This document shows positions 1 to 39,533 of a DNA stretch of 39,533 bases, one piece after another (within the stretch, counting starts at the first letter, position 1; each line of letters begins with the position of its first letter). Made by a program: the position numbers and the translations under genes. A model generated the notes under the pieces. It saw only the letters and a list, made by a program, of their open reading frames with translations, was not told the origin of the DNA and did no database searches. Source of the stretch: Kofleriaceae bacterium (GTDB taxonomy: Bacteria; Myxococcota_A; Polyangia; Haliangiales; Haliangiaceae); contig JANTGM010000052.1 of the NCBI GenBank assembly GCA_024762925.1, positions 1-39,533 of the forward strand, in the 5' to 3' direction.

Positions 1-70
1 TCCTTCCTTGCCCCAGCAAGGTCGTCCTTCGCGCCTTGTCAAAGAACGAGCTCCCGTCGCCAGGACATTT

Positions 71-1028
71 CTATTCCTCTGAGCCGCACACTAGTCGCTT
101 CTCTAGGCAGGGCAGGGCGGCCTTGTGGTCGAGATCGGCGCAAGCGGTGGCGGCGAGTCCCAGACTTCGAACCTGCGTTGAGTTTTCAAGATAGGCTTGT
201 GCGCCCTTGGCGTCCTCCTTGAGAAGCCACAAGGCGTAGTGCGCTCGAAGGGCAAACTCCTCACCAGCGTAGGTCTGACAGAGATAACCGCAGAACTCTT
301 CGAGGGCGTTGAGTGGACCTGGGTACTCGAGCGCAACCAGCTGCACAGCGATTTCTGAGGCGGCCACGTTTAGCTCGAAGTCTTGCTTGGAGTCCGCCGC
401 AAACTCCAACGCGCTGTAGAGAACGTCGGAAAAACTCTGGTCACCAAGTGCACCGATCGCTCGACTCAAAGCCCGAAAGGTTCGATCGCTCACCAAGTCC
501 TCAGCGCCAGCCTCGATCGCCACGTCAAATGCTCCCCTAAGAAAAGCTCTGGCTCGCTGGCTGTGTTGATCCTGTTGCGCGAGATGTGCAACTCCGTAGA
601 ATGGGCACGGGTTGAAGTCCTCTTCGTACTCAGGAATCATGTCGGCCGCAGCTTGCAACACCAGCTCTGCTGATTGGGCATCGCCAAGTCGCGCGATCTG
701 ATCGAAGCGAATCTTGCCCTGGTCGCAAACGCTCAACTCCTTCGAGGCAAAAGTAGTCACGCAGATCCTTGCGGAGTGCGTCGTTCGTGCGGGCCGCTTC
801 AATCGCCGCGCTCTCAGCATCCACCAGCGCCTGGCTAACGATGCCTTGGATTGACTCGAATTCGCCGTCGTTCCAACTGCCAGCCCTCTGCTTGTACTCA
901 TCGACAATGTCACCAAGTGCCTGGTTGAGGTCCGCTAGGAGCGCCAGTGGGTCGCTCGCCGCGTCGGATTCTCTCTGCATGCGAGTAGCGATTTCCGCGC
1001 GAAAGGCGACCAGATTCGTAAGCTCCAT
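71..1028 (-). pseudogene. helical-repeat protein of unknown function, single-base frameshift
   Basis: Two overlapping minus-strand frames join into one sensible protein of about 318 aa if one base is removed from the AAAA run at 749-752. The upstream frame runs from MELTNLVAF (start 1028) to the motif RKDLRDYF. The downstream frame continues as ASKELSVCDQGK and stops at 71. The product has no signal peptide, is rich in Ala, Leu and Glu, and looks like an all-alpha TPR- or HEAT-like repeat protein. I do not recognise the family. The start at 1028 is supported by a TACAGT hexamer six bases upstream. The shift sits in a homopolymer, so it may be a sequencing error rather than a real lesion. Confidence 0.6.
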
Positions 1029-1034
1029 AACTCG

Positions 1035-1040
1035 ACTGTA
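1035..1040 (-). promoter_or_regulatory. putative -10 (TACAGT) for the gene starting at 1028
   Basis: TACAGT on the minus strand, six bases before ATG, with no Shine-Dalgarno between. It suggests a leaderless transcript. Confidence 0.45.
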
Positions 1041-1110
1041 CCTCCCATTCGAGAGCTGGTTCAGCCACAAGCAGCAGCACCGAAAGTGAGTATTCCCGTT
1101 ATCGTTCAAT

Positions 1111-1139
1111 AGCTTCGAAGCTCTTACAGGACCCTTACA
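1111..1139 (+). promoter_or_regulatory. palindrome plus 11-bp-spaced TTACA direct repeat before the response regulator
   Basis: AGCTTCGAAGCT (1111-1122) is a perfect 12-bp palindrome. It is followed at once by TTACA at 1124-1128 and TTACA at 1135-1139, so the repeats lie 11 bp apart. OmpR/PhoB-family regulators commonly bind 11-bp direct repeats on one DNA face. The same TTACAC element recurs at 3700-3755, so this is a likely autoregulatory site. Confidence 0.55.
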
Positions 1140-1171
1140 CAGGCAGCGAGATTTGGTGGCACACTTGAGCT

Positions 1172-1849
1172 GTGCGGATCTTGATCGTCGAGGACGAGGT
1201 GGCCCTCCGAGAAGGGCTGCGCGATTTGATGGTAGGAGATGGCCATCAGGTCAAGAGCGTTGGGGATGGAGCTGCCGCGCTGGAGCTGGGAATTCGAGAG
1301 CCTTTTGACGTCGTTCTTCTCGATTTGATGTTGCCCAAACTCAATGGCATCGAAGTGTGTCGGCGGCTTCGAGCAGCGCGTCCCAGCATGTCCATCCTGA
1401 TGTTGACCGCACGCGGAGAGGAGGATGACAAGGTTGCTGGCCTGGGCGAAGGTGCTGATGACTATGTAACCAAGCCATTCGCAGCGCGAGAGCTTCTGGC
1501 GCGGGTGCGAGCACTAGGACGACGACATCTGGGGAATGAGGGGGCCGAAGTGATTCGCATCGGAGCTCTCACTCTCGATCTCGCGCAGTTGCAAGGTGAC
1601 CGGGAAGGGGAGACCTTTCGACTCACCGCTCGGGAGGCTGGCATCATCCGCCTGCTCTACCGCAGTCGGCCCAACCCGGTTTCGCGGGCGGAATTACTCG
1701 AGGCTGTTTGGGGCTCTCGGGGTGATCTGGAGACGCGTGCTGTCGACATGGCGATCGCAACGCTGCGCAAGAAGATCGAAACGCTTGCGTCGCGCCCACA
1801 GATGCTGCTCACTATCAAAGGTGCTGGATACTGTTGGCGGGACTCGTGA
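1172..1849 (+). CDS. OmpR/PhoB-family response regulator
   Basis: 225 aa with a GTG start. The receiver domain (about 1-115) has the acidic pocket E7/D8, phospho-acceptor D51 in LLDLMLPK, T79 and K101 in the VTKPF motif. A winged-helix DNA-binding domain (about 130-225) ends in the typical GAGYCW. It is the cognate partner of the histidine kinase that overlaps its 3' end, probably at GTGA (1846-1849). A weak CACACT lies six bases before the start codon and TTACA repeats lie further upstream, consistent with an activated, autoregulated promoter. The stimulus is unknown. The neighbouring thioredoxin-fold protein and MsrA suggest envelope oxidative damage. Confidence 0.93.
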   Translation: MRILIVEDEVALREGLRDLMVGDGHQVKSVGDGAAALELGIREPFDVVLLDLMLPKLNGIEVCRRLRAARPSMSILMLTARGEEDDKVAGLGEGADDYVTKPFAARELLARVRALGRRHLGNEGAEVIRIGALTLDLAQLQGDREGETFRLTAREAGIIRLLYRSRPNPVSRAELLEAVWGSRGDLETRAVDMAIATLRKKIETLASRPQMLLTIKGAGYCWRDS

Positions 1850-3642
1850 GTCGCACAAAACTCGTCGCTTTGCTGGCCTCAGTCACGCTCGCGATGCTGC
1901 TCGGGAGTTGGTTCTCGTTGGGTTGGGAGAGCGCGTCATCCGAGGCCGAGCGACTAAGAAAAACACCGGCACGGGAAGCGCAACGGGAACTGAGTGAGGT
2001 GGCCATGGATCTAACGAGCACCCTGGACCGCCTCCGGAGCAAGGAGGACTCGCGCCCCTACTACCACTATCAGAATCTCTTTCACGATCCTCGCGGGCTG
2101 TCTGCTGGTGAATCGATCAATCCGTCACCACTTGCTCGTGAGACGGGCGACCCGCTGATCGCGGTGCACTTCCAAGTCGATGGCGCTGGTCGGCTGAGTA
2201 TTCCGCCCATCAATGAAGAACTTCAGCAGTTTTCTGATGCATCGAAGCTGGTGGAGAATACGAAGCTTCTGCGCCAATTGCGTTCCGCCAAAGGTGAGCT
2301 GCTCGGTCCGGGAAAACTGGTCGCAGTCGCCGAGCCACGACAAAACAATGAACCACAAGTGCAGCAAGCCGTACCGATGCAGTCGCAGATGCAGGCACCA
2401 ACGCAGCAAGCGCAGTTTAGCAATCAAGCCTTTGCACAGAACGCAGCCCCGAATGCGGTGTTCATGGAACTCGAGAGTAAGTCAGGAAAGAGGCCCAAGC
2501 CTACCAAGAAGGGCGGACTGCAGGCAGCAGAACAACCCATCGAGGTCTTGACTCACGGCTTCATCTGGAAGGCCGCTACGATCGACGAAGAAACCGAACT
2601 CGTTGCGATTCGCAGGGTGGAGACACCAGTCGGAAATCTTCGACAGGGATTTCTCATTGGAGCCAAGGAAGTTCGCGCATGGCTCGCTCAGCGCAGTGCA
2701 GTGTCCTCGAACCTCTCGCTCCTTCAAGATTCAAGCCGGTCGCAGCCGAGCGAGGTCTCGAATGAGAGTGTTCAGCGGGTCCCGGTGCCAGCCCTCGACA
2801 GTTGGTTCTTGGTGATGGACATTGGGACCGCGCAAGCTGCAGCCGATGCGAAAGCGGCGAGTTTACAGGCGGCGTTTCTCTGGCGTTTTGGGCCAACCAC
2901 AGCAATCTCTGCTCTGCTCTTGGGCATGCTGATCATGACGGTTGCGCGAGCGGAACGATTGGCGCGAGAGCGCTCACAGTTTGCAGCTGCCGCGGCTCAT
3001 GAGTTGCGCACGCCGCTCGCCGGGCTGCAGCTCTACGGTGATATGTTGGCCGATGGGCTTGGAGATCAATCTGCCAAGGAAAAATATGCTCGCCACATCT
3101 CAGACGAGGCACAGCGACTGGGGCGGGTGGTTTCCAACGTGCTCGGGCTTAGCCAGATGGAGCGCAGTGGCATCAGCTTGCACTGCAAAGAAGCCAGTCT
3201 CTCCGATGCCACTCGGCAAATCGTCGAGAGGATTCGCCCGCCGCTTGAAACTGCGGGAATGACGCTGGAGCTCGCAATCGAGCGTGACGTAGACGCGGTC
3301 TTCGATGAGGATGCGCTTTCTCGAATCCTCCAGAACTTGCTCGACAACGCCGAGAAGTATTCTCGGGAACAGGACGAACGGCAGGTGCGCGTTGCCGTCG
3401 AGAAGGGCTCTGGTTTGGCCTTGGTGCGAGTCGCCGACAGCGGCCCTGGCTTGAGTCGCCCAATGCGGCAACAGGTGTTCAAGCCGTTTCGGCGGCACGT
3501 TGACGAGGACGGTCCCGCTGGTCTCGGGCTCGGTCTGGCGCTAGCACGGGCGCTTGCCCGACAGCAGGATGGCGACCTTCGTCTCGAAGATAGCCTGCTT
3601 GGAGGCATTTGCTTCGTGCTCGAATTGCCTGCTGCGACTTGA
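1834..3642 (+). CDS. membrane sensor histidine kinase with Gln/Met-rich periplasmic segment
   Basis: 602 aa from TTG 1834. A GTG at 1846, overlapping the regulator stop as GTGA, is an equally good start (598 aa). There is one N-terminal membrane helix (about 8-30), a large extracytoplasmic region, and a second helix (about 349-375). No HAMP domain is evident. The H-box AAAHELRTPL has the phospho-acceptor near residue 389, the N-box is NLLDNAEKYS near 500, G1 is DSGPGL and G2 is GLGLGLALA. The sensor region contains a low-complexity insert (about 170-212) dominated by Gln with several Met, then a basic stretch GKRPKPTKKGG. Ligand unknown. Confidence 0.93.
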   Translation: MAGLVSRTKLVALLASVTLAMLLGSWFSLGWESASSEAERLRKTPAREAQRELSEVAMDLTSTLDRLRSKEDSRPYYHYQNLFHDPRGLSAGESINPSPLARETGDPLIAVHFQVDGAGRLSIPPINEELQQFSDASKLVENTKLLRQLRSAKGELLGPGKLVAVAEPRQNNEPQVQQAVPMQSQMQAPTQQAQFSNQAFAQNAAPNAVFMELESKSGKRPKPTKKGGLQAAEQPIEVLTHGFIWKAATIDEETELVAIRRVETPVGNLRQGFLIGAKEVRAWLAQRSAVSSNLSLLQDSSRSQPSEVSNESVQRVPVPALDSWFLVMDIGTAQAAADAKAASLQAAFLWRFGPTTAISALLLGMLIMTVARAERLARERSQFAAAAAHELRTPLAGLQLYGDMLADGLGDQSAKEKYARHISDEAQRLGRVVSNVLGLSQMERSGISLHCKEASLSDATRQIVERIRPPLETAGMTLELAIERDVDAVFDEDALSRILQNLLDNAEKYSREQDERQVRVAVEKGSGLALVRVADSGPGLSRPMRQQVFKPFRRHVDEDGPAGLGLGLALARALARQQDGDLRLEDSLLGGICFVLELPAAT

Positions 3643-3644
3643 GA

Positions 3645-3672
3645 AGCTTGTCGTGGCGCAGCTTGTCGTGGC
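3645..3672 (+). repeat. 13-bp direct repeat after the kinase gene
   Basis: AGCTTGTCGTGGC occurs at 3645-3657 and again at 3660-3672 (period 15), just before the TTAC array. Its function is unknown. It could be part of the regulatory region. Confidence 0.5.
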
Positions 3673-3699
3673 CGGTGCCCCAATCCGTAAGGAGATTTC

Positions 3700-3765
3700 T
3701 TACACACTCTTTACACAGCGGATTCCCTACGCAAGGCCTTACCTTACCCTTACACGCGGTTTTAC
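3700..3765 (+). promoter_or_regulatory. phased TTAC array, predicted response-regulator binding region
   Basis: TTACAC occurs at 3700-3705 and 3711-3716 (11 bp apart). A second run follows with TAC-containing elements: CTAC at 3727, TTAC at 3739 and TTACAC at 3750 (about 11 bp apart), plus a looser TTAC at 3762. These are direct repeats in the same orientation as the pair before the response regulator. The array lies just upstream of the -10-like element of the thioredoxin-fold gene. Confidence 0.6.
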
Positions 3766-3775
3766 GGATCACGCG

Positions 3776-3781
3776 TATTAC
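3776..3781 (+). promoter_or_regulatory. putative -10 (TATTAC) for the gene at 3788
   Basis: TATTAC ends six bases before ATG 3788. No ribosome binding site fits between. TAGAAT at 3782-3787 abuts the ATG and is an alternative. Confidence 0.45.
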
Positions 3782-3787
3782 TAGAAT

Positions 3788-5047
3788 ATGCGAATCGCCA
3801 ACAAGACAATCACCCGCCCCCAAACCCTCGCCCTTCTGTGTCTGGCCGCCCTGGGCTGCAGTTCCGCAACGGCTGATAGCAAGGTTGAGGCACAAGCTCC
3901 AGCGAGCGTCGAACTCACGGCACCCCAGTTGCGTGCCCTCGGCCCCCAAGGCCTCAAGACTGCTCTTGCCAAATACGATCAACTTCCCACTGGCCCCGCC
4001 AAAGAAGAGCAAGCTCGAATCGTCGATTCGGTGGCAGGACAGCGCTATGCAACCAGCTCGCGATTGTATTGGTACACCGATCTTGAACGAGCTAAGGCCG
4101 CCGCAAAGAAGACCAACACACCAATTCTCTCGCTTCGCATGCTCGGTCGGCTCGACGAGGACTTCTCGTGTGCCAATAGCCGCCTTTTCCGAACGGTGCT
4201 GTATTCGAACGCCGCTGTGAGTAGCTACTTGCGGGAGAACTTCACATTGCATTGGAGTAGCGAGCGGCCCGTTCCCAAGGTCACAGTGGCCTTTGGTGGC
4301 GGTCGCGTTCTCAAGAGCACCATTGCAGGCAACTCCGCACATTACTTACTCACAAACGACGGTACACCTGTGGATGTGCTCCCGGGGCTGTTCTCACCTA
4401 AAGCGTTTGTCGACACGCTTGAGCCGAGTCGTCGCTTCGCAAACTCATTGAAGCGTGGCGATTCTATGGCGCGGCGCATTCGAGAGCACCACGAAACTCT
4501 TTCGCGCAGGGGAGCCAAGGAGTTTGAGCGTCTTCCAGTGGCGCAGCGCTCGGCGCTCACTCCGTATCGAGTACGAGCCGTGGGCAGGGAATTGCTTGGT
4601 GCAGAAATGCTGACCGTCACCAAGAGTATGATTGAGATGCCAATAGCGAAGTCACTCTCGGCAGGGGACACCGAGGTGTTGGATGCGAGCGCAGTGCTTC
4701 GAGCGGTGACGAGCACTGAGCCTCTGGACGAAAACAGCCGTGAGCTCATCATCGCGATGGGGCCGACCGATTGGGGCACTGAACCTGCAAAGCTCAAAGG
4801 CAGCGCACTTGCCATGATGTTCGCCGAACTCGAACGTCAGGTCGCAGGGGATACGCTCATCAATCGGCACGGATTGTATTCCCTGATCCACGCGCTTTTC
4901 ATCCAAGACGCAAGTCGCAACTTTGAAACGCTAAACAGTCTAATCTACTCGGACATCTTCGTGACACCAGCGAGTGACCCTTGGTTGGGTATGGGACGAG
5001 AGCAGGGATTCACAGGCTTGCCTCGAGATGGCCTGCCAACGCAGTAG
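3788..5047 (+). CDS. lipoprotein with thioredoxin-like fold, CxxS-type
   Basis: 419 aa. The signal peptide ends in the lipobox LAALGC (Cys24). Residues about 85-215 look like a DUF255/thioredoxin_7-type domain: KTNTPILSLRMLGRLDED, then CANSRLFRTVLYSN, then YLRENFTLHW. Where a thioredoxin would have CxxC this protein has CANS, so it has one active-site-like Cys. The C-terminal half is helical with no recognised motif. It sits between a two-component system and a lipoprotein MsrA on the same strand, behind a likely regulator-binding array. A role in envelope thiol chemistry is inferred and disulphide reductase activity is not expected from CxxS alone. Confidence 0.75.
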   Translation: MRIANKTITRPQTLALLCLAALGCSSATADSKVEAQAPASVELTAPQLRALGPQGLKTALAKYDQLPTGPAKEEQARIVDSVAGQRYATSSRLYWYTDLERAKAAAKKTNTPILSLRMLGRLDEDFSCANSRLFRTVLYSNAAVSSYLRENFTLHWSSERPVPKVTVAFGGGRVLKSTIAGNSAHYLLTNDGTPVDVLPGLFSPKAFVDTLEPSRRFANSLKRGDSMARRIREHHETLSRRGAKEFERLPVAQRSALTPYRVRAVGRELLGAEMLTVTKSMIEMPIAKSLSAGDTEVLDASAVLRAVTSTEPLDENSRELIIAMGPTDWGTEPAKLKGSALAMMFAELERQVAGDTLINRHGLYSLIHALFIQDASRNFETLNSLIYSDIFVTPASDPWLGMGREQGFTGLPRDGLPTQ

Positions 5048-5118
5048 CGCCCCAAAACGCGAATTTCGCCGCAGTGTCGCATGTAACTTCGGCATGGGTC
5101 GGGCGTAGGATTGTGGCA

Positions 5119-5694
5119 ATGCGAAGCCAGGTCCTCTTGGGAGTTACATTCCTACTTGCTGTAGTAGGGTGCTCGTCACCGCAAAAGAAACGCGCGAATG
5201 TCATTCCAGACGACGTTGCCTATTTCGCGGGAGGTTGCTTTTGGGGAGTGGAATATTTCTTAGAAGAGATGCCCGGTGTAGCTTCGGTTGAATCGGGCTA
5301 TGCGGGGGGCACAATAGAATCTCCCACGTACCAAGATGTGATCACGAAGGGAACGGGACACCTCGAGGTTGTCCGCGTGCGGTTCGATTCAAAACAGATT
5401 CGCTTCAAGGCAATTGCCAAGCGCTTCTTCGAAATTCACGATCCAACGCAGACCGACGGGCAGGGACCCGACATCGGGGCGCAGTATCTCTCGGCGATCT
5501 TCTACACCAATGCGAAGCAGAAGGCCGATGCCGAGTCACTCATTGCGCAGCTCTCCAGCCGCGGCTACAAGGTGGCTACCGAGCTGCGACGCTTTGAAAA
5601 ATTTTGGCCAGCTGAGGACTACCACCAGGACTACTACGCAAGAAGTGGCAAAGAACCCTACTGCCACGGTCGAGTGAAGCGATTCGGTGACTAA
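5119..5694 (+). CDS. msrA: peptide methionine-S-sulfoxide reductase, lipoprotein form
   Basis: 191 aa from ATG 5119. It begins with a lipoprotein signal (LLAVVGC), so it is predicted to be anchored in the envelope. The catalytic motif GGCFWGVE is intact, followed by GYAGG, TGHLEVVRVRFD, HDPTQTDGQGPDIGAQYLSAIF and the C-terminal EDYHQDYY. One resolving-type Cys remains in EPYCHGR. MsrA reduces methionine-S-sulfoxide in proteins. The gene follows the thioredoxin-fold lipoprotein by 71 bases, and TAGGAT lies seven bases before the ATG, so it may have its own promoter. The enzyme call is firm. Confidence 0.95.
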   Translation: MRSQVLLGVTFLLAVVGCSSPQKKRANVIPDDVAYFAGGCFWGVEYFLEEMPGVASVESGYAGGTIESPTYQDVITKGTGHLEVVRVRFDSKQIRFKAIAKRFFEIHDPTQTDGQGPDIGAQYLSAIFYTNAKQKADAESLIAQLSSRGYKVATELRRFEKFWPAEDYHQDYYARSGKEPYCHGRVKRFGD

Positions 5695-5754
5695 GCCTCG
5701 GGCACCGTCGTAAGGCACACTGGTCGAGCCGAGCTTCCCCTGTTTGCTTCGGTA

Positions 5755-6165
5755 CTACTGAGTTCTCTTGTTGAAGAAGTCATTGAGCAAGGTGGTAAAA
5801 CTCGTAGGTGGCTCTGGGGCGGCATCACTTGGGCTCGCAACTCTCTCTAGTACTTGTCGGAGTTCGTCCTTGTCGAACCAGACACCGTGGTTGTGGGGCT
5901 CACAATAGTCGACAGGAATACCCAGCAGTTGGGTGCGTTCCATCGAACCCCGACAATTGGGACAGATGATGGTTCGCCCCGTATGCGAGCCCTTGGGCGC
6001 CCAAACAAACCCAGGGGCGATGTCCTCAATGAATCTCGCGAGTACATCCCACTCCATCCAGATTCCAATGCACTTGCTGCAGCGCTGGTAGGAGTACTCA
6101 TCGGTACGTAGGTTGGTGAACGAGCCGCCACACTTTGGACAGCCACCTCGTTGGCGATAGGGCAT
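5755..6165 (-). CDS. two-zinc-ribbon protein of the zf-TFIIB type
   Basis: 136 aa. Two Cys clusters are visible. The first is CPKC near residue 9 with CSKC downstream, followed by GIWMEWDVL. The second is CPNC with CEPHNHGVWFDKDEL. The pattern CPxC...GxWxDxxEL marks the zf-TFIIB family (small zinc-binding proteins of unknown function). There is no signal peptide. It converges on msrA. The start is supported by TACACT six bases upstream. Confidence 0.8.
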   Translation of the reverse strand: MPYRQRGGCPKCGGSFTNLRTDEYSYQRCSKCIGIWMEWDVLARFIEDIAPGFVWAPKGSHTGRTIICPNCRGSMERTQLLGIPVDYCEPHNHGVWFDKDELRQVLERVASPSDAAPEPPTSFTTLLNDFFNKRTQ

Positions 6166-6171
6166 GGGAAG

Positions 6172-6177
6172 AGTGTA
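6172..6177 (-). promoter_or_regulatory. putative -10 (TACACT) for the gene starting at 6165
   Basis: TACACT on the minus strand ends six bases before the ATG. Confidence 0.45.
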
Positions 6178-6539
6178 CGCGATTGTTGTTGCATCAAGAG
6201 TAAGGCAACGTTCGAAGGAGTTTCAGTAGAACTCTTAGAAGAGTCCTCCCAAAGACAATGCGATCTCTAACAGCGCTGAGAGGGTCTGTTGTCGCTGTGA
6301 TCTCCCATTTGCGAAAGGAGATCGGCGGCTGTGCGCCGGGGCCATCGTTGGTGCCCTGGGTGTCCCCACTGTGTTCTCGAGGGGCCTTGAAAGGGGCCTA
6401 GGGACACTAGCTAGCAAGCGTTCTCCTCCTAGATCCTTGAATTAATGTAGCTTGCTGACTGGCACGTGTGCTGCATTGAGAGAGGGCACCTACGTTTCCC
6501 TGTCCACCGACGCGGACGATGAAAGAGCTTCAAAAGACT
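6178..6539 (+). other. intergenic region before the Ig-like lipoprotein
   Basis: No convincing gene. It holds an inverted repeat ACTCTT-AG-AAGAGT centred near 6238 and a GGGGCC-rich stretch at about 6380-6405. It presumably carries the promoter of the downstream lipoprotein, which I cannot place with confidence. Confidence 0.4.
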
Positions 6540-7856
6540 ATGATGAACACCAAGACGATTCTAAACCCACTCCTCCTCTTGATCGGGCTTTCTCTCGGAG
6601 GCGCGGCTTGCGGCTCTGAAATTGGCGCTAGTGGCGACAACGCATTCTTGAGCATTCAAGGAAGCAGCTCAGAGTCAATGGAGCCCGGCTTTCAACGCGA
6701 CCTGGTGGTCAAGTATCACGATGCTACGGGAGCTCCGCTTGCTGGCGAAGTGACATTTGACATTGAAGGCTCGACAGGGGGTGCGAGCATCAGTCTCGAC
6801 CTTGGAGCAACCGACGCTCAGGGCAACGCGGGCTTCACATTGTTCGCAGGCCAGGACGTTGCAACATTCAAAATCGTGGCAAGCGCCGCGGATGCTGCAC
6901 CCGTCGAATGGAACATCACCATTGAAGAAGGCCAAGTTGACGAAGACATGGATATTCGGGGCACCTACAACGTTGAGAGTACGTTCGATGTTGCCAATGG
7001 TCTCCCTGGCACGGTTGGTGAGGTTGTCAACATCATCGTCGACATGACGGATGATCCGTTTGACCCTGCTACATACCTAATCGACACCTTCGACAATGGT
7101 GGAAACATCAGCAGCTTCCGCCCACTCGTTGACCAAGTTGTCTTTGATCTCATCGATGACAACGCTCCTGGGTTCATCAACGACTTGATACAACTGGGAA
7201 CCGACTTTGGTGATGTTGTTAAGAACTTTGGTGTTGTCTCAACCATCGAAATCTCTGGTGACAGCATTGATGGAAGTGGCATGAAGGCCGTGCACACGGT
7301 TACTGCCTACCAATTTAATCTTGATGGTGAGACCCACATTTTCACCATGGATGATCTCAACGTTGACGAAGAGGTTGTCTCTGACATTGGAGTCACGTAC
7401 GACAACATGACTGGTGTTGTTCTCTTCGAATCTCATGAAGTACCGCTTCGCTATGGAGCCTTCCTTGTCCTTGCACTAGAAGAAATCATCATTCCTCGCC
7501 TCGACCCTGACGCTCGTAGCCTCAACCAGTACCTTTTTGGACTTGTCGATTGCACAGCTGTTGGGCAGGCAATCTTCGACCAGGTGGATATCTTCGACCC
7601 AGACAACTGGAAGAACGCCTGTGAGGTTGCTGTTGAGGGGGTTGCGAGCATCATTATCGAAGAACTCCGAGATATCGACCAGGTTGGCCAAGTGAAGCTG
7701 GTCATTGACGGCAAAGCGCGCATGCGTGACCCAAGTGGCGATGGCCTTGCCGACGAAATGACTCGTGGCAACTGGGCCGGCACCATGGACTACCTCGGGA
7801 CCGCAGGACCGCTCGCTGAGGGGGCGAATCCCTTTAGCGGCACCCGCGCCAACTGA
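6540..7856 (+). CDS. secreted lipoprotein with Ig-like (Big_1-type) N-terminal domain
   Basis: 438 aa from ATG 6540 (ATG 6519 would add seven residues). The signal peptide LLLIGLSLGGAACGS gives a lipobox ending at AAC. Residues about 35-125 read as a bacterial Ig-like fold: VVKYHDATGAPLAGEVTFDI, then ATDAQGNAGFTLFAG. The remaining 300 residues are Asp/Val rich, acidic and unrecognised. A weak purine stretch (GAAAGAG) precedes the start. A strong terminator follows within 30 bases, so this is probably a single-gene unit. Surface exposure is inferred. Confidence 0.75.
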   Translation: MMNTKTILNPLLLLIGLSLGGAACGSEIGASGDNAFLSIQGSSSESMEPGFQRDLVVKYHDATGAPLAGEVTFDIEGSTGGASISLDLGATDAQGNAGFTLFAGQDVATFKIVASAADAAPVEWNITIEEGQVDEDMDIRGTYNVESTFDVANGLPGTVGEVVNIIVDMTDDPFDPATYLIDTFDNGGNISSFRPLVDQVVFDLIDDNAPGFINDLIQLGTDFGDVVKNFGVVSTIEISGDSIDGSGMKAVHTVTAYQFNLDGETHIFTMDDLNVDEEVVSDIGVTYDNMTGVVLFESHEVPLRYGAFLVLALEEIIIPRLDPDARSLNQYLFGLVDCTAVGQAIFDQVDIFDPDNWKNACEVAVEGVASIIIEELRDIDQVGQVKLVIDGKARMRDPSGDGLADEMTRGNWAGTMDYLGTAGPLAEGANPFSGTRAN

Positions 7857-7880
7857 TACTGGGCTGCCCAACATGCAAAG

Positions 7881-7910
7881 AACCACCGGGAATTTCTCGG
7901 TGGTTTTTTT
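7881..7910 (+). terminator. Rho-independent terminator
   Basis: The stem AACCACCG (7881-7888) pairs with CGGTGGTT (7898-7905), followed by a run of T to 7910. It lies 25 bases after the lipoprotein stop codon. Confidence 0.9.
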
Positions 7911-7983
7911 GTGTCTCCGGCGATCCACTCTGTGGTTGATGGAGATATCCAGTCTCTTTCAAACAAAACCGGCGAATGTAGCC

Positions 7984-7989
7984 TATACT
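7984..7989 (+). promoter_or_regulatory. putative -10 (TATACT) for the permease
   Basis: TATACT ends eight bases before ATG 7998. No Shine-Dalgarno is present. Confidence 0.45.
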
Positions 7990-7997
7990 CATACTCT

Positions 7998-9242
7998 ATG
8001 GAGGTCGTAGCCTACTCCATCGTTGCAACTACCCTCGGTTTGGTGGTGACTCGCCCACAAGTCACATCGAGCTTTCGTATCACTCCAGCGATGGCTGCCT
8101 TTGCTGGCGTTTTCGGGATGCTCTTGCTGGGCATCGTTCGGCTGGAGCATTGGGAACGTGCCGCCAGCAATCTGTGGAGCCCGTTTGTCGCCATCGCAGC
8201 AATCATGGTGATGACCGATGTGGCAATGCGAGTGGGGTTGCTCGACTGGTGGGCGTCCCAAGTGGAAGCTCGCGCGCACACAGCCAGCCACATGTTCTCG
8301 TTGGTCTTTGTGCTCGGTGTGCTCACCTCGGCAATTCTGAACAACGATGCTGCGATCCTGTTGCTCACTCCCCTTGTCGTTGGGCTTGTTCGACGACGTT
8401 TTCCCGGCCACCCCCAGATGGTTGTGCCGTTTGCGTTCGCTGTTTTCATCTCTGCTGGAGTTGCCGCATTTCCCGTCTCAAACCCCATGAACATGGTTGT
8501 CGCTGAGTTCACTGGAGTTGGCTTCAACGAATATGCGTTTCACATGGTCCCGATTGCACTTGCTGGCTGGATTCTCGGCTTTGTGATTCTGCGACGTCTC
8601 TTTCGCAAGGAGCTCAAGACGGAGCTCACTGCCACCGAGGAGAGCGCCCGACCTGCCACACCTGGACAGCGACTGATGATGCTGCTTCTTGGTGGAGTTC
8701 TGATTGCCTACTCGGTCATCGGATACATTGGCGGGCCAGTGTGGGCGGTCGCGTGCTGTGGTGCGCTTCTCGCGCTTATCTTGGCTCGAGGCCACACTCA
8801 GTACAGTCCGTTGCAGATCGCTTCGCAGGGGGTGTCATGGGAGACCTTGGCCTTCCTAATGGGTGTCTTGATTCTCTCCATGGGCCTCTTCGAGGTCGGC
8901 CTGGTTGACCGTCTCACAGGCCTCTATGCGGATGCGGGGATTGCGGTCGTGGGAGGCACTTCAGCGCTCGGCTCGGCTATTCTCAACAATCATCCCATGT
9001 CGCACATCAACATGATGGCCTTGGCCGAGACATCAGCGGACACCCGAAGTGTCTTGGCGGCCCTCATTGGCGGCGACCTTGGCCCTCGGCTTCTACCTAT
9101 GGGCTCCTTGGCCGGCCTTCTGTGGCTAGAAATGCTTCGTCGCCAGGATATCGAGATAGGTCTAGGACTGTTCGTCAAGATCGGCATCATTGTGACGCTG
9201 CCAACCCTGGCGACGTCACTCGCGATTCTTTCACTTTTTTAG
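7998..9242 (+). CDS. ArsB/NhaD-superfamily (ion transporter) permease
   Basis: 414 aa from ATG 7998, with about ten or eleven hydrophobic helices. Two inverted halves carry the paired discontinuous-helix motifs typical of this superfamily: AILNNDAAILLLTPL (about 112-126) and SAILNNHPMSHINM (about 325-338). The motif SNPMNMVVAEF lies between them. ArsB exports arsenite or antimonite, NhaD exchanges Na+/H+, and SLC13-like members move dicarboxylates. The LNNHP motif favours the ArsB/arsenical-pump side, but no arsR or arsC is present. The last 12 bases overlap the convergent MarR gene. Confidence 0.8.
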   Translation: MEVVAYSIVATTLGLVVTRPQVTSSFRITPAMAAFAGVFGMLLLGIVRLEHWERAASNLWSPFVAIAAIMVMTDVAMRVGLLDWWASQVEARAHTASHMFSLVFVLGVLTSAILNNDAAILLLTPLVVGLVRRRFPGHPQMVVPFAFAVFISAGVAAFPVSNPMNMVVAEFTGVGFNEYAFHMVPIALAGWILGFVILRRLFRKELKTELTATEESARPATPGQRLMMLLLGGVLIAYSVIGYIGGPVWAVACCGALLALILARGHTQYSPLQIASQGVSWETLAFLMGVLILSMGLFEVGLVDRLTGLYADAGIAVVGGTSALGSAILNNHPMSHINMMALAETSADTRSVLAALIGGDLGPRLLPMGSLAGLLWLEMLRRQDIEIGLGLFVKIGIIVTLPTLATSLAILSLF

Positions 9243-9719
9243 GAATCGCTTCTCGTGCTGAGGGGCAACATGCTCGAGTATTCGACTAAGTGTTGTTCTT
9301 AAGTCGGCCATTCGCCGAACACCCACAATGTCAGCCAGTTCTTGCTCCATGGTCGTTAGCAGGTCAAGCCCTCTCAGCATGCCGGTGCGCCCAGACTTGG
9401 TGAACTGCACCAGCTTTGCGCGGCCATCTGTTGGGTCAGGAACTCGTCGCACAATTTTGAGCTGCTCCAAATCCTCAACGAGTTGAGCTACCGCCTGTTT
9501 GGAGATTTGCATCTCCTCGGCGAGAGACGTGATTCGACTTCCCTTGAGCGATAGATGGGGAAAGATCGCCATGTGCGATGGACGCAGCTTCTGTCCCCAG
9601 CGTTGCTCTTGATTGCTTCTCTCAATGGCCTGTGCGTTGAGGAGCCGAGCAACCTTGAAGAGTACTTGCAGTGTGCTCTTCGCCTTGCGCTCTTCGAGAG
9701 TCGTCTTGAAGTCGTTCAT
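9231..9719 (-). CDS. MarR-family transcriptional regulator
   Basis: 162 aa from ATG 9719 (ATG 9725 adds two residues). The winged helix-turn-helix is visible as SRITSLAEEMQISKQAVAQLVEDLE, here given only as landmarks SRITSLAEEM and ISKQAVAQLV, followed by the wing with VPDPTDGRAKLVQFT. Helices at both ends form the usual dimer interface. It is divergent from the DUF4336 gene, and TTGAC/GTCAA elements lie between them, so it likely represses itself and that neighbour. TTTACT lies six bases upstream of ATG 9719, which favours that start. Confidence 0.88.
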   Translation of the reverse strand: MNDFKTTLEERKAKSTLQVLFKVARLLNAQAIERSNQEQRWGQKLRPSHMAIFPHLSLKGSRITSLAEEMQISKQAVAQLVEDLEQLKIVRRVPDPTDGRAKLVQFTKSGRTGMLRGLDLLTTMEQELADIVGVRRMADLRTTLSRILEHVAPQHEKRFLKK

Positions 9720-9725
9720 GCACAT

Positions 9726-9731
9726 AGTAAA
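9726..9731 (-). promoter_or_regulatory. putative -10 (TTTACT) for the MarR gene
   Basis: TTTACT on the minus strand ends six bases before ATG 9719. Confidence 0.35.
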
Positions 9732-9735
9732 GCTT

Positions 9736-9767
9736 GCTTGACTATATTGGTCAACTGTGCTTGACTA
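9736..9767 (+). promoter_or_regulatory. candidate MarR operator in the divergent promoter
   Basis: TTGAC (9738-9742) and GTCAA (9750-9754) form an inverted repeat with a 7-bp spacer. GCTTGACTA is repeated directly at 9736-9744 and 9759-9767. The elements fill the 53-bp space between the two start codons. Confidence 0.55.
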
Positions 9768-9772
9768 AAAGT

Positions 9773-10465
9773 ATGAGCAGGCATATCACGAAGATTGCAG
9801 AAGACATCTGGGCGGTGGAAGGGCAGGTCAGTCTCATGCCGGGGGTTAAGTTGCCGGCACGGGCGACGATTGTTCGTCTCTCTGATGGAGGTCTTATGGT
9901 GCACAGTCCGCTCTCGTTTTGTGACGAGACAGCCGCAGCAATTGGAGAGCTCGGCGAAGTCAGCACGTTGCTGGGGCCAAATCTCTTTCACCATCTGTAC
10001 CTGGGAAAGGCACAGGAGCAATTCCCGGATGCGAAGACGGTCTGTGGGGCTAGCATGGCGAGCAAGCGAGCGTCTCTGAGAATTGATGAGACCTTTGGAG
10101 AGCGGCTGCCCGGAGCTCTAAGCGATGACTTTGAACATGTCATGATCGGAGGCGCTCCTAAGTTTGATGAGTTGGTGCTCTTTCATCGTGCGTCGAGAAC
10201 GTTGATCGTTGCTGACTATTTCTTCAACATTCATGACACCAAGGGGCTGCTCTCTCCACTGATCTTGAAGATGACCGGGACCCACAAGAAGGCTACCCAA
10301 AGCACGTTATGGCGCAGGGTGACGAAAGACCGAGAAGCAATGGCTAACAGTGCTCGTGCCGTGCTTGCTCTCGACTATCAACGGGTCATTATGTGCCACG
10401 GCGATGTCGTTGAGGATGGACGAGAGTTCACGACGGCTTCCCTCGATTGGTTGCTGCAGAACTAG
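9773..10465 (+). CDS. DUF4336-family protein (metallo-beta-lactamase-like fold)
   Basis: 230 aa from ATG 9773, chosen because the family begins with a segment like KIAEDIWAVEGQV. Later landmarks are ARATIVRLSDGGLMVHSP, NLFHHLYLG, FDELVLFHRASRTLIVADYFFNI and VIMCHGDVVED. These fit DUF4336, a family resembling metallo-beta-lactamases with incomplete metal-binding motifs. Function unknown. It is divergent from a MarR regulator across an operator-like region, so it is probably induced by whatever releases that repressor. Confidence 0.78.
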   Translation: MSRHITKIAEDIWAVEGQVSLMPGVKLPARATIVRLSDGGLMVHSPLSFCDETAAAIGELGEVSTLLGPNLFHHLYLGKAQEQFPDAKTVCGASMASKRASLRIDETFGERLPGALSDDFEHVMIGGAPKFDELVLFHRASRTLIVADYFFNIHDTKGLLSPLILKMTGTHKKATQSTLWRRVTKDREAMANSARAVLALDYQRVIMCHGDVVEDGREFTTASLDWLLQN

Positions 10466-10478
10466 GACATCAAAAGTG

Positions 10479-11171
10479 CTAGCCAGTCTGAGGGCTTGCC
10501 ACGATCAGCAGATGGTCAGTTTCGGTTTCGTGGCGTCTTGCGACGAGCTCCTGGTAGTCCACAACAAAACCCGCATTCTCGACTTCGTGAGAAATCGCGC
10601 CCGCTTCACCAAAGTAGCGTGTGCTAATTCCATCGACGAGCTGGCATCGCGTCTCTGGGTCGTAGCATCCGCCCATGGGAACACGGCTTGCGTCTCCGGC
10701 CATGGTGAGGATGAGCATCTTGCCCGCTGGCCTCAATACGCGTCTCGCCTCCTGAAAGAATCGCACGCGGTCTTGCCCAATGATGCAGTGAAGACAGTGA
10801 CCATCGAGGACCAGGTCGAAGGTGTCTTCCGGCCAGATGTCCAGATTCAGAACATTTCCGATTCGAAAGTCCATGGCAAGCCCAAGGGCGGCGGCTCGCT
10901 CTCTCGCCCATGTTATGGCGGTGCCCGATATGTCCAAGCCATGCGCTTTCCAACCCGTTTGCGCGAAGTAGCTGGTTAGGTTGCCCGCTCCGCACCCAAG
11001 TTCGAGCATGGCACCAGCTGGCTGCGGGTCGCACTTCGAGAGTAGGTGTTTGATAGCCTCGATGTTCTCATGAGTGACCGCATCGGTATCCCAGCCACTT
11101 GCCCCGCGTTCGCGTCGCCGAACATAGAGGTCTTCGTGGCCTGGGTAGTTCGTTGTTGCAGTTTTCTTCAT
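10479..11171 (-). CDS. class I SAM-dependent methyltransferase
   Basis: 230 aa. Motif I is LELGCGAGN (about 56-64) for binding S-adenosylmethionine. The acidic residue after strand two is in HGLDISG (D80). FDLVLDGHCLHCI and RRVLRPAGKMLIL are the later Rossmann motifs. Substrate unknown. No Shine-Dalgarno or -10-like element lies close to the ATG, and the reading frame is open upstream into the decayed small lipoprotein, so the true start is slightly uncertain. It ends 13 bases from the convergent DUF4336 gene. Confidence 0.88.
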   Translation of the reverse strand: MKKTATTNYPGHEDLYVRRRERGASGWDTDAVTHENIEAIKHLLSKCDPQPAGAMLELGCGAGNLTSYFAQTGWKAHGLDISGTAITWARERAAALGLAMDFRIGNVLNLDIWPEDTFDLVLDGHCLHCIIGQDRVRFFQEARRVLRPAGKMLILTMAGDASRVPMGGCYDPETRCQLVDGISTRYFGEAGAISHEVENAGFVVDYQELVARRHETETDHLLIVASPQTG

Positions 11172-11414
11172 CCAAGAACTCTTTGCATGGGGCTCTCGCG
11201 CAAATGGATTTGATTGGATCGTGATCGTCTTGCCATCAAGCTCGATGACAAAGGACGTGCCAGAGCTTCTGGCAGTTGGACTGAGGCGATGGCCGCTTCC
11301 ATGGAGACCTTGCTAATCTTGGGCTGGGGCTTGGGCGTCTTGGGTAGAGCGGTGTCTTGGTCGTCTTTTGTGTAGCAAGAGGTAGGAGGAGGGCGAGTAG
11401 GCTGAGCTTGCGCA
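11172..11414 (-). pseudogene. remnant of a small lipoprotein, two apparent frameshifts
   Basis: Three successive minus-strand frames give one plausible product. MRKLSLLALLL (start 11414) shifts into TSCYTKDDQDTALPKTPK near 11380, restoring a lipobox-like LLLTSC. Near 11270 it shifts again into SGTSFVIELDGKTITIQSN, which runs without a stop into the methyltransferase frame. Each shift needs one missing base. It could be a decayed gene or a patch of sequencing indels. I do not recognise the family. Confidence 0.35.
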
Positions 11415-11458
11415 TGAGGCATGTTGCCAGCAGTAGTGTAGCTGTCTCTCACAGGGTT

Positions 11459-11487
11459 GGGGGCGATTTCCCCCTGCTATGAGGGGG
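11459..11487. promoter_or_regulatory. two mutually exclusive G5/C5 hairpins
   Basis: GGGGG (11459-11463), CCCCC (11470-11474) and GGGGG (11483-11487) follow one another. The central C-run can pair with either G-run, with loops of 6 or 8 bases. It sits between the divergent small-lipoprotein remnant and the unknown gene at 11635, inside a gene-poor stretch of 11415-11634 where I see nothing else. Confidence 0.35.
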
Positions 11488-11634
11488 CAGGTCTCAGAGA
11501 TGCCAGCGCGAAACAATGTAGGTGAGTGCGTTTTGGGGTACTTCGGCCAATGGCACAAGTCGTGCTCTGCTTCGAAGCATATGATGCCAGCGAGCTATGA
11601 AGTGTGTCTACTCACCTCACCAGTCCGCAACGTA

Positions 11635-12411
11635 ATGTCACGGCTTCGCAAGATGGTGAGTCCGCTGTATCGCCTACATCACAAGACATTGGACTGCGTT
11701 GAGCTACACTATAGCGAAGAGCGGGATGCCTTGCTGCTTCGTCTTTGCTTCTCAGAGTTACACCTAGGCCGGGACCGCCAACGAGAACTGGTGCAATGTC
11801 TGGCCGAGAGCGGCTTTGAGGTGTTGGAGTCGAGTGAAATCACTGCAAGTGAAAAGCCACGGTTTGAGCAGCTACTCCGCGACCAGTATGAAGTGAGAAT
11901 TCAGCAGTACCCGTCGCCAGAGTCCCCCTCGGTGATTTCAAAGCTGCTCGACTCGCTGGCGGCTCAACTGGAGCCACCAGCGATTCCTTCGCCTGAACCA
12001 AGGCCAGACGTTGTTCACGCCCCACGAGTAGCTCCCATGCCGTCAGAGCGCGAACCTGTTCACGCGGCGCCACGAACAACTTGTGTTGCGATGCCAAGAG
12101 GCGTTCAGCGGCTTCCAACTGTGGACGCTCTTGAGCATATCATCGCCGAAATTCCCATGTTTGAAATAGACGTTGAGGGATCGAAAGATGCGATCGAGCT
12201 TGTGAGTGAAGACGAACGCGCATCGACCCTCTTGGACGATGAGCCGAGCATGGATTTGGATGAGGCAAGCGATGCCGAGGCGAGCGATGCCGAAGATGCC
12301 CTGCCACTTCGCATGGAGACCTTTGGTCCTCTCGACGATATGATTGCCAAGCTTCCGCGGGCAAAAACGCAGGAATCGCTGGATTCGATACTCGACAAAC
12401 TCTGGCCCTAG
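11635..12411 (+). CDS. unrecognised protein with ordered N-terminus and acidic C-terminal half
   Basis: 258 aa from ATG 11635. The frame is open to 11479, and 11653 is also possible. Residues about 1-85 look folded: RLRKMVSPLYRLHHK, CVELHYSEERDALLLRLCF and LVQCLAESGFEVLESSE. A Pro-rich linker follows (about 105-140), then an acidic stretch containing DEASDAEASDAEDA and a short helical tail LDSILDKLWP. There is no signal peptide. The layout suggests a cytoplasmic adaptor with a flexible middle, but I do not assign a function. Confidence 0.6.
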   Translation: MSRLRKMVSPLYRLHHKTLDCVELHYSEERDALLLRLCFSELHLGRDRQRELVQCLAESGFEVLESSEITASEKPRFEQLLRDQYEVRIQQYPSPESPSVISKLLDSLAAQLEPPAIPSPEPRPDVVHAPRVAPMPSEREPVHAAPRTTCVAMPRGVQRLPTVDALEHIIAEIPMFEIDVEGSKDAIELVSEDERASTLLDDEPSMDLDEASDAEASDAEDALPLRMETFGPLDDMIAKLPRAKTQESLDSILDKLWP

Positions 12412-12472
12412 CAACTGCTTCCCCCATCGCTTAGAAGCGCATCGGGCTTGGCCGGGCGAGATACGCTGGGCG

Positions 12473-13294
12473 CTACGTTGCCAGGATGGTTGCCAGCTTG
12501 GGCAGCGACTCGCCAAGGGGAGCACTCCACACGATCGTGGCCTCGTTGGCTCCACGCGACTCACCCATGTTGATTAGCACGACGGGCTTTCCGTCGTGTG
12601 TCGCTCGCCGAACAAAGCGATAGCCTGAGTAGACTGCAAGGGAACTGCCAACTACTAAGAGTACTTCGCAGTCCTCGTAGAGGGCCCAAGCGTCGGCTAC
12701 GACGTCACCAGGAACGCTCTCGCCAAAGAAAACAACGTTGGGCTTGAGCACACCATCACAGGCACGGCACTGTGGAACTTGGAATGAGGAAATGCGCGGG
12801 TCTTCGACGTCTGCATCACCGTCGGGTGCAAGTGGCGCGTGGCTCGTGTCCCAGTGGGGATTGGCTTCGAGCAAGTGCTCCTGCATGGTGTCGCGCGGGA
12901 GAATGGCTTCACACCTAAGACAGCGAACCTCTGCAAGTGCCCCGTGAAGCTCTACAACCCGCTGTGAGCCAGCAGTACTATGCAGGCGGTCGACATTCTG
13001 TGTGATAAGGCCTAGCAGCGCACCAGCAGTCTCGAGTTGCACTAGGGCGTGATGTGCCGCATTGGGTTGCTTGGCGCGAAACGTTGGCCAGCCAATTGTG
13101 CTTCGGGCCCAATAGCGTTGGCGATGACTCGGGCTGTCAATGAACTGTCGAAACTGCACGGGACTTCGAGTGCGGGCTCGGCTGCCCGGGCCTCGATAAT
13201 CGGGAATGCCCGAGTCGGTGCTGATGCCTGCGCCTGACAACACTGCGACCCGGCGCCCCTGCAAGAGTGTGGAGATTTCTTGGAGCTTGGTCAC
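12473..13294 (-). CDS. cobB: Sir2-family NAD-dependent protein deacylase
   Basis: 273 aa with a GTG start. The NAD-binding motif GAGISTDSGIPDYRG covers 21-35, TQNVDRLH is 98-105, the catalytic base is H117 in VELHGAL, and zinc is held by C125/C128 and C176/C179. KPNVVFFGESVP and VVGSSLAVYSG follow. The enzyme removes acyl groups from lysine using NAD+. The linker between the Cys pairs is long and acidic (DGDADVEDP). A weak TTACGC lies just before the start. It faces the unknown gene at 11635 convergently. The gene symbol is by family. Confidence 0.92.
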   Translation of the reverse strand: MTKLQEISTLLQGRRVAVLSGAGISTDSGIPDYRGPGSRARTRSPVQFRQFIDSPSHRQRYWARSTIGWPTFRAKQPNAAHHALVQLETAGALLGLITQNVDRLHSTAGSQRVVELHGALAEVRCLRCEAILPRDTMQEHLLEANPHWDTSHAPLAPDGDADVEDPRISSFQVPQCRACDGVLKPNVVFFGESVPGDVVADAWALYEDCEVLLVVGSSLAVYSGYRFVRRATHDGKPVVLINMGESRGANEATIVWSAPLGESLPKLATILAT

Positions 13295-13350
13295 CAGCGT
13301 AACGATGCCACAATTCCAAGACGTCGCCTGTAACGAGGAGCGAAAAGCAG

Positions 13351-13686
13351 CTACAGGGACACTGGCAGCTGGTAGTTGCCGTTTTCGTCGCGTGCCATCA
13401 TGTGCACGGCAACAACTGCTTCAGGGTTGAGCGGCCCGTATAGATGGGGAAAACGCTGACCATCTGCCTCTTCATAGCGGATTTCTGCCTGCAATCGCGC
13501 AGCAGCAACCTCGATGAGAATCAGGTTGTGTGTGTGATGGAAGAAACGCTTCACGGTTCCCAGGACTTGCTCCCTGGTGCTCAAATGGATGAATCCCTCG
13601 CGCTCCAAGCTCGCTGGGGCGTAGGGCGCGTCGTGAATCCACGGACCGTTTTCCACAAGATGGTAGATCGTGTCGTGCCTGACCAT
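13351..13686 (-). CDS. DUF952-family protein
   Basis: 111 aa from ATG 13686. A TTG at 13701 would add five residues, but the TAGCAT hexamer five bases before 13686 favours the ATG. The family pattern is clear: TIYHLV, then EGFIHLSTREQV, LILIEVAAARL, EIRYEE, FPHLYGPLNPEAVVAV. DUF952 proteins are short and of unknown function, sometimes annotated as glutathione S-transferase-like without evidence. It lies upstream of the Sir2 gene on the same strand with a 56-base gap. Confidence 0.85.
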   Translation of the reverse strand: MVRHDTIYHLVENGPWIHDAPYAPASLEREGFIHLSTREQVLGTVKRFFHHTHNLILIEVAAARLQAEIRYEEADGQRFPHLYGPLNPEAVVAVHMMARDENGNYQLPVSL

Positions 13687-13691
13687 GAGCA

Positions 13692-13697
13692 ATGCTA
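13692..13697 (-). promoter_or_regulatory. putative -10 (TAGCAT) for the DUF952 gene
   Basis: TAGCAT on the minus strand ends five bases before ATG 13686. Confidence 0.4.
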
Positions 13698-13750
13698 TCA
13701 AGAGTGGGGTTTGAGACGATTCGGCTTTTGCCGGTCGATTTCATGAGAGA

Positions 13751-15376
13751 ATGCGTCAAGCTATGCCAAGTCAACCCCAGCCATCTGAGCGACAGAATCG
13801 ACTTCTGCCCGACTCTGAACGGTGGCCACTTGACGAGGGCAAACCCGTCATTGAACTCATCGATGTGCACAAGGCTTTCGGGGCGAACAAAGTGCTCAAT
13901 GGGCTGAGCTTGCGGATCGTGCCAGGCAAGACAACCGTCATCGTCGGGCGAAGTGGTTCCGGGAAGTCGGTGTTGTTGAAGCTGATGATGGGCCTATTGC
14001 GTCCAGATTCGGGACAGGTCATCATGTTTGGCCGAGACGTCACCGAAGTCTCGGCCATGGAGCTAATCACGCTACGGAAGCGCATGAGCATGCTCTTCCA
14101 AAACTACGCACTCCTCGATTCGCTCTCGGTGGAAGACAACATTGGCTTCACGCTGCTTGAGAATACGCGGATGCCTCGCAAGGAGGTCATGGGGCTGGTG
14201 GAGGAGCTTCTCGAGCTTTTAGGGCTTGCGGGCTTTGGAGCTGCATTGCCGGCAGAACTCTCCGGTGGCATGCGCAAGCGAGTGAGCTTGGCAAGAGCGC
14301 TCATTGCAAACCCCGAGGTTGTGCTCTTCGACGAGCCCACAACTGGTCTGGATCCAATCATGATCGAGAAGGTCGACGAGATGATACTGCTCGCAAAGAA
14401 GAGCTACCAAATCACATCGGCCATTGTCAGCCACGACATGGCAAGCACAAAGCGACTTGCCGATCGAGTTGCCTTCTTGCACGACGGTACGATTATTTCT
14501 GAGGGCACATATCAGGAGTTTGTCACCAGCCAGTTGCCGCCCATTGTGGCATTCCACGAGGGAGCACGGACCTCGCGTCTCACCCGAGATTCTGCCGGGG
14601 ACGTTGACACCCAACCGGAAGAAGATGTGACACCGCAAGAAACCGCCATCGTTGAGTTGGTTGACCTGCACAAGACCTTTGGCACCCATCAAGTGCTCAA
14701 GGGAGTCGATCTTAAGATCTATCCTGGAAAGATTACCGTGCTCATTGGAGGGAGTGGCTCGGGCAAGTCGGTAATCGTGAAGCACATCATGGGGCTCTTC
14801 AAGCCAACCTCGGGTGAGGTGCGCGTGTTTGGACAAGACATCGTCCCGCTAGGCGATCGAGCGCTGGATGAGATTCGTGGCCGATTTGGAATGCTGTTCC
14901 AGCACGCAGCCTTGCTCGATTGGCTCACAGTTGCAGGAAATGTCGCTTTTCCCCTCGTGGAACGCACCCAAATGCCCAGGAAGGAGATTCGTGATCGGGT
15001 TGATGACATGCTGCAACGTCTGCATATTGCTGAGTTGCGGGACCGCATGCCTGGGGAAATTTCTGAGGGGCAGAAGAAACGCGCAGGACTGGCACGTGCC
15101 CTGATTATGAGGCCCGAGATCATGATCTATGATGAGCCGACGACCGGCCAGGACCCACTTCGAACTCGGGATGTGGATGACATGATTCACCAGGTGCAGG
15201 AGGAGTTCGACATCACGAGCATCGTCATCAGTCACGATATGGCTTCAACATTTCGCGTCGCGGATACCGTTGCGCTACTTCACAACGGCGAGATTGCTGC
15301 GTATGGTTCTCCGGATGAAGTTCGCAACGCGCAAGACGACTACGTTCAGCGCTTCATCTACGCGGGCCAGGTCTAG
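13751..15376 (+). CDS. tandem ATPase of MlaF/Mkl type, two ABC domains in one chain
   Basis: 541 aa. Domain one (about 33-275) has Walker A GRSGSGKS (66-73), signature LSGGM (170-174), Walker B VLFDEP (191-196) and SHDMAST (227-233). Domain two (about 301-541) has GGSGSGKS (333-340), signature ISEGQ (437-441), IMIYDEP (457-463) and SHDMAST (494-500). A 25-residue acidic linker joins them. Both resemble MlaF, the ATPase of MCE-type phospholipid transport at the outer membrane. No MlaE permease, MlaD or MCE gene is adjacent, so the membrane partner must be elsewhere. The two signatures differ, so the halves may not be equivalent. Confidence 0.85.
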   Translation: MRQAMPSQPQPSERQNRLLPDSERWPLDEGKPVIELIDVHKAFGANKVLNGLSLRIVPGKTTVIVGRSGSGKSVLLKLMMGLLRPDSGQVIMFGRDVTEVSAMELITLRKRMSMLFQNYALLDSLSVEDNIGFTLLENTRMPRKEVMGLVEELLELLGLAGFGAALPAELSGGMRKRVSLARALIANPEVVLFDEPTTGLDPIMIEKVDEMILLAKKSYQITSAIVSHDMASTKRLADRVAFLHDGTIISEGTYQEFVTSQLPPIVAFHEGARTSRLTRDSAGDVDTQPEEDVTPQETAIVELVDLHKTFGTHQVLKGVDLKIYPGKITVLIGGSGSGKSVIVKHIMGLFKPTSGEVRVFGQDIVPLGDRALDEIRGRFGMLFQHAALLDWLTVAGNVAFPLVERTQMPRKEIRDRVDDMLQRLHIAELRDRMPGEISEGQKKRAGLARALIMRPEIMIYDEPTTGQDPLRTRDVDDMIHQVQEEFDITSIVISHDMASTFRVADTVALLHNGEIAAYGSPDEVRNAQDDYVQRFIYAGQV

Positions 15377-15448
15377 CACGATACCCGCACGATCCTGTTG
15401 TGATGCCTGGCCATCGCTACGTTCGGTTCCGGGGCTGTGGTGTGAGGC

Positions 15449-16234
15449 CTAGCCAAATACGAGCATGCACTGACGACTTAGGGCGAGGGCTTGACCTGTG
15501 GGCGAACGCAGCACGCTCGACTGATTGTTGTAGCCGCCTTCGGCGGAGATGAGCTTAGTGTGTAGATGCCAGTGCTGCATGCCAGTAGCTGGCTCGGGCA
15601 TGGCAAGGAACTCCATCATCCAACTGAGCGTGCTACCAAATGTTGGGGTTCGAAGCTGTGACATTGCAAGAGGCGGAACGACATCGGCGAATACAATCAA
15701 GTGCTCTTCCGTAACCGGGCCCGTGTCGCGCAAGTCGAGCTCGTAGATGGAAGCGAGGGTCTCCACACCGCTAAACGGCATGCCACCCTTGTGGAGGCGC
15801 ATCGAGAAGTGCTGCGTGAAATTGGGAGTGACTCCAGGTAAGAAAGGAAAGGTCGTTGATGGGGAATCTCCGAGTTGTTCTGATGGCACTTTGACTTGAA
15901 TCTCGGAGGTGCGTGACTTCCCAAAGACACCCAGTACCTGGGTGGTGAGTTCTCCTTCGCGAAAGAGCTTGGCCTCGACCTGCACGGTATTCTTGCCCTC
16001 GCGAAGAATCTGCGATTCTACCCGCACGATGCCAGAGAGCGGGGCGATGAAGTTGGTTTGAAGGCTGCGGATTGGAATTGATGGCACTAGCGTACGCATC
16101 GCACGCAAGGCCAATGCGGCTTGAAGGCCCCCGTAAATGCTTCGTCCCTGCATCCAATCTGAAGGCAGCGGGGTAGTGAGTGTGCCTTGGGCGACGCTGG
16201 CGTTGGCGAGAAGTGTGGAAAGCTGCGTTGTCAT
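15449..16234 (-). CDS. acyl-CoA thioesterase, TesB-like double hot-dog
   Basis: 261 aa. The N-terminal hot-dog carries MQGRSIYGGLQAALALRAM, RSLQTNFIAPLSG, and the strand KNTVQVEAKLFREGEL. The C-terminal hot-dog ends with WHLHTKLISAEGGYNNQSSV and GQALALSRQCMLVF. This matches thioesterase-like proteins that hydrolyse acyl-CoA. Its ATG overlaps the stop of the 56-aa gene (ATGA, 16231-16234), so the two are translationally coupled. The pair lies behind a palindrome shared with the TetR gene, so fatty-acyl or related ligands may control it. Confidence 0.85.
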   Translation of the reverse strand: MTTQLSTLLANASVAQGTLTTPLPSDWMQGRSIYGGLQAALALRAMRTLVPSIPIRSLQTNFIAPLSGIVRVESQILREGKNTVQVEAKLFREGELTTQVLGVFGKSRTSEIQVKVPSEQLGDSPSTTFPFLPGVTPNFTQHFSMRLHKGGMPFSGVETLASIYELDLRDTGPVTEEHLIVFADVVPPLAMSQLRTPTFGSTLSWMMEFLAMPEPATGMQHWHLHTKLISAEGGYNNQSSVLRSPTGQALALSRQCMLVFG

Positions 16235-16401
16235 GACAGATGGGATTTCGCTTGTGGAGTCGCCCAGGTGACTGCCCGCCCATCTCTTCCGTAGGTCAAG
16301 TCATCGAATACCTCTTGCTCGCTGAGTTCGATTTCGAAGTGGGGTACGAGTTCAAGGGCTTCGGCGAGCTTCTCGAAGGCTTTGTCAAATGCGTCTGTCA
16401 T
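16231..16401 (-). CDS. 56-aa protein upstream of and coupled to the thioesterase
   Basis: The start ATG 16401 is set by a clear Shine-Dalgarno AAGGAG seven bases upstream. The product begins MTDAFDKAFEKLAEALEL and continues with FEIELSEQEVFDDLTYG, and ends SHLS. An N-terminal amphipathic helix is followed by an acidic segment. There is no signal peptide and no cysteine. The stop overlaps the thioesterase start. I do not recognise it. It could be a regulator or subunit of the thioesterase. Confidence 0.75.
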   Translation of the reverse strand: MTDAFDKAFEKLAEALELVPHFEIELSEQEVFDDLTYGRDGRAVTWATPQAKSHLS

Positions 16402-16420
16402 GGTTTTCTCCTTGCTGTAG

Positions 16421-16437
16421 ATAATACGAACGTTCGT
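16421..16437 (-). promoter_or_regulatory. TetR-type operator overlapping a -10 element
   Basis: ACGAACGTTCGT (16426-16437) is a perfect 12-bp palindrome. On the minus strand it is followed at once by TATTAT (16421-16426), a good -10 for the 56-aa gene and thioesterase. The extended sequence AGCACGAACGTTCGTATT recurs before the TetR gene. Confidence 0.8.
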
Positions 16438-16482
16438 GCTAATCTGGCGGTGCGAGATACGTGGGGCTTGGCGTGGAAGCGC

Positions 16483-17064
16483 TCAGTCCCCGCCGAGGAT
16501 GCGATGACACGCATCCCGGGCTTTGGAACGTGCGTGGCGGTCACCCAAGAGCCTCTTGTAGAGGTGGTAGGACATCATGATGCCGTAGAGTTCGAAGGCT
16601 ATCTGCTCTGGCGAGGGCGCCTCAGGCAAGTGGCCTTCCTCGATCGCTATGCGAGCGGCAGTCGCCAGGGTTGCAATCCAGTCCTTTTGCGTCTTCACAA
16701 GGGTGTCGCGAAGCGGGCCCGGCTTGTCATCGAGTTCCACTGCTGCACCGACAAATATGCAACCACCAGGCAGGCGTCCAGAGCTGGCCCATCGAAGCCA
16801 ATTGTCAAACATCGCTTGCAGCCTGGGAATGCCACGGGGCTTTTTTAAGGCTGGGCGAACGACGCTTGCGACGAACTCGTTAGAGGCGCGCTCTAAGACT
16901 TCTTCTTGCAGGGCGTTCTTTGAGTCAAAGTGCGCAAAGAGGCCGCTCTTGGAGAGGCCAACACTTTTCGCTAGCCTCCCGATGCTGATGGCTCCAAGCC
17001 CTTCAACACTGACAAGTTTAAGCGCAGATTCCAGAATCAGTGACTTGGTCTGGGCTCCCTTCAC
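16483..17064 (-). CDS. TetR/AcrR-family repressor
   Basis: 193 aa with a GTG start. The N-terminal helix-turn-helix is typical: ILESALKLVSVEGLGAIS, then IGRLAKSVGLSKSGLFAHF (28-46). The C-terminal domain (about 80-185) carries PGGCIFVGAAVELDD, resembling TetR_C members of the YsiA/FadR-like kind. It lies upstream of the 56-aa gene and thioesterase on the same strand, and identical palindromes precede both. Autorepression and control of the thioesterase unit are therefore likely. TATTTT ends six bases before the GTG. Confidence 0.9.
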   Translation of the reverse strand: MKGAQTKSLILESALKLVSVEGLGAISIGRLAKSVGLSKSGLFAHFDSKNALQEEVLERASNEFVASVVRPALKKPRGIPRLQAMFDNWLRWASSGRLPGGCIFVGAAVELDDKPGPLRDTLVKTQKDWIATLATAARIAIEEGHLPEAPSPEQIAFELYGIMMSYHLYKRLLGDRHARSKARDACHRILGGD

Positions 17065-17070
17065 ATGCCT

Positions 17071-17090
17071 AAAATAGCACGAACGTTCGT
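17071..17090 (-). promoter_or_regulatory. second TetR-type operator with TATTTT -10
   Basis: ACGAACGTTCGT at 17079-17090, with TATTTT (minus strand, 17071-17076) between it and the start codon at 17064. The repressor bound here would cover the spacer and part of the promoter. The extended site has the opposite orientation to the copy at 16426. Confidence 0.8.
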
Positions 17091-17373
17091 ATTTTACGAG
17101 CGAGCGAGGCGTGTTCTAAGTCTATGAAAACACTCACCTGTCTCTGCGGTGGAGTCAAGCGTGCAAGTGCCTTTGGCAGTTTAACGGGTTGGATGGGGGC
17201 TTTGCTGCTCGATCTCTGAGCAATGAGGATGCCGGGCAAGACAAGGACGGTTGTGAATCCACCACTACGAAGTTGCAAAGGTTGCGAAGAGCGCATCACC
17301 CCTCAGTACCCCACGGGGGTGCGAGTGCATGGCGTATTCTCTGGCATTAACACGCCCACCACCGCCACTTTGT
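17091..17373. other. intergenic region upstream of the TetR gene
   Basis: No convincing gene. A 31-codon frame at 17124-17219 starts MKTLTCLCGGV, which recalls the Cys-rich N-terminus of GFA-type proteins, but it stops early. It may be a fragment or chance. A short CCCC-ACG-GGGG hairpin lies near 17311-17321. Confidence 0.3.
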
Positions 17374-18633
17374 CTATAGCGCGAACTCAAGTGCGGCCCG
17401 CGTTGACCAGAGCAAGTCCCAGTTGACGGTCGGCGCACTGTCGCTGCCTTCCTCGTCAGAACGGGTGTTCACGAAGTGAAAGCTTGCTCCGCCCACACTA
17501 ATGCTGGGGCGGAAGTAGATGGTTGGTGGACCATCATAGAGGACAAAGCGAAAGCCAGCATGTGCGTTGCCTTGGAGATAGCCAATCAGCCAGTCGTCGG
17601 GTGCGACGTCATTGAGCCGGAAGTCGCGGGTGAGCGCGACTTCGCCAAGACCCACTTGAAAATCGATGTTGGCAAAGAACCGGCGAGCGCCACCGCCCAG
17701 TTTGCCACCAAAGGCTAGGCCCGCGCCGCGAAAGTGTCCGTCGAATAGGTATTCTTCTAAGGTGTCTCCGTCAATCGTGACCTGGTATGGCTTGCGATAG
17801 GAGAGAAGACCAAGGCCCAGATAGCCCGGCGGCATTTTGCCCTTCCTTGTCGCAAAAATGGAGGTCGAGGGAGCAGGGGAGGCGTAGCGAATTCCCGCTA
17901 CAAAGGTCTCGTAGGATGAGATCATTTGCAGCTGTCGTTGCTGCCGGGGGCAATCCATCAAGTCCGCGGAGTCTTCGTAGTTCACAATGCAAACGGGAAT
18001 CTTCGGTGTGGCTGTGGTGTTGAATGCTCTTGCCTCATAGCGAATTATGGGCTGCCAGGTCTTGAGGAAGGGAAACCCAATGTAGGCCAGAGCCTTGGCA
18101 GCCTTGGGCACATGCTTGCCAGCGGTTGCCGCCACAGCTGCATTCCTCGAACGAGGTGAGCTAAGGCCATTAGATTCATAGGAGCCTCTGCGAAGCGTGA
18201 TGTACTTAAAGAATTTGCCCTTCGCCGCAACGCTCCAGGTGAGGTAGCTTGCAATATCAACCTCAGTGGAATCGTATTGCTGAGGGAGCCAACCTCGGTA
18301 TGCGGTGTCGAATTTGAGGTTGAGTCGCAGATAGCTCGCGATGCCTGGCAAGAGTCTGCGTGGCAGTTTTGGCCCTGTTGGGTTTACGAGTTCCGAATCT
18401 GTGAACTCCAGTGTGACGGCTTCTCCGGCTTGCCCGTTTTGGGTAGGCCCGCTGCTTTGCGAGCGTGCTCTGTTTGAGCGGTTGCTCCTGCCTGGCTTCT
18501 TGTCTTTTGAATCGAGGTTCTTGTCGACATGAGCTTTGACAGCGTCCCGTGCGGACTGTGCTCCCGCAACATTCGGAGCAAGCCATGCGATGGCGATACA
18601 GGAAATAAGAGAAATTCGGATTCTTCGTAGCAT
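17374..18633 (-). CDS. secreted outer-membrane-like protein, unrecognised family
   Basis: 419 aa from ATG 18633. A Sec signal peptide (LISCIAIAWLAPNVAGAQS) is cleaved after AGA or AQS. The next stretch is basic and low complexity (KDKKPGRSNRSNRARS). The remainder alternates short amphipathic strands with Gly and aromatic residues, for example YLGLGLLSYRKPYQVTIDGD and FRGAGLAFGGKLGGGARRFF, and ends in ALEFAL with a terminal hydrophobic pattern typical of beta-barrels. I infer an outer-membrane protein but cannot name a family. TACTCT about 21 bases before the ATG is a possible -10. Confidence 0.65.
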   Translation of the reverse strand: MLRRIRISLISCIAIAWLAPNVAGAQSARDAVKAHVDKNLDSKDKKPGRSNRSNRARSQSSGPTQNGQAGEAVTLEFTDSELVNPTGPKLPRRLLPGIASYLRLNLKFDTAYRGWLPQQYDSTEVDIASYLTWSVAAKGKFFKYITLRRGSYESNGLSSPRSRNAAVAATAGKHVPKAAKALAYIGFPFLKTWQPIIRYEARAFNTTATPKIPVCIVNYEDSADLMDCPRQQRQLQMISSYETFVAGIRYASPAPSTSIFATRKGKMPPGYLGLGLLSYRKPYQVTIDGDTLEEYLFDGHFRGAGLAFGGKLGGGARRFFANIDFQVGLGEVALTRDFRLNDVAPDDWLIGYLQGNAHAGFRFVLYDGPPTIYFRPSISVGGASFHFVNTRSDEEGSDSAPTVNWDLLWSTRAALEFAL

Positions 18634-19029
18634 GGGCGATGTTGCTGCACTGCCAGAGTACACTTGGCTTGAAAATGAGCACAGGTTCTCACGCACTTCA
18701 ATTTTTAGCGGACTAGCGATTCAATTCTCGCTGACAAAGCATAGCGCATCTCCTCGAGCCTTCTTCGGAAACGATTTCGCCGCGCAACGATGAGAGCTGC
18801 ACAGCGAATCTGCGAGCTCTGAGCTGTGGCGGCGAGTATTGGAATACACCGGGATTTGGATTCGTGGGTGATCCAGAGAGATTGAGATGGGATCGCGAGG
18901 TACGCTTGTTCGCTGACAAGGCGCGCGAGTGACCGATCAAGCAACGATCAGCGTTGGCTCATCAACGCGTCCAGCGGCGAGAAGACAAGTGAGCACGCTC
19001 AATCTCTTTGAATCACGCACTACAACGGT
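18634..19029. other. intergenic region with one weak reading frame
   Basis: A minus-strand frame at 18705-18944 (79 codons, start MLDRSLARLVSEQAYL) has plausible composition in places but no start signal and no recognisable motif, so I do not call it a gene. Nothing else stands out. Confidence 0.3.
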
Positions 19030-20295
19030 CTAGATCTCGATGCAGTCGTATTCCGCGTCAGCATTGCCTCGCTTCACTGTGAACTGAAATTGCGTGTTCG
19101 CGAGGGCTTCAAGCTCATAGACAAAGGCGTCTTTGCCCGCAGTCTCAACCGTGATGCGTCCAGCAGAGCTTCGACCACCAAGGTCCCAAACCACTCCACC
19201 AACCAAGATGTCATCGTCGTCCAAGAGTCCGTGCTCGGCTGCATAGGTTTGCACGGCAACTGCTGCGGCTGGCTCTTGAAGACTATCGATGGTGGCCAGC
19301 GTTATTGTGGTGTTGACATTGCGCTCTTCGGAGCGGGCGTGAGGAAAGTTGGCAGTGTATTCGAAGAAGCACTCACCATCTTCTAGAAATTCGATGCCAC
19401 CGTCGCAGTAGAGCGTGTGATCGGGCGACTGGTTGTGCTGGAAGTGCGCGATAACTTGGCCATCGCCATTAATGAGGTAGTCCATGGCAGCTTCATCTCC
19501 GCCCCCGTCAACTTGTACGTAGCGCGTACCATTGTCATAGGTCTCCCAAGTGACTTCTACGTCAACGGGATCACCGGGGAGGCCAAAGTTGAATGCATCG
19601 TTGAAGTCGTCAAGACCACCCCAGTAGCTCACATACTCTTCAACCGCGCTTGCGACTTCTTCGGGGAGGGAGCAGCGCTCGTCGAGGATAATCGTAGATC
19701 CGTTTCTGCCCGTGCTTTCGGCAGTCAGTGCGGCTGAGAAGAGTTCGCCGCAGGAGTCACTATCGTCTGCCTTAAGGCCCGCAAAGGTCGCGATGTCGCA
19801 GCTTGACGTTGAGCAACCGGCGCCATCACAGCCGGCGGCAATCTGGAAGCTGCCGCGAAGCTTGCTCTTGAAGCCCTTTATTAGTACTCGGTAGGATCCT
19901 GCTCTCAGAGTTGTACTTAGGGCGGATCCGACCGTGTCAGCGTTGGCATCGTCGTTCTTAAACTTGTAGGCACCATAGGTGCCGCGGGCCTCATCGAACT
20001 TGTAGAGATACATGACGGTGTCCAAGTTCGCCGTGATAAGAATCGTCTCCAAACTCACCTTGGCGTCATCACTGAGTTCGAAGTCCCAAACGTGAAACCC
20101 CTCGTCTTGTGTTAGGGTGCCAGTCTGCGGTACGCCAAAGAGAAGTTCGCCATGTTCAGTGGGCTTGCGAAAGCTATCGTCTTTGCTCTCGTAGAGATCT
20201 ATCGCGTTTTCTTCTTCGCCTTTGCCTTCTTCCAGCGCGCAGCTTGGCAGTATTGCGGCAGCAAAAAGAATCGATGCGAGGTATGGGGCTTTCAT
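19030..20295 (-). CDS. lipoprotein with pre-peptidase C-terminal (PPC)-like domain
   Basis: 421 aa from ATG 20295, chosen because the Shine-Dalgarno AGGAG lies upstream at normal spacing and a signal peptide follows (ASILFAAAILPSCALEEG). Residues about 50-155 resemble a PPC beta-sandwich: HVWDFELSDDAKVSLETIL, TVMYLYKFDE, TLRAGSYRVLIKGFKSKLRGSF. The C-terminal half is acidic with repeated Asp/Glu and several Cys, and is unrecognised. It is divergent from the Tat phosphoesterase across 259 bases. It probably acts at the cell surface. Confidence 0.72.
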   Translation of the reverse strand: MKAPYLASILFAAAILPSCALEEGKGEEENAIDLYESKDDSFRKPTEHGELLFGVPQTGTLTQDEGFHVWDFELSDDAKVSLETILITANLDTVMYLYKFDEARGTYGAYKFKNDDANADTVGSALSTTLRAGSYRVLIKGFKSKLRGSFQIAAGCDGAGCSTSSCDIATFAGLKADDSDSCGELFSAALTAESTGRNGSTIILDERCSLPEEVASAVEEYVSYWGGLDDFNDAFNFGLPGDPVDVEVTWETYDNGTRYVQVDGGGDEAAMDYLINGDGQVIAHFQHNQSPDHTLYCDGGIEFLEDGECFFEYTANFPHARSEERNVNTTITLATIDSLQEPAAAVAVQTYAAEHGLLDDDDILVGGVVWDLGGRSSAGRITVETAGKDAFVYELEALANTQFQFTVKRGNADAEYDCIEI

Positions 20296-20541
20296 TTGGT
20301 GCTCCTGCTTGGGGTAGTGTGGTGAGCTTTCAAGCAAAGCCCGAACCAGTCTCCTTGGTGAGATCGGTACTCTTAAGTGTTAGAAACCAAAGGCGCTTAC
20401 GGGGGGGAGTTCTTGGCCAGATCTGGCCGGACACTGTGGTTGCCGGTTGCAGTAAGCGCCACCGTGCGGCGAAATGCCACGCTCAGGTAGTGATGTTGGA
20501 TGCCTGCGAACTTTGCACGCGTCAAACCTGACAATTGTACG

Positions 20542-20547
20542 TATCCT
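20542..20547 (+). promoter_or_regulatory. putative -10 (TATCCT) for the phosphoesterase
   Basis: TATCCT ends seven bases before ATG 20555. AAGG in the gap is at most a poor Shine-Dalgarno. Confidence 0.4.
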
Positions 20548-20554
20548 CAAGGCG

Positions 20555-21952
20555 ATGAGACGTAGAGACGCACTCAAGACTCTTGGTGCCCTGGCGGGGT
20601 CGGCCTACGCGAGCAAGCTTCTCTCTGCTTGTGGAGGGAATGGCGGAGCAGGGCGCATTGAGACCATCGTCTTCATGATGATGGAAAACCGAAGCTACGA
20701 TCACTATCTCGGCTCCCGAAGCCTCGTTGAAGGGTTGCCGGGCGATGGCTTGCTGGCAAGCATGTCCAATGTTGATGGCACTGGAGCCAACGTTCCGGTA
20801 TTTGTCTCAGGAAATGATGATGTGGCTCAATGCGTTGCCAACGATCCGCCACACGGTTGGAGTGACTCGCGCATTCAGTTCGCTGGTGGCGCAAACTCGG
20901 GCTTCATTCGCGCACATGAGGGGCATCATGGCGTGGGCTCGATTGATCCCATGGCCTATATGCTTCGGGAACACGTGCCCGTCACCCATGCACTCGCGGA
21001 TTCCTACACATCATGTGACCGATGGTTCGGCTCGCTGCTCGGCCCAACGTTGCCCAACCGAATGTACTGGCACGCTGGCACCTCGAACGGTGCCACCAAC
21101 AACGACCAAGTCTTGGAGGGCGCGTTCGAAGGCGTAACCACGATCTATCATCAACTCGAACAGGCCGAAGTAGAGTGGGCGTATTACTTTGGTGATGTTC
21201 CCGTCATCGCGGTAATCGAAGACATTCCCAAAGATGGCCGGCTGCGTCGCTTCAACAACGAGTTTCTTGCCGATGCAGCAGCTGGAACTCTGCCTCCAGT
21301 TTGCTACATCGACCCGGCGTTTAGTGCCAACGATGATCATCCACCGCATCATCCACTCCTTGGACAGCAGTTGATCGCCGCAACCTACCAGGCCCTGGCG
21401 ACCTCTCCACAGTGGGAAACCTGTCTGCTCGTCATCACATACGATGAGAATGGCGGGTTTTACGATCACGTGGCTCCTCCAACCGCACCCGATGACCGCG
21501 CCAATCTGGGTTTCGACCAACTGGGATTTCGCGTCCCGGCTATGGTGATTGGTCCGTATGCGAAACAGGGCTACGTGTCGAGCGTCGAATACGATCACAC
21601 CTCAGCGCTCAAACACATCGCCAATCGATATGACTTGCCGCCACTCAACACGCGCACCGACCATGCGAATGACCTCGTCGATTGTATCGATTTGGAGAGA
21701 CTAGAAGCCGGCGAGCCAGCGGCACCAATAACACTGCCAGCGGTTGAGATTGATGAAACCCAGCTGCCAGATAGTTGCAGTGGTGCGAGCTTTCGAACCG
21801 TGGACTACGACCACGACATCCTGCGCTGGGCTGATGGGGACAGAGCCACCTTCGCGCGATGGGATGCACGTTCCGACGTTCGTGACGGCATCTACGGAAT
21901 CGCTGAGTACCTCGATCACCACAACCTCGGACGCATCAAGCGCCGCAAGTAG
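20555..21952 (+). CDS. Tat-exported phosphoesterase (phospholipase C / acid phosphatase superfamily)
   Basis: 465 aa from ATG 20555. The N-terminus MRRRDALKTLGALAGS is a twin-arginine type signal, followed by LLSAC which may be a lipobox. The family hallmark MMMENRSYDHYLGS is at 41-54. Later metal-binding segments are HEGHHGVGSIDPM, YIDPAFSANDDHPPHHP, TYDENGGFYDHVAPP and EYDHTSALKHI. This is the PF04185-type family containing bacterial phospholipase C and AcpA acid phosphatase, which hydrolyse phosphomonoesters or phosphodiesters outside the cytoplasm. Substrate unknown. Confidence 0.88.
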   Translation: MRRRDALKTLGALAGSAYASKLLSACGGNGGAGRIETIVFMMMENRSYDHYLGSRSLVEGLPGDGLLASMSNVDGTGANVPVFVSGNDDVAQCVANDPPHGWSDSRIQFAGGANSGFIRAHEGHHGVGSIDPMAYMLREHVPVTHALADSYTSCDRWFGSLLGPTLPNRMYWHAGTSNGATNNDQVLEGAFEGVTTIYHQLEQAEVEWAYYFGDVPVIAVIEDIPKDGRLRRFNNEFLADAAAGTLPPVCYIDPAFSANDDHPPHHPLLGQQLIAATYQALATSPQWETCLLVITYDENGGFYDHVAPPTAPDDRANLGFDQLGFRVPAMVIGPYAKQGYVSSVEYDHTSALKHIANRYDLPPLNTRTDHANDLVDCIDLERLEAGEPAAPITLPAVEIDETQLPDSCSGASFRTVDYDHDILRWADGDRATFARWDARSDVRDGIYGIAEYLDHHNLGRIKRRK

Positions 21953-22001
21953 CGTGCTTGTAGGCGCGTGCTAGCCATCGACTCAGACTTGTTGGGGAGG
22001 C

Positions 22002-22007
22002 TAGACT
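22002..22007 (+). promoter_or_regulatory. putative -10 (TAGACT) for the PhoD-like gene
   Basis: TAGACT ends six bases before ATG 22014. The intervening CACCTC cannot serve as a Shine-Dalgarno. Confidence 0.45.
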
Positions 22008-22013
22008 CACCTC

Positions 22014-23819
22014 ATGGTCGAGCTGTCGTCCGTTGTTGCTGGCCCCATCGTGCGCCGGGTTGAGCCTAGATCGGTTTCTGTCTGGCTTGCACTGCTTGCG
22101 CCCGCTCGTGTAGCGATTCGTGTTGAGGATGCCGATGGCCAGCTCTGTCTTGAAGGCAGTGCCGAGACCGTGAGCATTGGCGAGCAACTGCACCTAGTTC
22201 TGGTAACGGCGCAGGGCACAAAGGAGCTTTCGTGGGGGGAGAGCTACTGCTACGAACTCACAATTGGGGGCGAGCCGCTCAACATCGAAACGCTCGTCTA
22301 CAAGGGCGGCCCTGACAAGCTCAGTTTCACGCTGCCGGGGGCGACGCTCACAGATACCCACGTCGTTCACGGTTCTTGTCGTCACCCGACCAACCGCGGA
22401 GATGATGCGATGACCCTACTCGACGATATGATTGCCGCATCGTTTGCAGGGCAGGAGGCACGACCACAACTCTTCGTTTGCTCTGGCGACCTGGTGTACG
22501 CAGATAGCCCGAGTCCTTCACTGTTGGCGCTCTTGGGCGAGGTTGGCGATCGGCTCTTAGGGTACCGTGAGATTTTGCCGGATCTCAATTGTAGTGCATC
22601 AGAAATTCCCCTAGGCGAGCGGGCAGCGGTTGCAAGCGATGTTGCGAAAATCTACGCTGGCCCTCCGCGTCAGCTGTGGGGCTTTGGAGAGTATCTGGCC
22701 CTGCACCTGTTGGCCCTATCGCAAAGCGCATGGCCGAACCCCCCACCAGAAGACCTTCTGCGCTACAGCAGGTCGCTTCCCCGAATTCAGCGCGCACTCG
22801 CGAACTGTGCCTTCTACGCCGTTTTTGACGATCATGAGATCACCGATGATTGGTTCATGACTCGAGCGTGGTGTGAACGGGTGCTCGGGGCTCCGCTCGG
22901 AAGGCGCATGGTGGCAAACGGACTCGCTGCCTTTGCCGTTGTTCATGCATGGGGCAACACGCCCGCACAATTTGAAGAGGGGCAACCAGGAGCACGGGTA
23001 CTCTCGCAGCTCCGAGGCGGGCACCCACCGAGTTCGTCAATCGAGGCGGAGTTGGGGATTCCTCGGACCGTTAGTTCGAAGATGCAGCCGCCCACTGGCG
23101 CGTTGCGCTGGTACCTGCGAATAAAGACTCCGGCAGTCGATCTGCGCACCCTAGATACGCGAACCATGCGGGCATTTCCGCATGCCGACGAACACGCGAT
23201 GCCGGACCTTCTCAGCGACGATGCGTTGGCAGAACAACTTTCAGCGTTTGAAGGGATTCCGGTGATTGTCGCGCCGTCTCCCTTTGCACCTCCGCCGCGC
23301 ACTCGAACGGAGCGGTTCTTTGTGCGAAATCTCGCGCTCTTTCAGGGTAAGTCTCGCTTGATCCGCGAAGTCTATGGGCCAGACCGCGGAGATGATTGGC
23401 AGCCGACCTCAGAGTTTTTCGCACGGGTCCTAGATGCCCTTGGAGAGCGCTGGGTATGCTTGGGCGGAGATACACATTTGGCCTATGCTGCAACGGTCCA
23501 TGCGGAGCAAGGGGTCGGTGCAATTTTTTGCTCTAGTGGAATGCAACGCGAAACCACCATGCGCCTGATGCGTCAGAGGATTGGCTTTCGCTACCCTTGG
23601 CCTTGGCCTGGACAACCAACAACGTCGACGCCAACAATGAAGATGCGCTACCTCGTGAGTGAGCCCACGAATGGCAAGCGTTATGAGTACTTTTCCCGCA
23701 ACAATATCGGCAGACTCAGCTTTGAGACCAATGAGCAAGATGTGTGCGCTGTGCACACGCTGTGTTGGCAGAAGCGCGAAGCACCGGTAAGACATCGAGT
23801 TCCGCTTCAGACCAGCTAA
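22014..23819 (+). CDS. PhoD-like metallophosphoesterase, no signal peptide
   Basis: 601 aa. After a beta-sandwich-like N-terminus, the metallophosphatase motifs appear in order: HGSCRHP (about 118), SGDLVYAD (about 159), FDDHEITDDW (about 271) and LGGDTHLAY (about 483). These fit the alkaline phosphatase D family. No signal peptide is present, unlike classical PhoD, which suggests a cytoplasmic enzyme. It follows the Tat phosphoesterase by 61 bases on the same strand but seems to have its own promoter. Substrate unknown. Confidence 0.85.
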   Translation: MVELSSVVAGPIVRRVEPRSVSVWLALLAPARVAIRVEDADGQLCLEGSAETVSIGEQLHLVLVTAQGTKELSWGESYCYELTIGGEPLNIETLVYKGGPDKLSFTLPGATLTDTHVVHGSCRHPTNRGDDAMTLLDDMIAASFAGQEARPQLFVCSGDLVYADSPSPSLLALLGEVGDRLLGYREILPDLNCSASEIPLGERAAVASDVAKIYAGPPRQLWGFGEYLALHLLALSQSAWPNPPPEDLLRYSRSLPRIQRALANCAFYAVFDDHEITDDWFMTRAWCERVLGAPLGRRMVANGLAAFAVVHAWGNTPAQFEEGQPGARVLSQLRGGHPPSSSIEAELGIPRTVSSKMQPPTGALRWYLRIKTPAVDLRTLDTRTMRAFPHADEHAMPDLLSDDALAEQLSAFEGIPVIVAPSPFAPPPRTRTERFFVRNLALFQGKSRLIREVYGPDRGDDWQPTSEFFARVLDALGERWVCLGGDTHLAYAATVHAEQGVGAIFCSSGMQRETTMRLMRQRIGFRYPWPWPGQPTTSTPTMKMRYLVSEPTNGKRYEYFSRNNIGRLSFETNEQDVCAVHTLCWQKREAPVRHRVPLQTS

Positions 23820-24004
23820 GTACCTGGCGAATTGTCCCTGCGGCGAGATTGGCTCTTTGTGGATCCAAATCCCATTGCAGAAGGATGCCTAGCTACAGCG
23901 AGGATGCTGTCCCCAGCAAGCCATCTCTCTTTGCAAGTGCGTTGTTGATCAAGCCGTTCTCAAAACGCGAATTGGCTCGCCATGTTTGCGAAGCTCTCTC
24001 ATCG

Positions 24005-25261
24005 CTACTTGAGGTCGCAGGCTTGGTTTCGGCCGAGAGAACAAGCTCTGCGCAAGAGCCGCCTGCGCTCATGAAGGTTCTTGGCCACGCCACTGCCATC
24101 GCGATGCAGGTCTGCCAAAATTTGGCAGCTGAGGGCGCGACCACCTTGGCATTGCGAGCGAAATCGGCGTGCGGCTTCTTTAGGGCTCGCACTACCACCC
24201 ATGCCGTTCTTTTGTGCCAGGGCCAAGTGGAAACAGGCGTTTGGGTCCTGGTTGCTGCAGCCTAGCTGAAAGTAACTCCGCGCCTTGGTCGGGCTCTTGC
24301 TCACACCACGACCGTCCTGATACATGCGTCCAATGCGGACGCAGCCGCCGACAAAACGGTTACATGCGGTTTCGAAAAGCGCAGCGGCTCGTTTCTCATC
24401 CTTTCGAAGGCCCCGGCCGCTCTCGTACAGGTCCCCAAGGTTCACGCAGCCACTCTGCACGTCGTTTGCGCATGTCGACGAGAAAAGTTCTGATGCCTCT
24501 TTTGAGCCTCCGCCACGGCTTTCCCTGTCCAGAAAAACGCCAAGGACAACACAGCTCTCTTGATGGTCACGCTCACAAGCAGAACGCAGCAGACGCTCGG
24601 CGGAGTCTAAGTTTTTTTCTAATACGTTGCCCTTTTGATAGTCGGTCCCAAGCCGTAGACAACTCCAATCGATCCCCTCGCTACATCCGGTTTCAAGTCT
24701 CTCAACGCCCGCCGAGATGTTGCGGGGCCTGCCGTCGCCATCGAGGAGCATGACGCCCAAATGCGCACAGGCGGCCTTTTCGCCACCGTTGCAAGCTCGG
24801 TCAAACAACCTGGCCGCTCGCCTGGGGGATCGCTTGACCACCTTGCCCTCGTTGTACACGAGCGCCATGCGCGAGCAGGCCCAAGCTTGCTTCTCTTGCA
24901 TGCAGAGTCGCCGATCAACACGCAGGCCCTTGTTGCGCCACATCCCGCGTTTTTTGTGTTCAAGAATCGCAAGCTTGTAGCAACTCCAGGTGAATTCTCC
25001 TTCACAGCCCTTGGCAAAGAATCGCTTGGCGCTCGCCATAAGGGTGTCATCGATGACGCTCGTAGCCTTGCCTGCCTTTACTTCAAACGACGTTGCTTTG
25101 CGCGCAAGATCTTCGCCTAGGAGGTGACAAGCAATTGCGCTTCCGCCAGAACACTCGCTCTCACACGTTTCAAGGTTGTCTCTTTCGCAGTCTTTTGCCG
25201 AAGCGGTATTGGGAAAGACGAGTACTGCTAGCAGTGCGATACAGATCGTTTGGCGTTGCAC
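24005..25261 (-). CDS. secreted cysteine-rich Sel1-repeat protein
   Basis: 418 aa with a GTG start. The Sec signal is IALLAVLVFPNTASA. The mature part is a chain of about nine Sel1-like repeats of roughly 36 residues, recognisable from LGxxxxxGxGxxK with paired Cys, for example CVNLGDLYESGRGLRKDEK and CVRIGRMYQDGRGVSKSPTK. Each repeat supplies Cys residues about 35 apart, like the disulphide-stabilised Hcp proteins of Helicobacter. This implies an oxidising, extracytoplasmic location and a protein-binding role. TATCGT lies seven bases before the start. Confidence 0.88.
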   Translation of the reverse strand: MQRQTICIALLAVLVFPNTASAKDCERDNLETCESECSGGSAIACHLLGEDLARKATSFEVKAGKATSVIDDTLMASAKRFFAKGCEGEFTWSCYKLAILEHKKRGMWRNKGLRVDRRLCMQEKQAWACSRMALVYNEGKVVKRSPRRAARLFDRACNGGEKAACAHLGVMLLDGDGRPRNISAGVERLETGCSEGIDWSCLRLGTDYQKGNVLEKNLDSAERLLRSACERDHQESCVVLGVFLDRESRGGGSKEASELFSSTCANDVQSGCVNLGDLYESGRGLRKDEKRAAALFETACNRFVGGCVRIGRMYQDGRGVSKSPTKARSYFQLGCSNQDPNACFHLALAQKNGMGGSASPKEAARRFRSQCQGGRALSCQILADLHRDGSGVAKNLHERRRLLRRACSLGRNQACDLK

Positions 25262-25268
25262 ACCAGCA

Positions 25269-25274
25269 ACGATA
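25269..25274 (-). promoter_or_regulatory. putative -10 (TATCGT) for the Sel1 gene
   Basis: TATCGT on the minus strand ends seven bases before GTG 25261. Confidence 0.4.
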
Positions 25275-25412
25275 CCAAGTTCGAAGGCAAGCCTGTGAAC
25301 TCCCCATGGTGCACGCTCTGGTTCCAGAGAATGCAGCGGCCCACATCAAGAGGGGTTGGAATGATGTACTGGAAGGCGCTTATGGCGTGCTTTAAGAACC
25401 AGGTAGTGGCAG

Positions 25413-25443
25413 AAAAAAAGAGCAGCTCCCAAATGGGCTGCTC
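25413..25443 (-). terminator. Rho-independent terminator of the octapeptide-repeat gene
   Basis: GAGCAGC (25420-25426) pairs with GCTGCTC (25437-25443), with a bulged T and two more C-G pairs. On the minus strand the stem is followed by seven T (A-run at 25413-25419). It lies about 30 bases after the stop of the repeat-protein gene. Confidence 0.9.
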
Positions 25444-25472
25444 CTTGACTTCTTGGGTGGCTAGAAACGTTA

Positions 25473-26285
25473 TTACTGTTGGTGTCCGCCGCCCTGATTG
25501 GGGTCGTAGCCACCTTGCTGCGGATAGCCCTGCTGTCCTTGCTGCGGATAGCCCTGCTGTCCCTGCTGCGGATAGCCCTGCTGTCCTTGCTGCGGATAGC
25601 CTTGCTGTCCCTGCTGCGGATAGCCTTGCTGTCCCTGCTGCGGATAGCCCTGCTGTCCTTGCGGCGGATAGCCCTGCTGTCCTTGCTGCGGATAGCCCTG
25701 CTGTCCCTGCTGCGGATAGCCTTGCTGTCCTTGCTGCGGATAGCCCTGCTGTCCTTGCTGCGGATAGCCTTGCTGTCCTTGCTGCGGATAGCCTTGCTGT
25801 CCTTGCTGCGGATAGCCCTGCTGATATCCGCCCTCCGCTCCAGATTGTTGTCCTTCTGCCGCTTCATCTTCGTCGTCTTTTCCGAAGATCATCAGAAGCA
25901 CAAAGCCAACTGCTAGTACGACGAGCACAATGAGCCCCGGAGGAATGGTCATCGTGAACGGCGCGTCCATGCTGCCTGCTGCGATTTCCTTGAGCTTCTC
26001 CTCTTCAACCTCGACGTAAGCATCATCGGTGTACAAGACGTAGCGCTTGTCCCACCGCCAGATATCCATCCAGAACAAACCAAAGCGGCTGTACACCATG
26101 CCGATCTTCACACCAGGTTCAGTCTCAGCCTCAACTTCCGCTCGCACCTCCTCCTTGATGTCAGAGAGGTGAACGATGTCCTCGCCGGTGTTGTAAATCG
26201 CCACGCCGCGCTTAGCGTGCGCGGTACCTGCGCTCATGCAGAGAATGGCGACCAAAACAAAGCTGGCCCAAAAACTTGTCTTCAT
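25473..26285 (-). CDS. membrane protein with 13 GYPQQGQQ repeats
   Basis: 270 aa from ATG 26285. A Sec signal peptide ([19 protein letters not shown]) is followed by an extracytoplasmic domain of about 100 residues ([33 protein letters not shown]), one transmembrane helix ([19 protein letters not shown]), an acidic stop-transfer ([10 protein letters not shown]), and a tail made of 13 octapeptides GYPQQGQQ ending [12 protein letters not shown]. The predicted topology puts the Gln/Tyr/Gly tail in the cytoplasm, where such sequences often self-associate. Function unknown. TACCGT lies six bases before the start, and a strong terminator follows. Confidence 0.8.
25509..25817 (-). repeat. 24-bp tandem repeat, 13 copies, coding
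   Basis: The unit encodes GYPQQGQQ. Copies differ mainly at third positions (ctt/ccc, cct/ctt), and one copy has GYPPQGQQ through a CAG to CCG change. The last unit is partial (GYPQQGG). The silent changes show selection on the peptide. Confidence 0.95.
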
Positions 26286-26291
26286 CTTGGT

Positions 26292-26297
26292 ACGGTA
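26292..26297 (-). promoter_or_regulatory. putative -10 (TACCGT) for the repeat-protein gene
   Basis: TACCGT on the minus strand ends six bases before ATG 26285, within a GGTAC-rich palindrome. Confidence 0.35.
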
Positions 26298-26341
26298 CCA
26301 TAGGCTATTGCTCCCACCGGCTCCCGGCTTGGCTATTCCAG

Positions 26342-27538
26342 TTAGAAAATCTCGGGGCACCACGGAACACGAGCGCTGCCAAAGAGTCCATCAGCGCGCT
26401 CGATCATTTCGCGCGAGCCCGCAATCCTTCCAACTGCAGCCAGTTCTGATGGGAGGAATGCGCCAAGGTACAAGGAGGCTAGGTCCTGCCTTGCCAGTAA
26501 AATCCCTACCTGGCCGTGGTCTTCCTCGCATGACGCGCGACCGTTGGCGACCTGCAAATTGTAGGACTGATCTTCTCCTTGGAGCGAGATCGGAAGCTCT
26601 CCATCCTTTGCATACGAGCGCGACTCCAAGGCTGTCGGAATATCACGCAGCCGCAGCCAGAGCGTATCCGTTCGCTGTCTTCGCACACGTCGCCTGTCTT
26701 CGACGAGCCAGGGCAGGGCACAGTCGAGCGGAGCGTTCCAGTACGTGAGGTGTGGATAGAGGTCGAGGTGTGAGATGAAACGCCACAAGGTCTGCTCCGC
26801 CTTAAGATCTGCACCAAGGAGTTCGACAATCGACACCGAACCATCGAGGAGCCCGCGATCGTTTGCGGCAGTTTGGCGGTACAGAACATAGCCAACCATC
26901 GCGCCATCACGAACGGCTGTGGCGATTCGCAAAGTAGAACCTGAGCCGCGCCGGCCTGGACCATCATAGAGTGTGCGGTGTTGCCACCAAACTGCGCTGC
27001 GAGTGAAGTGCCCTGGGCGTGGCACAGAATTGTAGAGAGTCGGCAACTTCTCAAGGGCACGCTCCTTGTCGAGGAAGCGAATGCTGTCAGGCTCGAAGTC
27101 AGCTGCAAAACGCAGTGTTCTCGCATCGGTCTCCAGATAGTCCGATTCAGCAGCGACGCCGTAGCCAAAGCGCCCGTAGATCGAACTCTCCGAAGCCCAC
27201 AAACCACTTATGGCTTCGCTGTGCACAATCATGTCCTCTTCGTGCTTGGTCATGAGCGCACGCAAGACGCCTGTACGTCGATGACTAGGAAGAACACTCA
27301 CAAAGGTTAGGCCCGCCATCGGGACCGTACTGCCACCCGGAAGAGTGAGCTTCTGCTCAAAGGCACCGGCGGTTCCGACAAGCGCTTGGTCGTCAAACGC
27401 GCCATAGGCCCGTTTCACCCGCAAGACCTTGGCAAGTCTCGACTCTCCATCGCTCACGTCGCCGCCAAACGTCTGCATGGCGACCGCTTCATATCGCTCA
27501 AACTCAGCGCCTGTGATTGCGCGAACAGTGATCGGCAT
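26342..27538 (-). CDS. Eis-like GNAT acetyltransferase
   Basis: 398 aa, the usual length for the Eis family. The N-terminal GNAT domain has [18 protein letters not shown] with the acetyl-CoA pyrophosphate loop RRTGVL (about 87-92), preceded by MAGLTFVS. A second GNAT-like domain (about 190-290) and an SCP2-like C-terminal domain ending in a free carboxylate WCPEIF complete the architecture. Eis enzymes acetylate lysines or aminoglycosides at several amines. Substrate here is unknown. It is the upstream neighbour of the repeat-protein gene, 56 bases away. Confidence 0.85.
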
Positions 27539-27600
27539 GCAGCATTTTGACCCGGTTTTAACGTGAAGAACAGGCGACGTTAGGAAAAATTCCGAGAGCT

Positions 27601-28167
27601 CTATTGCCCTGTTAGTGTCGGGTCCAGAATGGTTGATCGACGATCGCGACGGGGAGACGCAACCTTGGACGCAGACCTAAGGCGCCGCAACAGAGCGCAG
27701 GCCCTGGACGTATTCTCAGTAGCGGGGCGGTTGCGTTGGTTCAATGTCACCATATCGACAACCATTTGCCAGCGACCATTGCCGTGTAGTGGGCGCAACA
27801 GGGAATCGGACTGTAGGTCTGCCAGATTGTAGTAACCCGCCGACGCGGCTCCCGAGAGTTGAAAGAGGCTGGTGCGGAAGTCGCCGGCCCGCGCTGAGCA
27901 GCGTGATGCTTCAAAGAGGGAAAACGCAGCGTCTTTGTCGGAGCCATTTTGCGCAGCCAGCGCGAATGCAGAGGCACAAGCCGCAAAGTCACCGTCCGCC
28001 AGGGCATCTCGCGCGGTCTGAATGTGATTGTCCTGTGCAACCAACAAGGCGGAGTCCTCGGGGTGCTGCAGAATCTCCACCGGAGGCGGCTCACAGCCCA
28101 AGGCTACAAAGATCATCAAAAGTGCAAGCAAGGGCATGGTCGCTTTGCGACCCACAATGTCAATCAC
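27601..28167 (-). CDS. small lipoprotein with helical-repeat-like body
   Basis: The lipobox lies in LLALLMIFVALGC. The frame is open to 28257, but the long N-terminus is not signal-like. A GTG at 28167 with AGAGG seven bases upstream gives a basic n-region (VGRKAT) and 188 aa. ATG 28137 is the shortest option. The body (ALADGDFAACASAFALAA, AAFSLFEASRCSARAGDFRTSLFQLSGAASAGYYN, quoted in parts) looks like TPR or Sel1-like helices. The C-terminus is basic. Divergent from the LysR gene. Function unknown. Confidence 0.6.
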   Translation of the reverse strand: MIDIVGRKATMPLLALLMIFVALGCEPPPVEILQHPEDSALLVAQDNHIQTARDALADGDFAACASAFALAAQNGSDKDAAFSLFEASRCSARAGDFRTSLFQLSGAASAGYYNLADLQSDSLLRPLHGNGRWQMVVDMVTLNQRNRPATENTSRACALLRRLRSASKVASPRRDRRSTILDPTLTGQ

Positions 28168-28278
28168 ATCAACGCCTCTGGGAGCTACTGAAGGCTCCTG
28201 AGCTTGGCCTTTGTGATGCCTCCCCATGGTCATGGCACTGATTGTAGATGTGCGCAAATCGCCTGTCTATGACTGGTT

Positions 28279-28311
28279 TTGCACTCTGGCTGTGCAATAA
28301 TGCACCGTGCA
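28279..28311 (+). promoter_or_regulatory. nested GTGCA palindromes, candidate LysR operator
   Basis: TTGCAC (28279-28284) and GTGCAA (28292-28297) form an inverted repeat with a 7-bp spacer, and TGCAC-C-GTGCA (28301-28311) overlaps the GTG start. AATAAT at 28296-28301 lies within it, five bases from the start codon. Binding here would give autoregulation. Confidence 0.6.
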
Positions 28312-29185
28312 ATGGGATGACCTTCGGTTCGCTTTAGCTCTTGAGCGCAATAAGACACTTAGCTCCGCCGCGAAATCGCTTGGCGTCAACCACACCACCG
28401 TCGCTCGCCGAATCGAGGCACTTGAGGAAGGACTCGGCACCCGCCTCTTCGACAAGACGCCCACAGGCTACGTTCCTACACAGGAGGGGGAGGACATTCT
28501 ATTGGTCGCTGCCAAGGTGGAGAATGAGCTACTCAACCTTGATCGGCAGGTCTTTGGTCGCGATGCCAGCCTCCGCGGAAGTCTTCGAGTCACCACGCTC
28601 GACGTCTTTGCCATCCAGCACAGCTCCATGTTCTCGAGTTTTTGTGAGCGCTACCCTGAAGTCACACTGGAGACGGTCTTGAGCAACACGCCCCAAAGTC
28701 TCACCAAACGCGAGGCGGACATCGCGCTTCGCGCTACCAATGCGCCACCGCCAAACCTCGTTGGCAAGAAGTTGGGGCGCTTGGAGTTTGCGCTCTACGG
28801 AGCCAAGCGCTTGGTGGAGAGTCGCGAGGATCCGCAAGATCTCGAGAGCTATCCATGGCTTGCCTGGGACGAGAAGCTCGGTGCTCGAGTGACTGAAGCC
28901 TGGATGAAAAAGAACGTACCGAAGGCTCATGTTGCGGCACGGCTCGACTCAGGGGTAACCAATCTGTGTTTCTTGCGCGCTGGTGTGGGCATCGCCTTTG
29001 CTCCTTGTCTTTGGGCGGATGAGCTTGCAGAGGTTGTGCGTCTAGCCGAGCCACTGCCAGATTTTGGTGTCGACATTTGGCTACTGACACATCCCGATCT
29101 TCGCCACACTGCAAGGGTCCGCGCCTTCATGGAACACGTCCTAGAGAACTTCAAATTCGGCGCCACAGCTGGAGCCTGTAGTTAG
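28307..29185 (+). CDS. LysR-family transcriptional regulator
   Basis: 292 aa with a GTG start. The winged helix (about 1-60) shows LRFALALERNKTLSSAAKS and LGVNHTTVARRIEALEEGLG, then GTRLFDKTPTGYVPTQEG. The periplasmic-binding-protein-like effector domain follows (SLRVTTLDVFAIQHSSMF, ADIALRATNAPPPNLVGK, LRAGVGIAFAP). Effector unknown. It is 58 bases upstream of the LtrA-KirBac gene on the same strand and divergent from the small lipoprotein, so either may be its target. Confidence 0.9.
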   Translation: MQWDDLRFALALERNKTLSSAAKSLGVNHTTVARRIEALEEGLGTRLFDKTPTGYVPTQEGEDILLVAAKVENELLNLDRQVFGRDASLRGSLRVTTLDVFAIQHSSMFSSFCERYPEVTLETVLSNTPQSLTKREADIALRATNAPPPNLVGKKLGRLEFALYGAKRLVESREDPQDLESYPWLAWDEKLGARVTEAWMKKNVPKAHVAARLDSGVTNLCFLRAGVGIAFAPCLWADELAEVVRLAEPLPDFGVDIWLLTHPDLRHTARVRAFMEHVLENFKFGATAGACS

Positions 29186-29231
29186 CAGGCTGCGTTACAG
29201 CTCGGAGTTTGTAGCAGGCGTGGTTCTACGT

Positions 29232-29237
29232 TAGCGT
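29232..29237 (+). promoter_or_regulatory. putative -10 (TAGCGT) for the LtrA-KirBac gene
   Basis: TAGCGT ends six bases before GTG 29244. TTGTAG at 29209-29214 stands 17 bp upstream as a possible -35. Confidence 0.45.
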
Positions 29238-29243
29238 CAGAAG

Positions 29244-31346
29244 GTGCAAAGCCGCTGGTACCACGTACCCCGAATTCATAGCCCAGGGCATGGGCAGGAG
29301 AAGAAGGTTGGATGGCTTGAGCTGTTCTACGACCTTATCTACGTAGCCACCTTCATCCAGCTTGGGAATGCGCTGAGCTACAACCTGAGTATCCAGGGCA
29401 CTCTAGCGTTTGCAGGTCTGTTGGTCCCTCTGTGGCTCACATGGACAGCGTTTACCTTCTACGCCAATCGATTCGATGTCGACGACCTAACGCATCGGGC
29501 GCTCACCTTTGTTCAGATGTTTGCCATCGGCGGCTTGGCGGTCTTGGTTAAAGACGTTTTCCGAGGCGAGACCATGCGATTTGCTCTCGTCTATGCGGCG
29601 GTGCGTCTTGTCATCGTCTTGCTCTATGCGCGCACCTACTGGCAGCAAACAAAGGCCAGGGACATGACAGGCCGCTTTGCAGTGGGCTTTGCGCTTGGAG
29701 CGGCTCTCTGGGGCTTCTCTGCGTTTCTGGACGCGCCGTGGGTCTACGTGTGCTGGGGGCTGGCAGTAGCAATTGACCTAGGTCTTCCTCTGGGACGCGC
29801 AACTCGAAGTTTGACGGGCCGCTATCCACCAGATGCCGCCCATCTGTCGGAGCGCTACGGCTTGCTTACACTCATCGTTTTGGGGGAGTCGTTCGTGAAG
29901 GTCTTGACCAGCGTCTCCGAAGTTGGCGGCACGATGGAACACGCGGTTACCGGAGCGATGGGGCTGTGCATCGTGTGCTCGCTGTGGTGGATCTATTTTG
30001 ACGATGTGGCCGGATCTCGAATCAAGGGCAGCTACCTCTCGGCAGTAGCTTGGGTCTACGCACACCTGCCTCTAACGATTGCCATTGTCGCAACTGGAGT
30101 CTCAATCAAGAAGGCTGTGTTCTTTGAGCTGACGGAAATTGCTCCAGAAGGGTACCGCTGGCTGCTCTGTTCAAGTCTCGCCCTGGTGCTCTTTTCGGTG
30201 GCCGCCATCGATGCTGTCACCGAAAGGCGGCAGTCAGAGTTCGGCGATCGCTATCGAACCGCCACACGCTTTGCCTCGGCGCTTTTTGTGCTCTTGCTCG
30301 CCGCGGCGGGGGGCGCTTTGCCTGCATGGGCGTTCTTTGGCCTGGTCGCCTTGTGTTGCCTCGTGCAGGTTCTCCTCGACTTGTTGATGGCTCCTCTGGC
30401 CGCGGATCACGAAATGCTTCATGAAGGCATGCAAGATGCGTTTGGCGTGGGGGAGGACATGGAGGACACTAGCGAAGAAGCAAGCCAACCACCCAAACGT
30501 CATGAGTTGCGGGCAGCGGTTCGCAAAGGCACACCATCAGAACTTCGGCGGGACCTCTATTTTCATCTGATGGATGGTTCCTGGTGGCTGATCTTCGGGA
30601 CGCTGCTTTTCCTTTTCTTCTTGTTCAACGGCATCTTCGCGGGGCTGTATCTGCTTGAGCCCAACTCCATTACGGGTGGCGATTCTGGTTCGCTATCCAG
30701 CGCATTCGCGTTCAGCGTGCAGACCATGACAACAATTGGCTATGGGACGCTCAGCCCCGGGACCGACTACGGTCACGTGCTGGTCACATGTGAGGCCATC
30801 GTTGGCATTCTTGGAACGGCGGTTGCGACAGGTCTCATGTTCGCAAAGGCGTCCAGACCTAGAACCAGTACACTCTTCTCGAAACCGGTGATTGTTACCA
30901 CGTTTCACGGCAAGCCCACGCTCATGTTTCGTGTGGGCAACGCGCGGGGCAACGAGATCGTTGAGGCGAGCATTAGCGTGTCAGCACTAATAGACGAAGT
31001 GAGCCCAGAGGGGCACAGCCTCAGGCGATTGCGAGACATCAAGCTCAAGCGAGCGACCTCACCGCTTTTTGTACTGACCTGGCAGGTACTGCACGTGCTT
31101 GACGAAACGTCACCGCTCTTTGGCCTCTCCGAAGAAACCCTAGAAGAGCGCTTGAGTCTCATGATCGTGAGCATGACGGGGCACGACGCCACCTATGGGC
31201 AGACGGTCCACGGACGCACGATCTACTATCCCGAAGCCTTCCGTTTTAATCATCGCTTTGAGGACGTGCTCTCCACTCTTGAGGATGGTCGTCTAATGGT
31301 CGACTACGACAGATTTCACAAGACGATCGCTGAATCGTCATCGTAA
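29244..31346 (+). CDS. LtrA domain fused to a KirBac-type potassium channel
   Basis: 700 aa with a GTG start. Residues about 18-395 form a multi-helix membrane domain starting KKVGWLELFYDLIYVATFI, the hallmark of LtrA (low temperature requirement A, function unknown), with LIVLGESFVKVL inside. An acidic linker (about 396-435) leads to a complete Kir module: slide helix RRDLYFHLMDGSW, outer helix (about 446-470), pore helix and selectivity filter TIGYG (497-501), inner helix (about 509-535), and the cytoplasmic immunoglobulin-like domain starting RPRTSTLFSKPVIVTTFHGK, with PTLMFRVGNARGNEIVEA. The channel should conduct K+. LtrA could be a sensor or regulator. The fusion has one open frame with no internal stop. 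Confidence 0.9.
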   Translation: MQSRWYHVPRIHSPGHGQEKKVGWLELFYDLIYVATFIQLGNALSYNLSIQGTLAFAGLLVPLWLTWTAFTFYANRFDVDDLTHRALTFVQMFAIGGLAVLVKDVFRGETMRFALVYAAVRLVIVLLYARTYWQQTKARDMTGRFAVGFALGAALWGFSAFLDAPWVYVCWGLAVAIDLGLPLGRATRSLTGRYPPDAAHLSERYGLLTLIVLGESFVKVLTSVSEVGGTMEHAVTGAMGLCIVCSLWWIYFDDVAGSRIKGSYLSAVAWVYAHLPLTIAIVATGVSIKKAVFFELTEIAPEGYRWLLCSSLALVLFSVAAIDAVTERRQSEFGDRYRTATRFASALFVLLLAAAGGALPAWAFFGLVALCCLVQVLLDLLMAPLAADHEMLHEGMQDAFGVGEDMEDTSEEASQPPKRHELRAAVRKGTPSELRRDLYFHLMDGSWWLIFGTLLFLFFLFNGIFAGLYLLEPNSITGGDSGSLSSAFAFSVQTMTTIGYGTLSPGTDYGHVLVTCEAIVGILGTAVATGLMFAKASRPRTSTLFSKPVIVTTFHGKPTLMFRVGNARGNEIVEASISVSALIDEVSPEGHSLRRLRDIKLKRATSPLFVLTWQVLHVLDETSPLFGLSEETLEERLSLMIVSMTGHDATYGQTVHGRTIYYPEAFRFNHRFEDVLSTLEDGRLMVDYDRFHKTIAESSS

Positions 31347-31360
31347 CGGAATTCACTGGA

Positions 31361-31391
31361 TGCCCGGACTGTTTGCACTCGTGTTCGGGCA
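31361..31391 (+). terminator. possible weak terminator hairpin
   Basis: TGCCCGGAC pairs with GTTCGGGCA (one G-U pair) across a 13-base loop, about 15 bases after the channel stop codon. No U-run follows, so it may be another structure. Confidence 0.35.
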
Positions 31392-31487
31392 GACCGAGAA
31401 CACTGAGTCGGGATGTTATGATGTTGCGGTCTCTCAAAGTCCTGTAGCACATCGGTTCAGAGAAATTCTGCTATCGTAACGACCATC

Positions 31488-32150
31488 ATGTGCAAGATCT
31501 GGCTTGGTGTCGTGGCTGCGGTGAGCATTACTGGGTGCGGTCAAACGCAATCTCCAACCGCTCCCAAGGACGTTGGCCACCCCCCACCGCCGACTGGGCC
31601 CTCACTGCCACCCCCCGACGCGAGTCTGCCACCAGACGCAAGTCCGCCTCTAGACGCAAGTCCGCCTGTCACACTGACCCCAAGCAAGTCTTGGCCGTTC
31701 CATGCCTGGGATCGAGCAGAGGCCTATACCTTCAATCTGCGACGACCTGGGCCTGGGGCCAAACTCCGAGTCTACAACGAGCAACAAGGGTGGACCGAGA
31801 GTCCAACGAAGGGCCCAACACTAACGAAGTCTCAGGCAAAGCAAGCACTGCGGCTGATTGCAAAGACCCAAGGACAGATGATTGTCTCGAAATGCCCATT
31901 TCCGCGTCATGGCATTGTCTTCTTTCAAGGAGAGACGCCGGTTGGCTCGGTAAGTGTTTGCTTTGAGTGTGGCGACATCATGCTATGGCCCGCCTACAGC
32001 CAAGACCCCGGTTGGGAGGAGCGCAAATCTGGTCGCTTCGGAAAACTTATGAAGGCCTATGATCGCGTGTACCCTCAATGGAAGCGGCTCTTCGAGAGAG
32101 ACCTATCACTAGCCACGGATTGGACGAAGCTTCCTAAACCCAATCTTTAG
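31488..32150 (+). CDS. lipoprotein with Pro/Asp/Ser repeat linker
   Basis: 220 aa. The signal peptide ends VAAVSITGC, a lipobox. A linker of PPDAS-type repeats (about 32-62) follows, then a compact C-terminal domain (about 68-218) with AYTFNLRRPGPG, SKCPFPRHGIVFFQG and SVSVCFECGDIMLWP, which contains three Cys. I recognise the pattern as a small lipoprotein domain of unknown function. TATCGT lies ten bases before the ATG, an atypical spacing. Confidence 0.65.
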   Translation: MCKIWLGVVAAVSITGCGQTQSPTAPKDVGHPPPPTGPSLPPPDASLPPDASPPLDASPPVTLTPSKSWPFHAWDRAEAYTFNLRRPGPGAKLRVYNEQQGWTESPTKGPTLTKSQAKQALRLIAKTQGQMIVSKCPFPRHGIVFFQGETPVGSVSVCFECGDIMLWPAYSQDPGWEERKSGRFGKLMKAYDRVYPQWKRLFERDLSLATDWTKLPKPNL

Positions 32151-32242
32151 TCCACAGGAGTGGTCCTCCGATAACTGAGGGCTTTGTCACATCGAACGAG
32201 TAGCGTTCTTGAGTCTGACTGTGGAAGTGACCTTTCTTCTAG

Positions 32243-32248
32243 TACACT
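32243..32248 (+). promoter_or_regulatory. putative -10 (TACACT) for the gene at 32255
   Basis: TACACT ends six bases before the ATG. Confidence 0.45.
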
Positions 32249-32254
32249 CAAGCC

Positions 32255-33403
32255 ATGGTGCTCGCAACTCGTCGACTTGCCCTGGCAGCCGTATTCTTGC
32301 TCGGCCTCTCTTTCTTCCCTGGCACAACCCGAGCGGACTCTCCCGCAGGTGTATACGTCGGGCAAATCGAAGGGCAGCGAATCGAGCTGCGTTTGGAGGC
32401 AGACGGAAGCGCTTCGCTGATGGGGCAGCACGGTACCTGGAGGAGCAGCAAGGGCGGCATTGTGCTCTCGAGCGAAGGGGAGAGCGTGCACGCTCAACTC
32501 AGCAATGGTGCCATCGCCTTTGTAGTCGAGGGCGTGCGGTTTTCTCTCCAGAAGCAAGCAAAGAGTCGCGACGCTAGGCCAGTTCGCAGTGTTGCTGGCA
32601 AGGCCTTCGTGCCGAAACGACTGCTCAAAGGTAAGCGTTTCAAGGTCTCAGGGGTGAACGCGAGCTTTGTGGTTCCGAAGGGCTGGAAGGCTGCTTACGG
32701 CGAGCATGAGGGCCAAAGCGGAATCGCGCTGAGTAGTGTGAAGTTTCCCGGTGTCCTCTTTATTGTCACTGCGAACATGCTCTCTGGAGAGGACGCCTCC
32801 GCTTCAGTTCCCACTCTGCTGCAAAGCGCCGCCCGAGAAGTTCTTGGCAACACACCTGTGCAAGTCATAAGCGGACCGGAGCAGTTTCGCATCGACGGAA
32901 AGAACGCGGGCCAGCTTGTGCTCGAGGGAAGCGATGGAGCTCAAACGCTGCGCGGGCGATTTGGCGGAATCAAAGTTGGAACGTGGGGCGTGGGGTTCGT
33001 CGCGTTCTACGATGCCAAGCTCGATGCCCAGCTAGCTCCTGTGTTTGAAACCGTGCTAGCGACATTTCGGGGCAAGGCGCCAAAGGCGAACCGCGCCCTC
33101 ACATCGAAGATCGTTGGCTGTTGGGAAGGCTACTTCGGCGAGACCAGTGGCACGGGGTCAAGCTCGACATCCTCAACCTATCGGTTTGACGGCCAAGGTA
33201 GGTACTCCTACCGCTACTTCATGAGTGCCTCAATTCCCGGAGGGTCTGGAGTTTCAGACCAGAGCTCGGCAGAGGGAACCTTCGCGGTCTATGGCAGCGA
33301 ACTATTCTTAGAGAGTGATAAAGGCGATTCATCATCGTATGCGATTCGACTCGTGCGGGGTCGGCTTTTCCTCGGCGGCAATCGGTTTATTCCGTGTTCC
33401 TAA
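32255..33403 (+). CDS. secreted protein of unknown function
   Basis: 382 aa with a Sec signal peptide (LALAAVFLLGLSFFPGTTRA) cleaved near residue 28. Residues about 30-95 look like a small beta domain (GVYVGQIEGQRIELRLEADG, given as landmarks). Residues about 125-275 contain VVPKGWKAAYGEHEGQSGIA, which resembles DcrB or PsbP-like folds. The C-terminal part (about 285-382) begins IVGCWEGYFGE, has a Ser/Thr-rich loop, and ends with a strand-rich stretch. It lies 104 bases after the Pro-rich lipoprotein. I do not name a function. Confidence 0.62.
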   Translation: MVLATRRLALAAVFLLGLSFFPGTTRADSPAGVYVGQIEGQRIELRLEADGSASLMGQHGTWRSSKGGIVLSSEGESVHAQLSNGAIAFVVEGVRFSLQKQAKSRDARPVRSVAGKAFVPKRLLKGKRFKVSGVNASFVVPKGWKAAYGEHEGQSGIALSSVKFPGVLFIVTANMLSGEDASASVPTLLQSAAREVLGNTPVQVISGPEQFRIDGKNAGQLVLEGSDGAQTLRGRFGGIKVGTWGVGFVAFYDAKLDAQLAPVFETVLATFRGKAPKANRALTSKIVGCWEGYFGETSGTGSSSTSSTYRFDGQGRYSYRYFMSASIPGGSGVSDQSSAEGTFAVYGSELFLESDKGDSSSYAIRLVRGRLFLGGNRFIPCS

Positions 33404-33766
33404 AAGCACCTCTCTTCACAGCAGGGGCTGCGAGATGTTCTGAGAGGCGTGATGCAGGTGCAGGCCCGGGCGCTTGTAGCAACGTCGATGTTCAAGAGAT
33501 CAAGCTAATTGTAGCCATCCGCAACCAAGGTTGCGGGGACTACAATTCATCGCAATAGATCTGTGGTGCCACAATCGCCTAGATCCAGCTGGAAGTTCGA
33601 TGTGTGATGAGTTAGGCGATGTGCGCCTTGGTGGTGAAGCATTTGTGGGTGAGGGACCACATGCATGGGGGGGAAATCCCCGAATTTCTCCAAGCACATA
33701 GATCGCAAGGCCCAAATAGTGCGAAGCACACAAGCTTTGCAATCGCCTTCTGGCATCACACTTGCC
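33404..33766 (+). other. structured intergenic region
   Basis: No gene is evident. It carries a long hairpin at 33507-33547, a second 8-bp inverted repeat ATCGCCTA/TAGGCGAT (33574-33581 and 33613-33620) around the palindrome CCAGCTGG, and a GGGG/CCCC hairpin near 33667-33681. The density of inverted repeats suggests a structured RNA or an element remnant. Confidence 0.4.
33507..33547 (+). ncRNA. candidate structured RNA hairpin
   Basis: AATTGTAG (33507-33514) pairs with CTACAATT (33540-33547). Inside, CCGCAACC (33519-33526) pairs with GGTTGCGG (33529-33536), or its inner 7 bp close a CAAG tetraloop. Only CCAT/GGA remain unpaired. No T-run follows, so it is not a standard terminator. Function unknown. 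Confidence 0.35.
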
Positions 33767-33772
33767 TATATT
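33767..33772 (+). promoter_or_regulatory. putative -10 (TATATT) for the DUF1592 gene
   Basis: TATATT ends six bases before ATG 33779. It favours that start over the longer open frame. Confidence 0.45.
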
Positions 33773-33778
33773 CCTCGC

Positions 33779-35413
33779 ATGCGGGGAATCTCAAGAGCCA
33801 TGCAGCTCTCGCTGTTGGCGGGTAGCATTGCGTTTACAGCTGGCTGTGACGGCATCATCAACAACCAGGGTGATGGAGAGGACTTGGCGGAAGCACCAAG
33901 GTTCCCTCGCCTCACCAACGATCAGTGGCAGCAGACGGTAACCGATCTTCTGTACCTCGATGAGCCACTCGCCTTAACGGTTGCGCTACAAGCCGACCCA
34001 CCTTTGGGACGCTTCGACAACAACATCGCTCGGCTGGCGTTTAGTGCGGCTCACTGGCGCAGCTTTCAACGAGCAGCGGAAGAGGTCGCCTCGTTGGCTT
34101 CGCAGGATGAAGCCATCGTGCAAGCGCTTTCGCCGGCAGACCTCCCCTCGGAGCTTGCGGCTCAGGGAGAAGCCTTGGTTGAGACTCTTGGGCCTCGCGC
34201 GTACCGGCGACCGCTCAGCGCATCAGAGGTTGAGGCGTACCAAGCTGTATTCACCGATGGTGCGAACCACTATCCAGACCAACCTCCGTATGAGGCTGGA
34301 CTTCGGCTCGTTCTCGAGACCATGCTGCAATCCCCACACTTTCTATATCGCGTCGAGGACAGCACGTCTGACAGTGGCGCGGTTAAGCTCGATGGCTACG
34401 AAGTCGCCAATCGCCTCTCGTTTGCATTCTGGAACACCATGCCGAGCGATGAACTCTTCGCTGCTGCCAAGTCCGGGGAACTCGACAATGAGGCAGGCGT
34501 TCGCGAGTGGGCCGAAACCCTGTTTGATGACGACCGCACCAGCAAGCAGTTTCGCAGCTTTCACGTGCAGGCATTTGAGATGGCTGAGTACACCGACCTG
34601 GACAAGAACGAGGAACTCTTCCCGCAGTGGAATCGTGAAGTCGGCTCTGCCATGCTCGACGAATCTGCACGCTTCTTAGAAGGTGAGGTTTTCGGCGGGG
34701 GAGGAATACGAGAAATTCTTACCTCAAATCGAACGTACGTGAATGCCGACTTGGCTGCCCTCTACGGCCTCGAGGGTGACTACAACGAAGAGTTCGTTCC
34801 CGTTGACCTCAACCGCTCCGAGCGCTCTGGTATCCTCACTCGGCTAGGCTTCCTAACTCGAAACGCAACGCTCAGCCAAAGTGACCCGATTCATCGTGGC
34901 GTCTTTGTAAACCTCAACCTCTTGTGCCGGCCCTTGTCTGCGCCACCCGAGCTGCCGGATGTGCTCGACATGGTTGGAGATACCAATCGCGAGCGGGTTG
35001 ACTCTGTCACTGGAGTTGGAACTTGTGGAGAGGGCTGTCATGCAACTCTTATCAACCCGATTGGATTTTCCTTGGAGCACTACGATGCACTTGGCCAGTA
35101 CCGCGAGGAGGAGAGCGGTTTCCCTGTTGATGCGGCAGATGTCTACACATTCGCCTCGGGGGAGCAGCTCGTGTTCAATGACGCCCTTGAGCTGAGCGAA
35201 CAGCTTGCCGAGTCCACCGAAGTGCACGCTTGCTACATCCAGCAACTTCTTGAGTACCTTCTTGGACGAGACCTTGGCGCCGAGGACATGGCACTGGTGG
35301 AAGCGTATGCCGTTGAATCGGTGGAAACTGGGATCAGCGTTCGAGAAATCATCTTACGAGTGGTTGAGAGCCGCGCCTTCCGATACCGAGTTGCACAAGG
35401 AGGTGCACTATGA
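33779..35413 (+). CDS. lipoprotein of DUF1587/1595/1592/1588/1585 architecture
   Basis: 544 aa from ATG 33779. The signal peptide ends LLAGSIAFTAGC. Domains follow in the family order: DUF1587-like (PRLTNDQWQQTVTDLL), DUF1595 (LGPRAYRRPLSASEVEAY), DUF1592 (GYEVANRLSFAFWNTMPSDE), DUF1588 (RSGILTRLGFLTRNATLSQS) and DUF1585 (LLEYLLGRDL, VREIILRVVESRAFRYR). The DUF1588 haem-like motif is CGEGCH, that is CX3CH rather than the canonical CXXCH. Such proteins occur in Planctomycetes and Myxococcota beside DUF1552 partners and are thought to work in the envelope. The function is not established. The stop overlaps the next gene by 4 bases (ATGA). Confidence 0.85.
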   Translation: MRGISRAMQLSLLAGSIAFTAGCDGIINNQGDGEDLAEAPRFPRLTNDQWQQTVTDLLYLDEPLALTVALQADPPLGRFDNNIARLAFSAAHWRSFQRAAEEVASLASQDEAIVQALSPADLPSELAAQGEALVETLGPRAYRRPLSASEVEAYQAVFTDGANHYPDQPPYEAGLRLVLETMLQSPHFLYRVEDSTSDSGAVKLDGYEVANRLSFAFWNTMPSDELFAAAKSGELDNEAGVREWAETLFDDDRTSKQFRSFHVQAFEMAEYTDLDKNEELFPQWNREVGSAMLDESARFLEGEVFGGGGIREILTSNRTYVNADLAALYGLEGDYNEEFVPVDLNRSERSGILTRLGFLTRNATLSQSDPIHRGVFVNLNLLCRPLSAPPELPDVLDMVGDTNRERVDSVTGVGTCGEGCHATLINPIGFSLEHYDALGQYREEESGFPVDAADVYTFASGEQLVFNDALELSEQLAESTEVHACYIQQLLEYLLGRDLGAEDMALVEAYAVESVETGISVREIILRVVESRAFRYRVAQGGAL

Positions 35414-36804
35414 TTAGTCGACGTCGATTCCTTGCAGGACTTGGTGGCGCCATGGTCGCGCTGCCAGCATTGGAGAGCGTGAAATTTCTTGGAGGCAGTG
35501 CGAAAGCTGCCGGCAAAGAGAATCCCGTGTTCTCGGTATTTGTTCGCCAAGGCAACGGCTGCCAACAAGCAATCTCTGGGCGCGATGAGCCCGACAGATT
35601 CTGGCCAAGCGCGCTTGGAGCTCTCACACAAGACTCACTTGCAAACAGCGACTCGGATCGGGCGGTATCTGAATTGGCTGAGTATGCCGACTCCCTCTTG
35701 ATGGTTAGTGGCACGCGATATGCTTTTCCAGGCAATGGGTGCGGCCACACCGGTGGGCTCAATCAGTGTCTCACTGCCGCCAAAGTAACCGGCGAGGGAA
35801 AGGACTCTCTCGCCGATGGAGAGAGCATCGATTGGTTTCTATCCCAGCAAGTGAACCCCGCGGGAATTGAGCCTCTCAATCTCATGAGTGGCCCCCAAAG
35901 TGCGTACATTGCTCATGGACTCTCCTACAGTGGTCCGCAGCAGTTGAGGGGCGCATCCAACAATCCCTTTGCGGTCTATCAAGATCTGGTTGGGCTTGCT
36001 GGCGCGTCCCAAGAACTCTTAGAAGCGATTGCACTTCGACGACGCAGCGTCAACGACTTAGTGCGCGACGAGATGCAAGACCTTCTTGGCAAGAGCTATC
36101 TATCGGCGGCCGACAGGGAACGGCTGCAAACGCACTTTGATGTGATTCGTGACATCGAGGTGAATATGAGCTGCCAACTCACCGACAGCGAAGTCATGGC
36201 ACTCGAAGACATCTCGGGTGCTGCCGAAGACAACGGCAATCGAATCGCTGTTGCTGAGATGATGATGGATCTCATTGCGATGGCGTTCTCATGCGATGCC
36301 AATCGAGTTGCGACACTGCAGATCGGCACTGGCAACGACGGTACCCGCTACACGGTGAATGGCGAGCTTCAGAATACCTTCCACCGCATTTCCCACCGCA
36401 TTGATGGAGACGGCAGTGAGGGCGCTCCGATTCCCAACGCCGACCTTCTGCACCACGAAATCGATCGCATCTACGCACGCATGTTCAAACATCTGCTCGA
36501 CCGACTCTCGCTCTACACCAGTGCCAGTGGTGCTCCGCTCTTAGACGACACGATGGCTCTTTGGACGAATGACCTTGCGAGCGGGCCACCTCATTCGTAT
36601 CGCAATCTTCCCCAGATCGTGGCGGGGAAAGCTGGCGGTTTTCTCAAGACCGGCCAATACATTGACGCGGGAGACGTCACTCACAACAAGTTCCTCAATA
36701 CGCTGATCAGCGCTGCCGGCGTGTGCAAGGCGGACCAGAGCCCATACGATAGCTTTGGGGATGCGGAGCTGGAGGCCGGTGTCATTCCTGAGATGATCGC
36801 CTAG
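35410..36804 (+). CDS. Tat-exported DUF1552-family protein
   Basis: 464 aa. The twin-arginine signal is MISRRRFLAGLGGAMVALP. The body carries DUF1552 landmarks: SVFVRQGNGCQQ, SGTRYAFPGNGCGHTGGL, YIAHGLSYSGPQQLRG, EMMMDLIAMAFSCDANRVAT, TVNGELQNTFHRISHRIDG, DTMALWTNDLASGPPHSYRN and ending in GDAELEAGVIPEMIA. The fold resembles sulfatase or DUF1501-type proteins exported by Tat. It is cotranscribed and translationally coupled to the DUF1592 lipoprotein, and the pair probably acts as one exported complex. Confidence 0.88.
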   Translation: MISRRRFLAGLGGAMVALPALESVKFLGGSAKAAGKENPVFSVFVRQGNGCQQAISGRDEPDRFWPSALGALTQDSLANSDSDRAVSELAEYADSLLMVSGTRYAFPGNGCGHTGGLNQCLTAAKVTGEGKDSLADGESIDWFLSQQVNPAGIEPLNLMSGPQSAYIAHGLSYSGPQQLRGASNNPFAVYQDLVGLAGASQELLEAIALRRRSVNDLVRDEMQDLLGKSYLSAADRERLQTHFDVIRDIEVNMSCQLTDSEVMALEDISGAAEDNGNRIAVAEMMMDLIAMAFSCDANRVATLQIGTGNDGTRYTVNGELQNTFHRISHRIDGDGSEGAPIPNADLLHHEIDRIYARMFKHLLDRLSLYTSASGAPLLDDTMALWTNDLASGPPHSYRNLPQIVAGKAGGFLKTGQYIDAGDVTHNKFLNTLISAAGVCKADQSPYDSFGDAELEAGVIPEMIA

Positions 36805-36894
36805 AAGTATTCTTAGTTCAGTTCCTTGCGGCTGAGGCTGCAGCCAGTGGTTTTGTGGGCAGATTGACGCATCGCGTTTCGCCATGGACCACGG

Positions 36895-36900
36895 TATCCT
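36895..36900 (+). promoter_or_regulatory. putative -10 (TATCCT) for the HDAC-like gene
   Basis: TATCCT ends six bases before ATG 36907. The spacer GGCCCC cannot act as a Shine-Dalgarno. Confidence 0.4.
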
Positions 36901-36906
36901 GGCCCC

Positions 36907-38862
36907 ATGTCCCTTTTCTCCAGGAGCGCCAAGGCGATCGCATCGCGGATCGGTGGAGCGGCCGAGGCCTTACATCTGGCCGAGCGCAAAGCAAAGGCTG
37001 AGCGTTGGGTGGTTGCTCGCCGCAGGCTGCTGAGTGAGGTGGCGATTTGGTATCACGCGGACTATGCGGCACCTGGCTTGGCTCAGTCGGCCCGCATGCC
37101 GAATGTCGATCTGGAGCGCGGTCACAAAGTCGTTCATGCGCTGGAAGCCCTGGGGCTCTTGTGGGAGCGTGATGTTCGCAAGGGCGCTCCCATATCACTG
37201 CAGGCCCTGCTCAAAGCGCATAGCTACGAGTATTTGGAGTCGGTTACCGAGGCAGAGAAGCTTGCGCCGATTTTTGGGCTCGAGCCGCAAGACGTGCATG
37301 TCGATGTGCTTCTGAAGTCGCAGCGCAGGGCTGCAGGAGGCACCTTGCAGGCGAGTCGTTGGGCCCATGCGAGAAGAGGGCGTCGCGCATTTAATCTCGG
37401 TGGTGGATTTCATCATGCCGAGCCTGAGCGCGGAGCGGGGTTTTGCGTTTACAACGACATCGCCGCAAGCATCTTGAGCCTCCGTGCGAGTGGATTTCGA
37501 GAGCCCTGCGCAATCGTCGATCTGGACTTTCACCAGGGAAACGGCAACAGCATCGCATTCGCCGAGGACGCCACCGTGTTGACCTACTCGCTGCACGGCG
37601 CTGTTTGGAGCCATCTTGAGGCAGTGGCAGATGTCTCGATCACACTTCCTACCGGCACACTGGACGAAGCCTATCTGACCGAACTCCGGCGCACGCTTCC
37701 ACCGCTTCTTAGGGCACATCGTCCTCAACTCATCTACTACGTTGCGGGTACCGATGTACTCGCCACAGATGCCTTGGGAGACTTCTCCCTGAGCCAGCAA
37801 GGCGTCTTCGAGCGAGACAAGTTTGTGCTGGAACTTGCCGACGCACTTGAGGCGTCTACGGTGATTACCCTCGCAGGCGGCTACTCCCAGGACTCGTGGA
37901 GGTCAGCAGCGCGCATGGTCTACTGGGCCCTCACCGGTAGCAACAATCCACTGCCCCAAAACGACGACGACATTCGACAGGCCTTCGGTCACATAGCGAG
38001 CGGACTCGATCCATATGAGCTGCAGTTTGAAGACGATGAGGCGTTTCAAATCACCGAGGCCGATTTGATGGGTGAGCTTGAAGGCGTTCCAACGGCCAAT
38101 CGAATCCTCGGCTACTACTCGGTGCACGGGGTTGAGCTTGCATTCGAGCGCTACGGATTTCTGGATGCCCTTAGGAAACGCGGGTTTCGCGACTTGCGGT
38201 TTCAGGTTGATCCCCGTAACCCGGATCGGCAGCGAATATCGATCTATGGGAGCGTGGATCACAAGATGTATCACCTCTTGATGGAGCTCTTGGTGTCGCG
38301 CCGCAGCGTGGATTTTTTTGCGGTTGGGGCGGATGAGCCGTTGGACATGCTGTCAATTGAGTGGCTCTTGCTGCAAGACCCAACTCGGAACTTTACTGAG
38401 TCGCGACCGAGACTCCCCGGGCAAGAATACCCAGGTTTGGGACTTGTGCGCGAGCTCATGGAGATGCTCTACCAGGCCTGTATTCGCATCAAGCTCGATG
38501 GAATCATTCTGCATCCATCGCGGTTTCATATTGCTGCCGTTGCTGCTGGGCAGGGCGTATTCCTAGACCCAGCAATCGAGGGGCGGTTTCGGGCGCTTTC
38601 CGAGGCTCTTGATTCGAGCGACCTCTCTTCGGTCTCCAGCTTGATAGAACGACAAATGGTGGTGCGCCGAGATGGACGCGTTTTTGCGTGGGAGGCAGAG
38701 GACTTTGTGGTCCCTGTGAGTACACGCTTGCGTGACTACCTTGGGTCTGCGTCATACCGAGATGCACAACGTGCCGCAAAAGATCAGGCTCTGGCCGATG
38801 GAATCTTTCGACGAGGTCCGAAGGGGGCGGAGAGAGCTTCGCGCCACCAACCACCGTCCTAA
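36907..38862 (+). CDS. class IV-like histone deacetylase homologue with long C-terminal extension
   Basis: 651 aa. The deacetylase core (about 45-345) holds GGGFHHAEPERGAG (catalytic His pair near 170), VDLDFHQGNGNS (zinc-ligand Asp and His near 205-209), AGTDVLATDALGDFSLS (third zinc-ligand Asp) and GGYSQDSW (catalytic Tyr near 326). DLDxHQGNG and GTDxLxxDxLG match class IV-type enzymes and related bacterial members. The last 300 residues form extra domains: about 380-495 (LGYYSVHGVELAFERYGFLD, ISIYGSVDHKMYHLLMELLV) and 495-625 (LVRELMEMLYQACIRIKLDG, HPSRFHIAAVAAGQG). I do not recognise them. All catalytic residues are present, so activity is likely. The substrate could be an acyl-lysine or small amide. 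Confidence 0.85.
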   Translation: MSLFSRSAKAIASRIGGAAEALHLAERKAKAERWVVARRRLLSEVAIWYHADYAAPGLAQSARMPNVDLERGHKVVHALEALGLLWERDVRKGAPISLQALLKAHSYEYLESVTEAEKLAPIFGLEPQDVHVDVLLKSQRRAAGGTLQASRWAHARRGRRAFNLGGGFHHAEPERGAGFCVYNDIAASILSLRASGFREPCAIVDLDFHQGNGNSIAFAEDATVLTYSLHGAVWSHLEAVADVSITLPTGTLDEAYLTELRRTLPPLLRAHRPQLIYYVAGTDVLATDALGDFSLSQQGVFERDKFVLELADALEASTVITLAGGYSQDSWRSAARMVYWALTGSNNPLPQNDDDIRQAFGHIASGLDPYELQFEDDEAFQITEADLMGELEGVPTANRILGYYSVHGVELAFERYGFLDALRKRGFRDLRFQVDPRNPDRQRISIYGSVDHKMYHLLMELLVSRRSVDFFAVGADEPLDMLSIEWLLLQDPTRNFTESRPRLPGQEYPGLGLVRELMEMLYQACIRIKLDGIILHPSRFHIAAVAAGQGVFLDPAIEGRFRALSEALDSSDLSSVSSLIERQMVVRRDGRVFAWEAEDFVVPVSTRLRDYLGSASYRDAQRAAKDQALADGIFRRGPKGAERASRHQPPS

Positions 38863-38867
38863 TCGCA

Positions 38868-38873
38868 TAGAAT
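38868..38873 (+). promoter_or_regulatory. putative -10 (TAGAAT) for the terminal lipoprotein
   Basis: TAGAAT ends seven bases before ATG 38881, which favours that start over GTG 38875. Confidence 0.45.
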
Positions 38874-38880
38874 TGTGGCT

Positions 38881-39108
38881 ATGCCTTTGCGCCAATCGGT
38901 GGTTCGTTTTCGTTGGCTTCCTCTCGTGCTCATCCCGGTGACAGTGGCTGCCTGTGGTGATGCAGGAGGCGTGGACGTCGACAATCCGCTCACCGATCCC
39001 ATGTCGGGTCCACACGCAGGCAATCCCAACCCCGAAGCCAACTGCTCAATAGGACAATCGCTGTCAGGCGTTACGTGGCACTGGCCGCTTGCCTCCCTCC
39101 AAATGTGA
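38881..39108 (+). CDS. short lipoprotein, possibly truncated
   Basis: 75 aa from ATG 38881. A signal peptide with lipobox (LVLIPVTVAACGD) leads to an Asp/Pro/Asn-rich linker (DNPLTDPMSGPHAGNPNPE) and then CSIGQSLSGVTWHWPL before the stop. The linker length suggests that a folded domain should follow, so the gene may be cut short by a frameshift or by the disturbed DNA downstream. Function unknown. Confidence 0.5.
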   Translation: MPLRQSVVRFRWLPLVLIPVTVAACGDAGGVDVDNPLTDPMSGPHAGNPNPEANCSIGQSLSGVTWHWPLASLQM

Positions 39109-39533
39109 CGGGGCTTCCGTGGCGTCACGGTTCAGCCGGCGGTGGCTGCTCTCCTCGGCGCAGCCGTGTGATCGTCTGCGGCCGCTGCGATGGACCTGCC
39201 TGGCGAAATTCGGACCACTTTCACATGAGAAAATGACCTCCCGGGAGACCAGGAGACGGCATGAAGAAGACCCGACTTACCGACGAAGAAAGTACCCATT
39301 CGCCGCTTCACCGCCGAACCGTGATCGGCCATCGCAACCCTGCGCACCATCGGCGCTAGGGATTGTTCTTGGTTTGCTGAAATGCCGAGTGCCGGCTCTC
39401 CTGCTCGGCCTTGTGTAGTTCTGTCGTGCGGCTGTAGTCGCGCTGGCGATAGCCTGTGGCTTGACTAATGTGCCAGCACTTCAGCAGCTTGGTCAGTAAA
39501 ACTCTTAGATTTTACCTCTGTGTTGGCCGTTGC
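39109..39533 (+). other. gene-poor right end with possible IS3-type start
   Basis: No intact gene is seen. At 39261 an ATG with GGAGAC upstream begins MKKTRLTDEE, which resembles the N-terminus of IS3-family OrfA transposases. The similarity ends after ten residues and the frame stops at 39359. Sequence just before (GGACCACTTTCACATG, 39208-39223) also recalls an IS3-type left end. On the minus strand 39361-39533 is largely open in one frame without recognisable motifs. Confidence 0.3.
39261..39359 (+). mobile_element. possible IS3-family orfA remnant
   Basis: 32 codons from ATG 39261. Only the first ten residues (MKKTRLTDEE) look like OrfA, whose helix-turn-helix should follow. A Shine-Dalgarno-like GGAGA lies upstream. 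It could be chance. Confidence 0.25.

Follow-up and report, generated by a model that had tools for sequence, protein, structure and literature searches.

The window, that is, the whole 39,533-nucleotide stretch of DNA analysed here, contains on its forward strand an ltrA-kir fusion gene whose product joins an LtrA-type membrane domain to an inward-rectifier K+ channel (Kir). The preliminary description had read this as a single continuous frame, and the analysis bears it out: the 700-residue open reading frame holds complete Pfam domains for both halves, together with the slide helix, the TIGYG filter and the inner helix of a full Kir channel. Four relatives share the position of the start codon (GTG, TTG, GTG and ATG). 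The features of the locus are as follows.

28307-29185, forward strand: LysR-family regulator, neighbour only (Pfam HTH_1 and LysR_substrate)
29244-31346, forward strand: ltrA-kir fusion gene, 700 aa, GTG start, TAA stop (open reading frame; full-length relatives)
29244-29312, forward strand: cytoplasmic N-terminus, residues 1-23, with the fusion-specific SRWxHxPxxH motif (alignment of fused rows)
29304-30389, forward strand: LtrA domain, residues 21-382, 12 predicted helices as 6+6, predicted TMEM175 fold (Pfam, AlphaFold2, Foldseek)
29313-29381, forward strand: LtrA TM1 with WLELFYD (alignment; TMEM175 register from range ends)
30210-30248, forward strand: cytoplasmic loop TM10-11 with fusion-specific D323, T326, E327, R328 and D335 (alignment)
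30390-30527, forward strand: variable linker, residues 383-428 (alignment, model)
30528-30578, forward strand: Kir N-terminus and slide helix, residues 429-445, with fusion-specific P431, R435 and G445 (alignment)
30582-30650, forward strand: Kir outer helix, residues 447-469, with invariant W447 (alignment)
30693-30746, forward strand: Kir pore helix and selectivity filter T497-I-G-Y-G501 (alignment)
30765-30851, forward strand: Kir inner helix, residues 508-536, followed by conserved R538 (alignment)
30873-31343, forward strand: Kir cytoplasmic domain IRK_C, residues 544-700 (Pfam, KirBac fold match)

Pfam assigns residues 21-374 to LtrA (PF06772; E 3.5e-77, 260.5 bits, profile positions 1-353 of 356) and residues 544-695 to IRK_C (PF17655; E 1.2e-24, 87.4 bits), for which the bit cut-offs are 31.9 and 22.5, respectively; Ion_trans_2 (458-533, E 2.9e-9) and IRK (447-539, E 1.4e-7) are also matched. 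The fused copy is the only LtrA in the window genome. The linker between the two halves measures 36-53 residues in the fusion family and is predicted to be disordered, with pLDDT below 50 at residues 388-418.

The Kir part is a KirBac-type channel throughout. Its alignment with the solved KirBac1.1 is unbroken (E 2e-61; residues 422-694 on KirBac1.1 35-306), and KirBac3.1 also aligns end to end; chains of the latter are matched by the full-length predicted model, a single monomer, with a TM-score by target of ~0.83. Specifically, it shares with KirBac1.1 and KirBac3.1 the slide helix, the two-helix pore, the T-x-G-Y-G filter and the IRK_C domain, with ~36-40% identity over the Kir part, whereas the N-terminus of these two channels is a short cytoplasmic tail without a 12-helix module. 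The filter pattern T/S-I/V/L-G-Y/F-G is kept in all 46 of the 46 aligned fused proteins. Four fused channels (L047, L053, L069 and L070) have GFG in place of GYG, as TIGFG or TVGFG. A NirBac-type non-selective pore was considered and is ruled out by the canonical TIGYG here and by GYG or GFG in all aligned relatives. Residues D437 and R538, which are conserved in the fused proteins, correspond by alignment to D50 and R151 of KirBac1.1, a channel whose slide helix is a lipid-responsive gating element that responds to anionic lipid (PMC12599233).

A scan over 84,980 species genomes lists at least 47 fused-type loci; the other loci in the 80-locus list are stand-alone LtrA. Both domains lie in one open frame at 45 of the 47 listed fused-type loci, two of which (L044 and L067) run off the contig inside Kir, while the remaining two carry one frameshift (L075) or stop at the contig end (L077). 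Two further rows that appeared to be Kir-only or broken (L112 and L120) turned out to be contig-end or frameshift cases. Among the listed loci, the carriers are titled Myxococcota (Kofleriaceae, Polyangiaceae and Myxococcales), Deltaproteobacteria, Acidobacteriota/Holophagae or unplaced MAGs, and two more are titled Verrucomicrobia, a label taken from the MAG titles only. Two isolates also carry the fusion: Sulfidibacter corallicola M133, whose chromosome is complete, and Acanthopleuribacter pedis KCTC 12899; the latter has two different fused genes (L048 and L059). In two or more bacterial phyla, the fused gene is thus passed on as one unit. Copies were found neither among viruses in IMG/VR nor on plasmids at 80% coverage of the query, and BFVD gave no meaningful fold match.

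Nearer to the window, a full-length fusion is carried by 5 of 95 near genomes, in three genera of the window's family, and 31 of 379 genomes in a same-phylum sample give a full-length match, with about six more cut or partial. An LtrA-model search of 189 same-phylum genomes found LtrA in 23: 16 intact fusions, a frameshifted fusion (G263), a contig-end case (G232), a short fragment (G203) and four stand-alone proteins, which are distant (49-82 bits versus >420 with the fused-type profile). With 16 of the 23 being intact fusions, the fused form is thus the usual form of LtrA in the window's phylum. Many carriers are metagenome assemblies, but an assembly or frameshift artefact merging two adjacent genes, raised in the preliminary description as a way in which the fusion might fail, can be set aside as exceedingly improbable, since the same join recurs in independent genomes down to ~40% identity, in the same-phylum copies and in the two isolates, one of them with a complete chromosome, and the fusion has one ancestral origin in trees.

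In the Kir tree, from which L112 was excluded, a single clade (100/100) unites all 48 fused copies with the Kir-only L115; in the LtrA tree, one clade (100/100) comprises all fused copies together with the contig-end L077 and the LtrA-only L079. One fused clade in the tree of each half reflects a single, old fusion event. L115 and L079, both nested inside the fused clade, have apparently lost one half secondarily. Additionally, the identity distances of LtrA and Kir covary (Mantel r 0.62, 0/2000 permutations), and the fused copies share on average 47% identity in LtrA and 51% in Kir. As judged from these sequences, both halves are under constraint across deep divergence.

The fusion gene stands alone, with no conserved partner gene. 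The LysR gene that the preliminary description placed 58 bases upstream is indeed there, ending at 29185 and co-directional, but the link is not a conserved one, as the gene is absent in congeners and at other loci; LysR as an operon partner was rejected, given that it is not beside the fusion in either same-genus genome (L032 and L033). Across the 47 listed fused loci, no gene is common beside the fusion beyond scattered common domains. Elsewhere in the window, an adjacent gene pair at 33665-36804 (forward strand), lipoprotein-like and TAT-signal-like by eye, has counterparts beside the fused gene L074. The forward strand further carries a 541-residue frame at 13751-15376, apparently with two tandem MlaF-like ABC ATPase domains (by eye), and a 651-residue protein at 36907-38862, whose first half is histone-deacetylase-like (by eye) and whose second half spans ~300 residues; the reverse strand encodes, at 25473-26363, a small membrane protein whose C-terminal tail is a long QGYPQQGQ repeat.

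LtrA (PF06772) is a widespread orphan membrane family, linked to the growth of Listeria at low temperature and named for this cold-growth phenotype. TMEM175 is a human lysosomal K+/H+ channel of 2x6 helices, with a bacterial form of 1x6 helices, and has no P-loop channel attached to it; its hydrophobic gate is I46 in the human protein and L35 in MtTMEM175. We modelled the LtrA half with AlphaFold2 from 78 aligned LtrA domains, which yields 12 helices arranged as 6+6 with pLDDT 92.6. The best four PDB matches of this model are human TMEM175 (Foldseek; E 3e-4 to 2e-2, probability 1.00). In VIA-align, ten TMEM175 entries rank first, with Z values of 20.2-26.4 over 291-349 aligned residues, and the next, unrelated row has Z 9.3; as unrelated helical bundles may reach Z ~13 by this method, the TMEM175 match has a wide margin. 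The LtrA module is accordingly predicted by the model to have the TMEM175 fold with two six-helix repeats. Searches at the sequence level returned no counterpart: PF06736 (TMEM175) has no Pfam match in the fusion protein at E up to 1 and none in the window genome, the LtrA profile has no TMEM175 match in the PDB (hmmsearch), and either LtrA half compared with bacterial TMEM175 gives a probability <1% (hhalign, shallow profiles). Likewise, no internal LtrA repeat is detected by profile, and the 6+6 repeat is visible in the model only. In the open-access literature searched, no description of LtrA and TMEM175 together was found; the fold link may have been noted elsewhere, for example in subscription papers or database annotations (clans, TCDB).

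The aligned ranges end at residues 22-23 here with 33-34 in human TMEM175, and the register inferred from these ends puts W24-L-E-L-F28-Y-D30 on R35-M-L-S-F39-S-D41, the FSD motif of the human protein. TM1 begins with RLEAFSDG in bacterial TMEM175 and with WLELFYDL in the fusion. Within F28-Y29-D30, Phe is kept in 44/46 and Asp in 46/46 fused copies, and Tyr would occupy the position of the FSD serine in this register. W24, E26 and D30 are invariant in the 78 LtrA domains; W67, D80 and R85 complete the invariant residues of the first half, and H200, R204, W248, W249, Y251 and H274 are those of the second. In MtTMEM175, the FSD motif forms a network with Arg24, Trp74, His77 and Asn95 near the intracellular pore entrance, which holds helices 1-3 and joins the subunits, while Thr38 is the selectivity residue (PMC7176437). 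The invariant set of LtrA sits in places comparable to this network.

A distinct set of cytoplasmic motifs, together with the channel itself, sets the fused clade apart from stand-alone LtrA proteins of ~390-430 aa; both forms share the full-length PF06772 match and the common invariant residues. Positively charged residues (K+R) average ~12.6 in the inner loops versus 3.6 in the outer loops across the family, which places the N- and C-termini of LtrA in the cytoplasm, where the Kir N-terminus must be. In the N-terminal motif, R4 (46/46), W5 (43/46), H7 (45/46) and H12 (41/46) are conserved in fused rows, whereas stand-alone LtrA mostly differs at these positions. On the cytoplasmic side, 14/116 positions are fixed in fused LtrA only, versus 2/88 on the outer side (p 0.015, a value that ignores relatedness and comes from one of several comparisons), and the mirror set, fixed only in stand-alone LtrA, has no cytoplasmic bias (4 vs 6). 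The 14 cytoplasmic residues are R4, W5, H7, H12, D197, D254, A256, D323, T326, E327, R328, D335, A383 and P384; a second fused-specific cluster, with K219, lies in TM7 (residues 205-221). On the Kir side, the fused-specific residues are P431, R435 and G445 in the slide helix, and P473, A567, H647, Y651 and R683.

The relatives that carry one half only were compared at these positions. In L079 (6001-7158), an LtrA whose Kir half is gone, 6 of the 14 cytoplasmic residues are no longer kept, with D323, E327 and D335 among those changed, whereas the largest loss in a fused copy is 3 (mean 0.7), even on branches longer than that of L079. The same protein keeps 26/26 of the core LtrA residues checked and 11/13 of the other fused-specific residues. 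This decay suggests that the Kir half is contacted through the cytoplasmic face of LtrA, although it is seen in one lineage and any clade has its own fixed residues. L115 (1867-2856), the Kir without LtrA, keeps 7/8 fused-specific Kir residues, which indicates that these are not strictly tied to LtrA; its loss of LtrA may be recent.

The anatomy, distribution, single origin and predicted fold are established from the sequences and the model. The reading we favour, and to which we give an even chance, is that the protein is a KirBac-type K+ channel with a permanent N-terminal regulatory LtrA module of TMEM175 fold that gates the pore via the slide helix; contact, gating and stimulus are what we infer. 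The preliminary description had proposed that LtrA senses something and gates K+ flow, and the fusion-specific conservation of the cytoplasmic face and slide helix, as well as the decay in L079, is compatible with that proposal. Specifically, the LtrA module would lie beside the Kir pore with its N- and C-termini in the cytoplasm, and its cytoplasmic face, comprised of the SRWxH motif, loops 6-7, 8-9 and 10-11 and the end of TM12, would contact the Kir slide helix. An altered state of LtrA would be the trigger, most likely one that arises in its buried charge network (E26, D30, R76, D80, D81, R85, H200, E203, R204 and H274), for example by protonation; this would move the slide helix, and the K+ pore would open or close. 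A rigid pull through the linker is unlikely, since the linker is long, variable and predicted to be disordered. Four LtrA modules would be expected per Kir tetramer, and they could form two pairs, as the two-repeat TMEM175-type domain pairs as a dimer and Kir is a tetramer.

Since the LtrA half has the fold of an ion channel, it could also conduct ions itself. The LtrA module would then be a TMEM175-like pathway for K+ or H+, giving two conducting units per chain, for example as counter-ion paths, a reading that we regard as possible but less likely. The predicted fold match spans all 12 helices, the F-x-D signature falls at the start of TM1 in the inferred register, and the charge network is common to fused and stand-alone LtrA; moreover, TMEM175 is a K+ conductor that also passes protons when the pH is low (PMC10216561). 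However, by the same inferred register A35 would take the gate position and I38 that of the selectivity residue Thr38 in the fused copies, so the gate and threonine layer of TMEM175 would not be kept and conduction of the TMEM175 type is doubtful. K219 (43/46) lies in TM7, which corresponds to the second pore helix, and the searches gave neither a PF06736 match nor profile-profile similarity. An extended form, in which LtrA represents a bacterial branch of the TMEM175 fold that has gone unrecognised and the protein is a double channel that couples fluxes through a P-loop K+ pore and a K+/proton pathway, is unlikely.

Quite unlikely, in turn, is that LtrA only anchors, assembles or places Kir, with the fusion ensuring co-expression and LtrA having no part in gating. 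Such a role would suit a long disordered linker, KirBac channels fold without such a module in solved structures, and L115 has kept Kir after the loss of LtrA. Nevertheless, the core residues that are invariant in stand-alone LtrA stay fixed in the fused copies, which would be needless for an anchor, and the conserved residues that only the fused form has are concentrated on its cytoplasmic side.

For the regulatory module that we favour, it is conjecture that the buried charge network senses protons or ions, drawn from the chemistry of the network and the proton response of TMEM175 (PMC10216561). The proposed arrangement resembles that of the KATP channel (SUR TMD0-L0 with Kir6.2), in which a multi-helix membrane module and a linker also lie next to the Kir slide helix. 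SUR TMD0, by contrast, has another fold and belongs to a separate chain, and common descent is not suggested; in KATP channels, TMD0 and the linker act on Kir6.2.

No description of an LtrA-K+ channel fusion was found in the open-access literature searched, in keeping with the preliminary description, which did not recognise the architecture. Within that scope, neither of the two refutations named there, an artefact of assembly or a published fusion of this type, has come true. As an architecture, it is a variant of the KirBac channel new to that literature. The predicted TMEM175 fold, together with an old and stable fusion to a K+ channel, provides a concrete lead to a role of LtrA in ion physiology, and with K+ flux as the output of its partner, the role of LtrA is testable via a measurable channel activity. 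For Kir channels, this would be a novel type of regulator that is part of the same bacterial chain, and both KATP channels and the evolution of TMEM175 could be compared with the fusion as a natural counterpart.

Follow-up and report, generated by a model that had tools for sequence, protein, structure and literature searches.

Control of reversible lysine acylation in bacteria is poorly known. The closest described relatives of the protein reported here are the class IV HDACs of PDB entries 9RJE and 9RJD/9GZ5 and of cluster 5 in PMC11532494, which have the HDAC core, the catalytic residues and the GGGFHH motif in common with it. GGGFHH, also present in human HDAC11, has been linked to an enlarged product cavity that suits longer acyl chains (PMC11532494). 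Active class IV enzymes are reported to favor medium to long chains, those near the base of the tree having a preference for shorter ones, and clade A enzymes are described as being without activity on peptides (PMC13325672). The two solved class IV chains comprise 319 and 305 amino acids; in our protein about 290 residues follow that form a second domain.

For a hydrolase joined to such a domain, other systems offer comparison. Mycobacterium tuberculosis ICL2 contains a GNAT-like domain, reported to have no sequence homology to known proteins, that binds acetyl-CoA; acetyl-CoA raises the activity about 50-fold, with a large rearrangement (PMC6788997). ICL2, however, is a lyase with measured acetyl-CoA binding and activation, whereas our protein is a deacylase in which both are putative. 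Human O-GlcNAcase (OGA), like our protein, combines a hydrolase that takes a modification off proteins with a GNAT-like domain of doubtful activity behind it. OGA is reported to be without the CoA loop motif, whereas the corresponding region of the fusion family is highly conserved, though off the GNAT consensus. In Bacillus, the GNAT acetyltransferase AcuA, the ligand-sensing regulator AcuB and the HDAC-like deacetylase AcuC are described as acting together on AcsA, and AcuB, which binds adenine nucleotides or Ap4A, inhibits AcuC (PMC13039410, PMC13121692). There is hence precedent for a bacterial HDAC controlled by a ligand-binding partner. The Acu system differs in consisting of separate proteins, and AcuB has CBS (Bateman) and ACT domains and no GNAT fold. 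An HDAC/GNAT fusion of the present kind was not described in the open-licence literature searched, and the word stem Myxococc does not occur in the main text of two papers on bacterial or class IV HDACs.

The window, i.e., the whole 39,533-nucleotide stretch of Kofleriaceae DNA that was analyzed, encodes a protein with an N-terminal HDAC domain and about 290 further residues (Table 1). Its PF00850 match scores 169.9 bits against a gathering score of 27.9 and is the sole match to this family in the genome (6.8 Mb draft, 98% complete). For residues 1-350, the best matches among PDB sequences were 9rje_A (E 8.7e-36) and 9gz5_A (E 6.3e-35); 9RJE is Chlamydomonas HDAC11-1, and the 9gz5 chain sequence, common to 9rjd, is Leptospira HDAC11. 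Since both are class IV enzymes of the HDAC11 type, and with GGGFHH and the catalytic residues intact, we regard the HDAC half as complete and class IV-like, as the initial annotation had it. We take D207, H209 and D288 to be the zinc ligands, as in the HDAC family generally. The six residues H169, H170, D207, H209, D288 and Y326 were all present in 82 of 83 sequences (the window protein and 82 relatives). From these residues we predict zinc-dependent deacylase activity of the class IV (HDAC11) type. The sole exception was the fused relative L137 (1609-3642), whose HDAC half is without the His pair, the zinc ligands and the Tyr, and which, judged by these replacements, is likely a pseudo-deacylase.

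Table 1. Features of the fusion gene and of the two genes preceding it in the window.
Feature	Position	Strand	Remarks
PSD/PSCyt-type protein (DUF1592, 1588, 1595, 1585, 1587)	33665-35413	+	overlaps DUF1552 gene
DUF1552 (HXXSHH) protein, weak Tat-signal match	35410-36804	+	overlaps PSD/PSCyt-type gene
ORF, 651 aa, HDAC and predicted GNAT-fold fusion protein	36907..38862	+	uninterrupted, ATG start
HDAC domain PF00850, class IV-like, residues 70-340	37114..37926	+	Pfam, E 1.1e-49
Catalytic His pair H169-H170 in GGGFHH	37411..37416	+	kept in 82/83 aligned fused sequences
D207 and H209 (DLDFH)	37525..37533	+	kept in 82/83 aligned fused sequences
D288	37768..37770	+	kept in 82/83 aligned fused sequences
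Catalytic Y326 (AGGY)	37882..37884	+	kept in 82/83 aligned fused sequences
C-terminal GNAT-fold domain, residues 358-639 as modelled	37978..38823	+	AF2 model, structure matches
CoA-loop-like segment LPGQEYPGLGLV, residues 503-514	38413..38448	+	Q506 and G510 invariant, 112/112 rows
Start of helix alpha4, H541-I542-A543-A544-V545-A546	38527..38544	+	separate copies: usually Asn at 542, Tyr at 546

Both halves are under purifying selection, as judged from a comparison of the window with a genus-mate. With dS near saturation, the rough dN/dS was 0.05-0.07 for the extension (79% identity) and, close to this, 0.03-0.05 for the HDAC half. An origin of the extension as a read-through or chance ORF is ruled out by this selection and by conservation across the phylum.

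By sequence, the extension resisted assignment. Residues 351-651 gave no Pfam-A or NCBIfam match, and the comparison with PDB sequences listed just two helicase chains (E 0.98 and 1.2). A profile built from 24 relatives of the extension retrieved no PDB chain at E<=10. A Pfam GNAT family was found in none of the 24 members, and profiles of this kind hence do not place the extension in the GNAT superfamily. Matches of single members to Tsi3 (0.017, 2/24 members) and to a transglutaminase core (0.01, 1/24) were weak and were taken as chance, and a known domain recognizable by Pfam, NCBIfam, PDB sequences or the profile of 24 relatives was thus ruled out. The initial annotation had called the extension unexplained, which these libraries bear out, no match among them being convincing; nor is it a well-known domain routinely fused to HDACs, as no curated family covers it. 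As neither Pfam nor NCBIfam holds a model for the domain, annotation by those libraries leaves it unnamed, and the second domain of this HDAC11 relative seems, from such searches, to have been previously unnamed.

Structure prediction was more informative. AlphaFold2 was run on an alignment of 112 rows, i.e., the window and 111 of 117 eligible domain copies left after redundancy removal, with partial domains dropped (model residue n corresponds to protein residue n+357). The resulting model had a pLDDT of 92.4 and a pTM of 0.89; with two rows only, the pLDDT was 34. The extension was modelled as a single compact domain and not as the two folded parts envisaged in the initial annotation. In Foldseek searches of the PDB all 13 matches at E<=1e-3 were GNAT folds; M. 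tuberculosis ICL2 accounted for 11 of the chains and KacT for 2, and the best match was the acetyl-CoA-binding domain of ICL2. VIA-align placed NatD on top (Z 8.7, 148 aligned residues, rmsd 4.0), followed by AtaT, KacT, NAT10 and ICL2. Its 50 matches listed were GNAT-superfamily chains or complexes containing one, when four ribosome-precursor rows are taken, as we presume, to be NAT10/Kre33. The six entries at Z>=8 among the matches listed were all NatD. A viral structure library gave no match to the model at E<=1e-3.

The model thus shows a GNAT fold at the level of prediction, and we suppose that the extension carries a divergent form of it. The relation must be distant, since the query-normalized Foldseek TM-scores were low (0.23-0.33 among the matches listed) and most VIA-align Z values were below 8, for which the program gives a caution about common arrangements. 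One might therefore read these matches as reflecting merely a common alpha/beta arrangement in a domain not related to GNATs. Sequence-level support for GNAT kinship was indeed absent, both with the profile against the PDB and with hhalign, where the extension against 14 GNATs of this genome reached a probability of 0.5% and 14 decoys reached 0-2.2%, which is not significant; the best piece of this non-significant hhalign comparison laid the PGLG segment and the following helix on the GNAT loop and helix. Yet all Foldseek matches at E<=1e-3 and all VIA-align matches listed were GNAT-related, with no mixture of folds, and the loop and an Asn/Tyr pair discussed below occur at GNAT-like places and spacing. 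We hence consider an unrelated fold very improbable. The structure search of the extension proposed in the initial annotation accordingly returned GNAT folds on the predicted model, while sequence profiles stayed non-significant.

The extension is one conserved domain. A homologue was present in 23 of 95 genomes of relatives searched, the window's own counted, and with the profile of 24 members the domain was found in 126 of 377 Myxococcota genomes; viral contigs and plasmids searched contained no relatives. For close examination we used 138 loci from 135 genomes, leaving out about 10 weaker or fragmentary places. The domain occurred solely fused behind an HDAC, in one frame, in 84 of these genomes, solely as a stand-alone protein some 300 aa long in 49, and in both forms in 2, where loci with frameshifts or at contig ends (e.g., L088, L117, L184) have possibly been miscounted as separate or split. 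In fused copies the HDAC always came first. No HDAC gene lay in the fetched flanks of any separate copy (none at 20 loci whose flanks mostly spanned about 9 kb per side), and at least nine genomes with a separate copy had zero PF00850 matches (G077, G100, G165, G197, G258, G302, G309, G324, G341). Evidently, then, the domain does not need an HDAC in order to function. In three copies without an HDAC (L089, L081, L095), 270-600 Pfam-unmatched residues precede the domain; these could be real extra domains or result from wrong start codons.

A conserved segment of the model resembles the GNAT CoA loop. In GNATs, the CoA pyrophosphate is bound by Q/R-x-x-G-x-G/A before helix alpha3 (PMC4964394). 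The family segment reads Q-x-x-P-G-L-G-x-[G/A] and precedes the helix at model residue 157, a position that points to a loop role for residues 503-514 in the model. Q149 and G153 (model numbering) were found in all 112 rows and G155 in 109; among fused rows, the former two are invariant (75/75) and G155 occurs in 74. Of the 75 fused rows 57, and of the 37 separate rows 31, combine G155 with Gly/Ala at the last loop place. The window protein itself departs from the Q/R-x-x-G-x-G/A consensus: at the aligned GNAT place it has P-G-L-G-L-V, with Pro at the Q/R place and Val514 last, and the loop Pro is preceded, at a distance of three residues, by the invariant Gln. From its sequence, the segment may be a variant of the GNAT loop with a putative role in CoA binding. 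That fused and separate copies keep identical places suggests that a shared ligand site is retained.

The imperfect consensus could equally be read, together with the Asn/Tyr loss described below, as the mark of an inert scaffold. The GNAT-fold domain would then bind no CoA and no acyl group, its use lying in dimerization or in holding substrate proteins. Human OGA, a hydrolase with a C-terminal pseudo-GNAT (pseudo-HAT) domain (PMC3919268), would be the model for this. But OGA is reported to be without the loop motif, whereas in the fusion family Q149, G153 and G155 are kept in nearly all or all fused copies. We regard such a scaffold as somewhat unlikely.

Fused and separate copies differ most clearly at the start of helix alpha4. 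Separate copies have H-N-A-x-x-Y there, with Tyr189 in 37/37 and Asn185 in 34/37. Among 75 fused copies, 3 have Tyr189 and 1 has Asn185, although His184 is kept in 74. Other positions, e.g., Y47, W129, Q149 and H184, are strongly conserved in both forms. Catalysis by PA4794 depends on the equivalent Tyr as an essential residue, with a contribution from an Asn (PMC4964394); the window protein has Ala546 at the place of this general acid of active GNATs. The spacing is GNAT-like: Tyr189 lies 32 residues after the loop, and among the ordinary GNATs of this genome, counting the first match per protein, a Tyr followed the loop at a distance of 31-37 residues in 9 of 12 judged proteins and was lacking in about 3, where the number judged is 11 or 12 depending on how double matches are read, two of the set of 14 had no motif match and the match of L207 fell too near the excerpt end. 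Tyr loss is no proof of inactivity, since these 3 of 12 ordinary GNATs lack it and some mosquito AANATs are reported to have Val or Ala at this position.

The fusion could thus also be a writer and an eraser in one chain, with an active acyltransferase whose group the HDAC half removes, like AcuA and AcuC joined. The GNAT fold, the very conserved Y47, W129, Q149 and H184 and the mosquito precedent agree with this, as do three fused copies: L100, in which Asn185 and Tyr189 are both present, and L180 and L104, which keep Tyr189. In Bacilli, moreover, AcuA acetylates and AcuC deacetylates AcsA (PMC13121692); the comparison of this pair with the two halves of the fusion is one of likeness. Against an active writer stand the imperfect loop consensus of the window protein and the absence of Tyr from 72 and of Asn from 74 of 75 fused copies, residues that 37 and 34, respectively, of the 37 separate copies keep. 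We thus consider two opposing active enzymes in one chain unlikely. As the pair is gone in the window protein and in nearly all fused copies, a regulatory acyl-CoA-binding domain is likelier than a working second enzyme, and the fused domain has most likely lost acyl transfer. The initial annotation had thought of substrate delivery or a second enzyme; the enzyme-superfamily fold speaks for the latter, the missing catalytic pair in nearly all fused copies against it.

The pair may have been lost when the domain was fused, or the separate copies may have gained it. In a tree of domain copies, made by a quick method with the alpha4 columns omitted, the fused and the Tyr labels require 3 changes each, and L100 and L180 fall in a group with separate copies (support 96). 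Its backbone is poorly resolved, and the correlation between fusion and Tyr loss may hence rest on one or few events. Fused and separate forms together provide a natural experiment on the way in which fusion to an opposing enzyme may cost a GNAT fold its catalytic pair.

We tentatively favor, at somewhat less than an even chance, a deacylase in which a tethered GNAT-fold domain, probably incapable of acyl transfer, senses acyl-CoA. The fused domain would keep the conserved putative ligand site that separate copies also have, whereas the catalytic pair is mostly missing from it. It might bind acetyl-CoA or another acyl-CoA, and binding could alter the packing of the domain on the deacylase. Such a change of packing would switch deacylation with acyl-CoA supply. 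CoA binding, loss of catalysis, allosteric control and substrate chain length are what we infer here, as is the step from fold to acyl-CoA sensing. The fused domain occurs in 86 of the 135 domain-bearing Myxococcota genomes examined; if it is a sensor, deacylation in these bacteria would be tied to acyl-CoA supply. One may go further and speculate, with more doubt, that this is a widespread bacterial deacylase set directly by acyl-CoA, where a retired writer has become the sensor controlling the eraser and members with Asn and Tyr, such as L100, are still writer-erasers.

Genome context, to which the initial annotation had looked for guidance, did not help: no neighbor was conserved across the fused loci examined, and none of these neighborhoods supported an acyl-CoA role across the family. 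The scan covered 21 of 54 same-strand close neighbors run through Pfam (L097 and 20 others). In L096-L099 and L101, five close relatives from one genus, a TPP-dependent 2-hydroxyacyl-CoA lyase/acetolactate synthase-like gene lies directly upstream, preceded in some (e.g., L097) by a hotdog (thioesterase-like) gene. As this arrangement is confined to one genus and other fused loci have unrelated neighbors (M16 peptidase, AcrB, ABC, UvrC, polyphosphate kinase, Lon), we discount it as evidence. Separate copies of one lineage (L061, L067, L069, L070, L074, L084, L133 and others) adjoin a TIGR04551 protein and also PHO4/DUF47 phosphate genes, and a small unnamed protein lies beside them, with a lipoprotein-like start in L133.

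In the window, the fusion is preceded by genes for a DUF1552 protein and a PSD/PSCyt-type protein, and nothing here relates either to it. The ORF at 26342-27538 on the minus strand has a weak ordinary GNAT match (27230-27412, E 3.4e-4) and is a gene separate from the fusion. On the plus strand, a 700-aa ORF at 29244-31346 combines an LtrA domain (residues 21-374, E 3.5e-77) with an inward-rectifier potassium channel, comprising a transmembrane part and IRK_C (residues 544-695, E 1.2e-24), and may represent an unusual-looking membrane fusion.
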